Assembly: GCA_024638165.1 (NCBI GenBank)
Contig: JAHEKV010000003.1
Coordinates: 124,001-188,000, forward strand
Source: Flavobacteriaceae bacterium
GTDB lineage: Bacteria > Bacteroidota > Bacteroidia > Flavobacteriales > Flavobacteriaceae
Length of the DNA stretch: 64,000 bases
Direction: 5' to 3'
The notes under the pieces are model-generated. The model was not told the DNA's origin. It ran no database searches and was given only the letters and a program-made list of their open reading frames with translations. This document shows positions 1-64,000 of the stretch, in pieces (within the stretch, counting starts at the first letter, position 1; each line of letters begins with the position of its first letter). The translations under genes were made by a program, and so were the position numbers.

Positions 1-311
1 ACCATGGCTAGCTTGAAGGCATTGATCGCATGGTTCTTTTCACTGTTTTTAGCGATAATCTCGTTGACAAGAAGAGGAATGTCTTCTCCTTTAATTTTAG
101 AAATCTTGGAGATTTTATATCCGCTATTGTAAAGGAGTGTAATATTTAAAAGCCTCTGAAGGCTCTCGAGTGAATAGGTTCGAATATTTGTTTCAGTACG
201 TTCAGGGCTCAGAAGATCGTATCTCTTTTCCCAAATTCTTATGGTATGTGCCTTGATTCCTGAAAGATTCTCAAGATCTCTAATGCTAAACGATTTTTTA
301 CTACTGTTCAT
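1..311 (-). CDS. MerR-family transcriptional regulator (N-terminal part, runs off the window)
   Basis: Reading leftward from ATG at 311, the frame stays open to base 1, giving about 103 residues of a MerR-type DNA-binding domain. The N-terminus has the typical winged-helix signature S-I-R-D-L-E-N-L-S-G-I-K-A-H-T-I-R-I-W-E-K-R-Y near residues 9-31, followed by R-T-Y-S near 43-46. The C-terminal effector domain lies outside the window. Flavobacterial proteins of this length and type often carry a B12-binding domain (LitR/CarH-like) and sit next to carotenoid genes, but nothing visible here proves that. A TAnnTTTG element (TATTTTTG) at 333-340 faces the gene. Sure of the family, unsure of the function. 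Confidence 0.85.
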   Translation of the reverse strand, partial: MNSSKKSFSIRDLENLSGIKAHTIRIWEKRYDLLSPERTETNIRTYSLESLQRLLNITLLYNSGYKISKISKIKGEDIPLLVNEIIAKNSEKNHAINAFKLAM

Positions 312-332
312 CTTTCTATCTAAAATCTTAAA

Positions 333-340
333 CAAAAATA
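333..340 (-). promoter_or_regulatory. -7 promoter element for the MerR gene
   Basis: TATTTTTG on the minus strand fits the Bacteroidota TAnnTTTG consensus and lies 21 bases upstream of the MerR ATG. I do not find a TTTG at the expected 19-base spacing, so this is a half-supported promoter. The rest of 341-470 is AT-rich with no gene that I can see. Confidence 0.35.
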
Positions 341-470
341 GGTAAAATCAGCCTTCGATTTATATATCGTTTAACAAAATGCTTGAATTCTTTCTTTTTG
401 TTGAATTTTGAGAAATTATTGTGAAGATAGCATCTTATTTGTTGGTGATTCAAGTTTCACCTATAGTCTA

Positions 471-510
471 AATCAAAAAAGCACCGCATAACAGCAGTGC
501 TTTTTTGATT
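471..510. terminator. Bidirectional hairpin terminator after tRNA-Leu
   Basis: Fourteen bases at 471-484 (AATCAAAAAAGCAC) are a perfect inverted repeat of 497-510, with a 12-base loop between. The A-run on one arm and T-run on the other make it usable on either strand. It lies 8 bases beyond the 3' end of the leftward tRNA-Leu gene, which it most likely terminates. Confidence 0.8.
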
Positions 511-517
511 TTTGAAG

Positions 518-600
518 TGCTCACGACTGGAGTCGAACCAGCACGTCCATAGGACACCACCCCCTCAAGATGGCGTGTCTACCAATTCCACCACGTGAGC
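518..600 (-). tRNA. tRNA-Leu (anticodon GAG)
   Basis: The minus strand folds as a type II tRNA of 83 bases: acceptor stem GCTCACG/CGTGAGC with discriminator A, anticodon stem CCATC/GGTGG around loop TTGAGGG (anticodon GAG), a long variable arm, and T-loop GGTTCGACTCC. CCA is not encoded. It is the second tRNA gene leftward, after tRNA-Lys, but a hairpin terminator separates the two, so it may have its own promoter or depend on readthrough. Confidence 0.95.
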
Positions 601-639
601 ATAAATTGAAACTTAAAATTACAGTTTCTGGTAAACAAA

Positions 640-669
640 AAAAGTTAAGACAGGTTTGCCTTAACTTTT
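640..669 (-). terminator. Hairpin terminator directly behind tRNA-Lys
   Basis: Ten-base arms AAAAGTTAAG (640-649) and CTTAACTTTT (660-669) enclose a 10-base loop. On the minus strand the stem ends in a run of T and starts one base after the tRNA-Lys discriminator. It could end tRNA-Lys transcription or mark the 3' end for processing. Confidence 0.7.
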
Positions 670-670
670 G

Positions 671-743
671 TGACCTGACTGGGGCTCGAACCCAGGACCC
701 TCTCCTTAAAAGGGAGATGCTCTACCAACTGAGCTATCAGGTC
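671..743 (-). tRNA. tRNA-Lys (anticodon UUU)
   Basis: The minus strand gives a 73-base tRNA: acceptor GACCTGA/TCAGGTC with discriminator A, D-arm AGCTCAGTTGGTAGAGC, anticodon stem TCTCC/GGAGA with loop CTTTTAA (anticodon TTT), and T-loop GGTTCGAGCCC. CCA is not encoded. A well-matched promoter lies 12 bases upstream. Confidence 0.97.
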
Positions 744-754
744 TAAATCGGCTG

Positions 755-784
755 CAAATATAAGAGCTATATTTGAAAATTCAA
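755..784 (-). promoter_or_regulatory. Promoter of the tRNA-Lys gene
   Basis: On the minus strand TTG (784-782), exactly 19 bases, then TATATTTG (762-755) followed by C match the Bacteroidota promoter consensus. Transcription would begin a few bases before the tRNA 5' end at 743. The -7 box faces a second TATATTTG on the plus strand (768-775), so the promoter overlaps that of aroK. Confidence 0.75.
768..775 (+). promoter_or_regulatory. -7 promoter element for aroK
   Basis: TATATTTG on the plus strand, 18 bases before the aroK ATG. No TTTG is found at the 19-base spacing. The box is an exact mirror of the tRNA-Lys -7 box five bases away. Confidence 0.5.
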
Positions 785-793
785 CAAGCAAAT

Positions 794-1309
794 ATGAAAA
801 TTATTCTTCTCGGATATATGGGGTCTGGAAAGTCGACCATAGGTAAGGTATTAGCTAATGAATTAAACCTATCCTTTGTTGATTTAGATCATGCTATTGA
901 GAATGAGATGGGTATGACGATTAGGGAGTTCTTTGAGGTATCTGGCGAGTTGAAATTCAGACGTTTAGAAAATGAGGTATTGAATAAAGTTCTTGCTGAA
1001 AATGATCGAATGATTCTTTCGACGGGTGGGGGTACTCCTTGCTATGGAAATAATTTACAGCTTATGAAGTCGGCATCGAATGCGAAAGTTCTTTATCTAA
1101 AGGCTTCGATAAAAACCCTTACAGAAAGATTATGGTCAGAAAAGGACACACGTCCGCTGATACAATCGATTGGCGATGACGATTTGCCAGAGTTCATAGG
1201 TAAGCATCTATTTGAGCGCTCGAACTTCTATCTTCAGGCTCATCATGTGATTGAGATCGATCAAAAATCAGTTGAAATGATCGTTAGAGAAATAGCAGAA
1301 TTACTTTAA
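794..1309 (+). CDS. aroK: Shikimate kinase
   Basis: Phosphorylates shikimate with ATP in the cytoplasmic shikimate pathway (aromatic amino acids, folate, quinones). The 171-residue protein has Walker A G-Y-M-G-S-G-K-S-T at 7-15, the substrate-binding D-L-D at 30-32, R-R near 56-57 and the S-T-G-G-G motif at 76-80, all standard, and the length is normal. I chose ATG at 794 because it puts the P-loop at its usual distance from the N-terminus; an in-frame TTG at 773 would lie inside the -7 box. The 3' end overlaps the convergent PRTase gene by 9 bases. aroQ of the same pathway is at 26.4 kb, not linked. Confidence 0.95.
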   Translation: MKIILLGYMGSGKSTIGKVLANELNLSFVDLDHAIENEMGMTIREFFEVSGELKFRRLENEVLNKVLAENDRMILSTGGGTPCYGNNLQLMKSASNAKVLYLKASIKTLTERLWSEKDTRPLIQSIGDDDLPEFIGKHLFERSNFYLQAHHVIEIDQKSVEMIVREIAELL

Positions 1310-1798
1310 ATAAGCCCGGTCATTATTTTCTTCGAAAACCACTTCGATGTGTTCATAGGATGATGTGGATAGTGAAAGGCCTTTGAAATCAGCTTTAATC
1401 GGAAATTTTTTATGGTTTCGATTAACGAGAACAGCGGTCTTTAATTTTTTGACACCGGCGTGAAGAAAGGGAAGACATCCGTGCATTAAAGTAGCTCCAG
1501 AGTTTAGTACATCATCAACAAGTACAACAGCTTTATCTTTTAGGTTGGTAGCATCAATATCTAATTCAGGCGACTGGGTTCCTGGTTGATGTTTATCTAA
1601 TGAAACAGTTACGACCTTAATGTCTAACTCATCAATTTTTTTTAATTCCATGGCAATTTTTTCTGCCAGTAGACTACCCGACCCTTGAATACCTGCGATA
1701 ATAATTTCAGATTCATCAGAATAAGTTTCGAGAATTTGAAAAGCGATTCGACGTATAGTATGCGCAATCTTTTGATGATCTAGGATAAGTTCTTTCAT
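1301..1798 (-). CDS. PRTase-fold protein (PyrR-like phosphoribosyltransferase)
   Basis: A 165-residue type I phosphoribosyltransferase. The PRPP loop V-V-L-V-D-D-V-L-N-S-G-A-T sits at 91-103, with a pyrophosphate-binding loop I-Q-G-S-G near 37-41. It resembles PyrR and hypoxanthine-type PRTases, but the substrate cannot be read from the sequence. It is distinct from the PyrR at 37.1 kb, which is beside pyrB. The start codon overlaps the stop of the S4 gene (ATGA), so the two are co-transcribed and probably translationally coupled. The 3' end overlaps aroK by 9 bases. Family sure, exact role not. Confidence 0.85.
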   Translation of the reverse strand: MKELILDHQKIAHTIRRIAFQILETYSDESEIIIAGIQGSGSLLAEKIAMELKKIDELDIKVVTVSLDKHQPGTQSPELDIDATNLKDKAVVLVDDVLNSGATLMHGCLPFLHAGVKKLKTAVLVNRNHKKFPIKADFKGLSLSTSSYEHIEVVFEENNDRAYLK

Positions 1799-2166
1799 TC
1801 TGATTCTGAGGTATAAGCTTCAAGAGAGCGACGATCTTTTTTAGTAGGACGTCCTTCTCCTTTTTGTCGATAATATTCTTGAGAAAGTTTTGCGAATTCT
1901 CTGTGCTCAAAGGCTTCTTTCGGGGTATGATCTTTTCGGTATTGATCGACCAACTTCGCTCCAACTCGGCTTTTAGGTAGGTCGAGGACTTCTATTTCGT
2001 AATTAATTTGATCGATTCTAACACGAACGCGGTCACCGGGATAAACCTCCTTTGCGGGTTTAGCCGGCTGATCGTTAATGTGAATTTTACCATTCTTACA
2101 AGCGTTACTTCCCATAGAGCGAGTCTTGAAATAGCGAGTAGCCCATAAATATTTATCAATTCGCAC
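1795..2166 (-). CDS. S4-domain RNA-binding protein (Hsp15/HslR family)
   Basis: A 123-residue protein starting M-R-I-D-K-Y-L-W-A-T-R-Y-F-K-T-R-S, the S4 alpha-L motif of HslR, with the basic tail typical of the family. In E. coli Hsp15 binds free 50S subunits carrying stalled peptidyl-tRNA; the same role is plausible here but inferred. It is the first gene of a two-gene leftward operon with the PRTase (4-base overlap). A TATTTTTG box at 2195-2202 faces it. Confidence 0.9.
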   Translation of the reverse strand: MRIDKYLWATRYFKTRSMGSNACKNGKIHINDQPAKPAKEVYPGDRVRVRIDQINYEIEVLDLPKSRVGAKLVDQYRKDHTPKEAFEHREFAKLSQEYYRQKGEGRPTKKDRRSLEAYTSESE

Positions 2167-2194
2167 TTTGTTAAAAGGTGTTAAGTCTCTCTAA

Positions 2195-2202
2195 CAAAAA
2201 TA
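2195..2202 (-). promoter_or_regulatory. -7 promoter element for the S4-protein operon
   Basis: TATTTTTG on the minus strand, 28 bases ahead of the S4-protein ATG. The -33 TTTG is not evident at standard spacing. Confidence 0.4.
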
Positions 2203-2243
2203 GGGGAAAATTGTATCTTGCCGCCTTAATTATTCAAGGTTCG

Positions 2244-3185
2244 ATGCTTCGTAAACTACTCTTATTATCTGTTATTGCATTTTTAGTGTCCTGTAAGAAG
2301 GACAATCCTTTATCTGGAGTGGTCTCCGTGCCTCCGGCAAAGCTCGATTCTATAAGAGCAGTAAATGATGAGGCTTTGATTAATTTCTTGAAAGGACACA
2401 CCTACAGAGAAGGTTCAATTTCAGAAGTAGCCGATGGAGACATTTCGCTATGGGATGACAGTCGTTTGGGTACGACTTCAATTAACATCCGGCCGTCAGA
2501 GTTTAATCTAGACGAGGCCGATTATACTACCGACGAAATTGAAAATGGAGTTCCTCATAATCTCTATTATTTTGTGGTGAACCCAGGAGTAGGTAATCAG
2601 CCGAGTGTTGCTGATTCAGTATACGTTCAGTACACGGGTCGTAACTTAGACCTTAGTATTTTCGACGAGGTGAAGCAAGGAGGCTCTTGGTTTGATTTAG
2701 CTACCATTCAAGCTCCTTTTCAAGGATTTAGGGGATTTGCTGAAGGAGTTCCCTTTTTTAAAGCTTCTGAAGGCGTAGAGGAGAATTTGGACGGCACTTT
2801 TACGGCGATGAATCCTGGCCACGGATTCATTTTCTTTCCGTCAGCCATGGCCTCATACAATACCATTACTGCCGATATACCTCAGTATGGACCGATATTC
2901 TTTGAGATTACCCTTATCGAAGCTTTAGCTACTGATCATGATGGGGATGGAATCTTATCTATTCTTGAAGATCGCAACGGTAACGGTTATCTCTATGATG
3001 ACAATACCGACGCGGATTACGAAAACGAGAACAGACTCCCAGTAGCGAATGACTTCTTAGATGCTGATGACGATGGTGATGGTACGCCAACAAAGTGTGA
3101 GATTAGCCTTGGATTAGATCCTCACGATGCTTCAAGCTATTACGATGCCGACAATGATGGTGACGGAGATGACTGTGACGATTAG
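2244..3185 (+). CDS. Lipoprotein with FKBP-type peptidyl-prolyl isomerase domain and acidic calcium-repeat tail
   Basis: From ATG 2244 the protein (313 residues) opens with a lipoprotein signal M-L-R-K-L-L-L-L-S-V-I-A-F-L-V-S-C ending in a lipobox Cys, so it should be anchored in the envelope. An FKBP-like domain follows at about 90-220 (V-Y-V-Q-Y-T-G-R, then P-G-H-G-F-I-F-F-P and I-F-F-E-I-T-L-I-E-A). The C-terminal 85 residues are rich in D-x-D-x-D-G motifs (for example D-H-D-G-D-G and D-N-D-G-D-G), resembling thrombospondin type 3 calcium repeats. An upstream in-frame start would add 22 residues without the signal sequence and is rejected. Several canonical FKBP active-site aromatics are hard to place, so isomerase activity is uncertain. 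It ends one base before the convergent barrel gene. Confidence 0.8.
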   Translation: MLRKLLLLSVIAFLVSCKKDNPLSGVVSVPPAKLDSIRAVNDEALINFLKGHTYREGSISEVADGDISLWDDSRLGTTSINIRPSEFNLDEADYTTDEIENGVPHNLYYFVVNPGVGNQPSVADSVYVQYTGRNLDLSIFDEVKQGGSWFDLATIQAPFQGFRGFAEGVPFFKASEGVEENLDGTFTAMNPGHGFIFFPSAMASYNTITADIPQYGPIFFEITLIEALATDHDGDGILSILEDRNGNGYLYDDNTDADYENENRLPVANDFLDADDDGDGTPTKCEISLGLDPHDASSYYDADNDGDGDDCDD

Positions 3186-3186
3186 T

Positions 3187-3777
3187 CTATAACTCGATAA
3201 ATAGACTTAAAATCAACTGACTAGGTCTTAAATCGATATTAACACCGTCAGAAACATTTTGCGCAACAAAACGTGTCTCTTTTTCGTTAAGCCCTCTTGC
3301 ATAGCGTAAATCAAGCGCTAGCTTATTAAGTTTAAGTCCTATTCCAAAATTGGCTCCTAAAGTAATGTCCTTAAGCCCGCTTTGTGCGTCAATGCCATCG
3401 AACTCTCCGTTGAGAATGTATTGGAAGCTTGGACCTGCAAAAATGTAGGTAGGGCCAATAAAACCAGAGCCAAGATTAAAGGGAAGATCGATTTTAGATA
3501 GATTTAATTCTTGACCATTGTAATCAGCCGAAGTCTCTGTGTATACGAGTTCAGGACGTAGGAAGAAACCTAAAACCTGTACTTTTTTATAAAAACCAAA
3601 GTGATATCCTGTATTAGACTTAGGATTTTCTTTGATTCCACTAGCTTCGTTCAGCAAGTCTCCGTTCGAATTATAATTCAATCCACCTTTGATTCCCCAA
3701 GAATTTTTTTCTTGAGCGAAACTGAGTGTAATGCTGAATGCTAGCAGTGCAGTTAAAAGGATTTTCTTCATGATCAT
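3187..3777 (-). CDS. Outer-membrane beta-barrel protein (PorT-like fold)
   Basis: A 196-residue secreted protein with a signal peptide (K-K-I-L-L-T-A-L-L-A-F-S-I-T-L-S-F-A-Q), then W-G-I-K-G-G-L-N-Y-N and alternating amphipathic strands ending in L-I-L-S-L-F-I-E-L, as in small flavobacterial outer-membrane barrels. No specific function is recognisable. ATG at 3777 or the second ATG at 3771 could start it; the latter gives the more usual signal peptide. It follows the transketolase subunit by 3 bases and is probably read in the same transcript. Confidence 0.75.
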   Translation of the reverse strand: MIMKKILLTALLAFSITLSFAQEKNSWGIKGGLNYNSNGDLLNEASGIKENPKSNTGYHFGFYKKVQVLGFFLRPELVYTETSADYNGQELNLSKIDLPFNLGSGFIGPTYIFAGPSFQYILNGEFDGIDAQSGLKDITLGANFGIGLKLNKLALDLRYARGLNEKETRFVAQNVSDGVNIDLRPSQLILSLFIEL

Positions 3778-3780
3778 CGT

Positions 3781-4731
3781 TTATTTTCTTTGAAGTACTT
3801 TTTCGGCTGCTGCAACGATGGCAGTTGAATCAAGCCCGTATTTTTTCATTAGTTGGGCAGGAGTTCCACTTTCTCCAAACGTATCTTTTGTAGCAACGAA
3901 CTCCTGGGGTGCTGGATGGTTTTCAGCAAGTACTCTTGAAATGCTCTCTCCGAGACCTCCAAGGTAATTATGCTCTTCACAACTTACCAAACAACCTGTT
4001 TTGGCTACCGATTTTAAAATGGCTTCTTCATCAAGAGGCTTAATCGTATGAATATTGATGACTTCAGCCGAGATTCCTTTCTTAGCAAGCTCATCTGTCG
4101 CAAGTAGTGCCTCCCAAACTAAGTGACCCGTAGCAACTAGGGTAACGTCGGTTCCTTCTTCTAGTAAAAGCGCCTTTCCGATTTCAAAGGTTCCACCTAC
4201 TTCGGTGAAATTGGGAACGACAGGGCGTCCGAATCTTAAGTATACAGGGCCTTCGTATTCAGCAATTGCTAATGTAGCGGCTTTGGTTTGATTGTAATCA
4301 CAAGGGTTAATTACTACCATGTGAGGTAGCATTTTCATCATTCCGATATCTTCTAGAATTTGGTGAGTAGCCCCATCTTCCCCCAGTGTGATACCTGCAT
4401 GCGATGCACATATTTTCACATTTTTTCCTGAGTAAGCGATCGACTGTCTGATTTGATCGTATACCCTACCCGTAGAGAAGTTGGCAAAGGTTCCCGTAAA
4501 TGGAATTTTGCCCCCTATAGTTAGACCAGCAGCAATACCCATCATGTTGGCTTCAGCAATCCCTACCTGAAAAAATCTTTCAGGATTCTCATCAATGAAG
4601 GGTTGGATTTTCAAAGAACCTACTAGGTCAGCGCAAAGAGCGACAACATTAGGGTTACTTCTTCCTAGTTCGGTCATGGCATCTCCGTAACCGCTTCTTG
4701 TATCTTTTGATCCTTGATTAATATAATTCAT
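3781..4731 (-). CDS. Transketolase, C-terminal subunit (pyrimidine-binding and C domains)
   Basis: This 316-residue protein corresponds to the second half of a transketolase. It has the pyrimidine-binding domain with G-I-A-E-A-N-M-M-G-I-A-A-G and the F-A-N-F-S-T-G-R-V-Y-D-Q-I-R region, then the C-terminal domain (V-T-L-V-A-T-G-H-L-V-W-E-A). It works with the N-terminal subunit encoded 12 bases upstream to move two-carbon units in the non-oxidative pentose phosphate pathway. Split transketolases are normal in Bacteroidota, archaea and some Firmicutes, so this is not a frameshift. Confidence 0.93.
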   Translation of the reverse strand: MNYINQGSKDTRSGYGDAMTELGRSNPNVVALCADLVGSLKIQPFIDENPERFFQVGIAEANMMGIAAGLTIGGKIPFTGTFANFSTGRVYDQIRQSIAYSGKNVKICASHAGITLGEDGATHQILEDIGMMKMLPHMVVINPCDYNQTKAATLAIAEYEGPVYLRFGRPVVPNFTEVGGTFEIGKALLLEEGTDVTLVATGHLVWEALLATDELAKKGISAEVINIHTIKPLDEEAILKSVAKTGCLVSCEEHNYLGGLGESISRVLAENHPAPQEFVATKDTFGESGTPAQLMKKYGLDSTAIVAAAEKVLQRK

Positions 4732-4743
4732 GGGAATTGTCTT

Positions 4744-5586
4744 TTAATAGTCGCCTAAAGTTTCAGGGTTTTGTTCGAGTGCTGATTGTAGTTGCTCATC
4801 ATTAGGAGCCTTACCGTGCCATGCGTGTGTGTGCATCATAAAGTCTACACCATTACCCATAACGGTGTGAAGTAATACAGCAACTGGTTTTCCTTTACCA
4901 GTTAGTGATTTAGCTTCATTAAGACCTTCAACAATGGCTTCAAGATCATTTCCTTTTTCAATGCTAACTACGGTCCAATCGAAGGCTTCAAATTTAGCTT
5001 TCAGATTACCGAGAGATAACACTTGGTCGGTGCTGCCATCAATTTGTTGTCCATTGTAATCTACGGTAGCAATTAAGTTGTCGATATTCTTAGCTGAAGC
5101 ATACATGATAGCTTCCCAGTTTTGACCTTCTTGAAGTTCTCCGTCTCCATGAAGACTGTAAATCAAATGGGGATCATTATTGAGCTTTTTGGCCTCAGCG
5201 GCACCAACCGCCACAGATAATCCTTGACCTAGCGAACCCGAGGCGACTCTAACCCCAGGAAGACCTTCGTGGGTTGTTGGGTGCCCTTGTAATCTCGAAT
5301 CGATTTTACGAAAGGTAGCTAGCTCTGAAACAGGAAAATATCCGCTGCGAGCAAGCACACTGTAAAATAGGGGAGAGATGTGACCATTAGAGAGGAAAAA
5401 TAGATCTTCTCCAATACCGTCCATATCAAATCCTTCTTTGCGTTCCATGATCTCTTGGTAGAGCGCAACTAAAAATTCTGTACATCCAAGTGATCCTCCA
5501 GGGTGACCTGAATTTACTTGGTGTACCATGCGAACGATATCTCTTCTTACTTGAGTCTTAAATTCGTTGAGGTGGGTTAGATTCAT
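4744..5586 (-). CDS. Transketolase, N-terminal subunit (thiamine diphosphate-binding)
   Basis: The 280-residue protein carries the diphosphate-binding half: H-Q-V-N-S-G-H-P-G-G-S-L-G near residue 23, G-S-L-G-Q-G-L-S-V-A-V-G-A-A, and the ThDP/metal motif G-D-G-E-L-Q-E-G-Q-N-W-E-A. It pairs with the C-terminal subunit just downstream. ATG at 5586 is preferred: the upstream extension to 5607 would run into the -7 box at 5605-5612. It is divergent from tgt across 56 bases. Confidence 0.93.
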   Translation of the reverse strand: MNLTHLNEFKTQVRRDIVRMVHQVNSGHPGGSLGCTEFLVALYQEIMERKEGFDMDGIGEDLFFLSNGHISPLFYSVLARSGYFPVSELATFRKIDSRLQGHPTTHEGLPGVRVASGSLGQGLSVAVGAAEAKKLNNDPHLIYSLHGDGELQEGQNWEAIMYASAKNIDNLIATVDYNGQQIDGSTDQVLSLGNLKAKFEAFDWTVVSIEKGNDLEAIVEGLNEAKSLTGKGKPVAVLLHTVMGNGVDFMMHTHAWHGKAPNDEQLQSALEQNPETLGDY

Positions 5587-5604
5587 CAGTAGTACATTTG
5601 CGGT

Positions 5605-5612
5605 CAAAAGTA
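5605..5612 (-). promoter_or_regulatory. -7 promoter element for the transketolase operon
   Basis: TACTTTTG on the minus strand, 18 bases before the transketolase N-subunit ATG. The short tgt intergenic region (5587-5642) must also hold the tgt promoter; a TTTG at 5597-5600 followed 17 bases later by TATCTTTA is a weak candidate for it. Confidence 0.45.
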
Positions 5613-5642
5613 ACCATTATCTTTACGTTTTAATAGCTTAGT

Positions 5643-6767
5643 TTGGATTTTACGATACAATCAAAATGCGGTAAGGCCCGTGCGGCAACATTTGTAACCG
5701 ATCATGGTGAGGTGCAAACCCCCATTTTTATGCCTGTGGGTACTCTTGGTACCGTTAAAGGGGTACATCAACACGAACTCAAAGAAGATACCAATGCAGA
5801 TATCATTCTAGGAAATACCTATCATCTATACCTGCGTCCAGGTACCGATATCATTGAAAAAGCCGGAGGCCTTCACAAGTTTATCGGATGGGATCGTGCC
5901 ATGCTCACAGATAGCGGAGGATACCAGGTGTATTCGCTTGCTGCTAATCGTAAGATTAAGGAAGAAGGGGTTCATTTTAAGTCACATATTGACGGTTCAA
6001 AGCATTTCTTTACCCCTGAAAATGTCATGGAAATTCAGCGAACTATTGGGGCGGATATCATCATGGCTTTTGATGAGTGTACACCCTATCCTTGTGAATA
6101 TAATTATGCCGCAAGATCAATGCACATGACCCATCGCTGGCTCGATCGTTGTATTGAGGCACTTGATAAATTACCTTATAAATATGGTTACTCTCAGGCC
6201 TTTTTTCCCATTGTTCAAGGCTCGGTTTACCCGAAGCTTCGAGAAAAGTCAGCCGAATATATTGCTTCTGTCGGTGCAGTAGGTAACGCGATTGGAGGCC
6301 TTTCGGTAGGTGAGCCAGCAGAGGATATGTACGCGATGACTGATGTGGTGTGTCAAATACTACCCGAAGACAAACCTCGTTATCTAATGGGGGTTGGAAC
6401 TCCGATTAACTTATTAGAAAATATTGCCCTAGGTATCGATATGTTTGATTGTGTGATGCCTACCCGTAATGCAAGAAACGGGATGTTGTTTACTTCTGAG
6501 GGGACTATCAACATTAAGAACAAAAAATGGGAGGATGATTTTTCACCCATTGACTCTGAAGGGCTTTCTTATGTAGATACCACTTACAGTAAAGCCTATC
6601 TACGTCACTTGTTCGCATCGAATGAATTTTTAGGAAAGCAAATTGCTACCCTTCATAATCTTAGTTTTTACTTGTGGTTGGTGCGGGAAGCACGAGCACA
6701 CATTATTGCAGGAGATTTCTACGACTGGAAAGAAGTGATGGTTGAGAAAATGGGTAAACGACTGTAA
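5643..6767 (+). CDS. tgt: tRNA-guanine(34) transglycosylase
   Basis: Exchanges guanine 34 of GUN-anticodon tRNAs for preQ1 in queuosine synthesis. The 374-residue protein has the proton acceptor Asp in M-L-T-D-S-G-G-Y-Q-V and the nucleophile Asp in F-D-C-V-M-P-T-R-N-A-R-N-G. The start is apparently TTG at 5643: an in-frame TAG lies at 5634, and no in-frame ATG precedes the conserved T-P-I-F-M-P-V-G. Unusually, the zinc-site cysteines of the canonical enzyme (C-x-C-x2-C) are replaced by G307, S309 and D312, although the matching His (H338) is kept. lptG follows one base after the stop, so the two form an operon. Confidence 0.95.
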   Translation: MDFTIQSKCGKARAATFVTDHGEVQTPIFMPVGTLGTVKGVHQHELKEDTNADIILGNTYHLYLRPGTDIIEKAGGLHKFIGWDRAMLTDSGGYQVYSLAANRKIKEEGVHFKSHIDGSKHFFTPENVMEIQRTIGADIIMAFDECTPYPCEYNYAARSMHMTHRWLDRCIEALDKLPYKYGYSQAFFPIVQGSVYPKLREKSAEYIASVGAVGNAIGGLSVGEPAEDMYAMTDVVCQILPEDKPRYLMGVGTPINLLENIALGIDMFDCVMPTRNARNGMLFTSEGTINIKNKKWEDDFSPIDSEGLSYVDTTYSKAYLRHLFASNEFLGKQIATLHNLSFYLWLVREARAHIIAGDFYDWKEVMVEKMGKRL

Positions 6768-6768
6768 G

Positions 6769-7851
6769 ATGCTGACTTTACTCGATCGCTACATATTAAA
6801 ACAATACTTGCTTACCTTTTTCGGTATTCTTTTTCTCTTTATCCCTATTGGGATTCTAGCTTCGCTTGCTGAAAAGATTAATAAGATTATTGATAATCAG
6901 GTGCCTATGGAAGAGGTTGTCGATTATTATCTCAACTTCACTTTGGTACTGGGTAATATGTTGATGCCTATCTTATTATTCTTGGCGATTATCTTTTTTA
7001 CCTCACGATTAACTGCTCGTACCGAGGTTGTAGCAATTCTAAGCTCAGGAGTCTCATATCGTCGTTTTCTTAGGCCTTATTTCATTGGAGCTACCTTTGT
7101 TGCGATACTTATTTTTGCGATGGGAAATTTCTTTGTTCCCAAGGCGAGTGCAGGTTATCATCGATTTGAGAGCCGTTATTTTCACAATAACAAAGAAGAT
7201 CGAAACACTCGAAATATCTTTAATCAGGTTGATGATAATCAGTTCGTATATGTAAGTTATTTCGACCCTAAGCGACTGATCGGATACAATTTCACCCTCG
7301 AAGAATTTGATTCGATGGGTCAATTAAAATACAAGATGTCTTCGGCTAACATTCGATTTATGGCGGCAGACTCAACCTACCGACTAACTTCTTATAAGAA
7401 ACGTATTTTTGAAGATCAGAAAGAAGTTATTTATCAAAAGAGTCGTTTAGACACGGTGTTTCAATTTACCATTGATGATTTAATGCCGGTATCTTACATC
7501 GCTGAAACTAAAAATCTCTTTGAACTCAATCAATTTATACGAGATCAGAAAAGAAGGGGTAGTCCAACGGTAAATACTTATGTCCTAGAGAAATATAAAC
7601 GATGGGCGATACCTATTTCGGCCTATATTTTGACACTTATCGCAGTGGCTGTTTCTTCGGTAAAGAGAAGGGGAGGTTTAGGCCTTAACCTTGCTTTCGG
7701 TATAGCTATTGCCTTTGTATATGTATTCTTTGATAAGGTGTTCGCAACACTAGCCGAACAGGCTGGTTTTTCTCCGTTTTGGGCTGTTTCTCTTCCGGTT
7801 TTATTTTTCGGGTCACTTGCTACCTTATTGTTATCGAGAGCAAAGCGTTAA
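6769..7851 (+). CDS. lptG: LptF/LptG-family permease (lipopolysaccharide export)
   Basis: A 360-residue inner-membrane protein of the YjgP/YjgQ family, part of the ABC transporter that extracts lipopolysaccharide and passes it to the LptC/A bridge. It opens L-D-R-Y-I-L-K-Q-Y-L-L-T-F-F, has three N-terminal membrane segments, a periplasmic domain at about 125-270, and three C-terminal segments starting near W-A-I-P-I-S-A-Y-I-L. I chose ATG 6769, directly after the tgt stop. LptG and LptF look alike; the tgt neighbourhood is usual for the LptG-labelled paralogue in this group, so the symbol is probable rather than certain. Confidence 0.85.
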   Translation: MLTLLDRYILKQYLLTFFGILFLFIPIGILASLAEKINKIIDNQVPMEEVVDYYLNFTLVLGNMLMPILLFLAIIFFTSRLTARTEVVAILSSGVSYRRFLRPYFIGATFVAILIFAMGNFFVPKASAGYHRFESRYFHNNKEDRNTRNIFNQVDDNQFVYVSYFDPKRLIGYNFTLEEFDSMGQLKYKMSSANIRFMAADSTYRLTSYKKRIFEDQKEVIYQKSRLDTVFQFTIDDLMPVSYIAETKNLFELNQFIRDQKRRGSPTVNTYVLEKYKRWAIPISAYILTLIAVAVSSVKRRGGLGLNLAFGIAIAFVYVFFDKVFATLAEQAGFSPFWAVSLPVLFFGSLATLLLSRAKR

Positions 7852-7855
7852 TGTG

Positions 7856-7863
7856 TATATTTG
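7856..7863 (+). promoter_or_regulatory. -7 promoter element for accA
   Basis: TATATTTG, 34 bases before the accA ATG and just after the lptG stop. The nearest TTG upstream (7828-7830) is 25 bases away rather than 19, so only the -7 half is convincing. Confidence 0.45.
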
Positions 7864-7897
7864 TCCTTCGACTTAACTGAAAACTAACCATTTCTTT

Positions 7898-8851
7898 ATG
7901 GAATATCTAGACTTTGAATTACCCTTAAAAGAACTCGAAGATCAGCTTCAGAAATGCCAAATGATTGGTGAAGAAAGTGAAGTAGACGTTAGCGAGACTT
8001 GCCAGAAAATTGAAGAAAAGCTAACCGATAAGAAAAAAGAAATCTACGGTAGTTTAACTCCATGGCAGCGTGTTCAATTATCAAGACACCCCAATAGGCC
8101 TTACACCATGGACTATATCAAAGCACTTTGTGGAGATACTTTCTTAGAGTTACATGGGGATCGTTCGGTTGGAGATGATAAAGCAATGATTGGTGGACTC
8201 GGTAAGATAGATGGTCAATCCTATATGATTATCGGTCAGCAAAAAGGCTATAACACAAAAACACGTCAGTATCGAAATTTTGGTATGGCGAATCCTGAAG
8301 GATACCGTAAAGCGCTTCGTCTGATGAAATCAGCAGAAAAGTTCGGTATTCCTGTAATTAGCTTTATTGATACTCCAGGTGCTTATCCTGGTATCGAAGC
8401 AGAAGAACGGGGTCAAGGAGAGGCCATTGCACGTAATATTTTAGAAATGTCTCGTTTAGAGGTGCCTGTGCAGGTATTTATAATTGGAGAAGGTGCATCT
8501 GGAGGAGCTCTCGGTATCGGCGTTGGAGACCGTGTAATGATGCTTGAGAATTCATGGTATTCAGTGATCTCACCAGAGTCTTGTTCTTCTATTCTATGGC
8601 GTAGCTGGGAGTATAAAGAGCGTGCTGCTGAAGCACTGAAACTAACGGCTAAAGACATGAAAAAGATGACGCTCATTGATGAAATTATCAAGGAGCCGCT
8701 AGGAGGAGCACACGCTAATCGTGCGCTGATGTTTGAAACCTTAAGAAAGAAAATTACCAAAACCCATAAAGAACTATCCGAACTTACTGTAAAGCAGCTA
8801 ATCAAAGAGCGTATGCAGAAGTATTGTGATATGGGAGTATACCAAGAATAG
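7898..8851 (+). CDS. accA: Acetyl-CoA carboxylase, carboxyltransferase subunit alpha
   Basis: Catalyses, with AccD, transfer of the carboxyl group from biotin to acetyl-CoA, the first step of fatty-acid synthesis. The 317-residue protein has the standard [11 protein letters not shown]-x-R-P, the long helical N-terminus, and the oxyanion-hole motifs D-T-P-G-A-Y-P-G and [15 protein letters not shown]. Length is normal. accD is not in this window. dnaB begins one base after the stop. Confidence 0.97.
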
Positions 8852-8852
8852 A

Positions 8853-10364
8853 ATGAATAGTCCTAACCCTAATCGTATGCAGAATGCATCGGGGAATAAC
8901 CCGGTGATTTCAATGGAGCGAGGTAAATTGCCACCACAGGCGGTAGATCTTGAACGAGTCGTACTTGGGGCGATGTTAATCGACAAAAAAGGGGTAGATG
9001 AGGTGATCGATATTCTACATAAAGAGGCTTTCTATGTAGAAGCTCACCAACACATTTTTGAGGCTATTTACGATTTATTTCAAGAGACTAAACCCATTGA
9101 TATTCTTACCGTTTCTAATTTGTTGAAGCAAAAAAATAAGTTAGAAAAGGTTGGCGGGGATTATTACTTAATTGATCTTTCTCGTGCGGTTGGTTCTTCG
9201 GCTCACATTGAGTTTCATGCGCGAATCATTTTGCAAAAATTTGTTCAGCGTAGCTTGATTAAAATCTCTACTGAGATCATTGAAGAGGCTTATGGGGATA
9301 ATCAGGACGTGTTTGATTTATTAGATCAAGCTGAGGCCCGACTTTACGAGGTGACTCAAGGAAACTTGAAGCGTTCTGCCGAATCAGCTCAAGATTTAGT
9401 AATTCAGGCGAAGAAGAAAATTGAAGAGATTTCGAACAAAGAAGGTTTAAGCGGTATTGCTTCTGGATTTGAGCGATTAGATACTGTAACCTCTGGGTGG
9501 CAACCGAGTGATTTGATTATCATTGCGGCACGTCCGGGTATGGGTAAAACGGCTCTTACACTGTCTATGGCGCGAAACATTGCAGTGAATTCGGGTCAAC
9601 CTGTGGCTTTCTTCTCTCTAGAGATGTCTTCAGTTCAGTTAATTACCCGATTAATCTCTTCAGAAACGGGGTTAAGCTCTGAGAAACTTAGAACAGGGAA
9701 GTTAGAGAAGCACGAGTGGGAACAATTAAACGTTAAGGTTAAAGCTTTAGAAAAGGCACCACTTTATATTGACGACACTCCTTCACTTTCTATTTTTGAT
9801 TTGAGAGCTAAGGCAAGACGTTTGGCTTCCCAGCATGATATAAAACTAATTATCATCGACTATTTACAGCTGATGACCGCTGGTTCTAGTCAAAAGGGAG
9901 GTAACCGAGAGCAAGAAATTTCGACGATTTCTAGAAACCTAAAAGCACTTGCTAAAGAATTGAATGTGCCGGTTATTGCGCTTTCACAGCTATCTCGTGC
10001 TGTTGAAACAAGGGGGGGTTCGAAGCGACCGTTACTTTCTGACCTTCGTGAATCAGGAGCTATTGAGCAAGATGCAGATATCGTTTCTTTTATTTATCGA
10101 CCAGAATACTATAAAATAGAAGAATGGGATGATGAAGAGCAGTCACCTACTGAAGGTCAAGCAGAACTGATCATCGCCAAGCACCGTAATGGGGGACTAG
10201 ATAATATTCGTCTGAAGTTCATCGGGTCACTCGGTAAGTTTGATAATCTAGATCGTCACGATTCACCTTTTGAGTTTGCCTCAAAAATGAATGATGATAT
10301 CAGTCAAATTCGCCCCTCGATATCAGATGCATTTTCTGATGATGATGACGATATGCCCTTTTAG
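8853..10364 (+). CDS. dnaB: Replicative DNA helicase
   Basis: Hexameric fork helicase. The 503-residue protein has the N-terminal DnaG-interacting domain (P-P-Q-A-V-D-L-E-R-V-V-L-G-A-M-L near 25-40), a linker, and the RecA-like domain with Walker A A-R-P-G-M-G-K-T-A and Walker B I-I-I-D-Y-L-Q-L-M, plus the D-L-R-E-S-G-A-I-E-Q-D-A-D motif. No intein interrupts it. ATG 8853 directly follows the accA stop; the longer start inside accA is rejected. The tail ends in acidic D-D-D-D-D-M-P-F. The stop interlocks with that of the convergent HAD gene (TTAG at 10361-10364). Confidence 0.96.
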   Translation: MNSPNPNRMQNASGNNPVISMERGKLPPQAVDLERVVLGAMLIDKKGVDEVIDILHKEAFYVEAHQHIFEAIYDLFQETKPIDILTVSNLLKQKNKLEKVGGDYYLIDLSRAVGSSAHIEFHARIILQKFVQRSLIKISTEIIEEAYGDNQDVFDLLDQAEARLYEVTQGNLKRSAESAQDLVIQAKKKIEEISNKEGLSGIASGFERLDTVTSGWQPSDLIIIAARPGMGKTALTLSMARNIAVNSGQPVAFFSLEMSSVQLITRLISSETGLSSEKLRTGKLEKHEWEQLNVKVKALEKAPLYIDDTPSLSIFDLRAKARRLASQHDIKLIIIDYLQLMTAGSSQKGGNREQEISTISRNLKALAKELNVPVIALSQLSRAVETRGGSKRPLLSDLRESGAIEQDADIVSFIYRPEYYKIEEWDDEEQSPTEGQAELIIAKHRNGGLDNIRLKFIGSLGKFDNLDRHDSPFEFASKMNDDISQIRPSISDAFSDDDDDMPF

Positions 10365-11158
10365 TGCTTAAGTAGTTCTTGAAGTACCCTTTCAACTCCA
10401 AAATTATCGTGACTTTCAGTAATGAGTGCAGCCATTGTTTTAATCTCAGGGTGGGCATTCCCCATAGCTACGCTATTCGGTGTCATTCGTAGCATTTCAA
10501 GATCGTTGAGGTAATCACCAAATACTAAGATTTCATTGTGATCGATGCTGTAGTAATCTAATAGCTTCTGCAGTGCTACTCCTTTGTTGGCTTTTTTATG
10601 TGAAAGATCAACCCAGTAATCTCCTGATATCTTCACTTGAAGTTCCTTTTCATACTTTTTTACTGCCGGATAGATATGGTGTTCACCGCTGGTCGGATGA
10701 TATAAAGCAACCTTTAATGGGGTATGAAGAATCTCTTCAGTATGGGTTATTTGTTGATGACTTGAGTAATATTCTTCTAGAATCTGAATAAAATCAGGGT
10801 TTTTACTTGGAGTATAGGCTTGATTTGCACAACATACTACAGGCTCAATTTCGGGATGAGAATCAAGTGTGTTTAGTATCTCTTTAACGGTATGAATCGA
10901 TAGCTCCTGTGCATGGATGATCTCTTCATTTTCAACGATCAATGCACCGTTCTCGGCGATAAAACTCATTTTCTCACTGATCTCGGTCAGTTTTACAATC
11001 ATTGATGGATATTGACGTCCGCTAGCGGCAACAAAGCGAATACCTCTTTGATGCATCTGCTCGTGTAGCTCTAAGAAAAGAGGACTAACCTCGTGCTTAG
11101 AATTGAGAAGGGTGCCGTCCATATCTGACACCACCATTTTTATATTGGATAGATTCAT
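10361..11158 (-). CDS. Cof-type HAD-IIB family hydrolase
   Basis: A 265-residue cytoplasmic HAD phosphatase of the Cof type (sugar-phosphate, FMN or PLP phosphatases). Motif I V-V-S-D-M-D-G-T-L-L is near residue 11, motif II A-A-S-G-R near 46, the family K-A-N-K-G-V-A-L, and motif III/IV F-G-D-Y-L-N-D-L-E-M-L near 222. Substrate unknown. ATG at 11158 is chosen; a longer frame would start with TTG inside the rplT terminator hairpin. Only 11 bases separate the hairpin T-tract from this start. Confidence 0.88.
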   Translation of the reverse strand: MNLSNIKMVVSDMDGTLLNSKHEVSPLFLELHEQMHQRGIRFVAASGRQYPSMIVKLTEISEKMSFIAENGALIVENEEIIHAQELSIHTVKEILNTLDSHPEIEPVVCCANQAYTPSKNPDFIQILEEYYSSHQQITHTEEILHTPLKVALYHPTSGEHHIYPAVKKYEKELQVKISGDYWVDLSHKKANKGVALQKLLDYYSIDHNEILVFGDYLNDLEMLRMTPNSVAMGNAHPEIKTMAALITESHDNFGVERVLQELLKH

Positions 11159-11169
11159 AAGTGATAAAA

Positions 11170-11200
11170 AAAATCCTGATACCAAAGGTATCAGGATTTT
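11170..11200 (-). terminator. Terminator of the thrS-infC-rpmI-rplT operon
   Basis: Fourteen-base arms AAAATCCTGATACC (11170-11183) and GGTATCAGGATTTT (11187-11200) enclose a 3-base loop. On the minus strand the hairpin is followed by eight T in all, 21 bases after the rplT stop. Its apex also spells TACCTTTG on the minus strand, which fits the -7 consensus and could serve the HAD gene. Confidence 0.88.
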
Positions 11201-11221
11201 AATAGCGGGGTTGAATAAATA

Positions 11222-11566
11222 TTACTTTACCTTATCGACTAACGCTTTGAAAGCTTCTGGCTGATTCATCGCTAAATCGGCAAGAACTTTACGGTTAAGT
11301 TCGATTTGGTTTTTCTTTAGCGCTCCCATGAATTGTGAATAGGACATGCCGTGCTGTCTTGCGCCAGCATTAATACGGGTAATCCAAAGGGCTCTAAAGT
11401 TTCTCTTTTTATTTCGACGGTCACGGTAAGCGTAAAGAAGGGCCTTCTCTACGGCATTTTTAGCAACGGTCCATACATTTTTTCTTCTTCCGAAGTATCC
11501 TTTCGCTTGCTTAAGGATTTTTTTTCTGCGTGCTCTTGAAGCAACTGAGTTTACTGATCTTGGCAT
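11222..11566 (-). CDS. rplT: 50S ribosomal protein L20
   Basis: A 114-residue basic protein beginning [23 protein letters not shown], with the later [13 protein letters not shown] and M-G-A-L-K-K signatures of L20. It is an early 50S assembly protein binding 23S rRNA. It is the last gene of the operon with rpmI and infC; the 76-base spacer to rpmI holds a possible hairpin (11583-11620), and a strong terminator follows. Confidence 0.97.
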
Positions 11567-11582
11567 ACTAATTTGTTTTTGT

Positions 11583-11620
11583 AGTCGGCGTTCTTTTCGA
11601 ATCTTTAATTGGGCCGAACT
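11583..11620 (-). other. Possible hairpin in the rpmI-rplT spacer
   Basis: On the minus strand AGTTCGGC (11620-11613) can pair with GCCGACT (11589-11583) with one bulged base, closing a 23-base loop, 16 bases before the rplT ATG. L20 and L35 expression is autoregulated by L20 in several bacteria, so a control role is conceivable, but I do not recognise a known leader family. Confidence 0.3.
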
Positions 11621-11642
11621 CCATGGTTAATAAATCCCTTAC

Positions 11643-11840
11643 TTATTTCAGACGAAGTTGTTCTTTGATACTGTTAACGTCTGATTCATGCACTAGGGCA
11701 CTGTGCGTGAGTTTAAGCTTACGCTTTTTTGATTTCTTAGTCAGAATGTGACTTTTGAAAGCGTGCTTTCTCTTGATTTTACCAGAACCGGTCAGCTTAA
11801 AACGCTTCTTGGCACTAGATTTAGTTTTCATTTTTGGCAT
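11643..11840 (-). CDS. rpmI: 50S ribosomal protein L35
   Basis: A 65-residue protein [24 protein letters not shown] with [14 protein letters not shown], diagnostic for L35. It lies between infC (26 bases upstream) and rplT, the usual order. Confidence 0.97.
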
Positions 11841-11866
11841 GATCCTATAATTTAATTACCCGCTAC

Positions 11867-12427
11867 TTATTTTTTTACCACTTTGGGCGCTATGAACATA
11901 GTCATACGCTTACCTTCTAATTGTGGCATTTGCTCCACTTTACCGAACTCTTCTAGCTCTTGAGCTAGTTTGAGTAGTAAAATCTCACCTTGGTCTTTGT
12001 AGACAATCGATCGTCCTTTGAAGAAAACGAAAGCTTTCAGTTTTGCTCCCTCTTTTAAGAATTTCTCAGCATGTCTTTTCTTGAACTCGAAATCGTGTTC
12101 ATCGGTTTGTGGGCCGAATCTGATTTCTTTAATAACCACCTTAGTTGCATTCGCTTTGATTGCTTTTTCTCGTTTCTTTTGTTCGTAAAGAAACTTTTTG
12201 TAATCGATAACCTTACAAACCGGTGGGTCTGCTTTAGGAGAAATCTCAACAAGATCTAACTCTAGACCTTGTGCTACGTTTAATGCCTTAGAGATGGGGT
12301 AGACCCCTATCTCAACATTATCTCCTACCAGGCGCACTTCTCTAGCAGTAATTTCCTGATTGATCTTGTGCGGATTCGAAATTTCTCTTCGACCCTGGGG
12401 TTTAGTGCGTTTTCTGCGTATTGCTAT
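11867..12427 (-). CDS. infC: Translation initiation factor IF-3, apparent AUA start
   Basis: IF-3 binds the 30S subunit, blocks premature joining and proofreads the start codon. The frame contains [28 protein letters not shown] and [15 protein letters not shown] at 12337 would cut off the conserved N-terminus. Reading upstream in frame gives [20 protein letters not shown], the standard Bacteroidota IF-3 N-terminus, immediately preceded by codon ATA at 12427 where family members have Met. No ATG, GTG or TTG is available there, so initiation at ATA (or a neighbouring ATC two codons upstream) is inferred. A rare start codon fits autoregulation of infC by IF-3, as with AUU in E. coli. 186 residues. 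Confidence 0.9.
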
Positions 12428-12451
12428 GGCGATTAAATTTTAGTTCAACTT

Positions 12452-14395
12452 CTATTTAAAAGATTTAAGCGTCTGCTTAATTTCTTCGTTAATAATTTCG
12501 GCAAAGCTTTCGATATCCATAGATCCTAGGCTTTCACCACCGTGCTTTCTAACGCTTATTTGGTTCGCATTTTCTTCCTGCTCACCAACAACAATCATTA
12601 AAGGCACTTTTTTCATCTCAGCCTCGCGTATTTTTTTACCTACGGTTTCATTTCGGGCATCGATAAGGCCGCGAATTTCGTGATTTTCTAATGATTTTAA
12701 AACTTTTTCTGCATATTTTTCGTGTTTCTCACTGATAGGCAGAACAATAGCTTGAACCGGTATTAACCACAACGGGAAATTACCACCGGTGTGTTCAAGT
12801 AGTAGTGCGATAAATCGCTCTAGACTACCAAACGGTGCACGGTGAATCATGACCGGGCGGTGATTTTCGTTATCGCTCCCTTTGTATTGTAGATCAAACC
12901 GCTCTGGAAGGTTGTAATCTACCTGAATAGTACCTAATTGCCACTTACGTCCTAAGGCATCTTTAATCATGAAATCAAGCTTCGGGCCGTAGAAGGCAGC
13001 TTCTCCTTCTTCGATGACATAGGTAAGTCCTTTATTTTTAGCAGCTGTAATAATAGCTTCTTCAGCCTTTTCCCAATTAGCCACTTCACCGATGTATTTT
13101 TCTGGTTTATGAGGGTCTCTTACAGACACTTGAGCGGTGAAGTCTTCAAATCCTAAAGATCCAAGAACATAGAGAGTTAAGTCAATTACGTTTTCAAATT
13201 CTTCGAGTAATTGATCTTGGGTACAGAAAATGTGTGCGTCATCTTGAGTAAATCCACGAACTCTTGTCAAACCGTGTAGTTCCCCACTTTGTTCATAACG
13301 GTAAACGGTTCCAAATTCTGCAAATCGCTTCGGTAGATCTTTATAACTCGAAGGACTATGCTTATAAATTTCACAGTGATGAGGGCAGTTCATTGGTTTG
13401 AGTAAGAACTCTTCATCTTCTTTAGGAGTGTGAATCGGCTGAAAGCTGTCTTCACCGTATTTGGCGTAGTGACCTGAAGTTACATAGAGTTCTTTTTGAC
13501 CGATATGCGGGGTAACTACCATTTCGTAACCCGCTTCTTTCTGTGCCTTTTTTAAGAAGGTTTCTAGACGTTCGCGAAGTGCCGCACCCTTAGGGAGCCA
13601 TAGCGGAAGTCCTTGCCCTACTTTCGGTGAAAAAGTGAATAACTCTAACTCTTTACCAAGTTTTCTGTGATCTCTTTTCTTAGCTTCCTCAATACGTTCG
13701 AGATACTGGGTCAGTTCTTTCTGTTTTGGAAATGAGATTCCGTAAACTCGAGTTAATTGAGGCTTATTTTCATCTCCTCTCCAATAGGCTCCTGCAATAC
13801 TTAGTAATTTGAATGCCTTGATAAAACCGGTGTTTGGGAGGTGTCCTCCTCGACATAAATCGGTGAAATTACTGTGATCACAAAAGGTGATATCTCCGTC
13901 TGTTAAATTCTCAATCAGTTCTACTTTGAACAGATTGTCTTGGGTTTTATAAAAGTCTAGCGCATCAGCTTTTGAAACTGAACGCATTTTGAATTCATGT
14001 TTTTCTCTAGCAATTTCAAGAGCTCTTTTTTCAATCGCTGCAAAATCCTTTTCGCTGATAGCGTGCTCTTTAAAATCGATATCGTAGTAAAAACCTTGTT
14101 CGATCGCAGGGCCAATGGTTAAGTTAACCCCTGGGTATAATTGTTCGATGGCCTGAGCAAGTAGGTGAGCACTTGAGTGCCAAAAGGCTTTCTTACCTTC
14201 ATCATCATTCCAAGTGTATAGGGTAAGCATACCATCGGTTTCTAGTGGAGTGCTGGTCTCAATGGTTTTCTGATTGTAACTTGCAGATATAACATTTCTA
14301 GCAAGTCCTTCGCTTATCGATTGAGCTACCTCAAAAGGAGTGGTTCCTTTGGATACCTCTTTTACCGCGCCATCGGGTAGGGTTACCTTAATCAT
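12452..14395 (-). CDS. thrS: Threonine-tRNA ligase
   Basis: Charges tRNA-Thr and edits Ser-tRNA-Thr. The 647-residue protein has an N-terminal TGS domain (1-60), the editing domain with H-x3-H (H-S-S-A-H, about 73-77), the catalytic core with L-K-P-M-N-C-P-H-H and R-x-R-G-F-T-Q-D-D-A-H, and the anticodon-binding domain near 545-640. The zinc ligands of the core (Cys of M-N-C-P-H-H and later His) are kept. It is the first gene of the leftward operon thrS-infC-rpmI-rplT; infC begins 24 bases downstream. Confidence 0.97.
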   Translation of the reverse strand: MIKVTLPDGAVKEVSKGTTPFEVAQSISEGLARNVISASYNQKTIETSTPLETDGMLTLYTWNDDEGKKAFWHSSAHLLAQAIEQLYPGVNLTIGPAIEQGFYYDIDFKEHAISEKDFAAIEKRALEIAREKHEFKMRSVSKADALDFYKTQDNLFKVELIENLTDGDITFCDHSNFTDLCRGGHLPNTGFIKAFKLLSIAGAYWRGDENKPQLTRVYGISFPKQKELTQYLERIEEAKKRDHRKLGKELELFTFSPKVGQGLPLWLPKGAALRERLETFLKKAQKEAGYEMVVTPHIGQKELYVTSGHYAKYGEDSFQPIHTPKEDEEFLLKPMNCPHHCEIYKHSPSSYKDLPKRFAEFGTVYRYEQSGELHGLTRVRGFTQDDAHIFCTQDQLLEEFENVIDLTLYVLGSLGFEDFTAQVSVRDPHKPEKYIGEVANWEKAEEAIITAAKNKGLTYVIEEGEAAFYGPKLDFMIKDALGRKWQLGTIQVDYNLPERFDLQYKGSDNENHRPVMIHRAPFGSLERFIALLLEHTGGNFPLWLIPVQAIVLPISEKHEKYAEKVLKSLENHEIRGLIDARNETVGKKIREAEMKKVPLMIVVGEQEENANQISVRKHGGESLGSMDIESFAEIINEEIKQTLKSFK

Positions 14396-14417
14396 GTTTC
14401 TTACTCTAATTAGGTGG

Positions 14418-14448
14418 CAAAGATAGTTATATGCCTTTGTCAGCCAAA
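14418..14448 (-). promoter_or_regulatory. Promoter of the thrS-infC-rpmI-rplT operon
   Basis: On the minus strand TTTG (14448-14445), exactly 19 bases, then TATCTTTG (14425-14418) and C: a full match to the Bacteroidota consensus. It leaves a leader of about 20 bases before the thrS ATG, too short for a T-box or attenuator. Confidence 0.85.
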
Positions 14449-14489
14449 GTCTACTTAATGCTTAATTTTGTCTAATCAAAAGTACAGCA

Positions 14490-15119
14490 ATGAATCTATA
14501 CCTAAAGCGCTTATTCCCTTATTTAGTGCTTGTTTTTATTGGGTTTCCCGGTGTTTTTTACCGAAGAGGATGGCTGTTTGAAAGACTAAACGATTGGCAT
14601 TCCCCCTTTTTAGATGGTTGGTTTACTACCATTACTTGGTTAGGTGATGCGACTTTTGCAGTTTTTATTCTCTTGTGGCTGTATTGGTTTAAAAATTATA
14701 AATGGGTATACGCCTTTGTTTTAGGATTTGTTCTGCACGTTATTTTTGTTCACATTTTTAAACAATGGATTGCACATGGATTTGAAAGACCATTTCTGTA
14801 TTATCAGCAAATTGGATTAGAAAGTTCCTTTCATTGGATCGAAGGGGTTGCTATTCGAAAATTGAATAGTTTTCCTTCGGGACATACCGCTACGGCATTT
14901 TTCTTTGCAACTTTTCTTAGTCAGTTGAATAGAAAGGGATTAGTATATCTCTGGTTATTTTTGGCCATCATGGTTGGTTTATCAAGGGTTTATATTGGTC
15001 AACACTGGTTTATGGATATCTATGTCGGAATGTTATTCGGTCTATGGTCTACGATACTTAGCCGGTATTTGGTCAATCGATATCCAAGACCCTGGTTTGA
15101 AAAGCGCAGAAAGCAATGA
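14490..15119 (+). CDS. PAP2-family membrane phosphatase
   Basis: A 209-residue integral membrane protein with about six hydrophobic segments. It has all three PAP2 motifs: K-Q-W-I-A-H-G-F-E-R-P (about 91-101), F-P-S-G-H-T (about 129-134) and S-R-V-Y-I-G-Q-H-W-F-M-D (about 169-180). Such enzymes remove phosphate from undecaprenyl pyrophosphate, phosphatidate or lipid A. The downstream gene overlaps it by 4 bases and encodes an ArnT-like glycosyltransferase, which makes a lipid A or lipid-carrier substrate more likely, but the substrate is inferred. Confidence 0.9.
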   Translation: MNLYLKRLFPYLVLVFIGFPGVFYRRGWLFERLNDWHSPFLDGWFTTITWLGDATFAVFILLWLYWFKNYKWVYAFVLGFVLHVIFVHIFKQWIAHGFERPFLYYQQIGLESSFHWIEGVAIRKLNSFPSGHTATAFFFATFLSQLNRKGLVYLWLFLAIMVGLSRVYIGQHWFMDIYVGMLFGLWSTILSRYLVNRYPRPWFEKRRKQ

Positions 15120-16693
15120 ATCAAATGATATCCTTACTTAGAAAATATCCTTGGCTCACCTTTAGCTTTATTTCTTTTCTTGTTTTTGTACAGTTCAACT
15201 GGAGTTATCCTATTAATATTCTAGACGAAGCAAAAAACAGCGAGGCAGCTCGTGAAATGCTTGAGACCGGTCGATGGTTTTATCCGACCTTCAATGAAGT
15301 GATTCGAACTGATAAGCCGCCCTTGCACTATTTTTTTATGGCTTTGGGGTATCTCGTCTTTGGTGTAGGTCCTTTCGGAGCACGATTCTTTTCAGCCATC
15401 TTTGGTGCGCTAACCTTCTACCTTATTGTCAAGCAAACAGCGAAAGAACTTGGTAATAAAACGGCAATTTATTCGGGGCTAACCTTTATCAGTTCGTTGT
15501 TATTCGCCCATGAATTTCACATGGCAGTACCCGATCCTTACCTGATTTTCACGGTGACCTGGGCAATTATATCCTTTTACCGCTTTGAAAAGGAATCTTC
15601 CAAAGCTCAGTTGTGGACCGCCTATATTGCCATAGGCTTTGGTTTATTAGCGAAGGGACCTATTGCGGCAGTCATTGTACTCTTGTCAGCGGCCTTGTAC
15701 TTTACGCTCACTCAACGGTGGTCTAAATTGTTCACTTACAAGCCATTTGTAGGAGTGTTTATTTCTTTGGCAATCGCTGCACCCTGGTATTATTTGGCAC
15801 ATATTGCGACAGAAGGTGTTTTTACTGAAGGGTTCTTCTTAGATCATAACCTTAACCGCTTCAACGATCAAAAAGAGGGACATGGTGGCCCCTTCATTAT
15901 TACTCCACTGCTTGTTATTGCAGGTCTATTGCCTTTCGGAGTTTGGCTCATTTCTGCACTTGTTAAGGCTTTTCGATTACGACAACGTTCAAATTGGCTT
16001 ACACTCTGCTTCTCGGTCGCTATAGCAGTACTTACTTTTTTTAGTTTATCGAGTACTAAACTTCCGAATTATCCGATGCCTGCTTTTGGCTTTATGACGG
16101 TAGTCTTGGGTTTTTATTTTTCTGAACTGGTCTCTAATCAAAATTTTAAAGCATTGAAAGGTGGGCTCTGGGTATTAACAATACTAGGTGCCTTACTCGC
16201 GGTAGGTGCTTATTTCGGACTAGCAACTCATAGAAGCTTGTTTGTGCACAAGAATTTGGCATTTTTCATCTTGATTCTACCGGTCAGTAGTCTTCTTATC
16301 GTTCTTACTTTAAAAGCAAGATCATTACATCAATCATTACTGCTAACCGCTTTGAGCTGGATGATTTTTGGATCGTTTCTATGGGGGTGTCTCTTCGGTC
16401 AAATAAGTCTTGAATCGCCTGTAGCCAAAGTGTCTCCATATATCAATCAACCTTCTATTCAAACGCTGGTTTATCAGCGAATGGACCCCGCTTTTCCCAT
16501 CCAATTAAAGCAAACGTTTAAAACGGTTCATGAGCGTGAGGTGTTATTAATTGATTCCTCGGTTGATTATATACTGACCAACACCAAGAATAAGGAAGAT
16601 ATTCAGTGGTTAGATACTCACTTTGAGAAAGTGGTAGAGGCTCCTGCACTTTTTGAGGATCATACCACTAGACTCTATCAGCCTATCAAATAA
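15116..16693 (+). CDS. ArnT/PMT-like membrane glycosyltransferase
   Basis: A 525-residue multi-pass protein of the GT-C (GT39/GT83) fold. The first periplasmic loop has I-L-D-E-A-K-N-S-E-A-A-R-E-M, carrying the catalytic-type acidic pair D-E, followed by R-T-D-K-P-P-L-H-Y, the K-P-P motif of ArnT-like enzymes; ten or more hydrophobic segments follow, with a small soluble C-terminus. Members move a sugar from a polyprenyl-phosphate donor to lipid A or protein on the periplasmic face. Its start overlaps the PAP2 gene (ATGA), so both belong to one operon. The 3' end overlaps the convergent ZIP gene by 16 bases. Acceptor unknown. Confidence 0.88.
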   Translation: MNQMISLLRKYPWLTFSFISFLVFVQFNWSYPINILDEAKNSEAAREMLETGRWFYPTFNEVIRTDKPPLHYFFMALGYLVFGVGPFGARFFSAIFGALTFYLIVKQTAKELGNKTAIYSGLTFISSLLFAHEFHMAVPDPYLIFTVTWAIISFYRFEKESSKAQLWTAYIAIGFGLLAKGPIAAVIVLLSAALYFTLTQRWSKLFTYKPFVGVFISLAIAAPWYYLAHIATEGVFTEGFFLDHNLNRFNDQKEGHGGPFIITPLLVIAGLLPFGVWLISALVKAFRLRQRSNWLTLCFSVAIAVLTFFSLSSTKLPNYPMPAFGFMTVVLGFYFSELVSNQNFKALKGGLWVLTILGALLAVGAYFGLATHRSLFVHKNLAFFILILPVSSLLIVLTLKARSLHQSLLLTALSWMIFGSFLWGCLFGQISLESPVAKVSPYINQPSIQTLVYQRMDPAFPIQLKQTFKTVHEREVLLIDSSVDYILTNTKNKEDIQWLDTHFEKVVEAPALFEDHTTRLYQPIK

Positions 16694-17361
16694 GCGAGTA
16701 GCATTCCTAATAAAACCATGACGATTCTTGCCAGGTTGAAGCGATGACCTTTTTCGCTTTCAAAGAGAATGATCGCGCCCACATGAAGAAAAATCCCCGC
16801 AGATAATGCATTTAAGTAGGGGGTATAAGTAATCAACCATTCTAAATGGGTTACTAAGCTGCCTAGCGGTGTGATTAGACCAAATAAAATAAGTGCGCCA
16901 AATGCCTGAATCTTTGAAAGATTGGCTCTAAGGGCTAGGGTATACAAAATCATTGCAATAGGCACCTTGTGCAGGCTCACCGCAAGTAATAAGTGTTTTT
17001 CACCATCTAGTGGTATACCTTCGATGAAGGCATGTACAAATAGGGCAGAGAAGATTAGGGCAAAACCTGAGAACCCATCAGACTCATTGAGATGAGCGTG
17101 ACCGTGCTCGGCACCCTTAGAAAAACTCTCTAAAATCATCTGCAGTAAAATACCGCCGAGAATAATTAGTGAGATTAATCGACGATCTAACCCTTGCTCA
17201 AACAAATTAGGCAATAGCTCGATCAGCGTAATGGAGAGAAGGAATGATCCACTAAATCCTAATAGGAGTTGTTTGAATTTTGATACCTTTTTTGCACCAA
17301 ATTCAGTGATTAATGCGCCAAGGATGACAGCGACTAGTGGAATACCTATGGTTAGTGTCAT
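16678..17361 (-). CDS. ZIP-family metal transporter
   Basis: A 227-residue membrane protein importing zinc or another divalent metal. Hydrophobic segments are spread along its length, with a histidine-containing loop G-H-A-H-L-N. The metal-site helices H-A-F-I-E-G-I-P (TM4) and S-L-H-K-V-P-I-A (TM5) are standard. ATG 17361 gives the typical N-terminus; an upstream extension to 17418 would cross the promoter. A TATTTTTG box ends four bases before the ATG, suggesting a leaderless mRNA. Confidence 0.9.
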   Translation of the reverse strand: MTLTIGIPLVAVILGALITEFGAKKVSKFKQLLLGFSGSFLLSITLIELLPNLFEQGLDRRLISLIILGGILLQMILESFSKGAEHGHAHLNESDGFSGFALIFSALFVHAFIEGIPLDGEKHLLLAVSLHKVPIAMILYTLALRANLSKIQAFGALILFGLITPLGSLVTHLEWLITYTPYLNALSAGIFLHVGAIILFESEKGHRFNLARIVMVLLGMLLAYLIG

Positions 17362-17365
17362 GGGG

Positions 17366-17373
17366 CAAAAATA
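17366..17373 (-). promoter_or_regulatory. -7 promoter element touching the ZIP start codon
   Basis: TATTTTTG on the minus strand followed by CCCC and the ATG. If transcription starts a few bases after the box, the mRNA begins at or next to the start codon. No -33 TTTG at standard spacing. Confidence 0.5.
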
Positions 17374-17404
17374 GACTAATTTAGCGCAGCATTTATTCAG
17401 TATA

Positions 17405-18559
17405 ATGAACCAAGACACCTCTTTTTTAGCAAAGACCTTTTATGGCTTTGAGCCCCTTTTAGAAAAAGAATTAAGAAAGCTCGGAGCTAAAAACATCAAA
17501 TCAATCAATCGCGCAGTCTCTTTCGAAGGAGATCTAGGGTTCTTGTACAAGGCGAATCTCTCGCTGAGAACCGCTCTCAGAATTTTAATGCCTATCGGAC
17601 GTTTTCCCGTAAAAAATCAAACCGATTTATATCGCGCCATCGATCGTATGGATTGGTCGAAGTGGTTTTCGGCAGAGCAGAGCTTCATCATAGATGTGAC
17701 GCTTTTTTCGGATCATTTCAATCATTCTTTATTTGTTGCCCAAAAGGCTAAGGATGCAATTGTTGATCAATTTTCGAAGAGGGAAGGCAAGCGACCTTCG
17801 GTAACCACCGAAAACCCTGACATACGTATTCAATTGCATTTACAAGGGGATCAGTTGACGATTTCTCTTGATAGTTCTGGAAACTCTTTACATCAAAGAG
17901 GTTATCGTATCGAAACAAATATCGCTCCGATTAACGAAGTATTAGCGGCAGGTATACTACTTCATAGCGGATGGGAGGGTAAAACCTATTTCTATGACCC
18001 CATGTGTGGAAGTGGGACTTTAGCGATTGAGGCAGCGATGATTGCCTGTAATATCCCGCCTAGTTTGAATCGAACGACTTTTTCTTTTATGAATTGGAAG
18101 AATTTCGATGCTGAACTATTTGAGTTAATTCGCAATTCGTGTCTGTCTAAAGTCAGAGAATTTAGAGGACATATTTATGCATCGGATAAAGCTCCAAGCG
18201 CTGTACGAAAGGCACAAGAAAACATAGAAAATGCGGGACTAGAAGAATACATTTCTGTCGTACGTTCTGATTTCTTTTTTGCAGATCGTCCTTCAGAGGT
18301 TCCTTTGCATATTGTTTTTAATCCGCCCTATGGGGAGCGACTATCCATTGATGCAGATGTCTTTTATGGGAAAATAGGGGACACCTTAAAAAAGGAATAT
18401 AAGGGGTGCGAGGCTTGGTTCATCACTGCCAATATTGAGGCTTTAAAGAGTGTAGGTCTTCGTCCTTCTAGAAAGATTAAAATGTTTAATGGAAAGCTAG
18501 AATCTCGCCTTGTGAAATATGAGCTTTACGAGGGATCAAGAAAGGCTTCGAAATCTTAA
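17405..18559 (+). CDS. THUMP-domain class I RNA methyltransferase (RlmL/YpsC type)
   Basis: A 384-residue protein with an N-terminal ferredoxin-like/THUMP region (about 5-160) and a Rossmann methyltransferase domain. The SAM-binding motif is D-P-M-C-G-S-G-T-L-A-I-E-A-A, and the catalytic motif F-N-P-P-Y-G-E-R indicates N2-guanine methylation. It corresponds to the m2G2445-forming half of E. coli RlmL without the second methyltransferase half. Target in 23S rRNA is by analogy. Divergent from the ZIP gene; the stop interlocks with that of DUF6048 (4-base overlap). Confidence 0.9.
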   Translation: MNQDTSFLAKTFYGFEPLLEKELRKLGAKNIKSINRAVSFEGDLGFLYKANLSLRTALRILMPIGRFPVKNQTDLYRAIDRMDWSKWFSAEQSFIIDVTLFSDHFNHSLFVAQKAKDAIVDQFSKREGKRPSVTTENPDIRIQLHLQGDQLTISLDSSGNSLHQRGYRIETNIAPINEVLAAGILLHSGWEGKTYFYDPMCGSGTLAIEAAMIACNIPPSLNRTTFSFMNWKNFDAELFELIRNSCLSKVREFRGHIYASDKAPSAVRKAQENIENAGLEEYISVVRSDFFFADRPSEVPLHIVFNPPYGERLSIDADVFYGKIGDTLKKEYKGCEAWFITANIEALKSVGLRPSRKIKMFNGKLESRLVKYELYEGSRKASKS

Positions 18560-19257
18560 CGACTTTTCTTTACGGGCAAGTAGTAACTAAGGCCGTAATT
18601 GTAGCTAAACCCGAATCTAGCTCCGTCTGTAACTCGGTTAAATCCTGGGATCCAAAGATTATCGAAGTTCTCAGGTTCTTTTTGACTGACCAAAAATCCC
18701 ATTCGAAAACTTCCCCCTAAGTAAAGTTGTTTGGTGAGATGGGTTTTAAATCCGAGAACGCCTTCAAGATAACTCGCTGAAAGACCATTATGGGAAGGCC
18801 CTTCAATACTGTAATTGGGAAATTCACCGTAACGCTCGACCCATGCAGTATCATAAAAGTTAGTTACTCCTTGAGTCGTATCAAATGAAGATACGACGTA
18901 GCGTGCGCCTGCAGTGATTTGATTTTTTTCCCCGGGCTTTCTTTGATAAATCTCCCAGTCTAAACCCAATTTGAGGTATTCGCCTGAAACCTTATAGCTA
19001 TACAAAAGACTCTGATCGATAGATTCTTTCGTGTCGAAAGACTCTGATCCGATTTCAACGGCAATCTTCGTTTTATTTCTAAAAGTTAAATCACCAAAAA
19101 TTTCGAAACCTGTGTACCCTTCTTGAAGCTCAGTTCGAACCAATTTCGATAGATCAACTCCTGCTCTAACCCCGTATTCCTTCTGAGCGTAAATCGAAAC
19201 AGAAGCTAGGACCATCATCCAGATAACCGCTTTTTTGCTAATGTAAGATAGCCACAT
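18556..19257 (-). CDS. DUF6048-family secreted or outer-membrane protein
   Basis: A 233-residue protein with a signal peptide (K-K-A-V-I-W-M-M-V-L-A-S-V-S-I-Y-A-Q) and a barrel-like strand pattern (Y-G-V-R-A-G-V-D-L-S-K-L near the start; F-G-F-S-Y-N-Y-G-L-S-Y-Y at the end). In Flavobacteriia a DUF6048 gene commonly follows DUF6452 and rlmD, as here, and I assign it on that context plus general resemblance. Its start lies within the last 20 bases of the DUF6452 gene, implying translational coupling. Function unknown. Confidence 0.7.
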   Translation of the reverse strand: MWLSYISKKAVIWMMVLASVSIYAQKEYGVRAGVDLSKLVRTELQEGYTGFEIFGDLTFRNKTKIAVEIGSESFDTKESIDQSLLYSYKVSGEYLKLGLDWEIYQRKPGEKNQITAGARYVVSSFDTTQGVTNFYDTAWVERYGEFPNYSIEGPSHNGLSASYLEGVLGFKTHLTKQLYLGGSFRMGFLVSQKEPENFDNLWIPGFNRVTDGARFGFSYNYGLSYYLPVKKSR

Positions 19258-19720
19258 GCTCTTCGTTATTAGAATTGATTTCTGGTGTATTTACAATCAC
19301 TCCACTGATCCAATTACTGGTTGAATCTATACTTAAATCAGTGTAGGTGCGAATATACCCACAGGCTCTTGATACATAAGTGGCCTTCGGGGTATAATTG
19401 AAGTTCAGCGTATCATTGGTATTTATGGTCAAACCATCTACTTCAGTTCTTTTTTGTAAGATTAAATCGTAACTACTTTGACTTGTAGGTAGCACGAGCG
19501 CAATTGATGCAACTGTAGTATTGTCATAATTTCGAACGATGTCTCCATTGAAATCAAGAAGACTAAAACCAGATACCGATTTAGCGGTACTACCATCTTC
19601 GACATCGTAGAAAACCAGATTAACGTAAACGGAGTCATTTTCAACACATACATCGTCTTTTTCACAACTTGAGTATACAAGAAGTGTGGCAAGCGCAAGA
19701 ATGTAAGTCTTCAACTTCAT
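19238..19720 (-). CDS. DUF6452-family lipoprotein
   Basis: A 160-residue protein with a lipoprotein signal (M-K-L-K-T-Y-I-L-A-L-A-T-L-L-V-Y-S-S-C), then E-K-D-D-V-C. It has a further Cys in S-R-A-C-G-Y that could pair with the one in the N-terminal part. The family assignment rests on the conserved order rlmD-DUF6452-DUF6048 and the overall look. Its ATG shares one base with the rlmD stop (TAATG). Likely an envelope protein working with the barrel-like product downstream; this is inference. Confidence 0.7.
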   Translation of the reverse strand: MKLKTYILALATLLVYSSCEKDDVCVENDSVYVNLVFYDVEDGSTAKSVSGFSLLDFNGDIVRNYDNTTVASIALVLPTSQSSYDLILQKRTEVDGLTINTNDTLNFNYTPKATYVSRACGYIRTYTDLSIDSTSNWISGVIVNTPEINSNNEEHVAILH

Positions 19721-21126
19721 TATTCGTTTTTAATCAATAACACTACGTTTTCAATGTGGTGTGTTTGTGGAAACAAATCTACTGCTCTTGAACGAACTAC
19801 GCGATACTGCTCAGATAGGAGTTTTAAATCTCTTGCTTGGGTTGCTGAGTTACAACTAACGTAGACAATCTTTTTCGGAGCTAGTTTCAGAAGTTGAGCG
19901 ACCACATCGCCATGCATCCCATCTCTTGGTGGGTCAGTGATGACGATATCTGCTTTGCCGTGTCTTTCAACGAATTCGTCGTTAAACACATTTTTCATGT
20001 CTCCGACCTCAAAAGTTACATTGCTGATATTATTGATTACTGCGTTTTCCTTCGCTTTTTCAATAGCTTCAGGTACGGCCTCAACTCCTACGACATATTT
20101 TGCTTTTTGAGCAATAAATTGAGCAATGGTACCGGTGCCTGTGTATAAGTCATAGACGAGTTCATCTCCACTGAGGTCAGCAAAATCTCTAGCTACTTCA
20201 TACAAACGAAGTGCTTGTGCGCTATTGGTTTGATAAAACGACTTGGCATCGACTTTAAACCTCAAAGACTCCATAGTCTCTTCAATGTAATCTTTGCCTT
20301 TAAAAACAATAATGTCTTGATCATATAAGGTGTCATTTCCTTTTTGATTGATTACATATAGGAGAGAAGTAATCTCAGGAAATTGATCTGCAATGGCAGA
20401 AAGGTAGCTTTCTATCTGATTTTTAGAAGCTTCATAAAATTGAACCAGCACCATTAAATCACCTGCCAAGGTATTTCTAATCATAAGGGTGCGAAGCGCT
20501 CCCGTTCGGTTACGTGGGTTGAAAAATTCAAGCCCTTGACGAATTCCTTCTTCTTTGCAAAAGTTGCGTATACCATCAGAGGGTTCTCCTTGAAGGTAGC
20601 AATGATTGAGATCGATAATTTTATCCCACATCCCTGGCTTATGAAAGCCTAGACCTCTGCGATCAAAAATCTCCCCGCTCTCAATTTCTTCTTTTTCAAT
20701 CCATCGACTATCTGAAAATGAGAATTCCATTTTGTTACGATAGTGATAGATGGCCTCAGAGGCTAATATTGGCTCAATGTGTTCAGGGGTGATTTCTCCA
20801 ATTCGCTTAAGATTTTCTAGCACCTCATTTTGTTTGAAGATCAGTTGCTGATCATATTGAAGATGTTGCCACTTACAGCCGCCGCATCGTGTGAAATGCT
20901 CACACTTAGGTTCAATACGGTACTCAGATTTACTTTTAATCGAAATGGCTTCGGCTTCGAGATAGTTTTTTCGCTTCTTTACAACGCGTGCATCCACGAT
21001 ATCACCCGGTGCTACGTATGGGATAAACACAACACGTCCTTCTTCAGTTTTTCCTATCGCCTTTCCTTTTGCTCCTAAGGTGTGAATTTTTAAGTCTTCA
21101 AGAACTCTTTGCGGTTTTCTACTCAT
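19720..21126 (-). CDS. rlmD: 23S rRNA (uracil-1939-C5)-methyltransferase
   Basis: A 468-residue SAM-dependent methyltransferase of the RumA/RlmD type. It has an N-terminal TRAM domain (about 5-65), an iron-sulfur cluster set C-E-H-F-T-R-C-G-G-C with a fourth Cys in N-H-C-Y-L, SAM motif D-L-Y-T-G-T-G-T-I-A-Q-F and the catalytic Cys in Y-V-S-C-N-S-A-T-Q. First gene of the operon with DUF6452 and DUF6048. The exact uridine methylated (1939 or 747) cannot be read from the sequence. A TACCTTTG box ends five bases before its ATG. Confidence 0.92.
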   Translation of the reverse strand: MSRKPQRVLEDLKIHTLGAKGKAIGKTEEGRVVFIPYVAPGDIVDARVVKKRKNYLEAEAISIKSKSEYRIEPKCEHFTRCGGCKWQHLQYDQQLIFKQNEVLENLKRIGEITPEHIEPILASEAIYHYRNKMEFSFSDSRWIEKEEIESGEIFDRRGLGFHKPGMWDKIIDLNHCYLQGEPSDGIRNFCKEEGIRQGLEFFNPRNRTGALRTLMIRNTLAGDLMVLVQFYEASKNQIESYLSAIADQFPEITSLLYVINQKGNDTLYDQDIIVFKGKDYIEETMESLRFKVDAKSFYQTNSAQALRLYEVARDFADLSGDELVYDLYTGTGTIAQFIAQKAKYVVGVEAVPEAIEKAKENAVINNISNVTFEVGDMKNVFNDEFVERHGKADIVITDPPRDGMHGDVVAQLLKLAPKKIVYVSCNSATQARDLKLLSEQYRVVRSRAVDLFPQTHHIENVVLLIKNE

Positions 21127-21131
21127 AGCTG

Positions 21132-21139
21132 CAAAGGTA
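21132..21139 (-). promoter_or_regulatory. -7 promoter element touching the rlmD start codon
   Basis: TACCTTTG on the minus strand followed by CAGCT and the ATG, so the transcript should have a leader of a few bases at most. The 65-base rlmD-rocD intergenic region must also serve rocD, for which I see no clear box. Confidence 0.5.
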
Positions 21140-21191
21140 ATTGGTTATGCGGATTGTATTGTCGAACTTTGAAGGGCTTTAAAAAATAAGT

Positions 21192-22481
21192 ATGATTGAT
21201 TCGATTCGCAGTTCTGAAGAAGCTATCGCTTTAGAAAATAAATACGGTGCGCATAATTACCATCCACTTCCTGTGGTATTAGCTAAAGGAGAGGGGGTTT
21301 ACTTGTGGGATATCGAGGGTAAGAAGTATTATGACTTTTTATCGGCTTATTCAGCGGTAAATCAGGGGCATTGTCATCCAGATATCATTGACGCACTGAC
21401 TGAACAATCGAAACAATTAACGCTGACTTCGAGAGCTTTCTACAATGATCAATTGGGTCGGATGGAGAAATACCTAACAGAAACTTTTCACTTCGACAAG
21501 GTTCTCCCCATGAACACGGGTGCTGAGGCTGTCGAGACTGCATTAAAGATTGCAAGACGTTGGGCTTATAAGGTGAAGGGTTTACCTGAAGACCAGGCTC
21601 AAATTGTTGTTTGTGATCAAAACTTTCACGGTAGAACTACCACCATCATATCGTTTTCTTCGGATGAAACGGCTCGCCAAGGCTTCGGACCTTACACCAG
21701 TGGTTTTATAAAAATCCCTTATAACGATGCGAATGCCTTAGAAGAGGTTCTTAAGGCACACTCAAACATCGCAGGATTTCTAGTTGAACCCATTCAAGGG
21801 GAAGCGGGAGTTATGGTACCCGATGAAGGATACCTGGCTCAGGTTTCAGCCCTTTGTAAAGAATATGGAGTACTCCTTCTAGCCGATGAGGTTCAAACCG
21901 GTATTGCTAGAACGGGTAGACTTCTGGCAACCTGTGGTAATTGCCAATGTGCAGATAAGCACTGTAGTGGCACCCCTGAGGTTAAGCCTGACATTTTAAT
22001 TCTTGGTAAGGCAATTTCAGGTGGAGTGTACCCGATTTCAGCGGTTTTAGCTAATGACGATGTGATGCAAGTAATTACTCCAGGTTCGCATGGTAGTACC
22101 TTCGGTGGTAATCCAGTAGCTGCTGCAGTTGGAATCGCTGCTCTAGAGGTGATTAAGAATGAACGATTAGCAGAAAATGCCTTCGAACTAGGAGCGTATT
22201 TCAGAAAAGAGCTGCGTTCGAAACTGGGCGACTGTAGTCTAGTGCGTTTAGTTCGCGGAAAGGGACTACTCAATGCGATTGTTATTAACGATACCGAAGA
22301 AAGCGAAACTGCTTGGAATCTTTGCTTAACCCTTCGAGATAATGGCCTATTAGCAAAGCCTACCCACGGCAACATCATTCGATTTGCTCCTCCGCTAGTA
22401 ATGACCAAAGAGCAGATTGATGAGTGTATTGCAATAATTGTTCGATCGGTATTCGAGTTCGAAGCCTCTCTTAACCTTTAA
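21192..22481 (+). CDS. rocD: Ornithine-oxo-acid aminotransferase
   Basis: A PLP-dependent class III aminotransferase converting ornithine and 2-oxoglutarate to glutamate semialdehyde and glutamate. It has 429 residues, [10 protein letters not shown] (near 111), the PLP-binding Asp in [14 protein letters not shown] and the Schiff-base Lys in [12 protein letters not shown]. It has a cysteine-rich insertion [11 protein letters not shown] (248-258) between the DEVQ and LGK motifs, absent from the classical enzymes. The 3' end overlaps the convergent cyclophilin gene by 11 bases. Confidence 0.94.
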
Positions 22482-23175
22482 AAGCGGTTACCTTTTCGAT
22501 ATAGACGTTCTGTAGTGGCCAATCGCCTTGGTCGACTGCTACGGCATTTATCTGGTCAACGACCTCCATACCTTCAATTACTTCTCCAAAGGCAGTATAG
22601 TTACCGTCTAAATGATAGGAGCCAGGCTTGGTAACTACAATGAAAAATTCAAAAGGAGAAGCCAGTTTATGAGGGTTGTCGATATCACTGCTAGGCATTG
22701 AAATCACGCCTCGATGATGCGAGTGATTTTTGTCGGTATCAGGAGGTAATAAATACCTGCCAATTGCCTTTCGTTTCTTAGGCAGCTCTGGAGTATCCGC
22801 ATTTCCTCCTTGAATGATGAAATTTTCTACCACTCGATGAAACATGGTGTTGTTGAAGTATCCCTTTTTAGCAAGATATACCGCGTTGGCCCGGTGATAA
22901 GGAACATCAGCATATAACCGAACTGTGAAGCTACCGAAGCTCGTTTCAAAAGTGAGGTGGTCTTCTTCTAAAGCCTTTTCATATTCGAAGAAGAAAGGAA
23001 TTGCATTTTCTTCAGTTAATCTGAATGGCTCCGTTTCTGCCTCTTTTTCTTCTTCAACGGTTTCCTTGGGTTCTGTTAAAACTGAAGTAGTGGTAGGATT
23101 AGTATTATTTTTTTTCTCTGATTCATTGCAGGAAAAAAACAATAAAAATACGCTAAGACAGAGGGCATACTTCAT
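22471..23175 (-). CDS. Cyclophilin-type peptidyl-prolyl isomerase lipoprotein
   Basis: A 234-residue protein with a lipoprotein signal ([10 protein letters not shown]), an acidic low-complexity linker rich in Glu and Thr (20-48), and a cyclophilin domain from about 72: [20 protein letters not shown] and [12 protein letters not shown]. The active-site Arg in F-H-R is kept. It would help fold envelope proteins. With the FKBP lipoprotein at 2.2 kb it is the second surface-anchored prolyl isomerase here. Confidence 0.92.
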
Positions 23176-23189
23176 TTCATTCGTTTTTT

Positions 23190-23197
23190 CAAAGATA
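23190..23197 (-). promoter_or_regulatory. -7 promoter element for the cyclophilin lipoprotein
   Basis: TATCTTTG on the minus strand, 14 bases before the ATG. No -33 TTTG at standard spacing. On the opposite strand TACTTTAG lies eight bases before the acyltransferase ATG and may be its imperfect -7 box. Confidence 0.45.
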
Positions 23198-23232
23198 AAA
23201 CATCTAAAAGCTTTTGTACTTTAGCCGCCGCT

Positions 23233-24087
23233 ATGCCGTTATTCAAACGAAATCCATTTGGCCACATACTCTTTTTAAAGAGACTCCTCATCTTATTTGC
23301 TGGTTTTGCAACGCACGCCCGTTATAAGCGTTTTAACACCCTTCAGATTGAAGGTTCTGATGTCCTTAGAAAGTTGTCCGGTAAAAAAGTACTTTTTGTG
23401 AGTAACCACCAAACCTATTTTGCAGACGTGGTTGCTATGTTTCATGTATTCAATGCGAGTCTTCAAGGAAGAGAAGATTCGATAAAAAATGCATTATACC
23501 TATTAAGACCGAAATTGAATTTATACTATATCGCTGCTAAAGAGACTATGAATGATAGCTTACTTGCAAAAATTCTGGCTTATGCCGGTTCGATTAGTAT
23601 TGAACGTACATGGAGAGCAGGGGGGAAAGAGGTAAATCGTCAAGTGAAATTCAGCGATATTTCTAATATTGGTAAAGCATTAGATGACGGATGGGTTATT
23701 ACTTTTCCGCAAGGTACCACCCGACCTTGGAAACCCATTAGAAAGGGTACTGCTCACATCATTAAAACCTATCAACCCATTGTGGTTCCGATCGTTATTG
23801 ATGGATTTAGAAGATCCTTCGATCGAAAAGGTATTTACATCAAAAAGAAAGGGATCTTACAATCGATGGTGATTAAAGATCCCTTAGAAATTGATTATGA
23901 AAACGAATCTGTTGATTCGATTATTGAGAAGTTAGAGTTCGCTATTGAACAACATTCTTCGTTTCTAAAGGTGATCCCCGAAGAAGAACTTCTGGCCTAC
24001 AATGAGGATCACAAAAAGAGAAAGTTTCCTTTTAATTTCGGTAGTCAAGAGCAGGAGGACGATTCCCAAGAAGAGGACGATAATTAA
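23233..24087 (+). CDS. Lysophospholipid/1-acylglycerol-3-phosphate acyltransferase-like protein
   Basis: A 284-residue protein of the PlsC-like acyltransferase fold with a basic hydrophobic N-terminus. The catalytic block reads V-S-N-H-Q-T-Y-F-A-D, so five residues (not the usual four) separate His59 and Asp65. The acceptor-binding block is I-T-F-P-Q-G-T-T-R-P-W. It probably acylates lysophosphatidate or an ornithine/glycine lipid precursor at the inner membrane; which one is unknown. The tail is acidic (E-Q-E-D-D-S-Q-E-E-D-D-N). The last 56 bases overlap the convergent M20 gene. Confidence 0.85.
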   Translation: MPLFKRNPFGHILFLKRLLILFAGFATHARYKRFNTLQIEGSDVLRKLSGKKVLFVSNHQTYFADVVAMFHVFNASLQGREDSIKNALYLLRPKLNLYYIAAKETMNDSLLAKILAYAGSISIERTWRAGGKEVNRQVKFSDISNIGKALDDGWVITFPQGTTRPWKPIRKGTAHIIKTYQPIVVPIVIDGFRRSFDRKGIYIKKKGILQSMVIKDPLEIDYENESVDSIIEKLEFAIEQHSSFLKVIPEEELLAYNEDHKKRKFPFNFGSQEQEDDSQEEDDN

Positions 24088-25450
24088 AATCAGCTCCTCT
24101 ACGTTCTTCAAATTCAGCTCTTGCCTTAGCGATAATCTTTGGATTTTTAAAAAGTTTAGCTCCACTAAGAGCTAGAGTTTTGGCTGCTACCGCCATACCT
24201 TTTAATCCAATACTAGTACCGCCAGCAGCAACTGCTTGCCATGAATGTGCTGAAGTGCCCGGAACCCAGGTGGCGGTTCCAAAACCTACTGTAGGAACCA
24301 CAAAACTAACGTCTCCAACATCTGTTGAGCCATATGCTCTAGAAGCTTCTTGATATGGTGCAACCTCTTTTGCAATTCGCTCATCTAGCGGACGATTTAA
24401 ACTCTCAGAGATCTGCTCTGCAAAGGCACGTTCTTCTGCGGTGTAAGTATATCCGCCCACAGTTGATAAGCTTTCATGTACTAAAGTTTGCAGTGTTTGA
24501 TTGGGTAACAATTCGTGAACTCCATTTACGATTTCATAACTCATTGTAGTCTCTGTCCCTTTTGCAGCTCCTTCTGCGGCTAGAACGATGCGATCGAAGA
24601 CATTACGCACCACCTCTCTAGAGGGGTGTCTTGAATAGTAGTAAACCTCTGCGAAGTCAGGAACCACATTGGGAGCCTTTCCTCCGTCAGTGATTACATA
24701 GTGGATTCGTGTTTCTTGAGGGACGTGCTCACGCATCATATTGACCATGTAATTCATAGCTTCCACAGCATCAAGTGCAGAACGACCTCTTTCTGGGGCT
24801 CCGGCTGCATGTGCTGAAACTCCATTAAATCTAAATTTTCCTGAAATATTAGCTAGTGCTGCAGCTTCATTGGCTTGGTTAGCGGCTCCAGGATGCCAGT
24901 GTAAAACTACATCGACATCATCGAAAAGCCCGGCACGGGACATGTAAACCTTAGCTCCACCTCCTTCTTCTGCGGGGGTTCCGTAGAATCGAATACGGCC
25001 TTCAGTTTTAGTTTTTATTAGCCAATCTTTAAGGGCAACCGCAGCAGCAAGCGATGCGGTTCCGAATAAGTGGTGACCACATCCGTGCCCGCCAATAGCA
25101 TCAGCACTCTCTTTAAAGGGTACTGCTTTCTGAGAAAGACCAGGGAGCGCATCAAACTCACCTAGAATACCTATCACAGGGCCATCCGTTCCATATTCAG
25201 CGACGAAGGCGGTAGGGATTTCAGCCACATCAGAAGTAATAGCAAAGCCTTCGCTCTCTAATCGTGCCTTGAGTAGATTGCTTGATTGATATTCTTGGTA
25301 CCCCATTTCAGCTAAGTCCCAAATTTCAAGAGCAATGGTTTCATAGTTACTCAAATTTGTTTCTATGGATTCAAAAACTTGAGAAGTCTTTTGTGCAAAG
25401 GCGAAACCACTCAATAGAAGGGTTGCGAGGGTCAATTTAAGTTTTGTCAT
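24032..25450 (-). CDS. Secreted M20-family amidohydrolase (AbgB-like)
   Basis: A 472-residue zinc amidohydrolase with a clear signal peptide (L-T-L-A-T-L-L-L-S-G-F-A-F-A-Q), so it is exported. Metal-binding motifs are G-G-H-G-C-G-H-H-L-F-G-T near 120, T-P-A-E-E-G-G-G near 160, and V-L-H-W-H-P-G; the dimerisation lid lies between about 200 and 320. AbgB cleaves p-aminobenzoyl-glutamate in the cytoplasm; these exported relatives probably act on N-acyl amino acids, substrate unknown. The 3' 56 bases overlap the convergent acyltransferase gene. Confidence 0.88.
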   Translation of the reverse strand: MTKLKLTLATLLLSGFAFAQKTSQVFESIETNLSNYETIALEIWDLAEMGYQEYQSSNLLKARLESEGFAITSDVAEIPTAFVAEYGTDGPVIGILGEFDALPGLSQKAVPFKESADAIGGHGCGHHLFGTASLAAAVALKDWLIKTKTEGRIRFYGTPAEEGGGAKVYMSRAGLFDDVDVVLHWHPGAANQANEAAALANISGKFRFNGVSAHAAGAPERGRSALDAVEAMNYMVNMMREHVPQETRIHYVITDGGKAPNVVPDFAEVYYYSRHPSREVVRNVFDRIVLAAEGAAKGTETTMSYEIVNGVHELLPNQTLQTLVHESLSTVGGYTYTAEERAFAEQISESLNRPLDERIAKEVAPYQEASRAYGSTDVGDVSFVVPTVGFGTATWVPGTSAHSWQAVAAGGTSIGLKGMAVAAKTLALSGAKLFKNPKIIAKARAEFEERRGADFNYRPLLGNRPPALDYRN

Positions 25451-25494
25451 GTGTTGAGGTTTAGTAGGGTTTAAGGTAGTGAGAAATTTCAGGT

Positions 25495-26394
25495 TTAGAA
25501 ATCAGAACGAGGATGAAGTTTTTCTATGGTATCCCGAAGTTTCTCCACTGAACTATGTAGGTATATTTCAGTAGTTGTTATGCTTTCATGACCCAACATT
25601 AATTGAATGGCGCGCAAATCAGCTCCGTTTTCTAATAGATGAGTAGCAAAGCAATGCCTGAAGGTATGCGGGCTAATCTCTTTTTTAATTCTCGTCTTTT
25701 CTACAATTTGTTTGGTGAGGGTAAAAATCATTGCCCGTGTGAGCGATTTTCCCCTTCGATTTAAGAATAAAACGTCCTCGTATTGGAGTTGAGGTTGGTA
25801 TTCTGATACCCGATTTTCAAGATATCCCTCCAATCGTTTTATGGAGTAAGGACCGATTGGTACTAATCGTGTTTTCTGGCCTTTTCCGATTACTCGGATG
25901 AATCCTTCACTTAAAAATAGGTCAGAGAGGCGTAATTGAAGAATTTCGGATACTCGAAGACCACAAGCATAGAGCATTTCGAAAATGGCGAGATTGCGAC
26001 TACCCTGTGGGTGTGACAAGTCAATGGCACCCAAAAACTCCTGAACTTCAGCTTTGGTTAAGAAGACAGGAATTTTTCTCGAAAGCTTAGGAGCCTCAAT
26101 TTGTTCAGCAGGATTTATTTCGAGATATTTTTCGGCCGTTAGATAACTAAAAAAGCCTTTCATAGAGGACACTAATCGAGCTAGGGATCTTGTGCTTAAA
26201 TCTATAGAGAGTGATCCCATCGACGCTCTTAAATTCTCTAATTGAGTTGAAGTGGGCCGATCAACCCCGTTACTCATCAGGGCTTCTTTTAATCTATTTA
26301 AATCGTAGGTATAACTACTTATTGTGGCTTTACTAGAGCCCCTTTCTAATTTTAAATAGTTGATGTATTCTGCTATGGCCTGTTCCCAGTTCAT
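25495..26394 (-). CDS. xerD: Tyrosine recombinase XerD
   Basis: Resolves chromosome dimers at dif. A 299-residue protein with an N-terminal SAM-like core-binding domain (1-90) and a catalytic domain carrying Arg in C-G-L-R-V-S-E, H-T-F-R-H (the H-x-x-R pair), G-H-E-S-I-T-T-T and the nucleophile Tyr in T-E-I-Y-L-H. Its chromosomal setting beside aroQ, with no adjacent attachment repeats or phage genes, supports the housekeeping Xer rather than a phage integrase. Its ATG lies 22 bases from that of the divergent aroQ. Confidence 0.92.
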   Translation of the reverse strand: MNWEQAIAEYINYLKLERGSSKATISSYTYDLNRLKEALMSNGVDRPTSTQLENLRASMGSLSIDLSTRSLARLVSSMKGFFSYLTAEKYLEINPAEQIEAPKLSRKIPVFLTKAEVQEFLGAIDLSHPQGSRNLAIFEMLYACGLRVSEILQLRLSDLFLSEGFIRVIGKGQKTRLVPIGPYSIKRLEGYLENRVSEYQPQLQYEDVLFLNRRGKSLTRAMIFTLTKQIVEKTRIKKEISPHTFRHCFATHLLENGADLRAIQLMLGHESITTTEIYLHSSVEKLRDTIEKLHPRSDF

Positions 26395-26416
26395 GAAAAC
26401 CTTCTATTTTAGCGTT

Positions 26417-26842
26417 ATGAAGATAGCAGTTATAAATGGTCCGAACCTAAACTTGTTGGGTAAAAGAGAGCCTGAAATTTACGGCTCGACAACCTTCGTG
26501 GATTACTTTAAAGAGCTCCAGTCACGCTTTGAGGGTCACGAACTGATCTATTTTCAATCGAATATCGAAGGAGCGCTTATCGATAAGCTGCATGAATGTG
26601 GGTTTGATTACGACGGTATTGTACTTAATGCCGGGGCCTACACCCACACCTCAGTCGGTCTAGGCGATTCGGTGGCTGGCATTACTACTCCGGTAATCGA
26701 AGTGCATATTTCAAATACTTATGCAAGAGAGCCCTTCAGACACCAGTCTTTTATCGCTGCAAAAGCAGCCGGTATAATTATCGGATGCGGACTAGATAGT
26801 TATCGTCTCGCCATTGAGTCGATTCTGTCTAGAGGTGAATAA
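26417..26842 (+). CDS. aroQ: 3-dehydroquinate dehydratase, type II
   Basis: Dehydrates 3-dehydroquinate in the shikimate pathway. The 141-residue protein has I-N-G-P-N-L-N-L-L-G-K-R-E-P-E-I-Y-G (5-22, with catalytic Arg and Tyr), N-A-G-A-Y-T-H-T-S near 75, and E-V-H-I-S-N near 98. ATG 26417 gives the family-standard start; an extension into xerD is rejected. TATTTTAG, one mismatch from TAnnTTTG, ends four bases before the ATG. The 3' end overlaps lpdA by 14 bases. Confidence 0.96.
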   Translation: MKIAVINGPNLNLLGKREPEIYGSTTFVDYFKELQSRFEGHELIYFQSNIEGALIDKLHECGFDYDGIVLNAGAYTHTSVGLGDSVAGITTPVIEVHISNTYAREPFRHQSFIAAKAAGIIIGCGLDSYRLAIESILSRGE

Positions 26843-28217
26843 CCTCATCGTAGGCTGCAGCAACTGCTTCCATTACCGCTTCACTCATCGTTGGGTGAGG
26901 GTGAACCGCTTTAAGGATTTCATGTCCTGTGGTCTCTAGCTTTCTTGCTACTACTGCCTCAGCGATCATATCGGTTACTCCAGCGCCAATCATATGACAG
27001 CCTAACCATTCTCCGTACTTAGCATCAAAAATGACTTTAACGAATCCGTCAGGGTTACCGCTGGCCTTTGCCTTACCACTGGCAGAGAAGGGGAATTTAC
27101 CTACTTTAATGTCATACCCTTTTTCTTTGGCCTGTTTCTCTGTCATACCAACAGAGGCGATCTCTGGGCTGCAATAGGTACAACCAGGAATATTACCGTA
27201 GTCGATGGGTTCAACGTGCATACCTGCTATTTTTTCTACACAAAGAATTCCTTCGGCAGAAGCAACGTGTGCTAATGCTTGCCCGGGAGTTACATCACCT
27301 ATGGCGTAGTAACCTGGTATGTTGGTTTGGTAGTATTCATTTACTAATATCTTGTCGCGGTCTGTGATGATACCTACCTCTTCAAGGCCAATATTTTCAA
27401 TATTTGATTTGATACCAACAGCAGAAAGTACAATGTCCGCTTCAATAACTTGTTCTCCTTTTGCGGTTTTAACCGTAGCCTTTACACCTTCACCACTGGT
27501 GTCTACCGAAGTAACTTCAGCAGAAGTTAAGATGTTGATTCCCGATTTCTTAAAACTGCGCTCTAGCTGCTTTGAAATTTCTTCATCTTCAACAGGTACA
27601 ATGTTGGGTTGGTACTCAACCACAGTTACCTCGGTGCCCATACTGTTGTAGAAGTAAGCAAATTCGATTCCAATGGCCCCACTACCTACTACAACGAGTT
27701 TTTTGGGTTGTGACTTTAAAGTCATCGCTTCGCGGTATCCGATCACTTTTACTCCATCCTGAGGTAGGCTAGGTAATTCACGGCTACGAGCTCCGGTTGC
27801 AATTACAATATTTGTAGCAGATATAGTTGAGACTTTATCAGCGCTGGTCACTTTTACCTGTTTGCCAGGAAGTAAACTTCCGTAACCATTAATTACCTCG
27901 ATGTTGTTCTTTTTCATCAGAAATTGAACCCCTTTACTCATCGACTCGGCTACTCCACGAGATCTCCCAATTACTTTATCGAAATCGTATGAAACGTTTT
28001 CTGCAGACAGACCGTAATCGGATGCATGATTTAAGTATTCAAAAACTTGAGCTGATTTAAGTAGTGCTTTGGTAGGGATACATCCCCAATTTAAACAAAC
28101 ACCTCCGAGGTTTTCTTTCTCAACGATAGCTGTTTTAAGTCCTAACTGAGAGGCGCGTATTGCAGTAACGTAACCCCCAGGTCCACTTCCTAATACAATC
28201 AGATCAAAATTTTGCAT
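26829..28217 (-). CDS. lpdA: Dihydrolipoyl dehydrogenase
   Basis: FAD enzyme (E3) of 2-oxoacid dehydrogenase and glycine-cleavage complexes. The 462-residue protein has the FAD site G-S-G-P-G-G-Y-V-T-A, the redox disulfide G-G-V-C-L-N-W-G-C-I-P-T-K, the NAD site V-V-G-S-G-A-I-G-I-E-F-A, and the C-terminal catalytic H-P-H-P-T-M-S-E. It is isolated from E1/E2 genes. gcvT, whose complex also needs an E3, is at 52 kb. A TACTTTTG box (28243-28250) lies 25 bases before the ATG. Confidence 0.96.
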   Translation of the reverse strand: MQNFDLIVLGSGPGGYVTAIRASQLGLKTAIVEKENLGGVCLNWGCIPTKALLKSAQVFEYLNHASDYGLSAENVSYDFDKVIGRSRGVAESMSKGVQFLMKKNNIEVINGYGSLLPGKQVKVTSADKVSTISATNIVIATGARSRELPSLPQDGVKVIGYREAMTLKSQPKKLVVVGSGAIGIEFAYFYNSMGTEVTVVEYQPNIVPVEDEEISKQLERSFKKSGINILTSAEVTSVDTSGEGVKATVKTAKGEQVIEADIVLSAVGIKSNIENIGLEEVGIITDRDKILVNEYYQTNIPGYYAIGDVTPGQALAHVASAEGILCVEKIAGMHVEPIDYGNIPGCTYCSPEIASVGMTEKQAKEKGYDIKVGKFPFSASGKAKASGNPDGFVKVIFDAKYGEWLGCHMIGAGVTDMIAEAVVARKLETTGHEILKAVHPHPTMSEAVMEAVAAAYDEVIHL

Positions 28218-28242
28218 GGTAAAAACCGTTTTTAATTGGCCC

Positions 28243-28250
28243 CAAAAGTA
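28243..28250 (-). promoter_or_regulatory. -7 promoter element for lpdA
   Basis: TACTTTTG on the minus strand; 19 bases upstream is GTCG rather than TTTG, so the -33 half is degenerate. Confidence 0.5.
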
Positions 28251-28273
28251 AGGAATAACTCTAAATTATCGAC

Positions 28274-28666
28274 CTAAGATTTGGGTTTAAACTCGAGACA
28301 AATGGAGTTGATACAATATCGCTTGCCTGTAGTTTCTTTAGGGCCATCCTCGAAGATGTGTCCTAGATGACTGTCACAATTTGAACAGCGCGTCTCGACA
28401 CGAATCATACCAAAGCTTGTATCTCTTAGATAACTAATGGCCCCGGCTTCTGCCGTATCGAAAGCTGGCCAACCACATCCACTATGAAATTTATGAGTTG
28501 ATTTGAATAGGAGTGTTCCGCAAGCTTTGCAATGGTAATCGCCCTCTTCAAACGAATCGGTGTATAACCCTGTGAAAGGTGCTTCGGTACCCCCTTTTCG
28601 CATTACGTGAAAGGCTTTATCACCTAATTTTACCCTCCACTCGTTCTCATTTAGATTAGTTTTCAT
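28274..28666 (-). CDS. msrB: Peptide-methionine (R)-S-oxide reductase, cytoplasmic
   Basis: Reduces methionine-R-sulfoxide in proteins. A 130-residue protein without signal peptide. It has both zinc-binding C-x2-C pairs (C-K-A-C-G and C-S-N-C-D), H-L-G-H-I-F-E-D-G-P and the catalytic Cys in R-Y-C-I-N-S. The first ATG is 28666, within the last codons of the upstream paralogue (11-base overlap), so the two msrB genes are read together. The upstream frame opens with TTG, which I did not use. Confidence 0.93.
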   Translation of the reverse strand: MKTNLNENEWRVKLGDKAFHVMRKGGTEAPFTGLYTDSFEEGDYHCKACGTLLFKSTHKFHSGCGWPAFDTAEAGAISYLRDTSFGMIRVETRCSNCDSHLGHIFEDGPKETTGKRYCINSICLEFKPKS

Positions 28667-29135
28667 CAGGAACAAACTTTAATGCCACCCCATTGATACA
28701 GTGTCTAAGTCCTGTTGTTTTTCTAGGTCCGTCTTCGAAAACGTGTCCGAGATGACTACCGCAATTCGCACAACGTTCTTCGGTTCGCGCCACACCAATT
28801 TCGTAATCTACCGCATAGAAGATCGCCTTCTCTGATAGTGGCTGATCAAAAGACGGCCATCCACTTCCTGAGTCATATTTATTTTCAGAACGAAATAGAG
28901 GTGCATCGCAACCTGTGCATCTGTAAATCCCTTTTCGTTTTTCATCATTTAAAGGACTACTAAAGGCATATTCAGTACCAGATCTTCTAAGAACATAGTA
29001 CTCCATGCCGTTTAATTGTTCTTTCCACTCTTTATCTGTTTTAACGATAGGAAAAACGGGTTGCTTTTCATTTTCTTGACCGAAAGTGAAGCAACAGGAG
29101 AAAAGAAATAAAATAGAGAAATAGTAATTTTTCAT
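28656..29135 (-). CDS. msrB: Peptide-methionine (R)-S-oxide reductase, exported paralogue
   Basis: A 159-residue MsrB with an N-terminal signal sequence M-K-N-Y-Y-F-S-I-L-F-L-F-S-C-C-F-T-F-G-Q, possibly a lipobox (L-F-S-C). It keeps the zinc pairs C-T-G-C and C-A-N-C, H-L-G-H-V-F-E-D-G-P and the catalytic Cys in R-H-C-I-N-G. It should repair oxidised proteins in the periplasm, while the overlapping downstream gene covers the cytoplasm. The two proteins differ at many positions, so this is an old duplication. Confidence 0.92.
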   Translation of the reverse strand: MKNYYFSILFLFSCCFTFGQENEKQPVFPIVKTDKEWKEQLNGMEYYVLRRSGTEYAFSSPLNDEKRKGIYRCTGCDAPLFRSENKYDSGSGWPSFDQPLSEKAIFYAVDYEIGVARTEERCANCGSHLGHVFEDGPRKTTGLRHCINGVALKFVPDEN

Positions 29136-29184
29136 AGCTTGTTTTTATGCTAAGTTACTATCTATCGCCCTGAATTGCTAACCT

Positions 29185-29688
29185 TTAGTTCGAGCTGAAG
29201 TAGTCAAAATCAGGTTCTGATAATTCTTCAAGGTGCGGAAGTAACTCACTGTATTGGGCAGGAATTACGGCAATCTTGAAGACTTGGTTCTCACGATCTG
29301 CAGTAGTGGTTAAATTGAGATCATAATCAGCTTGCATGAAGATTCTGATATCCTTGTAGGTATGATCGAAATTATATTGCAATAAGCCCTCGTTAGTTAG
29401 CAAGGTTTGTGGAAGCGCTCTCCAAACATTTATAGGGCCGCTTGAATCACTAATCGTTTCATAAGACAAATAAACCATGATGAGATCAGCTTCATAAACG
29501 ATCCAGTCTGATGGAAAATCAAGTAACGCCTCGTAGTTATTCGAGGCATCAAAGTCAACCGAAACTTCCATAACGTTACTAAAAACAGAGACCCCCTCTG
29601 GACCTTGTGGGCCGATGGGACCTTCTGGACCATTACAAGACCAAAGAAAAACAATAGATAGTAGACTGAGTAAAACTGCTTTTTTCAT
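29185..29688 (-). CDS. Lipoprotein with a short collagen-like segment
   Basis: A 167-residue protein with lipoprotein signal M-K-K-A-V-L-L-S-L-L-S-I-V-F-L-W-S-C directly followed by four Gly-X-Y triplets (G-P-E-G-P-I-G-P-Q-G-P-E-G), then a soluble beta-rich domain of about 130 residues without a recognised fold. ATG 29688 gives the proper signal; a start at 29730 would not. Such collagen-stub lipoproteins are frequent in Flavobacteriia; function unknown. It stands apart from the msrB pair by 49 bases. Confidence 0.75.
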   Translation of the reverse strand: MKKAVLLSLLSIVFLWSCNGPEGPIGPQGPEGVSVFSNVMEVSVDFDASNNYEALLDFPSDWIVYEADLIMVYLSYETISDSSGPINVWRALPQTLLTNEGLLQYNFDHTYKDIRIFMQADYDLNLTTTADRENQVFKIAVIPAQYSELLPHLEELSEPDFDYFSSN

Positions 29689-29782
29689 GAAGTTATCTTT
29701 TATAAACTGTAGTTTCAAAATTCGGGCCAAACCTTAATTTTTAAAAAAGTGTTGTACATTTTGAGACGCAAAAACAACCGAG

Positions 29783-31114
29783 ATGAAGAGAAATGAGTTA
29801 GAGAAAGGATCGAAGAAAATGTTAAACGCTTGGGCTTTCTATGACTGGGCGAATTCAGTGTATAGTTTGGTTATTTCTTCAGCAGTTTTCCCCATTTTTT
29901 ACGGCGCTTTATTTCGTCTTTATGATGTTGAATCGGTTCGTGTTTTTGGCCTTGATTTAGAAAGAGGAGTACTTATTTCTTACGTTAGTTCAGCTGCTTT
30001 TGTGGTGATTGCCTTAGCCACACCAATGGTGTCGGGAATTGCAGATTACTTAGGTAATAAGCGTTTTTTTCTCAAGTTCTTCTGTTATCTCGGAGCCTTG
30101 TCTTGTATCGGTTTGTATTGGTTCTCTTTAGATTATATCTACTTAAGCCTACTTTTTTACTTTGGAGGACTGGTTGGTAGTTGGATGAGTATTGCCATCT
30201 ATAATTCTTATTTACCGGATGTCGCCCACAAAGAACAACAAGACCGCATCAGCGCTAAAGGGTTTTCGATGGGTTATGTGGGTAGTGTACTGTTACTAGT
30301 GGTCAATCTAGCGATGGTGATGAAGCCCGATTTGTTTGGAATCGAAGGTTCTCCTGACCAACCTGCAGAGATGATTGCTATGCGTTATTCTTTTATTACC
30401 GTTGGGGTATGGTGGATGCTTTTCAGTCAATACACCTTTTGGTACCTGCCTAAAGGGAATAAAAAGGAGGGGAGTCGAAAAGAGATTTTTCTTGGAGGAT
30501 TTAATGAATTAAAGAAAGTTAGAGCGGAGATCAAACAACTCCGTTTTTTAAAGAAGTACCTAGTCGCTTTCTTTATCTATAGCATGGCTGTTCAAACGAT
30601 TTTACTCATTGCAGCCTATTTCGGAGAGCAAGAAATCAATTGGGGAGGAGATACCGAACGAACCGTTGGTCTTATCGTTAGTATACTGCTCATTCAATTG
30701 GTAGCAATTATAGGCTCGGTAATTACGGGAAGATTGGCTGAACGCTATAACAACATTAGTTTACTTGTGGTAATTAACGCCATTTGGATGCTACTCTGCA
30801 TCTATGCCTTTTTTGTTGAAACGCCCAATGAATTTTATATCGCTGCGGGTTTTGTAGGATTAGTGATGGGTAGTATTCAAACCTTGTCTCGATCGACCTA
30901 TTCTCAAAACCTTCCCAATACAGAAGATACCACCTCGTATTTTAGCTTTTACGAGGTGGCTGAAAAAATTGGGATTGTTATTGGTACCTTCTTGTACGGT
31001 TATATTGCTCAGGTAACAGGAAGTATGCGCAGTGCAGCGCTATTTCTTGGTGTATTCTTTCTGATCGGAGCCATTTTACTCCGAAGACTTAGAAAGGCGA
31101 TTCAGAACCCTTAG
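29783..31114 (+). CDS. MFS transporter, UMF1/Atg22-like family
   Basis: A 443-residue membrane protein with about 12 hydrophobic segments. The N-terminal A-W-A-F-Y-D-W-A-N-S-V-Y-S is the hallmark of the UMF1 (Atg22-like) branch of the major facilitator superfamily, whose yeast member exports vacuolar amino acids. A later motif, G-L-V-M-G-S-I-Q-T-L-S-R-S, is also typical. Substrate in bacteria is unknown. The stop interlocks with the convergent DUF2807 gene (TTAG at 31111-31114). Confidence 0.9.
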   Translation: MKRNELEKGSKKMLNAWAFYDWANSVYSLVISSAVFPIFYGALFRLYDVESVRVFGLDLERGVLISYVSSAAFVVIALATPMVSGIADYLGNKRFFLKFFCYLGALSCIGLYWFSLDYIYLSLLFYFGGLVGSWMSIAIYNSYLPDVAHKEQQDRISAKGFSMGYVGSVLLLVVNLAMVMKPDLFGIEGSPDQPAEMIAMRYSFITVGVWWMLFSQYTFWYLPKGNKKEGSRKEIFLGGFNELKKVRAEIKQLRFLKKYLVAFFIYSMAVQTILLIAAYFGEQEINWGGDTERTVGLIVSILLIQLVAIIGSVITGRLAERYNNISLLVVINAIWMLLCIYAFFVETPNEFYIAAGFVGLVMGSIQTLSRSTYSQNLPNTEDTTSYFSFYEVAEKIGIVIGTFLYGYIAQVTGSMRSAALFLGVFFLIGAILLRRLRKAIQNP

Positions 31115-31809
31115 TTGGCGCGAACCTTTCCTGATCCAGCGATATCTTGAGAAATTTTAGTTGGATTTCCTTGATAACTCACATCTCCCGAACCGGCGAT
31201 GCTCACATCTAGGCTTTTCGTTGCATGAACCTTTGCGTCACCAGAGCCAGCAATACGCACTTTCACATCCTCGGCTTCAATCTTATCAGCCAGAACACTT
31301 CCAGAGCCTGTAATCGACACCTTTAATTCCTCAGCAGTTCCCGTTGCATGAATATCTCCAGAACCAGAGATGGAACAATCTAAGGTTTCAGCATTTGCTT
31401 CAATATATAGTTCGCCTGATCCCGATATAGCTAGTTTAAGATCGTCGCTTTCGGGAATACTACCTTTTATAGAACCCGATCCGGATATACTAAGTTCATT
31501 GATGTCTTGAACAGGTATTTCTACATAGATTTTACCTTTAATAGAACTCCATGAACCCCAGAATCTAGTTTTTTCTAAACCGATATAAAGTGCATTGTTT
31601 TTGATTTTGTAAGTCACTTTTTCTAGTTCTTTTTCATCACCCTCAAAACTGATGCTTCCTTCTTGCCCCTCAGTTAATGTTATTTCAAAAGGGCCTGAAA
31701 TGTGAATAGCATCATAAGCTCCCGTATCTTTGGTCATGCCATTCTGAGCTCGTATTTGAAAACTCAATAAAGCGATTATTGCAAAACTTAATTTTGAGAA
31801 TGTCTTCAT
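31111..31809 (-). CDS. DUF2807 (head-GIN type) secreted protein
   Basis: A 232-residue protein with a signal peptide ending in I-R-A-Q. It then contains repeated I-S-G-S-G and related turns (I-S-G-S-G-S-I-K, I-S-G-S-G-E-L, I-T-G-S-G-S-V, I-A-G-S-G-D), spaced about 20 residues apart, building a right-handed beta-solenoid. The family is labelled putative auto-transporter adhesin head, but proteins of this size are short and periplasmic or surface-attached in Bacteroidota. Role unknown. Confidence 0.85.
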   Translation of the reverse strand: MKTFSKLSFAIIALLSFQIRAQNGMTKDTGAYDAIHISGPFEITLTEGQEGSISFEGDEKELEKVTYKIKNNALYIGLEKTRFWGSWSSIKGKIYVEIPVQDINELSISGSGSIKGSIPESDDLKLAISGSGELYIEANAETLDCSISGSGDIHATGTAEELKVSITGSGSVLADKIEAEDVKVRIAGSGDAKVHATKSLDVSIAGSGDVSYQGNPTKISQDIAGSGKVRAN

Positions 31810-31911
31810 AGTGTATGTGGTTTATTTGATGACGATAAACGTTTTTAAATGTTACAACCAACACTTGGCATAGGAATTGAACCTTTATTTGCTGAACTTT
31901 TAAATCACCGC

Positions 31912-31934
31912 TCAATACCCGTTTTAGGTATTGA
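31912..31934. repeat. Inverted repeat upstream of lon
   Basis: TCAATACC (31912-31919), seven bases, GGTATTGA (31927-31934): a perfect 8-base palindrome 29 bases before the lon ATG. It could be an operator for lon control. I see no clean TAnnTTTG box in 31810-31963, so a different sigma factor or this repeat may set expression. Confidence 0.45.
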
Positions 31935-31963
31935 ACGCTGACATATTGACTTAAATCTATTTA

Positions 31964-34408
31964 ATGGATTCAAAATTATATATCGGTATTGACAATTTGT
32001 CCGCTTCTGGAATCGAAGATGATGCAGAATTAATTCCACTTCTCACTCCTGAAGACGAAGAGGAGATGAATAAAGAGGATGTGCCAGAACAGTTGCCTAT
32101 TCTTCCTCTTAGAAATACCGTCTTATTTCCTGGGGTGGTAGTTCCAGTTACCGCAGGTAGAGATACCTCTATTGCACTCATTAAGGCTGCTAATCAAGGG
32201 TCAAAAACAATCGGAGTAGTTGGGCAGCGCGATGCAGCCGTTGAGAATCCGAGTATGGAAGATTTATATCCGATCGGTACCGTTGCTAAAATTCTTCGTG
32301 TATTGCAGATGCCTGATGGTAATACCACAATTATCATTCAGGGTAAAAAGCGTTTTCATCTTTCAGAAATGGTGCAAACTGAACCCTTTCTCGTGGCAAA
32401 AGTCAGAGAGCTCGTTGAGACTCGCCCAAATACGAATGATGCTGAGTTCACAGCAATCGTTGACGGAATCAAGGAACTCGCCTTAAAAATCATTAAGGTG
32501 AACCCTAATCTTCCTAGTGAAGCTTCATTTGCGATTCAGAATATTCAAAGTGGATCCTTCTTAATCAATTTTGTCTCTTCGAATCTGAATTTAACAGTAA
32601 TTGAGAAGCAAGAATTACTCGAATTAGGAGATTTGAAAGAGCGTGCGTTACGTACTTTAAAGCTGATGAATTTGGAGCATCAACGCTTAGAACTCAAGAA
32701 TGATATTCAATCAAAAGTTCGTTCTGATCTTGATCAGCAGCAACGCGAGTATTTCTTGCAACAGCAAATGCGTACGATTCAGGAGGAGCTTGGTGGTGTT
32801 TCTTACGAGCAAGAAATTGCTCAAATGCGAGAAACGGCAAAGACCAAGGTCTGGAGCACTGAAATTGCTAATCATTTTGAGAAAGAAGTCTCAAAGTTGC
32901 AACGAATGAACTCGCAAGTAGCAGAATACACGATTCAACGAAATTATCTAGAACTCCTTCTCGATCTGCCGTTTAATATTTTTTCAGAAGACGCCCTCGA
33001 TCTAAAAGCTGCTCAAGAAATTTTAGATCGGGATCACTACGGTTTACAAGAAGTCAAGCGTCGTATTGTAGAACACTTGGCAGTCTTGAAATTACGTGGA
33101 GACATGAAATCTCCGATCCTCTGTTTATACGGTCCTCCTGGGGTAGGAAAAACTTCATTAGGAAAATCGATTGCTGAAGCTATGGGTAGAAAATACGTTA
33201 GAATGTCTCTTGGCGGTTTGCGTGATGAAGCCGAAATACGAGGGCACCGCAAAACGTATATTGGCGCTATGCCCGGCCGTATCATCAGTCAAATTAAAAA
33301 GGCAGAAACCTCAAACCCTGTTTTTGTTTTAGACGAGATTGATAAAGTGAGCTATAGTTCTCAAGGAGATCCTTCATCAGCTTTATTAGAGGTTTTAGAC
33401 CCTGAGCAAAATGATAGTTTTTATGACAACTTTTTAGAAATCGGTTATGACCTCTCTAAAGTAATGTTTATCGCCACGGCTAATAACATCGGAGAAATTC
33501 AGCCTGCATTGCGTGATCGAATGGAACTTATTGAGGTTAGTGGTTACACCACCGAAGAGAAGATTCAAATCGCTAAGAAATATCTACTCCCTAAGCAGTT
33601 GAAGGAGCATGGTCTAGATAAAAAGCATTTGAAATTAAGCGATAAACTTGTTCGAGTTATTGTTGAAGAGTATACTCGAGAATCAGGAGTTAGAGGTTTA
33701 GAAAAGCAAATCGCGAAATTCGTTCGACATATTGCTAAATCAGTTGCGATGGAGACCGATTATGCCGTGAGTCCTTCTATTGAAGAACTTTATGAGATCA
33801 TGGGCTCTAAACGATATATGAATGATTTGAGTGAGTCGAATGTTATTCCTGGAGTAGTTACCGGTCTCGCTTGGACTTCGGTCGGGGGAGCCATTCTTTT
33901 TATTGAAGCGAGTCTTTCAAAAGGTAAAGGGTCGCTTACTATTACCGGTAATCTCGGGAATGTAATGAAAGAGTCAGCGAGTATCGCTCTCGCATTTATT
34001 CGATCTCATCATGATGAACTTGGAATCCCTATGGAAAAAATTGAGGGAACCAATATTCATATCCATGTACCTGAGGGTGCCACCCCTAAAGACGGACCTT
34101 CAGCTGGGATAACGATGCTAACAGCACTTGTGTCTGCATTTACCTCTCGAAAGGTTCGGGCTAATCTTGCGATGAGTGGAGAAATAACATTGCGTGGTAA
34201 GGTACTGCCTGTCGGTGGTATCAAAGAAAAGCTGTTAGCTGCTAAACGCTCAGGTATTAAACAAATCATTCTGTCAGAGCAGAATAAAAAAGATGTTGAG
34301 GCTATTGAACCAGAATATCTTAAGGGTGTTAAATTTACCTATGTATCACGAATGAGTCAGGTAATTGATCAATCACTTCTCAAACAAAAGGGAAGCAATT
34401 CGCTTTAA
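31964..34408 (+). CDS. lon: ATP-dependent protease Lon
   Basis: An 814-residue cytoplasmic AAA+ protease. The N-terminal substrate domain (about 45-240) starts Q-L-P-I-L-P-L-R-N-T-V-L-F-P-G, the ATPase has Walker A G-P-P-G-V-G-K-T-S and Walker B V-F-V-L-D-E-I-D-K, and the protease domain has the catalytic Ser in P-K-D-G-P-S-A-G-I-T-M with Lys about 40 residues later. The first 45 residues are acidic and specific to this lineage. cmk starts 4 bases after the stop. Confidence 0.97.
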   Translation: MDSKLYIGIDNLSASGIEDDAELIPLLTPEDEEEMNKEDVPEQLPILPLRNTVLFPGVVVPVTAGRDTSIALIKAANQGSKTIGVVGQRDAAVENPSMEDLYPIGTVAKILRVLQMPDGNTTIIIQGKKRFHLSEMVQTEPFLVAKVRELVETRPNTNDAEFTAIVDGIKELALKIIKVNPNLPSEASFAIQNIQSGSFLINFVSSNLNLTVIEKQELLELGDLKERALRTLKLMNLEHQRLELKNDIQSKVRSDLDQQQREYFLQQQMRTIQEELGGVSYEQEIAQMRETAKTKVWSTEIANHFEKEVSKLQRMNSQVAEYTIQRNYLELLLDLPFNIFSEDALDLKAAQEILDRDHYGLQEVKRRIVEHLAVLKLRGDMKSPILCLYGPPGVGKTSLGKSIAEAMGRKYVRMSLGGLRDEAEIRGHRKTYIGAMPGRIISQIKKAETSNPVFVLDEIDKVSYSSQGDPSSALLEVLDPEQNDSFYDNFLEIGYDLSKVMFIATANNIGEIQPALRDRMELIEVSGYTTEEKIQIAKKYLLPKQLKEHGLDKKHLKLSDKLVRVIVEEYTRESGVRGLEKQIAKFVRHIAKSVAMETDYAVSPSIEELYEIMGSKRYMNDLSESNVIPGVVTGLAWTSVGGAILFIEASLSKGKGSLTITGNLGNVMKESASIALAFIRSHHDELGIPMEKIEGTNIHIHVPEGATPKDGPSAGITMLTALVSAFTSRKVRANLAMSGEITLRGKVLPVGGIKEKLLAAKRSGIKQIILSEQNKKDVEAIEPEYLKGVKFTYVSRMSQVIDQSLLKQKGSNSL

Positions 34409-34412
34409 GCGT

Positions 34413-35060
34413 ATGTCAGAAAGAATTCAAATAGCTATTGATGGTCATTCTTCGACCGGTAAATCTACACTTGCCAAGGCCCTTGCAAAACACTTGGGTA
34501 TTTTATACCTAGATTCAGGTGCCATGTATAGAGCAGTTGCCTTGTATCAAATAAGACATAACCTGAATGATCAGGAATTGATCAATCAGTTAGGCGAGAT
34601 TGAGGTTAGTTTTAATGATCAAAACGAAATCTGCCTGAATGGAACCGTAGTTGAAAATGAAATACGCAAGATGGAGGTGTCGAATAAGGTGAGCGGGGTG
34701 GCTCAGTTACCCGAAGTTCGAAGAAAGCTTGTAGAGCTTCAGCAGAAAGTACCTCAATCGGTAGTTATGGATGGTAGAGATATTGGTACAGTAGTATTTC
34801 CTTCAGCCCAACTAAAGTTATTCATGACTGCTCGCCCAGAGATTAGGGCGCAAAGAAGGTATAGTGAACTGATCGCTAAAGGAGATAAGGTTAGTTTAGA
34901 AGAAGTGCTTGAGAACTTAAAATCAAGAGATTTTCAAGATGAAAACCGAACTACTGATCCGCTCCGTGCAGCAGTAGATGCGATCTATTTTGACAACTCA
35001 GAACTTAGTTTAGACCAGCAGCTTGATAAGGCCATTCAATTATATCAAGAACGGGTCTGA
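34413..35060 (+). CDS. cmk: Cytidylate kinase
   Basis: Phosphorylates CMP and dCMP. A 215-residue protein with I-A-I-D-G-H-S-S-T-G-K-S-T-L-A-K (P-loop near 10-18), L-Y-L-D-S-G-A-M-Y-R-A-V and the D-G-R-D-I-G-T-V-V-F motif. ATG 34413 is chosen because it follows the lon stop and matches the family N-terminus. rpsA follows after 166 bases with its own promoter; cmk-rpsA is a widespread order. Confidence 0.95.
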   Translation: MSERIQIAIDGHSSTGKSTLAKALAKHLGILYLDSGAMYRAVALYQIRHNLNDQELINQLGEIEVSFNDQNEICLNGTVVENEIRKMEVSNKVSGVAQLPEVRRKLVELQQKVPQSVVMDGRDIGTVVFPSAQLKLFMTARPEIRAQRRYSELIAKGDKVSLEEVLENLKSRDFQDENRTTDPLRAAVDAIYFDNSELSLDQQLDKAIQLYQERV

Positions 35061-35076
35061 AACTCTCTGCTTTTTA

Positions 35077-35107
35077 TTTGTTAATCAATATTTTATTGTT
35101 ATTTTTG
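35077..35107 (+). promoter_or_regulatory. Promoter of rpsA
   Basis: TTTG (35077-35080), exactly 19 bases, TATTTTTG (35100-35107) followed by C: a complete Bacteroidota consensus. Transcription near 35112 would give an untranslated leader of roughly 115 bases, much longer than others in this window. Confidence 0.88.
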
Positions 35108-35132
35108 CGCTCCTTTTCAAGCTACCATAGAG

Positions 35133-35194
35133 GTGAAGGTGAAAAGGACTAGTTGTCAACTTTAACAGCTTTCAGGGCTTTAGCTAACCTTCAC
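35133..35194 (+). promoter_or_regulatory. Structured 5' leader of rpsA mRNA
   Basis: Inside the long rpsA leader, GTGAAGGT (35133-35140) is perfectly complementary to ACCTTCAC (35187-35194), closing a 46-base region that can form smaller stems (for example AGC/GCT around 35168-35180). S1 is known to control its own mRNA in other bacteria, so an autoregulatory leader is plausible. I do not match it to a named RNA family. Confidence 0.45.
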
Positions 35195-35226
35195 AGAAGT
35201 CGCTGAAATACAAATGAAACAGCATT

Positions 35227-37053
35227 ATGGCTGAAGAAAAAATGGCAGAAGAGACTCAAAATGAGCAAACTGCTTCTACAGAATCAACAAGCACTAACCA
35301 AGATCCACAAGTTTTTTTAGATAGCTTCGATTGGGATAAATACCAAGAAGGTATTGAGCGTGTTGACGATGAAAAACTAAAAGAATTCGAAGATTTAGTA
35401 GCGAAAAACTTTGTAGATACTACTTACGAAGAGGTAGTTATCGGTAAAGTAATCAATATTACAGATCGTGAAGCAATCATCGATATCAACGCAAAGAGTG
35501 AAGGAGTAATTTCTCTTAACGAATTTCGTTACAACCCAGACCTTAAAGTAGGTGATGAGGTTGAAGTACTTATCGATGTTCGCGAGGACAAGTCAGGACA
35601 ATTAGTTCTTTCTCACAGAAAGGCAAGAACGATCAAGGCTTGGGATCGTGTTAACGATGCACACGACAAAGAAGAAATCGTACAAGGTTTTGTTAAGTGT
35701 CGTACTAAAGGTGGTATGATTGTAGACGTATTTGGTATCGAAGCGTTCCTTCCTGGTTCTCAAATCGATGTTAAACCGATTCGTGACTACGATCAGTACG
35801 TTGGTAAAAACATGGAATTCAAAGTGGTTAAAATCAACCATGAATTCAAAAACGTTGTTGTTTCCCACAAAGCGCTTATCGAAGCAGACATTGAGGAGCA
35901 GAAAAAAGAAATCATCGCGCAGCTTGAAAAAGGTCAAGTACTTGAAGGAGTGGTTAAAAACATTACTTCTTATGGTGTATTTATCGATCTTGGAGGCGTT
36001 GATGGTCTTATCCATATTACCGACCTTTCTTGGAGCCGTATCAACCACCCATCAGAAATCGTTGAGCTTGACCAGAAATTAAATGTTGTAATCCTTGACT
36101 TCGATGATAATAAGTCACGTATTCAATTAGGTCTTAAGCAACTTGAGAAGCACCCATGGGAAGCACTTAGCGATGATATCCAAATTGGTTCTAAAATCAA
36201 AGGTAAAGTCGTAGTTATTGCTGATTACGGTGCGTTTGTTGAGGTTGCTGAAGGAGTTGAAGGTCTTGTACACGTTTCAGAAATGTCATGGTCAACTCAC
36301 CTAAGATCTGCACAAGATTTCGTAAATGTTGGTGATGAGGTTGAAGCAGTAGTTCTTACTCTTGATCGCGAAGAGCGTAAAATGTCTCTTGGTGTAAAAC
36401 AACTTACTCCAGATCCATGGACTGATATCACTTCTAAGTATCCTGTTGGTTCACGCCACAAAGGAATCGTTAGAAACTTTACCAACTTTGGTGTTTTCCT
36501 TGAACTAGAAGAAGGTATTGACGGTCTTATCTATATTTCAGATCTTTCTTGGACTAAGAAAATCAAGCATCCATCTGAATTTGTTGCAGTTGGTGATACT
36601 CTTGAAGTTGAGGTTCTTGAATTAGATGTTGATGGTCGTAAACTAAGCCTAGGTCACAAACAAACTATGGAAAATCCATGGGATAAGTATGAGGCTGAAT
36701 TTGGTGAAGGTACCGTTCATACAGCTAAAATTACTGATCTAGTAGATAAGGGTGCTACGATTACCTTTAATGAAGATATCGTTGCCTTTATCCCTGCTCG
36801 TCACCTTGAAAAAGAAGACGGAAGCAAACTAGGAAAAGGTGATGAGGCTGAATTCAAGGTGATTGAATTTAACAAAGACTTCAAGCGTGTAGTTGCAAGC
36901 CACACTGCCATCTTCAGAGAGCAGGAAGCTAAAAACTTAACCGCTACTAAGAAGAAAATGGAAGCTCAAGCAGAGGAGTCTAAGACTACTCTAGGAGATG
37001 CTAACGCACAACTACAGGCTCTTAAAGATAAAATGGAGTCTAAAGGAGAGTAA
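35227..37053 (+). CDS. rpsA: 30S ribosomal protein S1
   Basis: A 608-residue RNA-binding protein with an acidic, Thr/Glu/Gln-rich N-terminus and six S1 (OB-fold) domains, at about 70-130, 155-215, 235-305, 320-392, 407-480 and 493-560; domains 3-5 show the repeated G-x-V-x2-I/F-x2-Y/F-G-V/A-F-x-E/D-L pattern. It delivers mRNA to the 30S subunit; Bacteroidota make weak use of Shine-Dalgarno pairing. Codon use is biased, as expected for high expression. A strong terminator follows the stop. Confidence 0.97.
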   Translation: MAEEKMAEETQNEQTASTESTSTNQDPQVFLDSFDWDKYQEGIERVDDEKLKEFEDLVAKNFVDTTYEEVVIGKVINITDREAIIDINAKSEGVISLNEFRYNPDLKVGDEVEVLIDVREDKSGQLVLSHRKARTIKAWDRVNDAHDKEEIVQGFVKCRTKGGMIVDVFGIEAFLPGSQIDVKPIRDYDQYVGKNMEFKVVKINHEFKNVVVSHKALIEADIEEQKKEIIAQLEKGQVLEGVVKNITSYGVFIDLGGVDGLIHITDLSWSRINHPSEIVELDQKLNVVILDFDDNKSRIQLGLKQLEKHPWEALSDDIQIGSKIKGKVVVIADYGAFVEVAEGVEGLVHVSEMSWSTHLRSAQDFVNVGDEVEAVVLTLDREERKMSLGVKQLTPDPWTDITSKYPVGSRHKGIVRNFTNFGVFLELEEGIDGLIYISDLSWTKKIKHPSEFVAVGDTLEVEVLELDVDGRKLSLGHKQTMENPWDKYEAEFGEGTVHTAKITDLVDKGATITFNEDIVAFIPARHLEKEDGSKLGKGDEAEFKVIEFNKDFKRVVASHTAIFREQEAKNLTATKKKMEAQAEESKTTLGDANAQLQALKDKMESKGE

Positions 37054-37076
37054 TTCATTTTTCTCTATAGAATAAT

Positions 37077-37108
37077 AAAGCCCGGGGTATTACCCGGGCT
37101 TTTTTTGT
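37077..37108 (+). terminator. Terminator of rpsA
   Basis: AAAGCCCGGG (37077-37086), six-base loop GTATTA, CCCGGGCTTT (37093-37102) and a run of T: a strong intrinsic terminator 24 bases after the rpsA stop. The T-run abuts TACTTTTG (37109-37116), the likely -7 box of pyrR. Confidence 0.93.
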
Positions 37109-37116
37109 TACTTTTG
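37109..37116 (+). promoter_or_regulatory. -7 promoter element for pyrR-pyrB
   Basis: TACTTTTG followed by C, 20 bases before the pyrR ATG and directly behind the rpsA terminator. The -33 position falls in the terminator stem and does not read TTTG. The leader is too short for a PyrR attenuator. Confidence 0.5.
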
Positions 37117-37136
37117 CGCTAAAGCTGACTTCATAT

Positions 37137-37685
37137 ATGTCTTCTAACTTGCTTCTCGATTCAAAATCTATTGGAGTAATTCTTCATCGACTAGCTAATC
37201 AGCTTTTAGAAACTCATCTTGATTTTAAAAACACCGTTCTTATCGGTCTACAGCCTCGAGGGGTTTATTTGGCTGAACGACTCGCCAAACTTCTAAAAGA
37301 GGATTATGCGGTAAGCGACCTGCGACTAGGTTATCTCGATATCACTTTCTTTAGAGATGATTTCAGGAGATCTGAAAAACCACTGAGTGCGAGTAAGACT
37401 AAGATTGACTTTCTCGTTGAAAATAAAAAAGTAGTTTTTATTGATGATGTACTTTACACAGGAAGAAGTATTCAATCGGCATTATCGGCCATCCAATCAT
37501 TTGGTAGACCTTCATCGGTAGAACTTATGGTGCTTATTGATCGAAGATTTTCTCGTCATTTACCGATACAGCCCAACTATAGAGGACGACAGGTAGATGC
37601 GATTAACGAAGAACGCGTTCGCGTTCTTTGGAAAGAAAAGGACGGAGAAGATGCTGTATATATCGAAAACAAGAATTTGAAATGA
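37137..37685 (+). CDS. pyrR: PyrR: pyrimidine-operon regulator/uracil phosphoribosyltransferase
   Basis: A 182-residue PRTase with I-G-L-Q-P-R-G-V-Y-L-A-E-R-L near 37, the PyrR-specific R-D-D-F-R-R region near 80 and the PRPP loop V-F-I-D-D-V-L-Y-T-G-R-S-I near 100. In Firmicutes PyrR binds pyr mRNA to attenuate transcription; here the short leader shows no attenuator, so it may act mainly as an enzyme or at another site. Its stop overlaps the pyrB start (ATGA). Confidence 0.92.
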   Translation: MSSNLLLDSKSIGVILHRLANQLLETHLDFKNTVLIGLQPRGVYLAERLAKLLKEDYAVSDLRLGYLDITFFRDDFRRSEKPLSASKTKIDFLVENKKVVFIDDVLYTGRSIQSALSAIQSFGRPSSVELMVLIDRRFSRHLPIQPNYRGRQVDAINEERVRVLWKEKDGEDAVYIENKNLK

Positions 37686-38605
37686 GTGAACTAAGCGTAA
37701 AACACTTGTTGGGAATCAAATACCTCACCGAGGATGATATTCAACTTATTTTTGAAACCGCTGACCATTTCAAAGAAGTTCTTTTAAGGCCTATTAAAAA
37801 AGTACCTAGTCTTAGAGACGTTACTATAGCCAATATCTTTTTTGAAAATAGCACACGCACCAAACTTTCTTTTGAACTTGCTCAAAAGCGATTGTCTGCA
37901 GATGTAGTGAATTTTTCTGCTGGTCAATCTTCGGTGAAGAAAGGTGAAACCCTTGTGGATACCGTAAACAATATTCTAGCCATGAAGGTGGATATGGTGG
38001 TCATGCGCCATCCAAATCCTGGAGCTGGAGTATTTCTTTCGAAACATATTGATGCCAGTATCGTAAATGCCGGGGATGGTGCGCACGAACACCCAACCCA
38101 AGCTCTATTAGATGCATTTTCAATGCGCGAACGATTAGGAGATTTAGGCGGCAAGAAGGTACTTATTGTAGGGGATATTCTTCACTCGCGAGTAGCGCTC
38201 TCGAACATCTTCTTACTCCAGAAGCTAGGTGCAAAGGTTACGGTGTGTGGTCCTCAGACCCTCATACCCAAGTATATATCGTCTTTGGGTGTTGAAGTCG
38301 AGCATGATTTAGATCGTGCGCTGCTCAATTCTGATGTGGCAAATATGCTTCGAATTCAAAATGAGCGACTAGATCAATCGTATTTTCCATCGACTCGAGA
38401 ATATGTGATGCAATATGGTTTAACCGATGAACGTCTATCCCGACTTGATCGTGTTCCTCTGATCATGCATCCAGGCCCTATTAACCGGGGAGTAGAGATT
38501 ACTTCCTCGATTGCCGATTCAGAGCATGCGATTATTTTAGATCAGGTTTCCAATGGGGTTGCAATTCGTATGGCGGTCATGTATTTATTGGCCGGTAAGC
38601 AATAA
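37682..38605 (+). CDS. pyrB: Aspartate carbamoyltransferase catalytic subunit
   Basis: Joins carbamoyl phosphate and aspartate in pyrimidine synthesis. A 307-residue protein with the carbamoyl-phosphate loop F-E-N-S-T-R-T-K-L-S-F near 48, the second loop S-V-K-K-G-E-T near 80, and H-P-T-Q-A-L-L-D near 134. ATG 37682 overlaps the pyrR stop; the longer frame inside pyrR is rejected. No regulatory-chain gene pyrI is adjacent. Confidence 0.96.
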   Translation: MSELSVKHLLGIKYLTEDDIQLIFETADHFKEVLLRPIKKVPSLRDVTIANIFFENSTRTKLSFELAQKRLSADVVNFSAGQSSVKKGETLVDTVNNILAMKVDMVVMRHPNPGAGVFLSKHIDASIVNAGDGAHEHPTQALLDAFSMRERLGDLGGKKVLIVGDILHSRVALSNIFLLQKLGAKVTVCGPQTLIPKYISSLGVEVEHDLDRALLNSDVANMLRIQNERLDQSYFPSTREYVMQYGLTDERLSRLDRVPLIMHPGPINRGVEITSSIADSEHAIILDQVSNGVAIRMAVMYLLAGKQ

Positions 38606-38619
38606 AGGAATAAATCGGT

Positions 38620-38913
38620 ATGGCTTATAAGTTATTAGAGAATTACAGTATGGATCAGCTTCGCAGGTTTGAATTCGATCAACTGCAGGAGCATTTAATC
38701 GTAGCTTTAAACGATTCTGAACTTGGTGATAGCGATTTTCAGTGGATTGAAAAGGTTGCTTCAGATCTGAGTAACCGGTCATTATCCTTTGTGGTTTTAT
38801 CTGAAAAATTAACCTACGAGATATTACCTGAAACGATCAACCTTTGCCCCACCTTAGAAGAAGCCATTGATCTCATCGAATTTGAAGAAATACAAAGAGA
38901 TTTAGGATTATGA
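38620..38913 (+). CDS. Conserved small protein upstream of rnz
   Basis: A 97-residue acidic protein of unknown function. Its end, C-P-T-L-E-E-A-I-D-L-I-E-F-E-E-I-Q-R-D-L-G-L, resembles a motif I associate with small proteins encoded before ribonuclease Z in Flavobacteriia. The middle (S-L-S-F-V-V-L-S-E) looks like a buried beta-strand followed by a helix, as in STAS-like folds. The stop overlaps the rnz start (ATGA), so the two are translationally coupled and may act together. Confidence 0.75.
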   Translation: MAYKLLENYSMDQLRRFEFDQLQEHLIVALNDSELGDSDFQWIEKVASDLSNRSLSFVVLSEKLTYEILPETINLCPTLEEAIDLIEFEEIQRDLGL

Positions 38914-39713
38914 TGTTTAGTGTGCGTACTCTTGGTGCTTACGCCGCTACCCCTAGAAAACTAGCTAATCCTAGTGCTCAGTATATTAGTTTTAATCGAA
39001 ATCATTTTCTTATTGATTGTGGTGAGGGAACGCAACGTTCCTTAAGAGCTTGTGGCGTTAATCTTCTCGGTATTCAGAAAGTTTTTATTTCGCATTTACA
39101 CGGAGATCACTTTTACGGTCTCCCTGGTTTAATAGCAACCATGAATGCGCTGAAACGTACCGATGAACTAGAGATTTATGGTCCTAAAGGAATCAAGGAA
39201 CTTCTGATCACCTTGTTGAAGGCCTCTGATTCTTGGACTCGATATCCACTTCGTTTTATTGAACTAGAATTGACCGATTCTGAAATTATTTTTGAATCTG
39301 ATAAAGTTCGGATAGCCACTATCCCTTTGAAACACCGTATTTACACCAATGGTTTCTTGTTCGAGATCTTTGATAATGGAGCTTGGAACAAACTTTATGC
39401 CTATTGCAGTGATACCGCTTTTTTACCTCAGATCACTTCTATTATCGAAGATGTCCATGTTTTATACCATGAATCGACCTTTTTAGAGTCTGAGGATCAT
39501 CTTTGCGAGAAAACAAGGCATTCGACGGCTTCTGAGGCTGGTAAAATTGCGCAACTAGCTCAGTCAAAATTCTTAATTTTAGGTCACTATTCAACCCGAT
39601 ATAAAAATCTTGATCTCTTTAGACAAGAAGCTTCGAATCATTTTAATAGTGGTGAAATACTTCTTTCTGACGATCACGAGTTATTTGAATTTCCATGGCC
39701 GAAAAAGATTTAG
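38910..39713 (+). CDS. rnz: Ribonuclease Z
   Basis: Zinc endonuclease that trims tRNA 3' ends, needed here because both tRNA genes in the window lack encoded CCA. The 267-residue protein has the metallo-beta-lactamase core S-H-L-H-G-D-H-F-Y-G-L-P-G-L near 61, S-D-T-A-F near 167, Y-H-E-S-T-F near 190 and G-H-Y-S-T-R-Y near 230. It is shorter than the usual ~305 residues but keeps all metal ligands; the flexible exosite arm seems reduced. Its 3' end overlaps pdxH by 19 bases. Confidence 0.93.
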   Translation: MMFSVRTLGAYAATPRKLANPSAQYISFNRNHFLIDCGEGTQRSLRACGVNLLGIQKVFISHLHGDHFYGLPGLIATMNALKRTDELEIYGPKGIKELLITLLKASDSWTRYPLRFIELELTDSEIIFESDKVRIATIPLKHRIYTNGFLFEIFDNGAWNKLYAYCSDTAFLPQITSIIEDVHVLYHESTFLESEDHLCEKTRHSTASEAGKIAQLAQSKFLILGHYSTRYKNLDLFRQEASNHFNSGEILLSDDHELFEFPWPKKI

Positions 39714-40342
39714 CGAACTACCGCAAAAACTACAGTAAATCATCACTCGATGAATCACATCTAGAAGCGTCACCTTTTGAGCTTTTTAAAATCTGGTTTG
39801 AAGAGGCTGATAATGACTCTAAAATAGAGGAGGCCAACGCGATGTCCCTTTCTACGGTAGGCAAGGATATGAAACCTCGTACCCGGGTGGTACTTCTCAA
39901 AGAATTCAATACTCAAGGTTTTGTGTTTTTTACTAACTACAAGAGCAAAAAAGGTCAGGCTCTCGCAGACAACCCATTCGCTTGTATTTCTTTCTTTTGG
40001 GCTTCTCAGGAGCGTCAGGTAATTATCGAAGGAAGGGTTGAAAAGGTTTCGGCTAAAGACTCTGACACTTACTTTAACTCTAGACCCTTAGGTAGTCGTC
40101 TTGGGGCTCTGGCTTCACCTCAAAGTCAGGTGATTTCGGATCGAGCTTTTTTAGAGAATGAATTAAAAAAGGTTCAGGAGCAATTTAAATCTGAATTGCC
40201 AAAACGTCCCGATCATTGGGGCGGATACCTCCTTATTCCCGATCATTTTGAATTCTGGCAAGGGAGAGAAAACCGACTTCACGATCGTATTCGTTATGAT
40301 TATGATAACAAGTCTTGGTCTGCAGTACGATTAGCTCCGTAA
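39695..40342 (+). CDS. pdxH: Pyridoxamine 5'-phosphate oxidase
   Basis: FMN enzyme making pyridoxal phosphate. The 215-residue protein has N-A-M-S-L-S-T-V-G near 48, R-V-V-L-L-K-E-F near 64, F-F-T-N-Y-K-S-K-K-G near 76, and the C-terminal W-Q-G-R-E-N-R-L-H-D-R-I-R-Y. Its start lies 19 bases inside rnz. It belongs to the rightward cluster pyrR-pyrB-small protein-rnz-pdxH. Confidence 0.95.
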   Translation: MAEKDLANYRKNYSKSSLDESHLEASPFELFKIWFEEADNDSKIEEANAMSLSTVGKDMKPRTRVVLLKEFNTQGFVFFTNYKSKKGQALADNPFACISFFWASQERQVIIEGRVEKVSAKDSDTYFNSRPLGSRLGALASPQSQVISDRAFLENELKKVQEQFKSELPKRPDHWGGYLLIPDHFEFWQGRENRLHDRIRYDYDNKSWSAVRLAP

Positions 40343-40372
40343 AGCGTATATTACCCCTTTAATCCTCGAATT

Positions 40373-42460
40373 ATGTCTTCTTCGAAGTATCAATATATTA
40401 ATCGTGAAATTAGCTGGCTTCAGTTTAACGAGCGAGTCTTGCAGGAAAGTGCTGATCAACGAGTTCCTATTATTGATCGTATTCGTTTTCTAGGAATTTT
40501 TAGTAATAATCTAGATGAGTTTTTCAGGGTTAGATATGCCACGGTTAAGCGAGTGGTTGATAATGACCCGACGGGTAAGCAATTACTCGGTGGGACTAAA
40601 GCCACTGATTTATTAGCTCAGATTACTGCCTTGACGATTAAATCTCAGTCTCGTAGTATGAAAATTCTGAAAGATATTACGGAGGAATTAAAGGATCATG
40701 AGATTTACTTGATTAACGAATCAGAACTTCAAGAAGAACAGAAGTCATTTGTCGAAGACTACTTTTTGGCTAAGGTTAATCCTGAATTAATCACCATTGA
40801 TCTTCACAGTATCGACGGTTTTCCTATGCTGAAAGAAACCGCTGCATACTTAGCGGTTCGCTTAGCGAAATACAACATCGCCGGAGGTTCTAAGAATAAT
40901 AAGGAGGTATCGATTAGATACGCCCTAATTGAAATTCCAAATAGCTTAGATCGTTTCGTGGTACTACCTCAAAAAGAAGGTAAGAACTATGTAATGGTAT
41001 TGGATGATATTATCAGACATTGTCTTGATCGAATTTTTTTCATGTTTGATTACGATGAAATCGAGGCACATATGATAAAGATTACTCGAGATGCTGAACT
41101 TGATATTGACGATGATCTTGAAAAAAGTTTTTTAGAAAAGATATCTACCTCAGTAAGTAATCGAAAAATTAGCGATCCTGTTCGTTTTGTCTATGATAAA
41201 CGAATCAAATTGGATACCCTTACTTTTCTAAAGAAGAAAATTGATATAGAGAATACCGATAGTGTGATTCCTGGAGGTCGTTATCACAATCGACGTGATT
41301 ACATGAGTTTTCCCAACTTTGGAAGATCTGAATTGCAGTATGAGCGAATTGAACCTTTGCCCATCGCCGGTTTTGAGATGGAAGAAAGTCTTTTCGATCA
41401 GATTCGAAAGAGAGACTATCTCATGTATACCCCATTTCAGAATTACGGATATATTGTTCGATTCTTGAAAGAAGCAGCGCTAGATCCGAAGGTGAAAGAA
41501 ATCAAGATTACCATTTACCGACTAGCTAAAAACTCTCAGGTAGCGGCCGCTCTAATTAATGCAGCTAAAAATGGCAAAAAAGTAACTGTTCAGATTGAAC
41601 TTCAGGCACGTTTTGATGAACAATCGAATATTGATTATGCGAATAAATTTAAGGAAGCTGGGATTAATCTAATCTTTGGTATACGTGGCCTTAAGGTACA
41701 CTCTAAGATTTGTGTAATCACTCGAGAAACTAAACCGAGATCGTTAGAATATTTCGGATTTATTAGTACCGGTAATTTCAACGAATCAACGGCAAAAATC
41801 TATACTGATTACACTTTATTCACCTCGTATAAAGGAATACTTACTGAAGTCGAAAAGGTATTTGAATTTTTAACTACGACCTATAGAGTTAGAAAATACA
41901 AGCATCTAATTGTTTCTCCTCATTACACAGAAAGCACCTTTACACGTTTAATTCAACAAGAGATTCTAAATGCTAAAGCAGGGAAGCCTGCCTCAATAAG
42001 AATTAAGATGAATAGTTTTACTTCGTACAAGATGATTGATCGCCTTTATCAAGCGAGTCAAGCGGGGGTAAAAATAAAAATGGTTATCCGCGGAATTAAT
42101 TGTTTAGTACCTGGAGTTATGGGGCAAAGTGAGAATATTGAAGCCATTAGTGTGGTCGATAAGTTTTTGGAGCATCCGCGTGTTTTTATTTTCGAAAATG
42201 GAGGTGATTCAAAAGTATACATCTCCTCTGCGGATTGGATGACCCGAAACATTCAGAATAGGGTAGAGGTGGGAGTACCGATTTACCAGGAAGACCTCAA
42301 GCAAGAAGTTATTGATGGTTTTGAGATGAGCTGGAATGACAATGTTAAGGGTAGACGTTTTACGGCTAAACAAGACAATGCTTATCGAAAGAACAAAAAG
42401 CTTGCTATTCGATCTCAGTTTGATATGTACGACTACTACCGAAAGAAGTTAGATCATTAA
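40373..42460 (+). CDS. ppk1: Polyphosphate kinase 1
   Basis: Membrane-associated enzyme building polyphosphate from ATP. The 695-residue protein begins N-R-E-I-S-W-L-Q-F-N-E-R-V-L, carries R-V-R-Y-A (N-terminal domains), then the catalytic phospholipase D-like pair: the phosphorylated His in K-V-H-S-K-I-C-V-I and G-N-F-N-E-S-T-A-K-I-Y-T-D-Y; a second PLD-like domain follows. No exopolyphosphatase gene is adjacent. The stop interlocks with miaE (TTAA, 42457-42460). Confidence 0.96.
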   Translation: MSSSKYQYINREISWLQFNERVLQESADQRVPIIDRIRFLGIFSNNLDEFFRVRYATVKRVVDNDPTGKQLLGGTKATDLLAQITALTIKSQSRSMKILKDITEELKDHEIYLINESELQEEQKSFVEDYFLAKVNPELITIDLHSIDGFPMLKETAAYLAVRLAKYNIAGGSKNNKEVSIRYALIEIPNSLDRFVVLPQKEGKNYVMVLDDIIRHCLDRIFFMFDYDEIEAHMIKITRDAELDIDDDLEKSFLEKISTSVSNRKISDPVRFVYDKRIKLDTLTFLKKKIDIENTDSVIPGGRYHNRRDYMSFPNFGRSELQYERIEPLPIAGFEMEESLFDQIRKRDYLMYTPFQNYGYIVRFLKEAALDPKVKEIKITIYRLAKNSQVAAALINAAKNGKKVTVQIELQARFDEQSNIDYANKFKEAGINLIFGIRGLKVHSKICVITRETKPRSLEYFGFISTGNFNESTAKIYTDYTLFTSYKGILTEVEKVFEFLTTTYRVRKYKHLIVSPHYTESTFTRLIQQEILNAKAGKPASIRIKMNSFTSYKMIDRLYQASQAGVKIKMVIRGINCLVPGVMGQSENIEAISVVDKFLEHPRVFIFENGGDSKVYISSADWMTRNIQNRVEVGVPIYQEDLKQEVIDGFEMSWNDNVKGRRFTAKQDNAYRKNKKLAIRSQFDMYDYYRKKLDH

Positions 42461-43038
42461 CCGTGCATGGTTTCTTTCTTACCGAGATTGGCCATGATCT
42501 CAGCCTCGAAGGCTAATAAGTCTTGCCATTTTTGATCTACCTCCTCGCGGTCACCATATTTTCTTGCGAAACCGAGAAACATAGTATAGTGATTCGCTTC
42601 ACTTATCATTAAGTTGCGGTAGAAATCGGCTAATTCTTTGTCGGCTATATTTTCAGAAAGTAGCCTAAATCTTTCACAACTTCTTGCTTCAATAAGGGCT
42701 GCATACAATAACTTGTGAACGAGGTGGGTTGTCTTGCTTCCTCCTTTTGGAAAGAATTTCATTAACTCGATAACATATTCATCTTTACGTTCTCTTCCGA
42801 GTTTCCATCCTCTCTCCACGATTTTTTCATGCACCATGTTGAAATGCCCCATCTCTTCTCGCACCAGTGCAGTCATTTCTTTGACTAGTTCTGAACGGTC
42901 TGGAAAACCTATAATAATTGAAATCGCAGTACTTGCAGCCTTTTGTTCGCAATAGGCATGATCGGTAAGAATCTCTTCAATGTTCTTTTCAACGATATTC
43001 ACCCACCTTGGGTCAGTCGGTAATTTTAATCCAAGCAT
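42457..43038 (-). CDS. miaE: tRNA-(ms2io6A37) hydroxylase
   Basis: A 193-residue non-haem diiron monooxygenase of the MiaE family, hydroxylating the isopentenyl group of the modified A37 in tRNA. Ferritin-like ligands are visible in D-H-A-Y-C-E-Q-K-A-A, R-E-E-M-G-H-F, I-E-A-R-S-C-E-R-F and S-E-A-N-H-Y. It starts two bases after the dnaX stop and is co-transcribed with it. Confidence 0.93.
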   Translation of the reverse strand: MLGLKLPTDPRWVNIVEKNIEEILTDHAYCEQKAASTAISIIIGFPDRSELVKEMTALVREEMGHFNMVHEKIVERGWKLGRERKDEYVIELMKFFPKGGSKTTHLVHKLLYAALIEARSCERFRLLSENIADKELADFYRNLMISEANHYTMFLGFARKYGDREEVDQKWQDLLAFEAEIMANLGKKETMHG

Positions 43039-43040
43039 AA

Positions 43041-44777
43041 TTATAGGTCTAAGGAGAATTTTTGTTTTAATTCTGCTACGGTAGGGTATTTAGAGATCAA
43101 GTGCTCTAGTTTTTCCTCTGGGGTATAAATGAAGTTTTCTGAGTTCTTTGTTTCTAACACCTCTACTTGTAACTGTATACGGTCATTCTTTGTACGTTTT
43201 CTTAAGAAGATAAGGAGTGCCTCCTTTTCTTGTTCGATTTCTCTGCGAATCGTATCGTTCGGAACCGTACTTCGTAGGGTCTCAGAATCAATTAAATCAA
43301 TGGTAGCGATTTGAAGATTAGAGGCCAGTATTTTTTTACCTTTTTGTTCAAGACTGACAATATATTGGTCGTAGTAAACTTGAATGTCTTCTAATGTGAA
43401 TGGCTCAAGAGACTCGGGGCCAGATACTTTATTGGCTTCTTCTTGCTTTTGCTTAATCTCTTTCTTTTTCTGTATTGCAGCCAGAGATAATCCGGAAACA
43501 GAATTACCTAAAGAAGGTTTTTCAATTCGGATAGCTACATCGGGAGTTGTATCTGGAATTGGGGAGATTTCTTCTTTGGTGCTCGATTGATCTAACTCTT
43601 CTTTAACCACTTTATTTTCAATAGCATCAACAGACGATTGATTTTTTGTCGGTGAAGTCGTAGAGGTGGTTTCATTCACCTCATTAACGGGAATTAGACT
43701 AGGCTTTTTTTTTTCAGCCGAATTTGAAAATCTAGCAATTTGAAGTAGACTGAGTTCGATCAGTAGTCTCTTGTTATTAGCTGCTCGATACGCTGCATCA
43801 GCTTTGGTAGTAATCTCGATGCCTTCAATTAAAAATTCGATAGAACAACTAGATGCCTGCTCTTTGTAGATTGGGACTAGTTCTTCTGAACTATCTAAAA
43901 GTGCGATAGTCTCTTCTTTCTGTGACACTAGTAAATTTCTAAAGTGAGCTCCTAAGCCTGAGATGATTAATTGTGCATCAAAACCGGCATTAATGAGTTC
44001 ATTCAGCTGTAATAGTATTGATCGCGTGTCTTTTTCTAAAAGACTATGAGTGAGTTCGAAAAAACTATTGAAGTCTAGAAGGTTTAGATGCTTACTGACA
44101 TCTTCTGCTGTTAATTTATTCCCTCCAAAACTAATGAGCCGATCAAATAGAGAAAGCGCATCACGAAGGCCTCCATCGGCTTTAACAGCAATCATATGAA
44201 GAGCGGTTTCTTCGACTTCAACCTTTTGATCCTCAGCGATCGTTCTTAAATGATTTGCCATGTCTTTCGTATCAATGCGTTTAAAGTCATAGCTCTGACA
44301 TCTAGATAAGATGGTCGGTAGAATTTTGTGTTTCTCTGTGGTCGCTAGAATAAAAATAGCGTGTTTAGGAGGTTCTTCTAACGTTTTTAAAAAGGCATTG
44401 AAGGCGGCCGTACTGAGCATGTGAACCTCATCGACGATATACACTTTGTGCGTGCCAATTCTTGGTGGAATTCGAACTTGATCGATAAGAGCTCGAATAT
44501 CGTCAACCGAGTTGTTCGATGCCGCGTCTAGTTCAAAAATGTTGAAGCTAAAATCATTCTCGGCGCTGTTTCCGAGACTTTGCTCGTTGATTTTATGCGC
44601 TAAAATTCGAGCACAGGTCGTTTTACCAACACCCCTTGGCCCAGAAAATAAAAGGGCATTAGCTAGACGATTATTGGTAATCGCATTTTCTAAAGTTTTA
44701 GTAATCGATTCTTGACCAACCACTTCAGAAAATTCTTTCGGACGATATTTTAACGCTGATACAACGAAAGATTCCAT
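43041..44777 (-). CDS. dnaX: DNA polymerase III subunit gamma/tau
   Basis: Clamp-loader ATPase. From ATG 44777 the 578-residue protein has L-K-Y-R-P-K-E-F near 9, Walker A G-P-R-G-V-G-K-T-T, D-E-V-H-M-L-S, and the sensor S-R-C-Q-S-Y-D-F. The four-cysteine zinc module normally found between the P-loop helix and F-N-I-F-E-L-D-A-A is missing: residues 61-78 contain no Cys. The C-terminal third is a low-complexity linker and tau-like domain. A -7 box ends five bases before the ATG. Confidence 0.93.
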   Translation of the reverse strand: MESFVVSALKYRPKEFSEVVGQESITKTLENAITNNRLANALLFSGPRGVGKTTCARILAHKINEQSLGNSAENDFSFNIFELDAASNNSVDDIRALIDQVRIPPRIGTHKVYIVDEVHMLSTAAFNAFLKTLEEPPKHAIFILATTEKHKILPTILSRCQSYDFKRIDTKDMANHLRTIAEDQKVEVEETALHMIAVKADGGLRDALSLFDRLISFGGNKLTAEDVSKHLNLLDFNSFFELTHSLLEKDTRSILLQLNELINAGFDAQLIISGLGAHFRNLLVSQKEETIALLDSSEELVPIYKEQASSCSIEFLIEGIEITTKADAAYRAANNKRLLIELSLLQIARFSNSAEKKKPSLIPVNEVNETTSTTSPTKNQSSVDAIENKVVKEELDQSSTKEEISPIPDTTPDVAIRIEKPSLGNSVSGLSLAAIQKKKEIKQKQEEANKVSGPESLEPFTLEDIQVYYDQYIVSLEQKGKKILASNLQIATIDLIDSETLRSTVPNDTIRREIEQEKEALLIFLRKRTKNDRIQLQVEVLETKNSENFIYTPEEKLEHLISKYPTVAELKQKFSLDL

Positions 44778-44782
44778 AGATA

Positions 44783-44790
44783 CAAATATA
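44783..44790 (-). promoter_or_regulatory. -7 promoter element touching the dnaX start codon
   Basis: TATATTTG on the minus strand followed by TATCT and the dnaX ATG, again predicting a leader of a few bases or none. No TTTG at 19-base spacing. Confidence 0.5.
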
Positions 44791-44835
44791 AGTTTCGTTG
44801 AGCGATCATTTATGAACTTCAAAGGCTTCTAGTCC

Positions 44836-44864
44836 TTGAATTATTAACAATAGTGCTACTTTTA
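44836..44864 (+). promoter_or_regulatory. Probable promoter of rnpB
   Basis: TTG (44836-44838), 18 bases, TACTTTTA (44857-44864), one mismatch from TAnnTTTG. The predicted start falls at about 44870, where the P1 helix of RNase P RNA begins. Confidence 0.55.
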
Positions 44865-44871
44865 CGATCTA

Positions 44872-45161
44872 AAGCAGGCCACCTTGTCGCTTTATCCTTT
44901 GAGATAAAGAGGAAAGTCCGGACACCATAGTGCAGCGTAGCGGGTAACACCCGTCCATCGTGAGGTGAGGACAAGTGCAACAGAAAGCAAGTACAGTTCG
45001 GCTGTAGTGAAACCAGGTAAACTCTACGCGGTGAAACGCCATGTAAACCAATGCTTGAGAGCGGCACGTTCGATATTGGAGGGTAGGCGGTTCGAGAATC
45101 TGAGTAATTGGATGCCTAGATAAATGACAGGGCTAGACAGAATCCGGCTTACGGCCTGCTT
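44872..45161 (+). ncRNA. rnpB: RNase P RNA (bacterial type A)
   Basis: Catalytic RNA that removes tRNA 5' leaders. About 290 bases with the universal segments GAGGAAAGTCCGGAC near 44919, ACAGAAAG near 44981, GTGAAACCAGGTAAACTC near 45008, and AAATGACAGG...ACAGAATCCGGCTTA near 45122-45151. The ends AAGCAGGCC (44872-44880) and GGCCTGCTT (45153-45161) pair as P1; the T-run after it suggests that P1 also serves as terminator. Its 3' 29 bases overlap the antisense end of rsmD. Confidence 0.97.
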
Positions 45162-45702
45162 TTTTTTCAAACCAGCTAAAGGTGCTACTTCCGTATTTTT
45201 TCTTCATCTCAAAGCTCTGGTGGTTGTCAAAGGACAAGTTTGAAGCGTGCTCTAAAATCAAAATTCCTGATTCGTTGAGTAACGACGGTTGAGTAGTAAG
45301 TCGATCAATAAGTTCTACATACTTGTCTTCTCCAATATCATATGGGGGATCTCCGACTATTAGATCATAAGTAGGCTGTATGCTTCTTGCAATGAATTTA
45401 AACACATCAGAACAAATTGCTGTAATATTGAAACCTAACAATTCAGAGGTTTTACTAATAAATTGACAAGCCCCACGATGGGCATCTACCGCATCAACTC
45501 TTGTGGTACCTCTTGAACTGAATTCATAAGAGAGGTTACCGGTGCCACTAAACAAGTCTAAGACATTGATTTCAATAAAATTTACTCGATGTGATAGTGC
45601 GCTGAATAGTCCTTCCTTCGCTCGGTCTGTGGTCGGTCTTACTGGAAGGTTTTTTGGAGCAGATATTCTGCGACCCTTATGTGTGCCTGAAATAATTCTC
45701 AA
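45133..45702 (-). CDS. rsmD: 16S rRNA (guanine-966-N2)-methyltransferase
   Basis: A 189-residue Rossmann methyltransferase beginning M-R-I-I-S-G-T-H-K-G-R-R-I, with D-L-F-S-G-T-G-N-L-S-Y-E near 49 and the catalytic V-G-D-P-P-Y-D near 118. It methylates G966 of 16S rRNA. Its final nine or ten codons are antisense to the 3' strand of rnpB, including the stop codon at 45133-45135. It is the last gene of a leftward three-gene operon with DUF3822 and a membrane-anchored unknown. Confidence 0.93.
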   Translation of the reverse strand: MRIISGTHKGRRISAPKNLPVRPTTDRAKEGLFSALSHRVNFIEINVLDLFSGTGNLSYEFSSRGTTRVDAVDAHRGACQFISKTSELLGFNITAICSDVFKFIARSIQPTYDLIVGDPPYDIGEDKYVELIDRLTTQPSLLNESGILILEHASNLSFDNHQSFEMKKKYGSSTFSWFEKKAGRKPDSV

Positions 45703-45708
45703 AACCCT

Positions 45709-46419
45709 TTATATGAATGGAAAAATCTCAGTGATGTATTGCAAATCATCATTCCATTCAGCCACTTTTTTAACCGCTGCTCCTCCATAATTTGAATGAC
45801 AATCATAGAAAATTAGATCAAAACCTTCTTTAGTCTCAGGAGTTTGTGAATGGATGAGTAATAGATAATAATTTACTTCTTCGGCATCTACGATAGGGAA
45901 TTGGTGGTAACCATAAAGCTCTGAACCTTTATGGACTACGATTTCAAAATGCTTCTCGTGAAGAACACTTACCATGCGAACTTGAGACTTATCTGGTGTC
46001 GCCAGGGCACGCTTTATAAGTTCTGTGGCACTATGAGAAACGGTAAGGTTAATACCTTTCGCTTGGAGCTCAGCTTCTAATTCGTTATTGCTTTCGAAAA
46101 CATTGTAAATACCGACTGATCTAATTTCGTTATAAGCTGATTGATAAGGAGCCCTAAGTTGAAATTTGAGGTAGTTCGCGGCTTTATCTTTTTTGAAAAG
46201 TTCTTCAGCTACCAGCGTATTGGTGCTGGTATAAATTAGTTTTAAAGATTCGCTAACCTCTTGCTCATCAATGAACATTTTAAATCCTTCGTAGAGGGAT
46301 TGTTCACTAAATAACCCTTTAAAGGATAGATTTTGTTTAGTGCTAAAAAAACGATATCCATCCGTTGTGATGTGGATGGATATCGTTTCATCTGTTGACT
46401 TTGGATAGGTCAAAGCCAA
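45709..46419 (-). CDS. DUF3822-family protein
   Basis: A 236-residue cytoplasmic protein with the overall pattern of DUF3822: an N-terminal strand-rich domain (S-I-H-I-T-T-D-G-Y-R-F near 14) and a C-terminal actin/ASKHA-like half with Y-Y-L-L-L-I-H-S-Q near 180 and D-L-I-F-Y-D-C-H-S near 200. In Bacteroidota this gene regularly precedes rsmD, as here, six bases away. A role in ribosome biogenesis is suggested by position only. Confidence 0.8.
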   Translation of the reverse strand: MALTYPKSTDETISIHITTDGYRFFSTKQNLSFKGLFSEQSLYEGFKMFIDEQEVSESLKLIYTSTNTLVAEELFKKDKAANYLKFQLRAPYQSAYNEIRSVGIYNVFESNNELEAELQAKGINLTVSHSATELIKRALATPDKSQVRMVSVLHEKHFEIVVHKGSELYGYHQFPIVDAEEVNYYLLLIHSQTPETKEGFDLIFYDCHSNYGGAAVKKVAEWNDDLQYITEIFPFI

Positions 46420-46425
46420 GAGGTA

Positions 46426-47076
46426 TTAATTGTTTTTCTTCTTGTCGTAGATAGAAGGCCAGTTTCCAGAGGTGCTTACATCAGTTAATGACCCTACTAT
46501 GATCGTGTTTCCATTAACTTCCTCGATACTGTTGTGCGCGTTTTCACGAGCTAAAAGATCTTTTGGCTGATCGTAAAGAACAACGTCTTTCTTAACAGAT
46601 GCCTCAAATACAGGAGCGTCAAACCCTTGTTTGTTTACAACGTCTGCTTTCATTTCAAAACGCTCTCCGTTTTGCGCGAAAGGAACGCTAAATAAAGTTT
46701 TGTAGCTACTGTCTCCTTTGAATAGAGAATCCTTAACCGCAACAGTACCTAAGGTATCTACCACTACCGTGTCCACCTGCATATCGATACGATACACCCG
46801 ATTGTATCTCATGAAAGAAGAATCTTTCTGCTGAGTAATTGTGTACACACCTGTGTCAATGAAACTGATTAGGCTTTCAAAATCTTTAGCAAACTCGCCG
46901 TTAACGGTTTTGTAAGCTACTTGAGCATCGCGAATATCTTTAAGTTTTTCGATAACCGATGAAAAACGTTCTTCACGGTTTTTATTAAAAGTGATAGGTG
47001 CCATTACCGAAAGGTAAATTTGGTAGGCTAACACTACAGAAATGACATAAAGAACTGCTTTTATTCCGGTTTTCAT
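46426..47076 (-). CDS. Membrane-anchored protein of unknown function
   Basis: A 216-residue protein with one N-terminal membrane segment (about 5-25, I-K-A-V-L-Y-V-I-S-V-V-L-A-Y-Q-I-Y), then an amphipathic helix R-F-S-S-V-I-E-K-L-K-D-I-R-D-A-Q-V-A-Y near 38-56 followed by N-G-E-F-A. That arrangement recalls pseudopilin-type subunits, but the prepilin cleavage motif is absent. A soluble, mostly beta domain follows, with a basic end K-K-K-N-N. It heads the operon with DUF3822 and rsmD. No family name recognised. Confidence 0.7.
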   Translation of the reverse strand: MKTGIKAVLYVISVVLAYQIYLSVMAPITFNKNREERFSSVIEKLKDIRDAQVAYKTVNGEFAKDFESLISFIDTGVYTITQQKDSSFMRYNRVYRIDMQVDTVVVDTLGTVAVKDSLFKGDSSYKTLFSVPFAQNGERFEMKADVVNKQGFDAPVFEASVKKDVVLYDQPKDLLARENAHNSIEEVNGNTIIVGSLTDVSTSGNWPSIYDKKKNN

Positions 47077-47104
47077 CGTTTAAATTTTTGGTTTCGAACG
47101 GAAA

Positions 47105-47112
47105 CAAATCTA
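47105..47112 (-). promoter_or_regulatory. -7 promoter element for the rsmD operon
   Basis: TAGATTTG on the minus strand, 28 bases before the first ATG of the operon. No -33 TTTG at standard spacing. Confidence 0.4.
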
Positions 47113-47174
47113 CAATTTTTTTTCAATCACTAAAGATTTTGGTGACAGAATGAAAAGGGTGATATCTTGCACTT

Positions 47175-48614
47175 ATGAACACCTCTGTGTCGGCTGATCG
47201 TTTTATTCAACTTTTTCGTTCCAAATTTCCTTTTACTGCCACGTATTCACAGGAAAAAGCATTTGAGCGTCTAGCTTCTTTTTTATCTGAAAATCAGTCG
47301 GATAGATTATTTATTCTTCGCGGATACGCAGGGACAGGTAAGACGACTCTTATCAATACTTTGAATAAGGTGTTACTTGAAACTGGGATGAAAACGGTGC
47401 AATTAGCACCAACGGGTAGAGCTGCTAAAGTGATTAGTCAATACACTTCGCGCCCTGCTTACACCATTCACAAAAAGATTTTTTTTCCAAAATCGGTTCG
47501 TGGAAAGGGAATTCAATTCACTTTAGCCCCGAATAAACACACTCAAACTCTTTTTATTGTAGATGAATCGTCGATGTTGTCAGATGACCTCGGAGAACGT
47601 GCTTCTTCTTCGAGTGATTCTTTGTTAGAGAGCTTATTGAAATATGTGTACAGCGGAAAGAATTGTTCTTTACTTCTGATCGGAGATACCGCTCAGTTGC
47701 CCCCTGTTCAATCTGAAGAGAGTATTGCGCTTATTGATGATTTTATGGGGATGCGCGCAATGAAGGAGGTGTTTTCTGCAACCCTTACCGACGTTGTTCG
47801 GCAAGAACGGGATAGTGGAGTTCTGCATAATGCCACTCATTTACGTTCCCAATTAGGACAAGCCTACTACGATGATTTAAAGTTAGAGGTAGATGACTTT
47901 GATGACGTCATTCGGCCACTCAGCGGAGGTGAAATGCTTGAAGCTCTCGAAGATGCTTATCGAGAGGTAGGAGTGAGTGGAACTACCATTATCGTTAGGT
48001 CAAATAAAAGGGCTAACCTGTATAATCAGAATATCCGATCGAGAGTTTTACTTCTAGAAGAGTCTCTTTCTCCTGGAGATCAGCTGATGGTGGTTAAAAA
48101 CAATTATTTCTGGATCGATAATTCTAGTGCAGCCTCCTTTATTGCGAATGGAGATTTAATCGAAGTTTTACGTATTCACCAATTTTATGAACGTTACGAT
48201 TTTCAATTTGCCAAAGTAGAAGTGCGGATGGTCGATTATCCTGAGATGGCCTCTTTTGATACCGTACTACTTTTAGATATCCTATCTAGTGACAGCCCTT
48301 CACTGACCTACGAAGATTCGAATACCCTTTATCAAAAGGTGTCTGAAGACTATGCGCATCTTAGCTCGCAATACAAGCGTTACATGGGGGTGAAAACCAA
48401 TCCAGAGTTTAACGCCCTTCAGGTAAAATTTTCGTACGCGATGACCTGTCACAAAGCCCAAGGTGGTCAGTGGTCTCGAGTTTTTGTAGAACAACCTTAT
48501 GCGCCTGATGGTTTTGATGAAGGACATTTTCGATGGTTGTACACGGCCTTCACAAGGGCCACTGAGAAACTATTTTTAATCGGTTTTGAAAATCGTTATT
48601 TTAATGAAGAATAA
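47175..48614 (+). CDS. RecD-like/Dda-like superfamily 1 DNA helicase
   Basis: A 479-residue ATPase with motif I R-G-Y-A-G-T-G-K-T-T near 49, motif Ia L-A-P-T-G-R-A-A-K near 81, motif II I-V-D-E-S-S-M-L near 127, motif III G-D-T-A-Q-L-P-P, and the C-terminal motif V/VI block M-T-C-H-K-A-Q-G-G-Q-W ... Y-T-A-F-T-R-A-T. This is the single-chain 5'-3' helicase type close to phage T4 Dda; no RecB/RecC partners are present. It begins a rightward cluster with kdsB and a HAD phosphatase. Confidence 0.88.
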   Translation: MNTSVSADRFIQLFRSKFPFTATYSQEKAFERLASFLSENQSDRLFILRGYAGTGKTTLINTLNKVLLETGMKTVQLAPTGRAAKVISQYTSRPAYTIHKKIFFPKSVRGKGIQFTLAPNKHTQTLFIVDESSMLSDDLGERASSSSDSLLESLLKYVYSGKNCSLLLIGDTAQLPPVQSEESIALIDDFMGMRAMKEVFSATLTDVVRQERDSGVLHNATHLRSQLGQAYYDDLKLEVDDFDDVIRPLSGGEMLEALEDAYREVGVSGTTIIVRSNKRANLYNQNIRSRVLLLEESLSPGDQLMVVKNNYFWIDNSSAASFIANGDLIEVLRIHQFYERYDFQFAKVEVRMVDYPEMASFDTVLLLDILSSDSPSLTYEDSNTLYQKVSEDYAHLSSQYKRYMGVKTNPEFNALQVKFSYAMTCHKAQGGQWSRVFVEQPYAPDGFDEGHFRWLYTAFTRATEKLFLIGFENRYFNEE

Positions 48615-48620
48615 TCCCCT

Positions 48621-49361
48621 ATGAAAGTAGTCGCAATGATACCAGCTCGCCTGGCTTCTTCTAGGCTTCCCGAAAAAATGATTTTAGACCTTTGTGGTTT
48701 ACCGGTCATTTTACGCACCTACGAGGCTGTTAAGGCAACAGGACTTTTTGACGAAGTGATTGTAGTAACCGATAGCAAGAAAATTGCTACACTTACTGAG
48801 GGACATGGTGCGCTAACGATCCTCAGTCAAAAAGATCATGAGACAGGAAGCGATCGAATCGCAGAGGCAGCTGAAAGTGTTCAAGCCGATGTCATTATCA
48901 ACGTTCAAGGAGATGAGCCTTTTATTGATAGTAATTCGTTAAGGGCGCTTATTGATTGCTTTAGAGAAGACCAGGAGCAGCGTATTGATTTAGCCTCCTT
49001 GATGGTAGCCATAACCGATAAGACATCTATTGACAATCCCAATGTGGTCAAAGTGGTTACTGATCTCTCTGGTAAGGCGCTATATTTTTCTCGTTCAGCG
49101 ATCCCATTTCATCGAGACCCTAGCCCTGAGGCGTGTTGTTATAAACACAAAGGGGTATACGCCTTTAGAAGATCAGCACTCTTAGCATTTCCCAAGTTAA
49201 TCATGGGGCCGCTGGAGCGAGCTGAGAAAATAGAAGCGATTCGTTACTTAGAGCACGGTAAACGATTACAGATGATCGAAACTTCTGTGGATGCCCCAGG
49301 TATCGATACTAGAGCTGATTTAGAAGACGCAATTGCCAATTTCAAGAAGTTGAATTCATGA
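48621..49361 (+). CDS. kdsB: 3-deoxy-manno-octulosonate cytidylyltransferase
   Basis: Activates Kdo as CMP-Kdo for lipopolysaccharide synthesis. The 246-residue protein has I-P-A-R-L-A-S-S-R-L-P-E-K near 6, N-V-Q-G-D-E-P-F-I near 94, and the typical Y-K-H-K-G-V-Y-A-F-R near 174. It starts 6 bases after the helicase stop and overlaps the next gene by 4 bases. Confidence 0.96.
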   Translation: MKVVAMIPARLASSRLPEKMILDLCGLPVILRTYEAVKATGLFDEVIVVTDSKKIATLTEGHGALTILSQKDHETGSDRIAEAAESVQADVIINVQGDEPFIDSNSLRALIDCFREDQEQRIDLASLMVAITDKTSIDNPNVVKVVTDLSGKALYFSRSAIPFHRDPSPEACCYKHKGVYAFRRSALLAFPKLIMGPLERAEKIEAIRYLEHGKRLQMIETSVDAPGIDTRADLEDAIANFKKLNS

Positions 49362-50065
49362 ATTTTGATCAAATAAAAACCATAGCATTTGACGCAGACG
49401 ATACGCTTTGGGTCAATGAAACCTATTTTCGAGACACAGAGGAGCGTTTTGCTTCTTTATTAGAGCGTTTTGAAACCAAGAATAAGATAGATCAGGAGCT
49501 CTTTAAAAAGGAGATGCAGAATCTGCCGGTTTACGGATATGGTATCAAAGGTTTTATGTTGTCTATGATTGAATTGGCCATAGAACTTTCTAATGGATCG
49601 GTCTCGCCTGAAGTATTGCAAGAAATTCTGGTAATGGGAAAGGAAATGATTGCGCATCCGGTCGAATTGCTACCTCATATCAAAGAAGTACTTGAGAAAT
49701 TATCGAGAAGGTATCGACTCATTGTACTTACCAAAGGAGATTTACTCGATCAAGAGCGAAAATTAGAAGCATCAGGACTCAGTCAGTACTTTCATCATGT
49801 GGAGGTCATGAGTGATAAAACACCGGAAAAATACCAACATTTACTCGATCATTTACAGATCAAAACCTCTGAATTTCTGATGGTCGGAAATAGCTTAAAG
49901 TCTGATGTACTTCCACTTATTGAAATTGGGGCACAGGCCATACACATACCGTTTCATACCACATGGGCTCACGAGGAGGTGTCAAAAGAAAGAGCCGAGG
50001 AGGCTGACTTTTTGACGCTTTCAGATGCGAAGGAACTACTCGAGGTTCTTCCTATTCTTTCATAG
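49358..50065 (+). CDS. HAD-family hydrolase (YjjG-like)
   Basis: A 235-residue HAD phosphatase with motif I A-F-D-A-D-D-T-L-W (11-19), a helical cap, motif II V-L-T-K-G-D near 125, and motif III/IV M-V-G-N-S-L-K-S-D near 171. It looks like YjjG-type nucleotidases or phosphoglycolate phosphatases; a KdsC-like Kdo-8-phosphate phosphatase is unlikely, because the cap is large while KdsC has almost none. Overlaps kdsB by 4 bases and the convergent yebC by 14. Confidence 0.85.
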   Translation: MNFDQIKTIAFDADDTLWVNETYFRDTEERFASLLERFETKNKIDQELFKKEMQNLPVYGYGIKGFMLSMIELAIELSNGSVSPEVLQEILVMGKEMIAHPVELLPHIKEVLEKLSRRYRLIVLTKGDLLDQERKLEASGLSQYFHHVEVMSDKTPEKYQHLLDHLQIKTSEFLMVGNSLKSDVLPLIEIGAQAIHIPFHTTWAHEEVSKERAEEADFLTLSDAKELLEVLPILS

Positions 50066-50762
50066 TGTGGTACACGTTCTGAACGTCATCGTCTTCCTCA
50101 ATTTTTTCGAGTAGTTTTTCGATGTCAGCAACTTGCTCTTCTGTAAGTTCTTTAGTGACCTGTGGAATTCGTTCAAAACCTGAAGAACGAATTTCGATTT
50201 CGCGGTTTTCGAGTTCCTTCTGTAATGCACCAAAAGCTTCAAAAGGAGCGTAGATCATTAGTGAGTCTTCATCCTGAAAAACCTCTTCTACACCGTGATC
50301 AATCAGATCGAGCTCTAACTCTTCAGGATCAATTCCTTCTGCTGAAATTTGAAAATTACAGGTGTGATCGAACATGAATTCGACCGATCCTGAGGTGCCT
50401 AGGCTACCGTTACATTTATTGAAGTAGCTACGAACATTTGCAACGGTACGCGTTGAATTATCAGTTGCTGTTTCGATGAGTATTGCAATACCGTGAGGGC
50501 CGTATCCTTCGTATAAGATTTCTTTAAAATCACCTAAATTCTTATCTGTAGCTCGTTTGATGGCTCTTTCTACATTATCCTTAGGCATGTTTGCTGCCTT
50601 AGCATTCTGTATTACCGCACGTAATTTTGCATTACTGTCTGGATCTGGACCACCTTCTTTTACAGCAATTACAATATCCTTTCCAATACGTGTAAAGGCT
50701 TTGGACATTGCTGCCCAACGCTTCATTTTTCTAGCCTTTCTAAATTCAAACGCTCTTCCCAT
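50052..50762 (-). CDS. YebC/PmpR family protein
   Basis: A 236-residue protein with M-G-R-A-F-E-F-R-K-A-R-K-M-K-R-W and the later Y-E-G-Y-G-P-H-G-I-A and N-K-C-N-G-S-L-G-T-S-G-S-V-E-F-M-F signatures of the TACO1/YebC family. Members were named transcription regulators; recent work on YebC proteins links them to relieving ribosome stalling at proline-rich stretches. A TACTTTTG box (50785-50792) lies 22 bases upstream. Confidence 0.94.
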   Translation of the reverse strand: MGRAFEFRKARKMKRWAAMSKAFTRIGKDIVIAVKEGGPDPDSNAKLRAVIQNAKAANMPKDNVERAIKRATDKNLGDFKEILYEGYGPHGIAILIETATDNSTRTVANVRSYFNKCNGSLGTSGSVEFMFDHTCNFQISAEGIDPEELELDLIDHGVEEVFQDEDSLMIYAPFEAFGALQKELENREIEIRSSGFERIPQVTKELTEEQVADIEKLLEKIEEDDDVQNVYHTMKE

Positions 50763-50784
50763 TTTGGTGGTTTTGTTACGAAAA

Positions 50785-50792
50785 CAAAAGTA
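50785..50792 (-). promoter_or_regulatory. -7 promoter element for yebC
   Basis: TACTTTTG on the minus strand, followed by TTTTCG. The base run at the -33 position reads ATTT, one base short of the consensus. Confidence 0.5.
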
Positions 50793-50809
50793 GTAAAATT
50801 GCCTGTCCT

Positions 50810-51631
50810 TTAAATAGGGTGATGATGTCTTATTACCTCATTAACGTCGAATTGAAGGTATTTAGGCAGAGGTCTGTCTTTGGCAATTACCGCTGAGTAA
50901 CGAATGTCATTGGTCGTATATACTCGCTTTAAGGTTGGATGAAAGTTACCAAGCCGATCAATTAAGCTACGAATAAAGTCTTCGTGTAAACAAAGATCCC
51001 TGCTGCCGAGATGTAGTATCCCTTTCTTGTTTCGATTGACGATGTAATGAATTTGCTGCGCTAATTTGTCTGCAAAGGTTACATTCAACGATAAGTTGGG
51101 GAATACCTCGATCGCCTTACCTTGTAAGATCTGAGATTTTAATTCTTGTAGGCGAGGAGACTGATTTCCATAGATCATTGGAACGCGCAGAATGGTCCAT
51201 TTGCGTTCCGGTAATTTCATTAGACTGTTTTCAATCTGTATCTGATATTTTCCTTGCGGACTGGCCGAAAGGGTCTTATCATTTTCATAATTCGGAAATT
51301 GAGTATAGGCATCGAAAACATTCGCAGAGCTCAAAAATATAATTTGAGCTTTATGTTTGGTTAGCCATTCAATAATGTGATTATGAGTTAATACTAGATG
51401 TGCGTATGGCCCTCTTAATAGCGAGATAATTTGTGTGGGCTTAATCTCCTCTAATAGGGGCACAATGTCGTCTTCACTCGCATCGAAGGAAAAGAATCGA
51501 TGATTGTTCTCAAATTCTTGATGATGACAAAAAGTGGCGTAGGTATCGATGAAAGGACTTAATTCTTTGTAGAGTTTTTGGCCAATGAAGCCACTACCTC
51601 CTAGAATTAATATCCGATGTTTATTCATCAA
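50810..51631 (-). CDS. RmlD-like NAD(P)-binding sugar-nucleotide reductase family protein
   Basis: A 273-residue extended short-chain dehydrogenase. The nucleotide-binding motif is G-G-S-G-F-I-G (11-17), the S-S-A-N-V-F-D active-site strand is near 101, and the end resembles RmlD. The expected Y-x3-K catalytic pair appears as Y129-Q-I-Q-I133, with the Lys replaced. It may therefore bind nucleotide without the usual reductase chemistry. It overlaps gcvT by 4 bases (ATGA), so it is made with it; no other rhamnose genes are near. Confidence 0.8.
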   Translation of the reverse strand: MMNKHRILILGGSGFIGQKLYKELSPFIDTYATFCHHQEFENNHRFFSFDASEDDIVPLLEEIKPTQIISLLRGPYAHLVLTHNHIIEWLTKHKAQIIFLSSANVFDAYTQFPNYENDKTLSASPQGKYQIQIENSLMKLPERKWTILRVPMIYGNQSPRLQELKSQILQGKAIEVFPNLSLNVTFADKLAQQIHYIVNRNKKGILHLGSRDLCLHEDFIRSLIDRLGNFHPTLKRVYTTNDIRYSAVIAKDRPLPKYLQFDVNEVIRHHHPI

Positions 51632-52704
51632 GCCTTGTAAAAGGGCAGTTTAACTACTTCAGCCTCTAAAGACTTGTTACGTACTTGAATGAATACTTTG
51701 GAACCAGGAACTGCCTTATCAATAGTTACATAACCAAGGCCAATACCATATCCTAAAGAAGGAGAACTAGTGCCTGAAGTTACTCGTCCGATCTTGGTGC
51801 CTTCTTCATTGCAGATTTCATAGTCGTGTCTTGGAATACCTTTGTCAATCATCTTAAAACCGACCAATCGATTCGCTACTCCTTGTTCTTTATCTTTCTC
51901 GATCTTCGCTTTATTGATGAAGTCATGATTGAATTTAGTTACCCAACCTAGACCTGCTTCGATCGGATGTGTAGTTTCATCAATATCATTGCCATAGAGA
52001 CAGTATCCCATTTCTAAACGCAAGGTATCTCTAGCGGCAAGCCCTATTGGTTTAATTCCCGCTTCTAGGATCAGATCCCAGAGTACATCAATCATATCAT
52101 TTTTACAATAGATCTCAAAGCCTCCCGACCCGGTGTACCCAGTCGCTGAGATAATTAGATCATTGATTCCTGAAAGAGACCCCTCAATAAAGTGATAAAA
52201 AGGGACACTGCTAAGGTTAAATGAGGTAAAGGATTGTAGTATTTCAGCTGCCTTTGGTCCTTGAACGGCAAGAAGTGAATAGTTACCAGACTCATTTCTT
52301 ATTGATGCACCAATAGATTCATTTTCTTTACTAATATGTGTCCAGTCTTTTTCAATGTTAGAGGCATTCACGACTAGCATGAATTTCTCTTCATCTATTT
52401 TATACACGATTAAATCGTCAACAATTCCATCATTGTAATTTGGAAAGTAGTTGTACTGTGCGGCGCCAATTTTGAGCTTTGCCGTATCGTTACTACACAC
52501 TCGATTTAGTAATTCTTGAGCCTTTGGGCCTTCGATAAAAAATTCGCCCATATGCGATACATCAAATACACCAGCATTTTCTCTTACTGCTTTGTGCTCT
52601 AATTGAATACCTTCATAAGAAACCGGCATTTGGAAACCGGCGAATTCAACCATTTTGGCACCTAAGGCCACATGCTTATCGTAAAGTGCAGTTCTCTTCA
52701 TCAC
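51628..52704 (-). CDS. gcvT: Aminomethyltransferase (glycine cleavage T protein)
   Basis: Transfers the methylene group from the lipoyl-H protein to tetrahydrofolate. A 358-residue protein with F-A-G-F-Q-M-P-V-S-Y, F-D-V-S-H-M-G-E-F near 47, and the C-terminal G-R-V-T-S-G-T-S-S-P-S-L. The other glycine-cleavage genes are not here; lpdA at 27 kb may supply the L protein. It follows thrC by 23 bases, a short gap with a weak TAATTTTA box. Confidence 0.96.
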   Translation of the reverse strand: MMKRTALYDKHVALGAKMVEFAGFQMPVSYEGIQLEHKAVRENAGVFDVSHMGEFFIEGPKAQELLNRVCSNDTAKLKIGAAQYNYFPNYNDGIVDDLIVYKIDEEKFMLVVNASNIEKDWTHISKENESIGASIRNESGNYSLLAVQGPKAAEILQSFTSFNLSSVPFYHFIEGSLSGINDLIISATGYTGSGGFEIYCKNDMIDVLWDLILEAGIKPIGLAARDTLRLEMGYCLYGNDIDETTHPIEAGLGWVTKFNHDFINKAKIEKDKEQGVANRLVGFKMIDKGIPRHDYEICNEEGTKIGRVTSGTSSPSLGYGIGLGYVTIDKAVPGSKVFIQVRNKSLEAEVVKLPFYKA

Positions 52705-52727
52705 TAAATTTTGTCTAAAATTAGCGA

Positions 52728-54026
52728 TTAATTACTGCTTAATAAGTCTTTGAGATCAGTATATGATTCTATTTTTTTCGAAACTTTTTCAAGAGAACGC
52801 AATCGCTTTACACTCTCGGGTGCCGCCACATCTATATCGATAGCCTTTTTTACTGCTCCATCAAACTTCACCGGATGAGCGGTTTCAAGAAAAATACCGA
52901 CTTCTGAGGAGGGATCAATAGAGCCAGCTTCTAGGCCTAAGTAGCCAATAGCCCCATGAGGGTCGGCGATATATCCGTACTCCTTGAAAAGATGCTTCAT
53001 TGCTTCTAAGGTTTGGGAATCGTCAAAACGATAAGCCTTAATAACGCGCTCTAATTCTTGTTTTTTAAATAATTCTTCGATTCGAATAAAGTTAGAGGGA
53101 TCGCTAACATCCATCGCGTTAGATAGGGTAGGAGTCGTAGGTTTAGGTTCGTAGATCTTGCTATTTAAATAGCGAACTACGGTATCATTTACATTAGTCG
53201 CAGCGATAAAACGCTCTAGAGGTAACCCAATTTCTTTAGCCATCATCCCTGCACAAATATTTCCGAAATTTCCTGAAGGAACTGAAAATACTGGCATTCT
53301 CGAGTCTTCAAGCTTTCTTAAGTTTTGATAAGCGGCGAAATAATAAAGCATTTGAGGTAACCATCGCGCCACGTTAATGCTATTTGCAGAGGTAAGCCTT
53401 CTGTGACTGATTAGATCCTTGTCAACGAAAGCTGACTTTACATAAGACTGACAATCATCAAAGCTTCCTTTCACTTCAAGGGCTGTGATATTCTGACCTA
53501 ACGTAGTCATTTGCAGTTCTTGTACCTCACTTACTTTTCCTTCGGGAAACAGAATGACTACATCGACACCTTCGACGCCAAGAAATCCGTTGGCAACCGC
53601 ACCACCAGTATCTCCTGAGGTTGCCACAAGAACAGTAGTTTTGGAATTCCAATTTTTTCGCCCTGCGAATTTGCCCAGACATTGCGCCATAAATCGAGCA
53701 CCGACATCCTTGAACGCGAGAGTCGGGCCGTGAAATAATTCTAGAGTATAGTGGGACCCAATTTCTACTAAGGGGAATTCAAAGTCTAAGGTGTTTTCTA
53801 GAATTAATTTTAGTTCTTCTTTACTGAGATCAGGCGAGGTAAAGGGGGTCATTGCCTCTATCGCTAATTCAATGAGTGGAACATTAGCGATGTCATTTAA
53901 AAGATCGTCTGAAAGTTGAGGAATTCGTTCTGGAAAATAGAGTGATCGGTCGGGTGCGATTCCTTGAATAACAGCGTCACTAAAGGAAGTGACGATGGAA
54001 CGTGAACCTAGATTATAGTAGTTCAT
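52728..54026 (-). CDS. thrC: Threonine synthase
   Basis: PLP enzyme converting O-phosphohomoserine to threonine. The 432-residue protein has the PLP Lys in G-P-T-L-A-F-K-D-V-G-A-R near 104, S-G-D-T-G-G-A-V-A-N near 150, and S-G-N-F-G-N near 250. Last gene of thrA-thrB-thrC; its start lies 14 bases inside thrB. Confidence 0.96.
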   Translation of the reverse strand: MNYYNLGSRSIVTSFSDAVIQGIAPDRSLYFPERIPQLSDDLLNDIANVPLIELAIEAMTPFTSPDLSKEELKLILENTLDFEFPLVEIGSHYTLELFHGPTLAFKDVGARFMAQCLGKFAGRKNWNSKTTVLVATSGDTGGAVANGFLGVEGVDVVILFPEGKVSEVQELQMTTLGQNITALEVKGSFDDCQSYVKSAFVDKDLISHRRLTSANSINVARWLPQMLYYFAAYQNLRKLEDSRMPVFSVPSGNFGNICAGMMAKEIGLPLERFIAATNVNDTVVRYLNSKIYEPKPTTPTLSNAMDVSDPSNFIRIEELFKKQELERVIKAYRFDDSQTLEAMKHLFKEYGYIADPHGAIGYLGLEAGSIDPSSEVGIFLETAHPVKFDGAVKKAIDIDVAAPESVKRLRSLEKVSKKIESYTDLKDLLSSN

Positions 54027-54942
54027 GAACTCCTTTTTTATCTACACTACCAGAATACAAATGGTAAGCATGTTCTTTTTTCGTCAAAAGCTGATCAAAG
54101 GATTCTCTTACTGCCATGGCGTTTTGATTACTCTCACACAAGGCAAATAACGAAGGTCCTGATCCAGAAATCCCAAAAATTAATGCCCCATTAGCCACTG
54201 CTAATTCTCTCAATTCATCAAAGTGAGGTATTTGTGACTTTCGATGAGTCTCTACCACGAAGTCTTTCGCGCAATAGGCGAGCAAATCTTTATCGTTTTT
54301 GAATAAGGCAGCCGTAAAGCCTCCTAGATTACTCCATTGTTTGATCGCTGTTTCTAGAGGTATATCTTGAGGTATTACCGTTCTTGAAGCAGAGGTCTTT
54401 ATCTCGATCTGTTGATGTGCGACTACGTAATGTAGATCTAAATCGGTTTCTAGACTTACTGCCAAATGATCTTCTTGAGTGACCACTAGGCAAAATCCTC
54501 CTAAGAGTGCCGGAGCGATATTATCCGCATGTCTTGTTTTACTAGCGATTGCCTCACCGTCGATGCAAAAGGGTAATAATTCTTTTTTGGTAAATGGTCT
54601 ACCGAGCAGCTCGTTTGCAGCGAAGGCAGCTCCGACAGCGCTTGCTGCACTACTCCCGACTCCACTACCTGGCTTAATTCTTTTATCGATGTTGATTCGA
54701 ATCCCGATGTTCGATTCTTTTGCAGCCCGGTAAACAGAGTTAGCTGCCACATAGGCGACATTTTCTTCGGGCTTATCGGGGATAGGGAACCCTTTGAGTT
54801 CTCCGAGATGAATACCAGGGCTATCAACGCGTTCGGCAATAATTTCGTCACCGGCGTCAGAAAGGCAGAATCCGAGTGCATCAAATCCAACATTAATGTT
54901 AGCTACAGAAGCTGGACACCATATGCGAACAGAATTTTTCAT
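54013..54942 (-). CDS. thrB: Homoserine kinase
   Basis: GHMP-superfamily kinase phosphorylating homoserine. A 309-residue protein with P-A-S-V-A-N-I-N-V-G-F-D-A-L-G-F near 10, the ATP motif K-P-G-S-G-V-G-S-S-A-A-S-A near 88, and G-I-S-G-S-G-P-S-L-F-A near 258. Overlaps thrA by 4 bases and thrC by 14, so the three are tightly coupled. Confidence 0.96.
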   Translation of the reverse strand: MKNSVRIWCPASVANINVGFDALGFCLSDAGDEIIAERVDSPGIHLGELKGFPIPDKPEENVAYVAANSVYRAAKESNIGIRINIDKRIKPGSGVGSSAASAVGAAFAANELLGRPFTKKELLPFCIDGEAIASKTRHADNIAPALLGGFCLVVTQEDHLAVSLETDLDLHYVVAHQQIEIKTSASRTVIPQDIPLETAIKQWSNLGGFTAALFKNDKDLLAYCAKDFVVETHRKSQIPHFDELRELAVANGALIFGISGSGPSLFALCESNQNAMAVRESFDQLLTKKEHAYHLYSGSVDKKGVHELL

Positions 54943-57392
54943 CGTTGATTGCTTGCTCTAATAATGTCTCCAAATAAACCAGAGGCGGTTACATCTGCTC
55001 CCGCGCCTGCTCCTTTAATAACGAGAGGTTGAGATCGGTAACGATCTGTGTAAAGAATCAAAATATTATCACTGCCCGATAGGTTGTAGTAATCTGAATC
55101 AGGCGAGACTGGCTTTAGACCGACCGTGGTAATGAGTTGGTCATTTTCGTCTTTATATAGCTCGGCTACAAACTTCAGTTTATTACCTTGGCTATTAGCA
55201 TTCTCAAACAGCGATTGAAAATGAGTTTCATTTTCTTTTAGTGCCTCTAAAAACCCATCGATACTCGTAGCATTCGCAGCCTTTTCAGGAAGAAAAGGAG
55301 CTGTTTTGATATCCTCAATTTCTAAAGGATAGCCACTTTCTCGAGCCAAGATTAACAACTTTCTCTTTACATCGAGACCGCTCAAATCGATTCTTGGGTC
55401 TGGTTCGGTGTACCCACCCGTCATTGCCTGTCGAACAATTGATTCGAAAGGTTCAGTTCCGTTATACGTATCGAAGATGAAATTTAAACTCCCTGAAAGT
55501 ACCGCAGTTATAGCGTTTACTGAATCCCCAGAATCAATGAGATTTTTAAGGGTGTCTATGATCGGTAATCCTGCACCTACGTTGGTTTCATAGAAGAAAG
55601 GAACTTGTCCTCTAATACTTTCTTTTTGTAAGGTTTTGTAATTATCTAAGTCTGAAGAGCAGGCGATTTTATTACAGGTAACGACTCCTATACCTTGAGA
55701 TAATAGTTGATAGTAGGTTGTGGCAACGAGGTCACTCGCTGTATTGTCAATAAAAATGCTGTTGCGTAGATTGAGCTCTGCTATGGTATTTATGAATGAC
55801 TCTATGCTTGCTGGCCTCCCTGACTCTAGCGGTTGCTTCCAATCTTCTAGGTTATGCCCGCCAGATATGAAGCTCATCGTTCTAGAGTTGCTAATTCCCA
55901 CAACGCGAAGGTCAATCGATAGTTTTTCGAGTAAATGGTCTTTTTGATTGTTAAGAATATTCAATAGGCGAGAGCCAACGGTTCCAACACCAACAACAAA
56001 TAGATTTACTTGCTTTCGTTGTCGTTCAAAGAAGCGCTCATGAATGGTATTCAGCGCTTTCTTGACATTCTTTTGTTCAATGACAAAAGAGATGTTTCGC
56101 TCTGAAGAACCTTGTGCGATCGCTACAATATTGATGTTATTGGCTCCTAGGCTACTGAAAAGCTTGCCGCTTACTCCAGTATGACTCTTCATTTGCTCTC
56201 CTACAAGGGCAACGATACTTAAGTCTGAGACTACGGTAACTGGCTGTATTCTGCGGGTCTCGATCTCTAGCGCAAATTCTCGATCGATTACTGCTTTTGC
56301 CCGATGTGCATCTTCGGTAGCTACCGCTACGCATAAGGAATATTCTGAAGAGGCCTGGGTAATTAGAATGATATTAATTCTTTCATTGCCTATGGCTTCG
56401 AAAAAGCGTTTAGCGAATCCGAAACGACCAATCATACCGGCTCCCTCAACGGTAATTAAAGAAATCGACTCTAAATGGGTGATACCACTTACGGTAGTTG
56501 TGTTCTTGTCAGATGAAAGATTCTGAATTAGCGTTCCTGGAGCATCGGGTTCAAAGGTATTCTTGATGTAAATCGGAATCTTTTTTTCAAAAGCTGGTTG
56601 TACTGATGGAGCGTACAATACCTTAGCCCCAAAATGTGATAACTCTAAGGCTTCGCGATAAGAAAGCTTTTCTACGGGTCGTGCTTGTTTTACGACTCTC
56701 GGGTCAGCGGTGTATATCCCACTTACGTCGGTATAGATAAATAGTTTACTTGCTTCTAGTCCTGCTGAATAAAGAGCGGCTGAAAAATCAGATCCTCCTC
56801 GTCCTAGAGTGGTGGGAACCCCGTTTTCAGTACTTGCAATATAACCTGGAAGAACCACAATCTCATCGTGTTCTAGCAGACTTTGCATCAAACGGTAAGA
56901 TGGTTTTTGCATCACCTTTCTCTCACCGTTTTGGTCACTTACTGTAATAAATTGGTAAGAGTTTTTCCAAATCGCCTGGCTTCCTGAGCCATTGAGTTTT
57001 TCGGTTAAGAGCAAAGAAGAAAAAAGCTCGCCTGTTCCCAATATTTTATCGGTAATTCGCGGCCCTGCTTCTCTGGTTAAAAATACGCCTTCTAGCATCT
57101 TCGAAAGCTCCTCTTTGTATCTTGTAATTGCTTTTGTGGTAAACTCAGAGAGTTCAAGATTTTCAGAAATGGCATCTACCTTGGCAAAGACACTCTCAAG
57201 TGAATCCAAGTACTCTTTGTCTTGCCTTGAAGCCGATTCAAGGGCCGTAGTTAAAAGATTAGTGGTATTTCCGAATGCTGAAACAACAACCGTAACACGG
57301 TCCTTCGCGGCATGGGATTTTATAATAGTTACCACCTTGTTAAGGCGTTCTGAATCGGCTACAGAACTACCTCCAAATTTTAATACGATCAT
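54939..57392 (-). CDS. thrA: Bifunctional aspartokinase/homoserine dehydrogenase I
   Basis: Catalyses the first and third steps from aspartate to threonine. The 817-residue protein has the kinase start V-L-K-F-G-G-S-S-V (3-11), two ACT domains in the middle (about 310-460) for feedback control, and a homoserine dehydrogenase half from about 465 with V-G-V-G-T-V-G-S-R-L and the catalytic K-R-K-L-L-I-L-A-R-E. Organisation thrA-thrB-thrC is as in enterobacteria. Upstream is a short ORF with hairpin and terminator that may act as attenuator. Confidence 0.97.
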   Translation of the reverse strand: MIVLKFGGSSVADSERLNKVVTIIKSHAAKDRVTVVVSAFGNTTNLLTTALESASRQDKEYLDSLESVFAKVDAISENLELSEFTTKAITRYKEELSKMLEGVFLTREAGPRITDKILGTGELFSSLLLTEKLNGSGSQAIWKNSYQFITVSDQNGERKVMQKPSYRLMQSLLEHDEIVVLPGYIASTENGVPTTLGRGGSDFSAALYSAGLEASKLFIYTDVSGIYTADPRVVKQARPVEKLSYREALELSHFGAKVLYAPSVQPAFEKKIPIYIKNTFEPDAPGTLIQNLSSDKNTTTVSGITHLESISLITVEGAGMIGRFGFAKRFFEAIGNERINIILITQASSEYSLCVAVATEDAHRAKAVIDREFALEIETRRIQPVTVVSDLSIVALVGEQMKSHTGVSGKLFSSLGANNINIVAIAQGSSERNISFVIEQKNVKKALNTIHERFFERQRKQVNLFVVGVGTVGSRLLNILNNQKDHLLEKLSIDLRVVGISNSRTMSFISGGHNLEDWKQPLESGRPASIESFINTIAELNLRNSIFIDNTASDLVATTYYQLLSQGIGVVTCNKIACSSDLDNYKTLQKESIRGQVPFFYETNVGAGLPIIDTLKNLIDSGDSVNAITAVLSGSLNFIFDTYNGTEPFESIVRQAMTGGYTEPDPRIDLSGLDVKRKLLILARESGYPLEIEDIKTAPFLPEKAANATSIDGFLEALKENETHFQSLFENANSQGNKLKFVAELYKDENDQLITTVGLKPVSPDSDYYNLSGSDNILILYTDRYRSQPLVIKGAGAGADVTASGLFGDIIRASNQR

Positions 57393-57428
57393 GATTGATG
57401 AATTCTAAGCGAGCAAAGTACTTCAAAA

Positions 57429-57461
57429 CAAAAAAAGAGCACAGAAACCTGTACTCTTTTT
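57429..57461 (-). terminator. Terminator between clpC and thrA (possible attenuator)
   Basis: Stem arms CTGTACTCTTTTT (57449-57461) and AAAAAGAGCACAG (57432-57444) pair over 13 positions with one G-U and a 4-base loop; on the minus strand it is followed by a run of T. It ends clpC transcription or, with the leader ORF above it, regulates thrABC. Confidence 0.85.
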
Positions 57462-57470
57462 AACATAATT

Positions 57471-57527
57471 CTATTTAGAATCTAGAATTATTACTTCTTC
57501 TGCAGCAGAACTATCGAAACGCTGCAT
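57471..57527 (-). CDS. Candidate 18-residue leader peptide of thrABC
   Basis: ATG at 57527 opens M-Q-R-F-D-S-S-A-A-E-E-V-I-I-L-D-S-K and stops at 57471, starting 12 bases after the clpC stop. Codons for Ile-Ile-Leu (ATA ATT CTA) form the 5' arm of a perfect 9-base hairpin (57465-57473 with 57483-57491), which lies just before the intrinsic terminator. Isoleucine is an end product of the threonine branch, so a ribosome-stalling leader is conceivable. Threonine codons are absent, which argues against a classical thr leader. Confidence 0.4.
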   Translation of the reverse strand: MQRFDSSAAEEVIILDSK

Positions 57528-57539
57528 TTTGTTTAATCT

Positions 57540-60080
57540 TTAATCGGCACTTTCGGTAGTAGTAGATCGCTGAACCACGAGACTCTCTTTTGAGTCTTCG
57601 AGGTCTAGAATGATTTGATCACCTTCGGTTAAACGATTATTTACAATTTCTTCAGCTAACAAGTCTTCGATATACTTCTGGATCGCTCTTTTAAGCGGAC
57701 GCGCACCATATTGTTTATCAAATCCTTTGTCAGCAATAAATTCTTTCGCCTCTTTAGAAAGCTCAATTTTGTAGCCTAAATCTTCGATACGATGAACGAC
57801 ATTTTTAAGCTCAATATCGATGATTTTGTGAATATCCTCTTTTTCTAAGGCATTAAACACAACAACGTCGTCAATACGATTCAAAAACTCAGGCGCAAAA
57901 GCTTTTTTCAAGGCCTTTTCAATGACTCCGCGATTGTGATCTCCTTCTTGAGCTTTCTTGGCTGCAGTTCCAAATCCGACTCCTTGACCGAAATCTTTGA
58001 TCTGTCGAGCACCAATGTTTGAAGTCATGATGATAATTGTATTTCTAAAATCGATTTTACGGCCTAGACTATCAGTTAGATACCCATCGTCTAAAACCTG
58101 TAAAAGCATATTAAAAATATCCGGATGTGCCTTTTCAATTTCGTCAAGAAGGATAACCGCATAAGGTTTTCTTCTCACCTTTTCAGTGAGTTGTCCTCCT
58201 TCTTCATATCCGACATATCCCGGAGGTGCACCGACTAATCGCGAAATAGCAAACTTCTCCATGTATTCGCTCATGTCAATTCGGATAAGTGCCTCTTCAC
58301 TATCAAAAAGCTCACTTGCTAAAACCTTGGTTAATTGTGTTTTACCTACCCCTGTTTGACCTAAAAATATAAACGAACCAATAGGCTTGTTTGGGTCTTT
58401 TAAGCCGGCTCTATTTCTTTGAATAGCGCGTGCAACTTTGTTTACTGCATCGTCTTGACCGATTAATTTCTTTTTTAAAACACTGGGGAGTTCTGCTAGT
58501 TTATTACTTTCTGCCGTCGCGATTTTGGTCACGGGGATACCGCTCATCATCGATACAACATCAGCTACTTGCTCTGCGTCGACTATTTCTCGATGTTGCT
58601 TACTTTCTTCCTCCCATGTCGCTTGCGCGTCTTCTAGCTCTTTTTCTAGACGCTTCTCGTCATCTCGCAATTTAGCGGCCTCTTCATAACGTTGTTTTTT
58701 TACGACTTCGTTTTTTAGTACGCGCACATCTTCAAGCTTTTTTTCTAGTTCAAGAATTTGCTTGGGAACATTCATGTTAATGATGTGAACGCGAGATCCA
58801 GCCTCGTCTAGCGCATCGATTGCTTTGTCAGGGAGAAAACGATCACTAATATATCGGTTCGTTAAACTAACGCATGCAGCTAAGGCTTCATCTGTATAGC
58901 GAACATTATGGTGATCTTCGTAACGTTCTCTAATATTTTGAAGGATTTCAATGGTTTCATCGATAGAGGTTGGCTCCACAATGACTTTTTGAAAACGACG
59001 TTCTAAGGCTCCATCTTTTTCGATGTGTTGACGATATTCATCAAGGGTGGTAGCTCCAATACATTGAACCTCACCTCGCGCAAGGGCTGGCTTAAACATG
59101 TTTGCGGCATCAAGACTTCCTGTTGCACCCCCGGCGCCTACAATGGTGTGAATTTCATCGATGAATAGAATAATGTCTCTATTTTTTTCGAGTTCATTCA
59201 TGACTGCTTTCATGCGCTCTTCAAATTGACCTCGATACTTAGTACCTGCCACTAGTGATGCTAAATCAAGTGTAATAACTCTTTTATTATAAAGAATACG
59301 GGATACTTTCTTTTGAACAATACGCAGTGCGAGCCCTTCAGCAATGGCGCTTTTCCCTACACCGGGTTCACCAATAAGTAGTGGATTGTTCTTCTTCCTA
59401 CGACTTAAGATCTGAGAAACTCGTTCAATTTCTTTGAAACGGCCTACTACCGGGTCCAGCTTATTTTCTTCGGCAAGTTTGGTTAAATCTCTTCCAAAAT
59501 TATCTAGAACCGGAGTCTTTGATTTTACCCCTTTCTTTGAAGTACTCGAGGCCTTATTAGATGTATTTTCATCTTCAGGAAGATCAGAAGATTCTGAAAA
59601 TGAATCAGCCGATGGGCTATCTAGATAATCTTCATCTTGAGTAATCATCGACTTGAATTGCTCTTTAACCGTGTCGTAATCCACTTTCATTTTCTGTATT
59701 AAACGCGTAGTAGGATCGTTTTCGTTTCTAAGAATACAGAGTAAAAGATGCGCGGTATTAATAGTGGTGCTTTGGAATAATTTAGCCTCTAAAAAGGTAG
59801 TTTTAATGGCACGTTCAGCCTGACGAGTTAACCGCAAGTTTTTTTTGTCATTACTCGTCAACCCTTCAGTATTACTAGGGTTAAGTATTTCTACTTTTCT
59901 GCGAAGATGGTCTAAATCGATATCGAGCTGATCAAGAATACTGATCGCTTTTCCACTACCATCTTTTAGAATTCCTAAAAGCAAGTGTTCTGTTCCAATA
60001 AAGTCATGCCCTAATCGTAGTGCTTCATCTTTAGAGTGTGAGAGAACCTCTTTGACTCTCGGTGAAAAATTATCGTCCAT
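57540..60080 (-). CDS. clpC: ATP-dependent Clp protease ATP-binding subunit ClpC
   Basis: AAA+ unfoldase feeding ClpP. The 846-residue protein has two N-terminal Clp repeats (1-145), an acidic Ser-rich linker (about 150-185), AAA-1 with Walker A G-E-P-G-V-G-K-S-A, a UVR-like middle region (L-E-K-K-L-E-D-V-R, K-K-Q-R-Y-E-E-A-A-K-L-R-D), and AAA-2 with G-Q-T-G-V-G-K-T-Q and I-L-L-D-E-I-E-K. The tail lacks the arginine-kinase partner genes (mcsAB) seen in Firmicutes. Divergent from gyrA. Confidence 0.95.
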   Translation of the reverse strand: MDDNFSPRVKEVLSHSKDEALRLGHDFIGTEHLLLGILKDGSGKAISILDQLDIDLDHLRRKVEILNPSNTEGLTSNDKKNLRLTRQAERAIKTTFLEAKLFQSTTINTAHLLLCILRNENDPTTRLIQKMKVDYDTVKEQFKSMITQDEDYLDSPSADSFSESSDLPEDENTSNKASSTSKKGVKSKTPVLDNFGRDLTKLAEENKLDPVVGRFKEIERVSQILSRRKKNNPLLIGEPGVGKSAIAEGLALRIVQKKVSRILYNKRVITLDLASLVAGTKYRGQFEERMKAVMNELEKNRDIILFIDEIHTIVGAGGATGSLDAANMFKPALARGEVQCIGATTLDEYRQHIEKDGALERRFQKVIVEPTSIDETIEILQNIRERYEDHHNVRYTDEALAACVSLTNRYISDRFLPDKAIDALDEAGSRVHIINMNVPKQILELEKKLEDVRVLKNEVVKKQRYEEAAKLRDDEKRLEKELEDAQATWEEESKQHREIVDAEQVADVVSMMSGIPVTKIATAESNKLAELPSVLKKKLIGQDDAVNKVARAIQRNRAGLKDPNKPIGSFIFLGQTGVGKTQLTKVLASELFDSEEALIRIDMSEYMEKFAISRLVGAPPGYVGYEEGGQLTEKVRRKPYAVILLDEIEKAHPDIFNMLLQVLDDGYLTDSLGRKIDFRNTIIIMTSNIGARQIKDFGQGVGFGTAAKKAQEGDHNRGVIEKALKKAFAPEFLNRIDDVVVFNALEKEDIHKIIDIELKNVVHRIEDLGYKIELSKEAKEFIADKGFDKQYGARPLKRAIQKYIEDLLAEEIVNNRLTEGDQIILDLEDSKESLVVQRSTTTESAD

Positions 60081-60270
60081 ACTTCCGCGATTAAATCTCT
60101 AAATTAATAAATCTATTTACCATTATTCAATTTTCGTGCCTTGAGTTATTCACCTGACAGCTTTTCAGGTTTGTTGATAAATAGTTGATTAAACCCTGTT
60201 AAATTCGTCGGTCTCGCTAGTCATTAATTGTAAATTGGCCTATTAACTTATAAGGAAATACTGTAGATCA
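60081..60270. other. clpC-gyrA divergent intergenic region
   Basis: 190 bases without a gene, containing the promoters of clpC and gyrA. A 6-base inverted repeat ACCTGA/TCAGGT with a 7-base spacer (60152-60170) is the only clear structure. I find no full TTTG-N19-TAnnTTTG on either strand and no DnaA-box cluster. Confidence 0.5.
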
Positions 60271-62805
60271 ATGAATGAAGGAGAAAAGCTCATTTCGATC
60301 AATATTGAAGACGAAATGAAATCAGCTTACATCGATTACTCGATGTCTGTTATTGTTTCAAGAGCATTACCGGATGTGAGAGATGGTTTAAAACCTGTTC
60401 ACCGCCGCGTGTTATACGGAATGCATGAGCTCGGAGTTCGCTCTAATTCGGCATACAAAAAATCAGCAAGAATTGTAGGAGAGGTACTTGGTAAATATCA
60501 CCCACACGGTGATACTTCGGTATATGACACTATGGTACGTATGGCTCAAGAATGGAGTTTGCGATATATGCTTGTTGATGGTCAGGGTAACTTCGGTTCT
60601 GTCGATGGTGATTCGCCGGCAGCGATGCGTTACACCGAGGCGAGAATGAGAAAGATCGCTGAAGAAATGCTTGCTGATATTGATAAAGATACCGTTGATC
60701 ATCAGTTAAACTTTGATGATACGCTTAAAGAGCCTACTGTGCTTCCTGCGAGAGTTCCCAACCTTTTGGTTAATGGGGCGGCCGGTATCGCTGTAGGTAT
60801 GGCTACGAATATGCCTCCTCACAACCTTACTGAGGTGGTTCAAGGAACGATTGCTTATGTGAGAAATCGAGACATTTCTATCGAAGGTCTAATGCAGTAC
60901 ATTAAAGCTCCAGACTTCCCAACCGGAGGTACTATTTATGGATATGACGGAGTGAAAGAAGCCTTTGAAACAGGAAGAGGTCGAGTAGTTATGCGCGGTA
61001 AGGCAGTTATCGAGGAGGTTCAAGGGAAAGAGTCTATCGTTGTTACTGAGATTCCTTATCAAGTGAATAAGGCGGATATGATCAAGAAGACCTGGGATCT
61101 TGTTAACGATAAGAAGATTGAAGGTATTTCTGCTATTAGAGATGAGTCAGATCGAAACGGGATGCGTGTTGTTTATGTTTTGAAACGTGATGCAATACCG
61201 AACATTGTACTTAATATGCTCTATAAATACACGGCGCTACAATCTTCGTTTAGTGTAAATAATATTGCTCTCGTGAAAGGACGTCCTCAGCTATTAAACC
61301 TGAAGGATATGATCCATCACTTCGTGGAGCATCGTCATGAGGTAGTTATTCGTCGTTCTCAATTTGAATTGAATAAAGCAGAGGAGCGAGCTCACATCGT
61401 TGAGGGGTTAATCATTGCTTCGGATAATATAGATGAGGTGATTGCTATCATCAGAGGTTCAGCAAATGTGGATGAGGCTCGAGGAAAACTGATGGAAACC
61501 TTTAAGCTTTCAGAGGCACAGGCCAAGGCGATTGTTGAAATGAGACTGCGACAATTAACAGGTCTTGAGCAAGATAAGCTTCGAGCTGAATATGAAGAAT
61601 TAATGGCTACGATCGCTGATCTAAAAGATATTCTTGCTCGTGAAGAGCGCAGAATGGATATCATCGTTGAAGAGCTCGAAGAAATCGGATCGAAATTCGG
61701 TGATGAACGTCGCTCTCAAATCGATTACTCTGGTGGAAACTTTAGAATCGAAGATATGATTCCTGATGAGCAAGTTGTGATTACTATTTCTCACGCAGGA
61801 TACATCAAGAGAACTCCACTAGCTGAATATAAAACTCAGAATAGAGGAGGAGTGGGTCAGAAAGCATCTGCCACTCGAAATGAAGATTTTCTTGAAAGCA
61901 TATTTGTTGGAACGAACCACCAATACATGCTCTTCTTTACTCAATTAGGAAAATGTTATTGGTTAAGAGTTTTTGAAATTCCTGAAGGTTCAAGAGCTTC
62001 TAAGGGTCGAGCGATTCAGAACTTGATTCAAATTGAGAATGAAGACCGTATCAAGGCGGTAATTTGTACCCAAGATCTCAAAGACGAAGATTACGTAAAT
62101 AACCACTATGTAATCATGGCAACCAAACAAGGGGTGGTTAAAAAGACGGTATTAGAACAATACTCAAGACCTAGACAGAGTGGTATCAACGCAATTACTA
62201 TTCGTGAAGGAGACGTACTACTCGAGGCTAAACTAACCACAGGTTCAAGCCAAGTAATCCTTGGTCTTAAATCAGGTAAGGCCATCCGTTTTGAAGAGAG
62301 TAAGACACGACCGATGGGTAGAAATGCTTCAGGAGTGCGTGGGGTGACTTTAGCAGATGAAAAAGATGAAGTAATCGGTATGGTCGCGGTAAACAATCTC
62401 GAGGAGAATATTCTAGTAGTTTCTGAAAAGGGATATGGCAAGCGTTCTGAACTTGAAGACTATCGCATTACCAATCGTGGAGGAAAGGGTGTTAAAACGC
62501 TTACAATTACTGAAAAAACCGGAAACCTTGTTGCTATTAAATCGGTAACGGATGCAGATGATCTGATGATTATCAATCGCTCAGGGGTAGCTATCCGTAT
62601 TTCAGTAGAGGATCTGCGTGTTATGGGTAGAGCTGCACAAGGGGTGAAGGTAATTAACCTTCGCGCCGATGATGAGATTGCTGCTGTTGCCAAAGTGGTG
62701 AAAGAAGAGGATGTGGTAGATGAAGACGAGATAAGAGACATCGATGTTGATGAATCGAATAATTCAACCGATGAATCTATTGGTAATACGAGTGAAGAAA
62801 ACTAA
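60271..62805 (+). CDS. gyrA: DNA gyrase subunit A
   Basis: Breaks and rejoins DNA in the gyrase A2B2 complex. The 844-residue protein has the catalytic Tyr121 in A-M-R-Y-T-E-A-R-M and the quinolone-determining [10 protein letters not shown], with Thr82 at the place of E. coli Ser83 and Asp86 at that of Asp87. The GyrA box in the C-terminal pinwheel reads Q-N-R-G-G-V-G, slightly off the classical Q-R-R-G-G-K-G. The tail is very acidic. A TPR gene follows after 27 bases. Confidence 0.96.
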
Positions 62806-62832
62806 CTTGCGCTCCATTAATTCAAAAAAAAC

Positions 62833-64000
62833 ATGAGAAAATACTTTTTAGTTGCAGCTTCAATGCTTTCAGTATTAGCTGTTAACGCCCAGAAAGATGA
62901 GTTGAAGGCAGCTACTAAAGCATTAAAAAAAGGAGATGCTGCTTCTGCTATTCAAGCGTTAAATCCAATCGCTGAAATTGCTAAATCTGCTGATGACAAG
63001 ACTAAAGCTAATTTTTATGCGCTTTATGGTCAAGCGAGCCTTCAATTAGCTCAAACAGGTGAGGGAGATTACGATCCTGCGATTGAAAGTTATGAGGCGA
63101 TCGTTGCAATGAACGCTTTGAAATATATCGAAGAGGCAAATCAGGCTCTAAAAACGATTTCTAACGACTTAGTTAATGCTGCAGTAGAAGCTCAGCAAAC
63201 TTCAGATTACGCGCTTGCTGCGGATAAACTAGACTTAGCTTATCGCTTAAGCCCTAAGGATACCATTTATCTTTATTATGCAGCGGGATCTGCGGTTAAT
63301 GCAAAAGACTATGACAAAGCGTTAGAGATCTATGTTCGTCTTAAAGAGATGAATTACGACGGAAGTGAAAAGCGTTTTGCTGCTATCAATATAGCTTCTT
63401 CTGAGTTAGAATATTTTGACGAGGCTACACGTGACCTTTATGTAAAAGCAGGTACTCATAAAGATCCTAAGGATGAGGTGACTCCATCGAAGCGTTCTGA
63501 GGTGGTTAAGAACATCGCTCTGATCTACCAACAAGAAGGGCGCAATGAGGAGGCTCTAGCTGCTTACGAAGATGCCATTGCTCAAAACCCTGGAGATGTT
63601 GCACTTATTCTGAATAAGGCCAACCTTTATTACACGATGGGTCAGCCTGAGAAGTTTAAGTCTTTAATGGAGGAAGCTTCAGCGATGGATCCTACCAACC
63701 CTGATCTTCAATATAATATTGGAGTAATTGCTATGGAGCAAAACAATATGGAAGAAGCTCGTGCTGCTTTCTATCGTGCTCTAGAAATAGATCCAACCTA
63801 TATCAATGCTACCTTAAACCTTTCAACGACTTATATCAACGAAGGAAATGCCCTAGTGGATCAAATGAACGAGCTAGCGATGTCAAATAAATCCTCTGAT
63901 CTTGATAAGTACGATGCTCTTAAGAAGCAGAAAGAGGAGTTCTTCATGGAAGGGGCTAAAGTTCTCGAAGCTTCTTTGGAGAACCTTCCTGGGAATAAGG
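62833..64000 (+). CDS. Secreted tetratricopeptide-repeat protein (C-terminus beyond the window)
   Basis: Starts with a signal peptide M-R-K-Y-F-L-V-A-A-S-M-L-S-V-L-A-V-N-A-Q and stays open to the window end (389 codons). TPR-like helical pairs run through it, for example K-A-L-K-K-G-D-A-A-S-A-I-Q-A-L near 28, Y-D-P-A-I-E-S-Y-E-A-I near 85, and A-L-A-A-Y-E-D-A-I-A-Q-N-P-G-D near 240. It probably acts as a periplasmic scaffold; the partner is unknown. It is likely co-transcribed with gyrA. Confidence 0.88.
   Translation, partial: MRKYFLVAASMLSVLAVNAQKDELKAATKALKKGDAASAIQALNPIAEIAKSADDKTKANFYALYGQASLQLAQTGEGDYDPAIESYEAIVAMNALKYIEEANQALKTISNDLVNAAVEAQQTSDYALAADKLDLAYRLSPKDTIYLYYAAGSAVNAKDYDKALEIYVRLKEMNYDGSEKRFAAINIASSELEYFDEATRDLYVKAGTHKDPKDEVTPSKRSEVVKNIALIYQQEGRNEEALAAYEDAIAQNPGDVALILNKANLYYTMGQPEKFKSLMEEASAMDPTNPDLQYNIGVIAMEQNNMEEARAAFYRALEIDPTYINATLNLSTTYINEGNALVDQMNELAMSNKSSDLDKYDALKKQKEEFFMEGAKVLEASLENLPGNK

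Follow-up and report, generated by a model that had tools for sequence, protein, structure and literature searches.

The window, by which we mean the whole 64,000-nucleotide stretch of DNA that was analysed, carries on its minus strand the genes thrS, infC, rpmI, and rplT in that order, which is also their order in Escherichia coli. The infC frame, which encodes IF-3, occupies 11867..12427 and specifies 186 residues when counted from an AUA codon at 12425..12427, 24 nt from the stop codon of thrS. Membership of the product in the IF-3 family comes from TIGR00168 (182 bits against a cut-off of 60) and from both Pfam domains: IF3_N (PF05198, 12161..12364; 98.3 bits, cut-off 26.9), where profile positions 1-69 of 70 match residues 22-89 of the AUA-started protein, and IF3_C (PF00707, 11882..12139; 108 bits, cut-off 34.8), where positions 1-86 of 86 are matched. 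The upstream open reading frame, thrS (12452..14395), was named from its sequence and the gene order rather than by a family search, and rpmI (bL35; 11643..11840) and rplT (bL20; 11222..11566), which both open with ATG, were named from sequence. Searching 10000..15500 against Rfam returned no match to any family at the gathering score, leaders of the L20_leader type included.

Read from the upstream in-frame stop, a TAA at 12440..12442 that lies four codons ahead of AUA, the minus strand runs TAA AAT TTA ATC GCC ATA GCA ATA CGC AGA AAA CGC into infC. No ATG, GTG, or TTG occurs in frame between this TAA and the GTG at 12335..12337, which is the first canonical start codon of the frame and which we read as an internal Val codon. 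The first-pass annotation had proposed that infC starts at AUA with no canonical codon nearby, and that a call at GTG 12337 would strip 30 residues from a conserved N terminus. The arithmetic is right, as 12338..12427 is exactly 30 codons, and so is the predicted damage: starting at GTG lowers the TIGR00168 score to 163.2 bits and the IF3_N score from 98.3 to 79.5 bits, and IF3_N is then matched only from profile position 11, with the first ten positions gone.

We compared the start region across 122 distinct Flavobacteriaceae genomes, made up of all 11 of the genus, 98 family genomes (a match was found in 98 of the 100 drawn and all 98 were used; two of them had already been counted within the genus), and further family members obtained by drawing from the order, of which the matched G221, G226, and G235 were left out. 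Start-codon calls were made by a motif rule in 118 genomes and by eye in four. The codon aligned with the window ATA was ATA in 120/122 (117 by rule, three by eye) and ATC in 2/122 (one by rule, one by eye); ATG, GTG, or TTG stood there in none of the 122. The comparison across relatives suggested by the first-pass annotation yields, within the family, a conserved non-AUG triplet. The two genomes with ATC in place of ATA were L044 and L265. Among named records, ATA-GCA was present in 80/80 loci, these being the best 80 of 582 confirmed loci and possibly overlapping with the 122; among their titles are Muricauda/Allomuricauda, Maribacter, Cellulophaga, and Arenibacter, as well as a few MAGs labelled simply Bacteroidetes or Bacteroidia. 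Elsewhere in these 122 infC genes, ATA accounts for 26% of Ile codons and GCA for 32% of Ala codons. As a control, we examined the start of rpmI, which is a fair comparison because Met was optional in the search motif, and found that 134 of 202 family and named loci (many too short) yielded rpmI, which begins with ATG in 133 of them. A second control, rplT, was dropped as circular because its search motif demanded Met.

The same genomes confine the start from both sides. In 36/122, only 0-1 codons separate the in-frame stop from ATA, and codon 4 is an Arg codon (CGT, AGA, CGA, or CGC) in 114/122, a synonymous variation indicating translation of the frame from no later than codon 4. Together these leave about four codons, NNN-ATA-GCA-ATA/ATT, of which the first ATA is the sole near-cognate with hardly any variation. 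On a family IF3 tree (FastTree, N terminus excluded; a short protein, with weak resolution), we counted two changes at codon 1, five at codon 2, 26 at codon 3 (in most genes the Ile codon ATA or ATT), and 52 at codon 4 (in most genes Arg). A canonical codon of some kind lies between stop and domain in 8/122 family genomes: L217, L245, L017 (which has a TTG upstream of the infC ATA), and five of the 11 same-genus genomes (L006, L007, L009, L010, and L011), where ATG occurs in frame 15 codons downstream of ATA, at a position that is ATT in the window. A start at this codon-16 ATG would leave the IF3_N domain whole. It is probably internal, because ATA-GCA-ATA and the Arg/Lys-rich residues that precede it are retained in those five genomes with synonymous changes. 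In L295, the infC open frame starts after an out-of-frame ATC-GCA-ATA, reflecting either a frame break or an assembly error. With conservation throughout the family, a stop just upstream, and synonymous drift just downstream, we regard it as nearly certain from the sequences that translation of infC starts at AUA 12425-12427, as the first-pass annotation had thought probable.

The bases around this codon are also constrained. Base frequencies in the 122 and 80 loci give the context GYC-AUA-GCA-AUW (12419..12430 in the window): base -3 is G, not A, in 105/122 family genomes (86%), base -2 is a pyrimidine in 121/122, base -1 is C in 107/122 (87%), and the second codon is GCA in 117/122. The start-context pattern RYCATAGCAATW has a single match in the whole window, at the infC start, where 0.04 would be expected. 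Farther upstream lies an A-tract at positions -14..-11 (12438..12441) whose register is conserved, with A at -13 in 97% and at -12 in 95% of the 122 genomes, and which is not a Shine-Dalgarno sequence. At rpmI starts, base -3 is A in 78% of 134; in 46 ORFs of the window with the first ATG taken as start, a noisy background, it is A in 18, T in 12, G in eight, and C in eight. A at -3 favours initiation in Flavobacterium johnsoniae, according to the available text of PMC6847099, so that infC combines a weak codon with a non-favoured -3 base. The infC start region is weakly structured (mean folding energy -4.0 versus -9.8 kcal/mol for internal windows). RNAalifold on the 122 sequences from -30 to +36 found no consensus RNA structure, and because a column-shuffle control was equally zero, this result says merely that no structure was found. 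A possible hairpin between -3/-2 and +4/+5, suggested by pairing probabilities, came to just two base pairs and was dropped.

We scored a Shine-Dalgarno match as five or more bases within positions -20..-4 (17 bases). By this measure, 0/122 family genomes have a match at the infC start, so a site of the E. coli type was not found in the family, and random internal windows matched in 49/610 cases in the same family loci and in 52/310 in the class. Matches were present at 6/46 non-canonical infC starts in the other families of the order. Among other orders of the class, they were present at 25/36 non-canonical versus 7/26 canonical infC starts (Fisher p 0.002), a contrast that is indicative only because some class calls were made by eye with the Shine-Dalgarno sequence in view and relatedness is ignored. 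The difference between the family and those orders, whose weak infC starts often have one, suggests a trade-off between codon strength and Shine-Dalgarno. The AUA starts of those orders often carry a match of 6-8 bases, in a phylum where such motifs are otherwise scarce (examples are L073, L078, L088, L089, L314, L335, L336, L348, L353, and L359). Starts of rplT matched in 0/51 family and 0/23 class loci, and starts of rpmI in 27/88 family and 2/51 class loci. The Shine-Dalgarno-like sequences at 27/88 family rpmI starts occur although rpsU is described, in the accessible parts of PMC9976891, as the only gene of F. johnsoniae with an obvious Shine-Dalgarno.

Calls outside the Flavobacteriaceae were made partly by rule and partly by eye, and the counts that follow should be read with this in mind. 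In the remaining families of the order, 121 genomes matched; 51 loci were read and 49 of these assigned: ATA in 22, ATC in 14, CTG in 10, ATG in two, and GTG in one. An order tree of 171 labelled genes has nine codon changes, only two of which cross between the canonical and non-canonical classes. Elsewhere in the class, outside the order, 144 genomes matched, 80 loci were read, and 62 of the 80 were assigned; 36 of these starts are non-canonical and 26 canonical (TTG 16, ATG six, GTG four), and for other classes of the phylum (56 loci read of 109 genomes matched; 33 of 56 assigned), 29 are non-canonical and four canonical. A true ATG in relatives, which the first-pass annotation had named as evidence against its reading, is therefore found in 0/122 genomes of the family, 2/49 of the rest of the order, and 6/62 of other orders. 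Counted mechanically, ATG, GTG, and TTG are absent before the domain in 114/122 family loci, 43/51 from the rest of the order, 33/80 from other orders of the class, and 36/56 from other classes. This distribution points to selection keeping the non-canonical class of infC start in the family and the order, and more loosely outside the order, and the 26/62 canonical starts in other orders of the class imply that a weak start is not indispensable in the phylum. Two members of one family of the order (L046 and L056, family f7) have an apparent ATG start and a shorter N terminus, the other eight read members having CTG; this could be a natural loss of the weak start. Genome G197 has two separate IF3_N matches (L065 and C3:27040-27243); the draft is 84% complete and 5% contaminated, and the second match is a second infC or contamination.

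As judged from these alignments, then, AUA is a conserved start that lacks a Shine-Dalgarno sequence, in an order most of which avoids canonical codons at this position. By analogy with known systems, this start probably lets IF-3 throttle its own production. The initiator tRNA would pair with AUA through a third-position mismatch, which IF3 would reject; when IF3 is plentiful, initiation on infC mRNA would be aborted, and when it is scarce, AUA would be used and IF3 made again. In the Flavobacteriaceae, such a loop would operate without Shine-Dalgarno, on an unstructured A-rich leader. We consider this account as a whole, an AUA start that IF3 rejects and that gives feedback on its own mRNA without Shine-Dalgarno, to be the best explanation and a likely one. 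A bolder version holds that RYC-AUA-GCA is a dedicated, Shine-Dalgarno-independent IF3 sensor in which, with the anti-Shine-Dalgarno hidden, IF3 output is set by nothing but the identity of the start codon and a deliberately unfavourable base at -3; AUA specifically would be required, and the flanks would belong to the sensor; we offer this tentatively, as possible rather than probable.

The explanation that best withstands comparison with feedback is that AUA is the start and is kept because it gives a steady, suitably low output, or through ancestry, and not as an IF3 sensor. A weak start by itself lowers yield, the G at -3, against the A preferred at rpmI, makes the infC context non-favoured as well, and fixation of one codon within the family could be partly ancestry. 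We nevertheless find this explanation unlikely, because drift among ATA, ATC, and CTG with only 3/49 canonical starts in the order is what selection for the IF3-rejected class would predict, and because the available passages of PMC5472188 and PMC13009471 describe such feedback at the infC gene of E. coli. Another possibility is that AUA forms just one part of a longer signal, RYC-AUA-GCA, through which the initiator tRNA, 16S rRNA, or a protein makes extended contact. Near-invariance of GCA at codon 2, although GCA makes up 32% of the Ala codons of these genes, and of the -2 and -1 pyrimidines speaks for it; the failure of RNAalifold to find a consensus structure at the start in the 122 sequences and the looser -3..-1 and codon 2 of the order's other families speak against it, and second-codon preference and limited divergence may account for part of the conservation, so we judge such a signal quite unlikely. 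It is very improbable that infC starts at another of the in-frame candidates, since ATC 12431-12433, even though infC of other families in the order likely starts at ATC, gives way to AGC, GGA, or GAA in all five same-genus genomes with an aligned codon, the second ATA (12419-12421) is another codon in 40/122, ATT 12380-12382, which is the position of the five same-genus ATGs, lies behind conserved residues with synonymous changes, and the codon aligned with GTG 12335-12337 is GTG in just 22 of the 118 family genes readable there (four were not read by motif) and a start at it cuts the IF3_N domain.

The preferred reading, that AUA is the infC start and makes it sensitive to IF3, likely fixes the true N terminus of an essential factor, which annotation tools limited to ATG, GTG, and TTG would truncate across a large family. 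It also offers natural AUA initiation without Shine-Dalgarno in an order that hides its anti-Shine-Dalgarno (the ribosomes of the order sequester it, according to the accessible text of PMC9976891), where one can ask whether IF3 feedback can arise from start-codon identity alone. That IF3 regulates itself by way of a poor start codon is classical; with AUA reported for Staphylococcus aureus infC in the available text of PMC13009471, neither codon nor mechanism is new. New as far as we searched are the family-wide fixation of AUA, the site lacking Shine-Dalgarno, and the conserved RYC-AUA-GCA with G at -3. In the open-access literature, searched by title and start of abstract and partly covered, so that absence is unproven, we found no report on the start codon of infC in Bacteroidota, the Flavobacteriaceae included, and no infC expression, ribosome profiling, or proteomic data for the flavobacterial clade. 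The word infC does not occur in the main texts of the F. johnsoniae papers PMC6847099 and PMC9976891.

Butler, Springer, and Grunberg-Manago reportedly established in 1986-87 that E. coli infC starts at AUU and that IF3 autoregulates it. The flavobacterial gene resembles that one in having a near-cognate AUH start and in losing its N terminus if called at a canonical codon, and differs in that the codon is AUA and not AUU and in that its feedback is something we infer. The first-pass annotation was correct that the codon differs from that of E. coli; its use at infC already had the S. aureus precedent. The E. coli gene moreover has a strong Shine-Dalgarno, as described in the accessible part of PMC1805508, and the flavobacterial gene does not. 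In S. aureus, the same gene starts at the same codon, as located by Ribo-Ret in a 2026 paper whose authors suggest auto-regulation; that paper, in its available text, concerns extended Shine-Dalgarno motifs (PMC13009471), whereas the flavobacterial site is without Shine-Dalgarno in 122/122 genomes. More generally, the accessible passages of PMC5472188 describe IF3 as repressing non-canonical starts, with infC starting at ATT in E. coli and at ATC in Streptomyces in a homeostatic loop. There the non-canonical starts of Streptomyces infC (ATC), a gene often misannotated, and sigR (GTC) are read as an IF3-controlled valve; the codons are different ones, and the IF3 response was measured for sigR, whereas for flavobacterial infC we infer it. 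Within the same order, a parallel is F. johnsoniae rpsU, where, according to the available text of PMC9976891, a translation component likewise controls its own translation through how it starts, using an extended Shine-Dalgarno and ribosomes lacking bS21 rather than a poor start codon.
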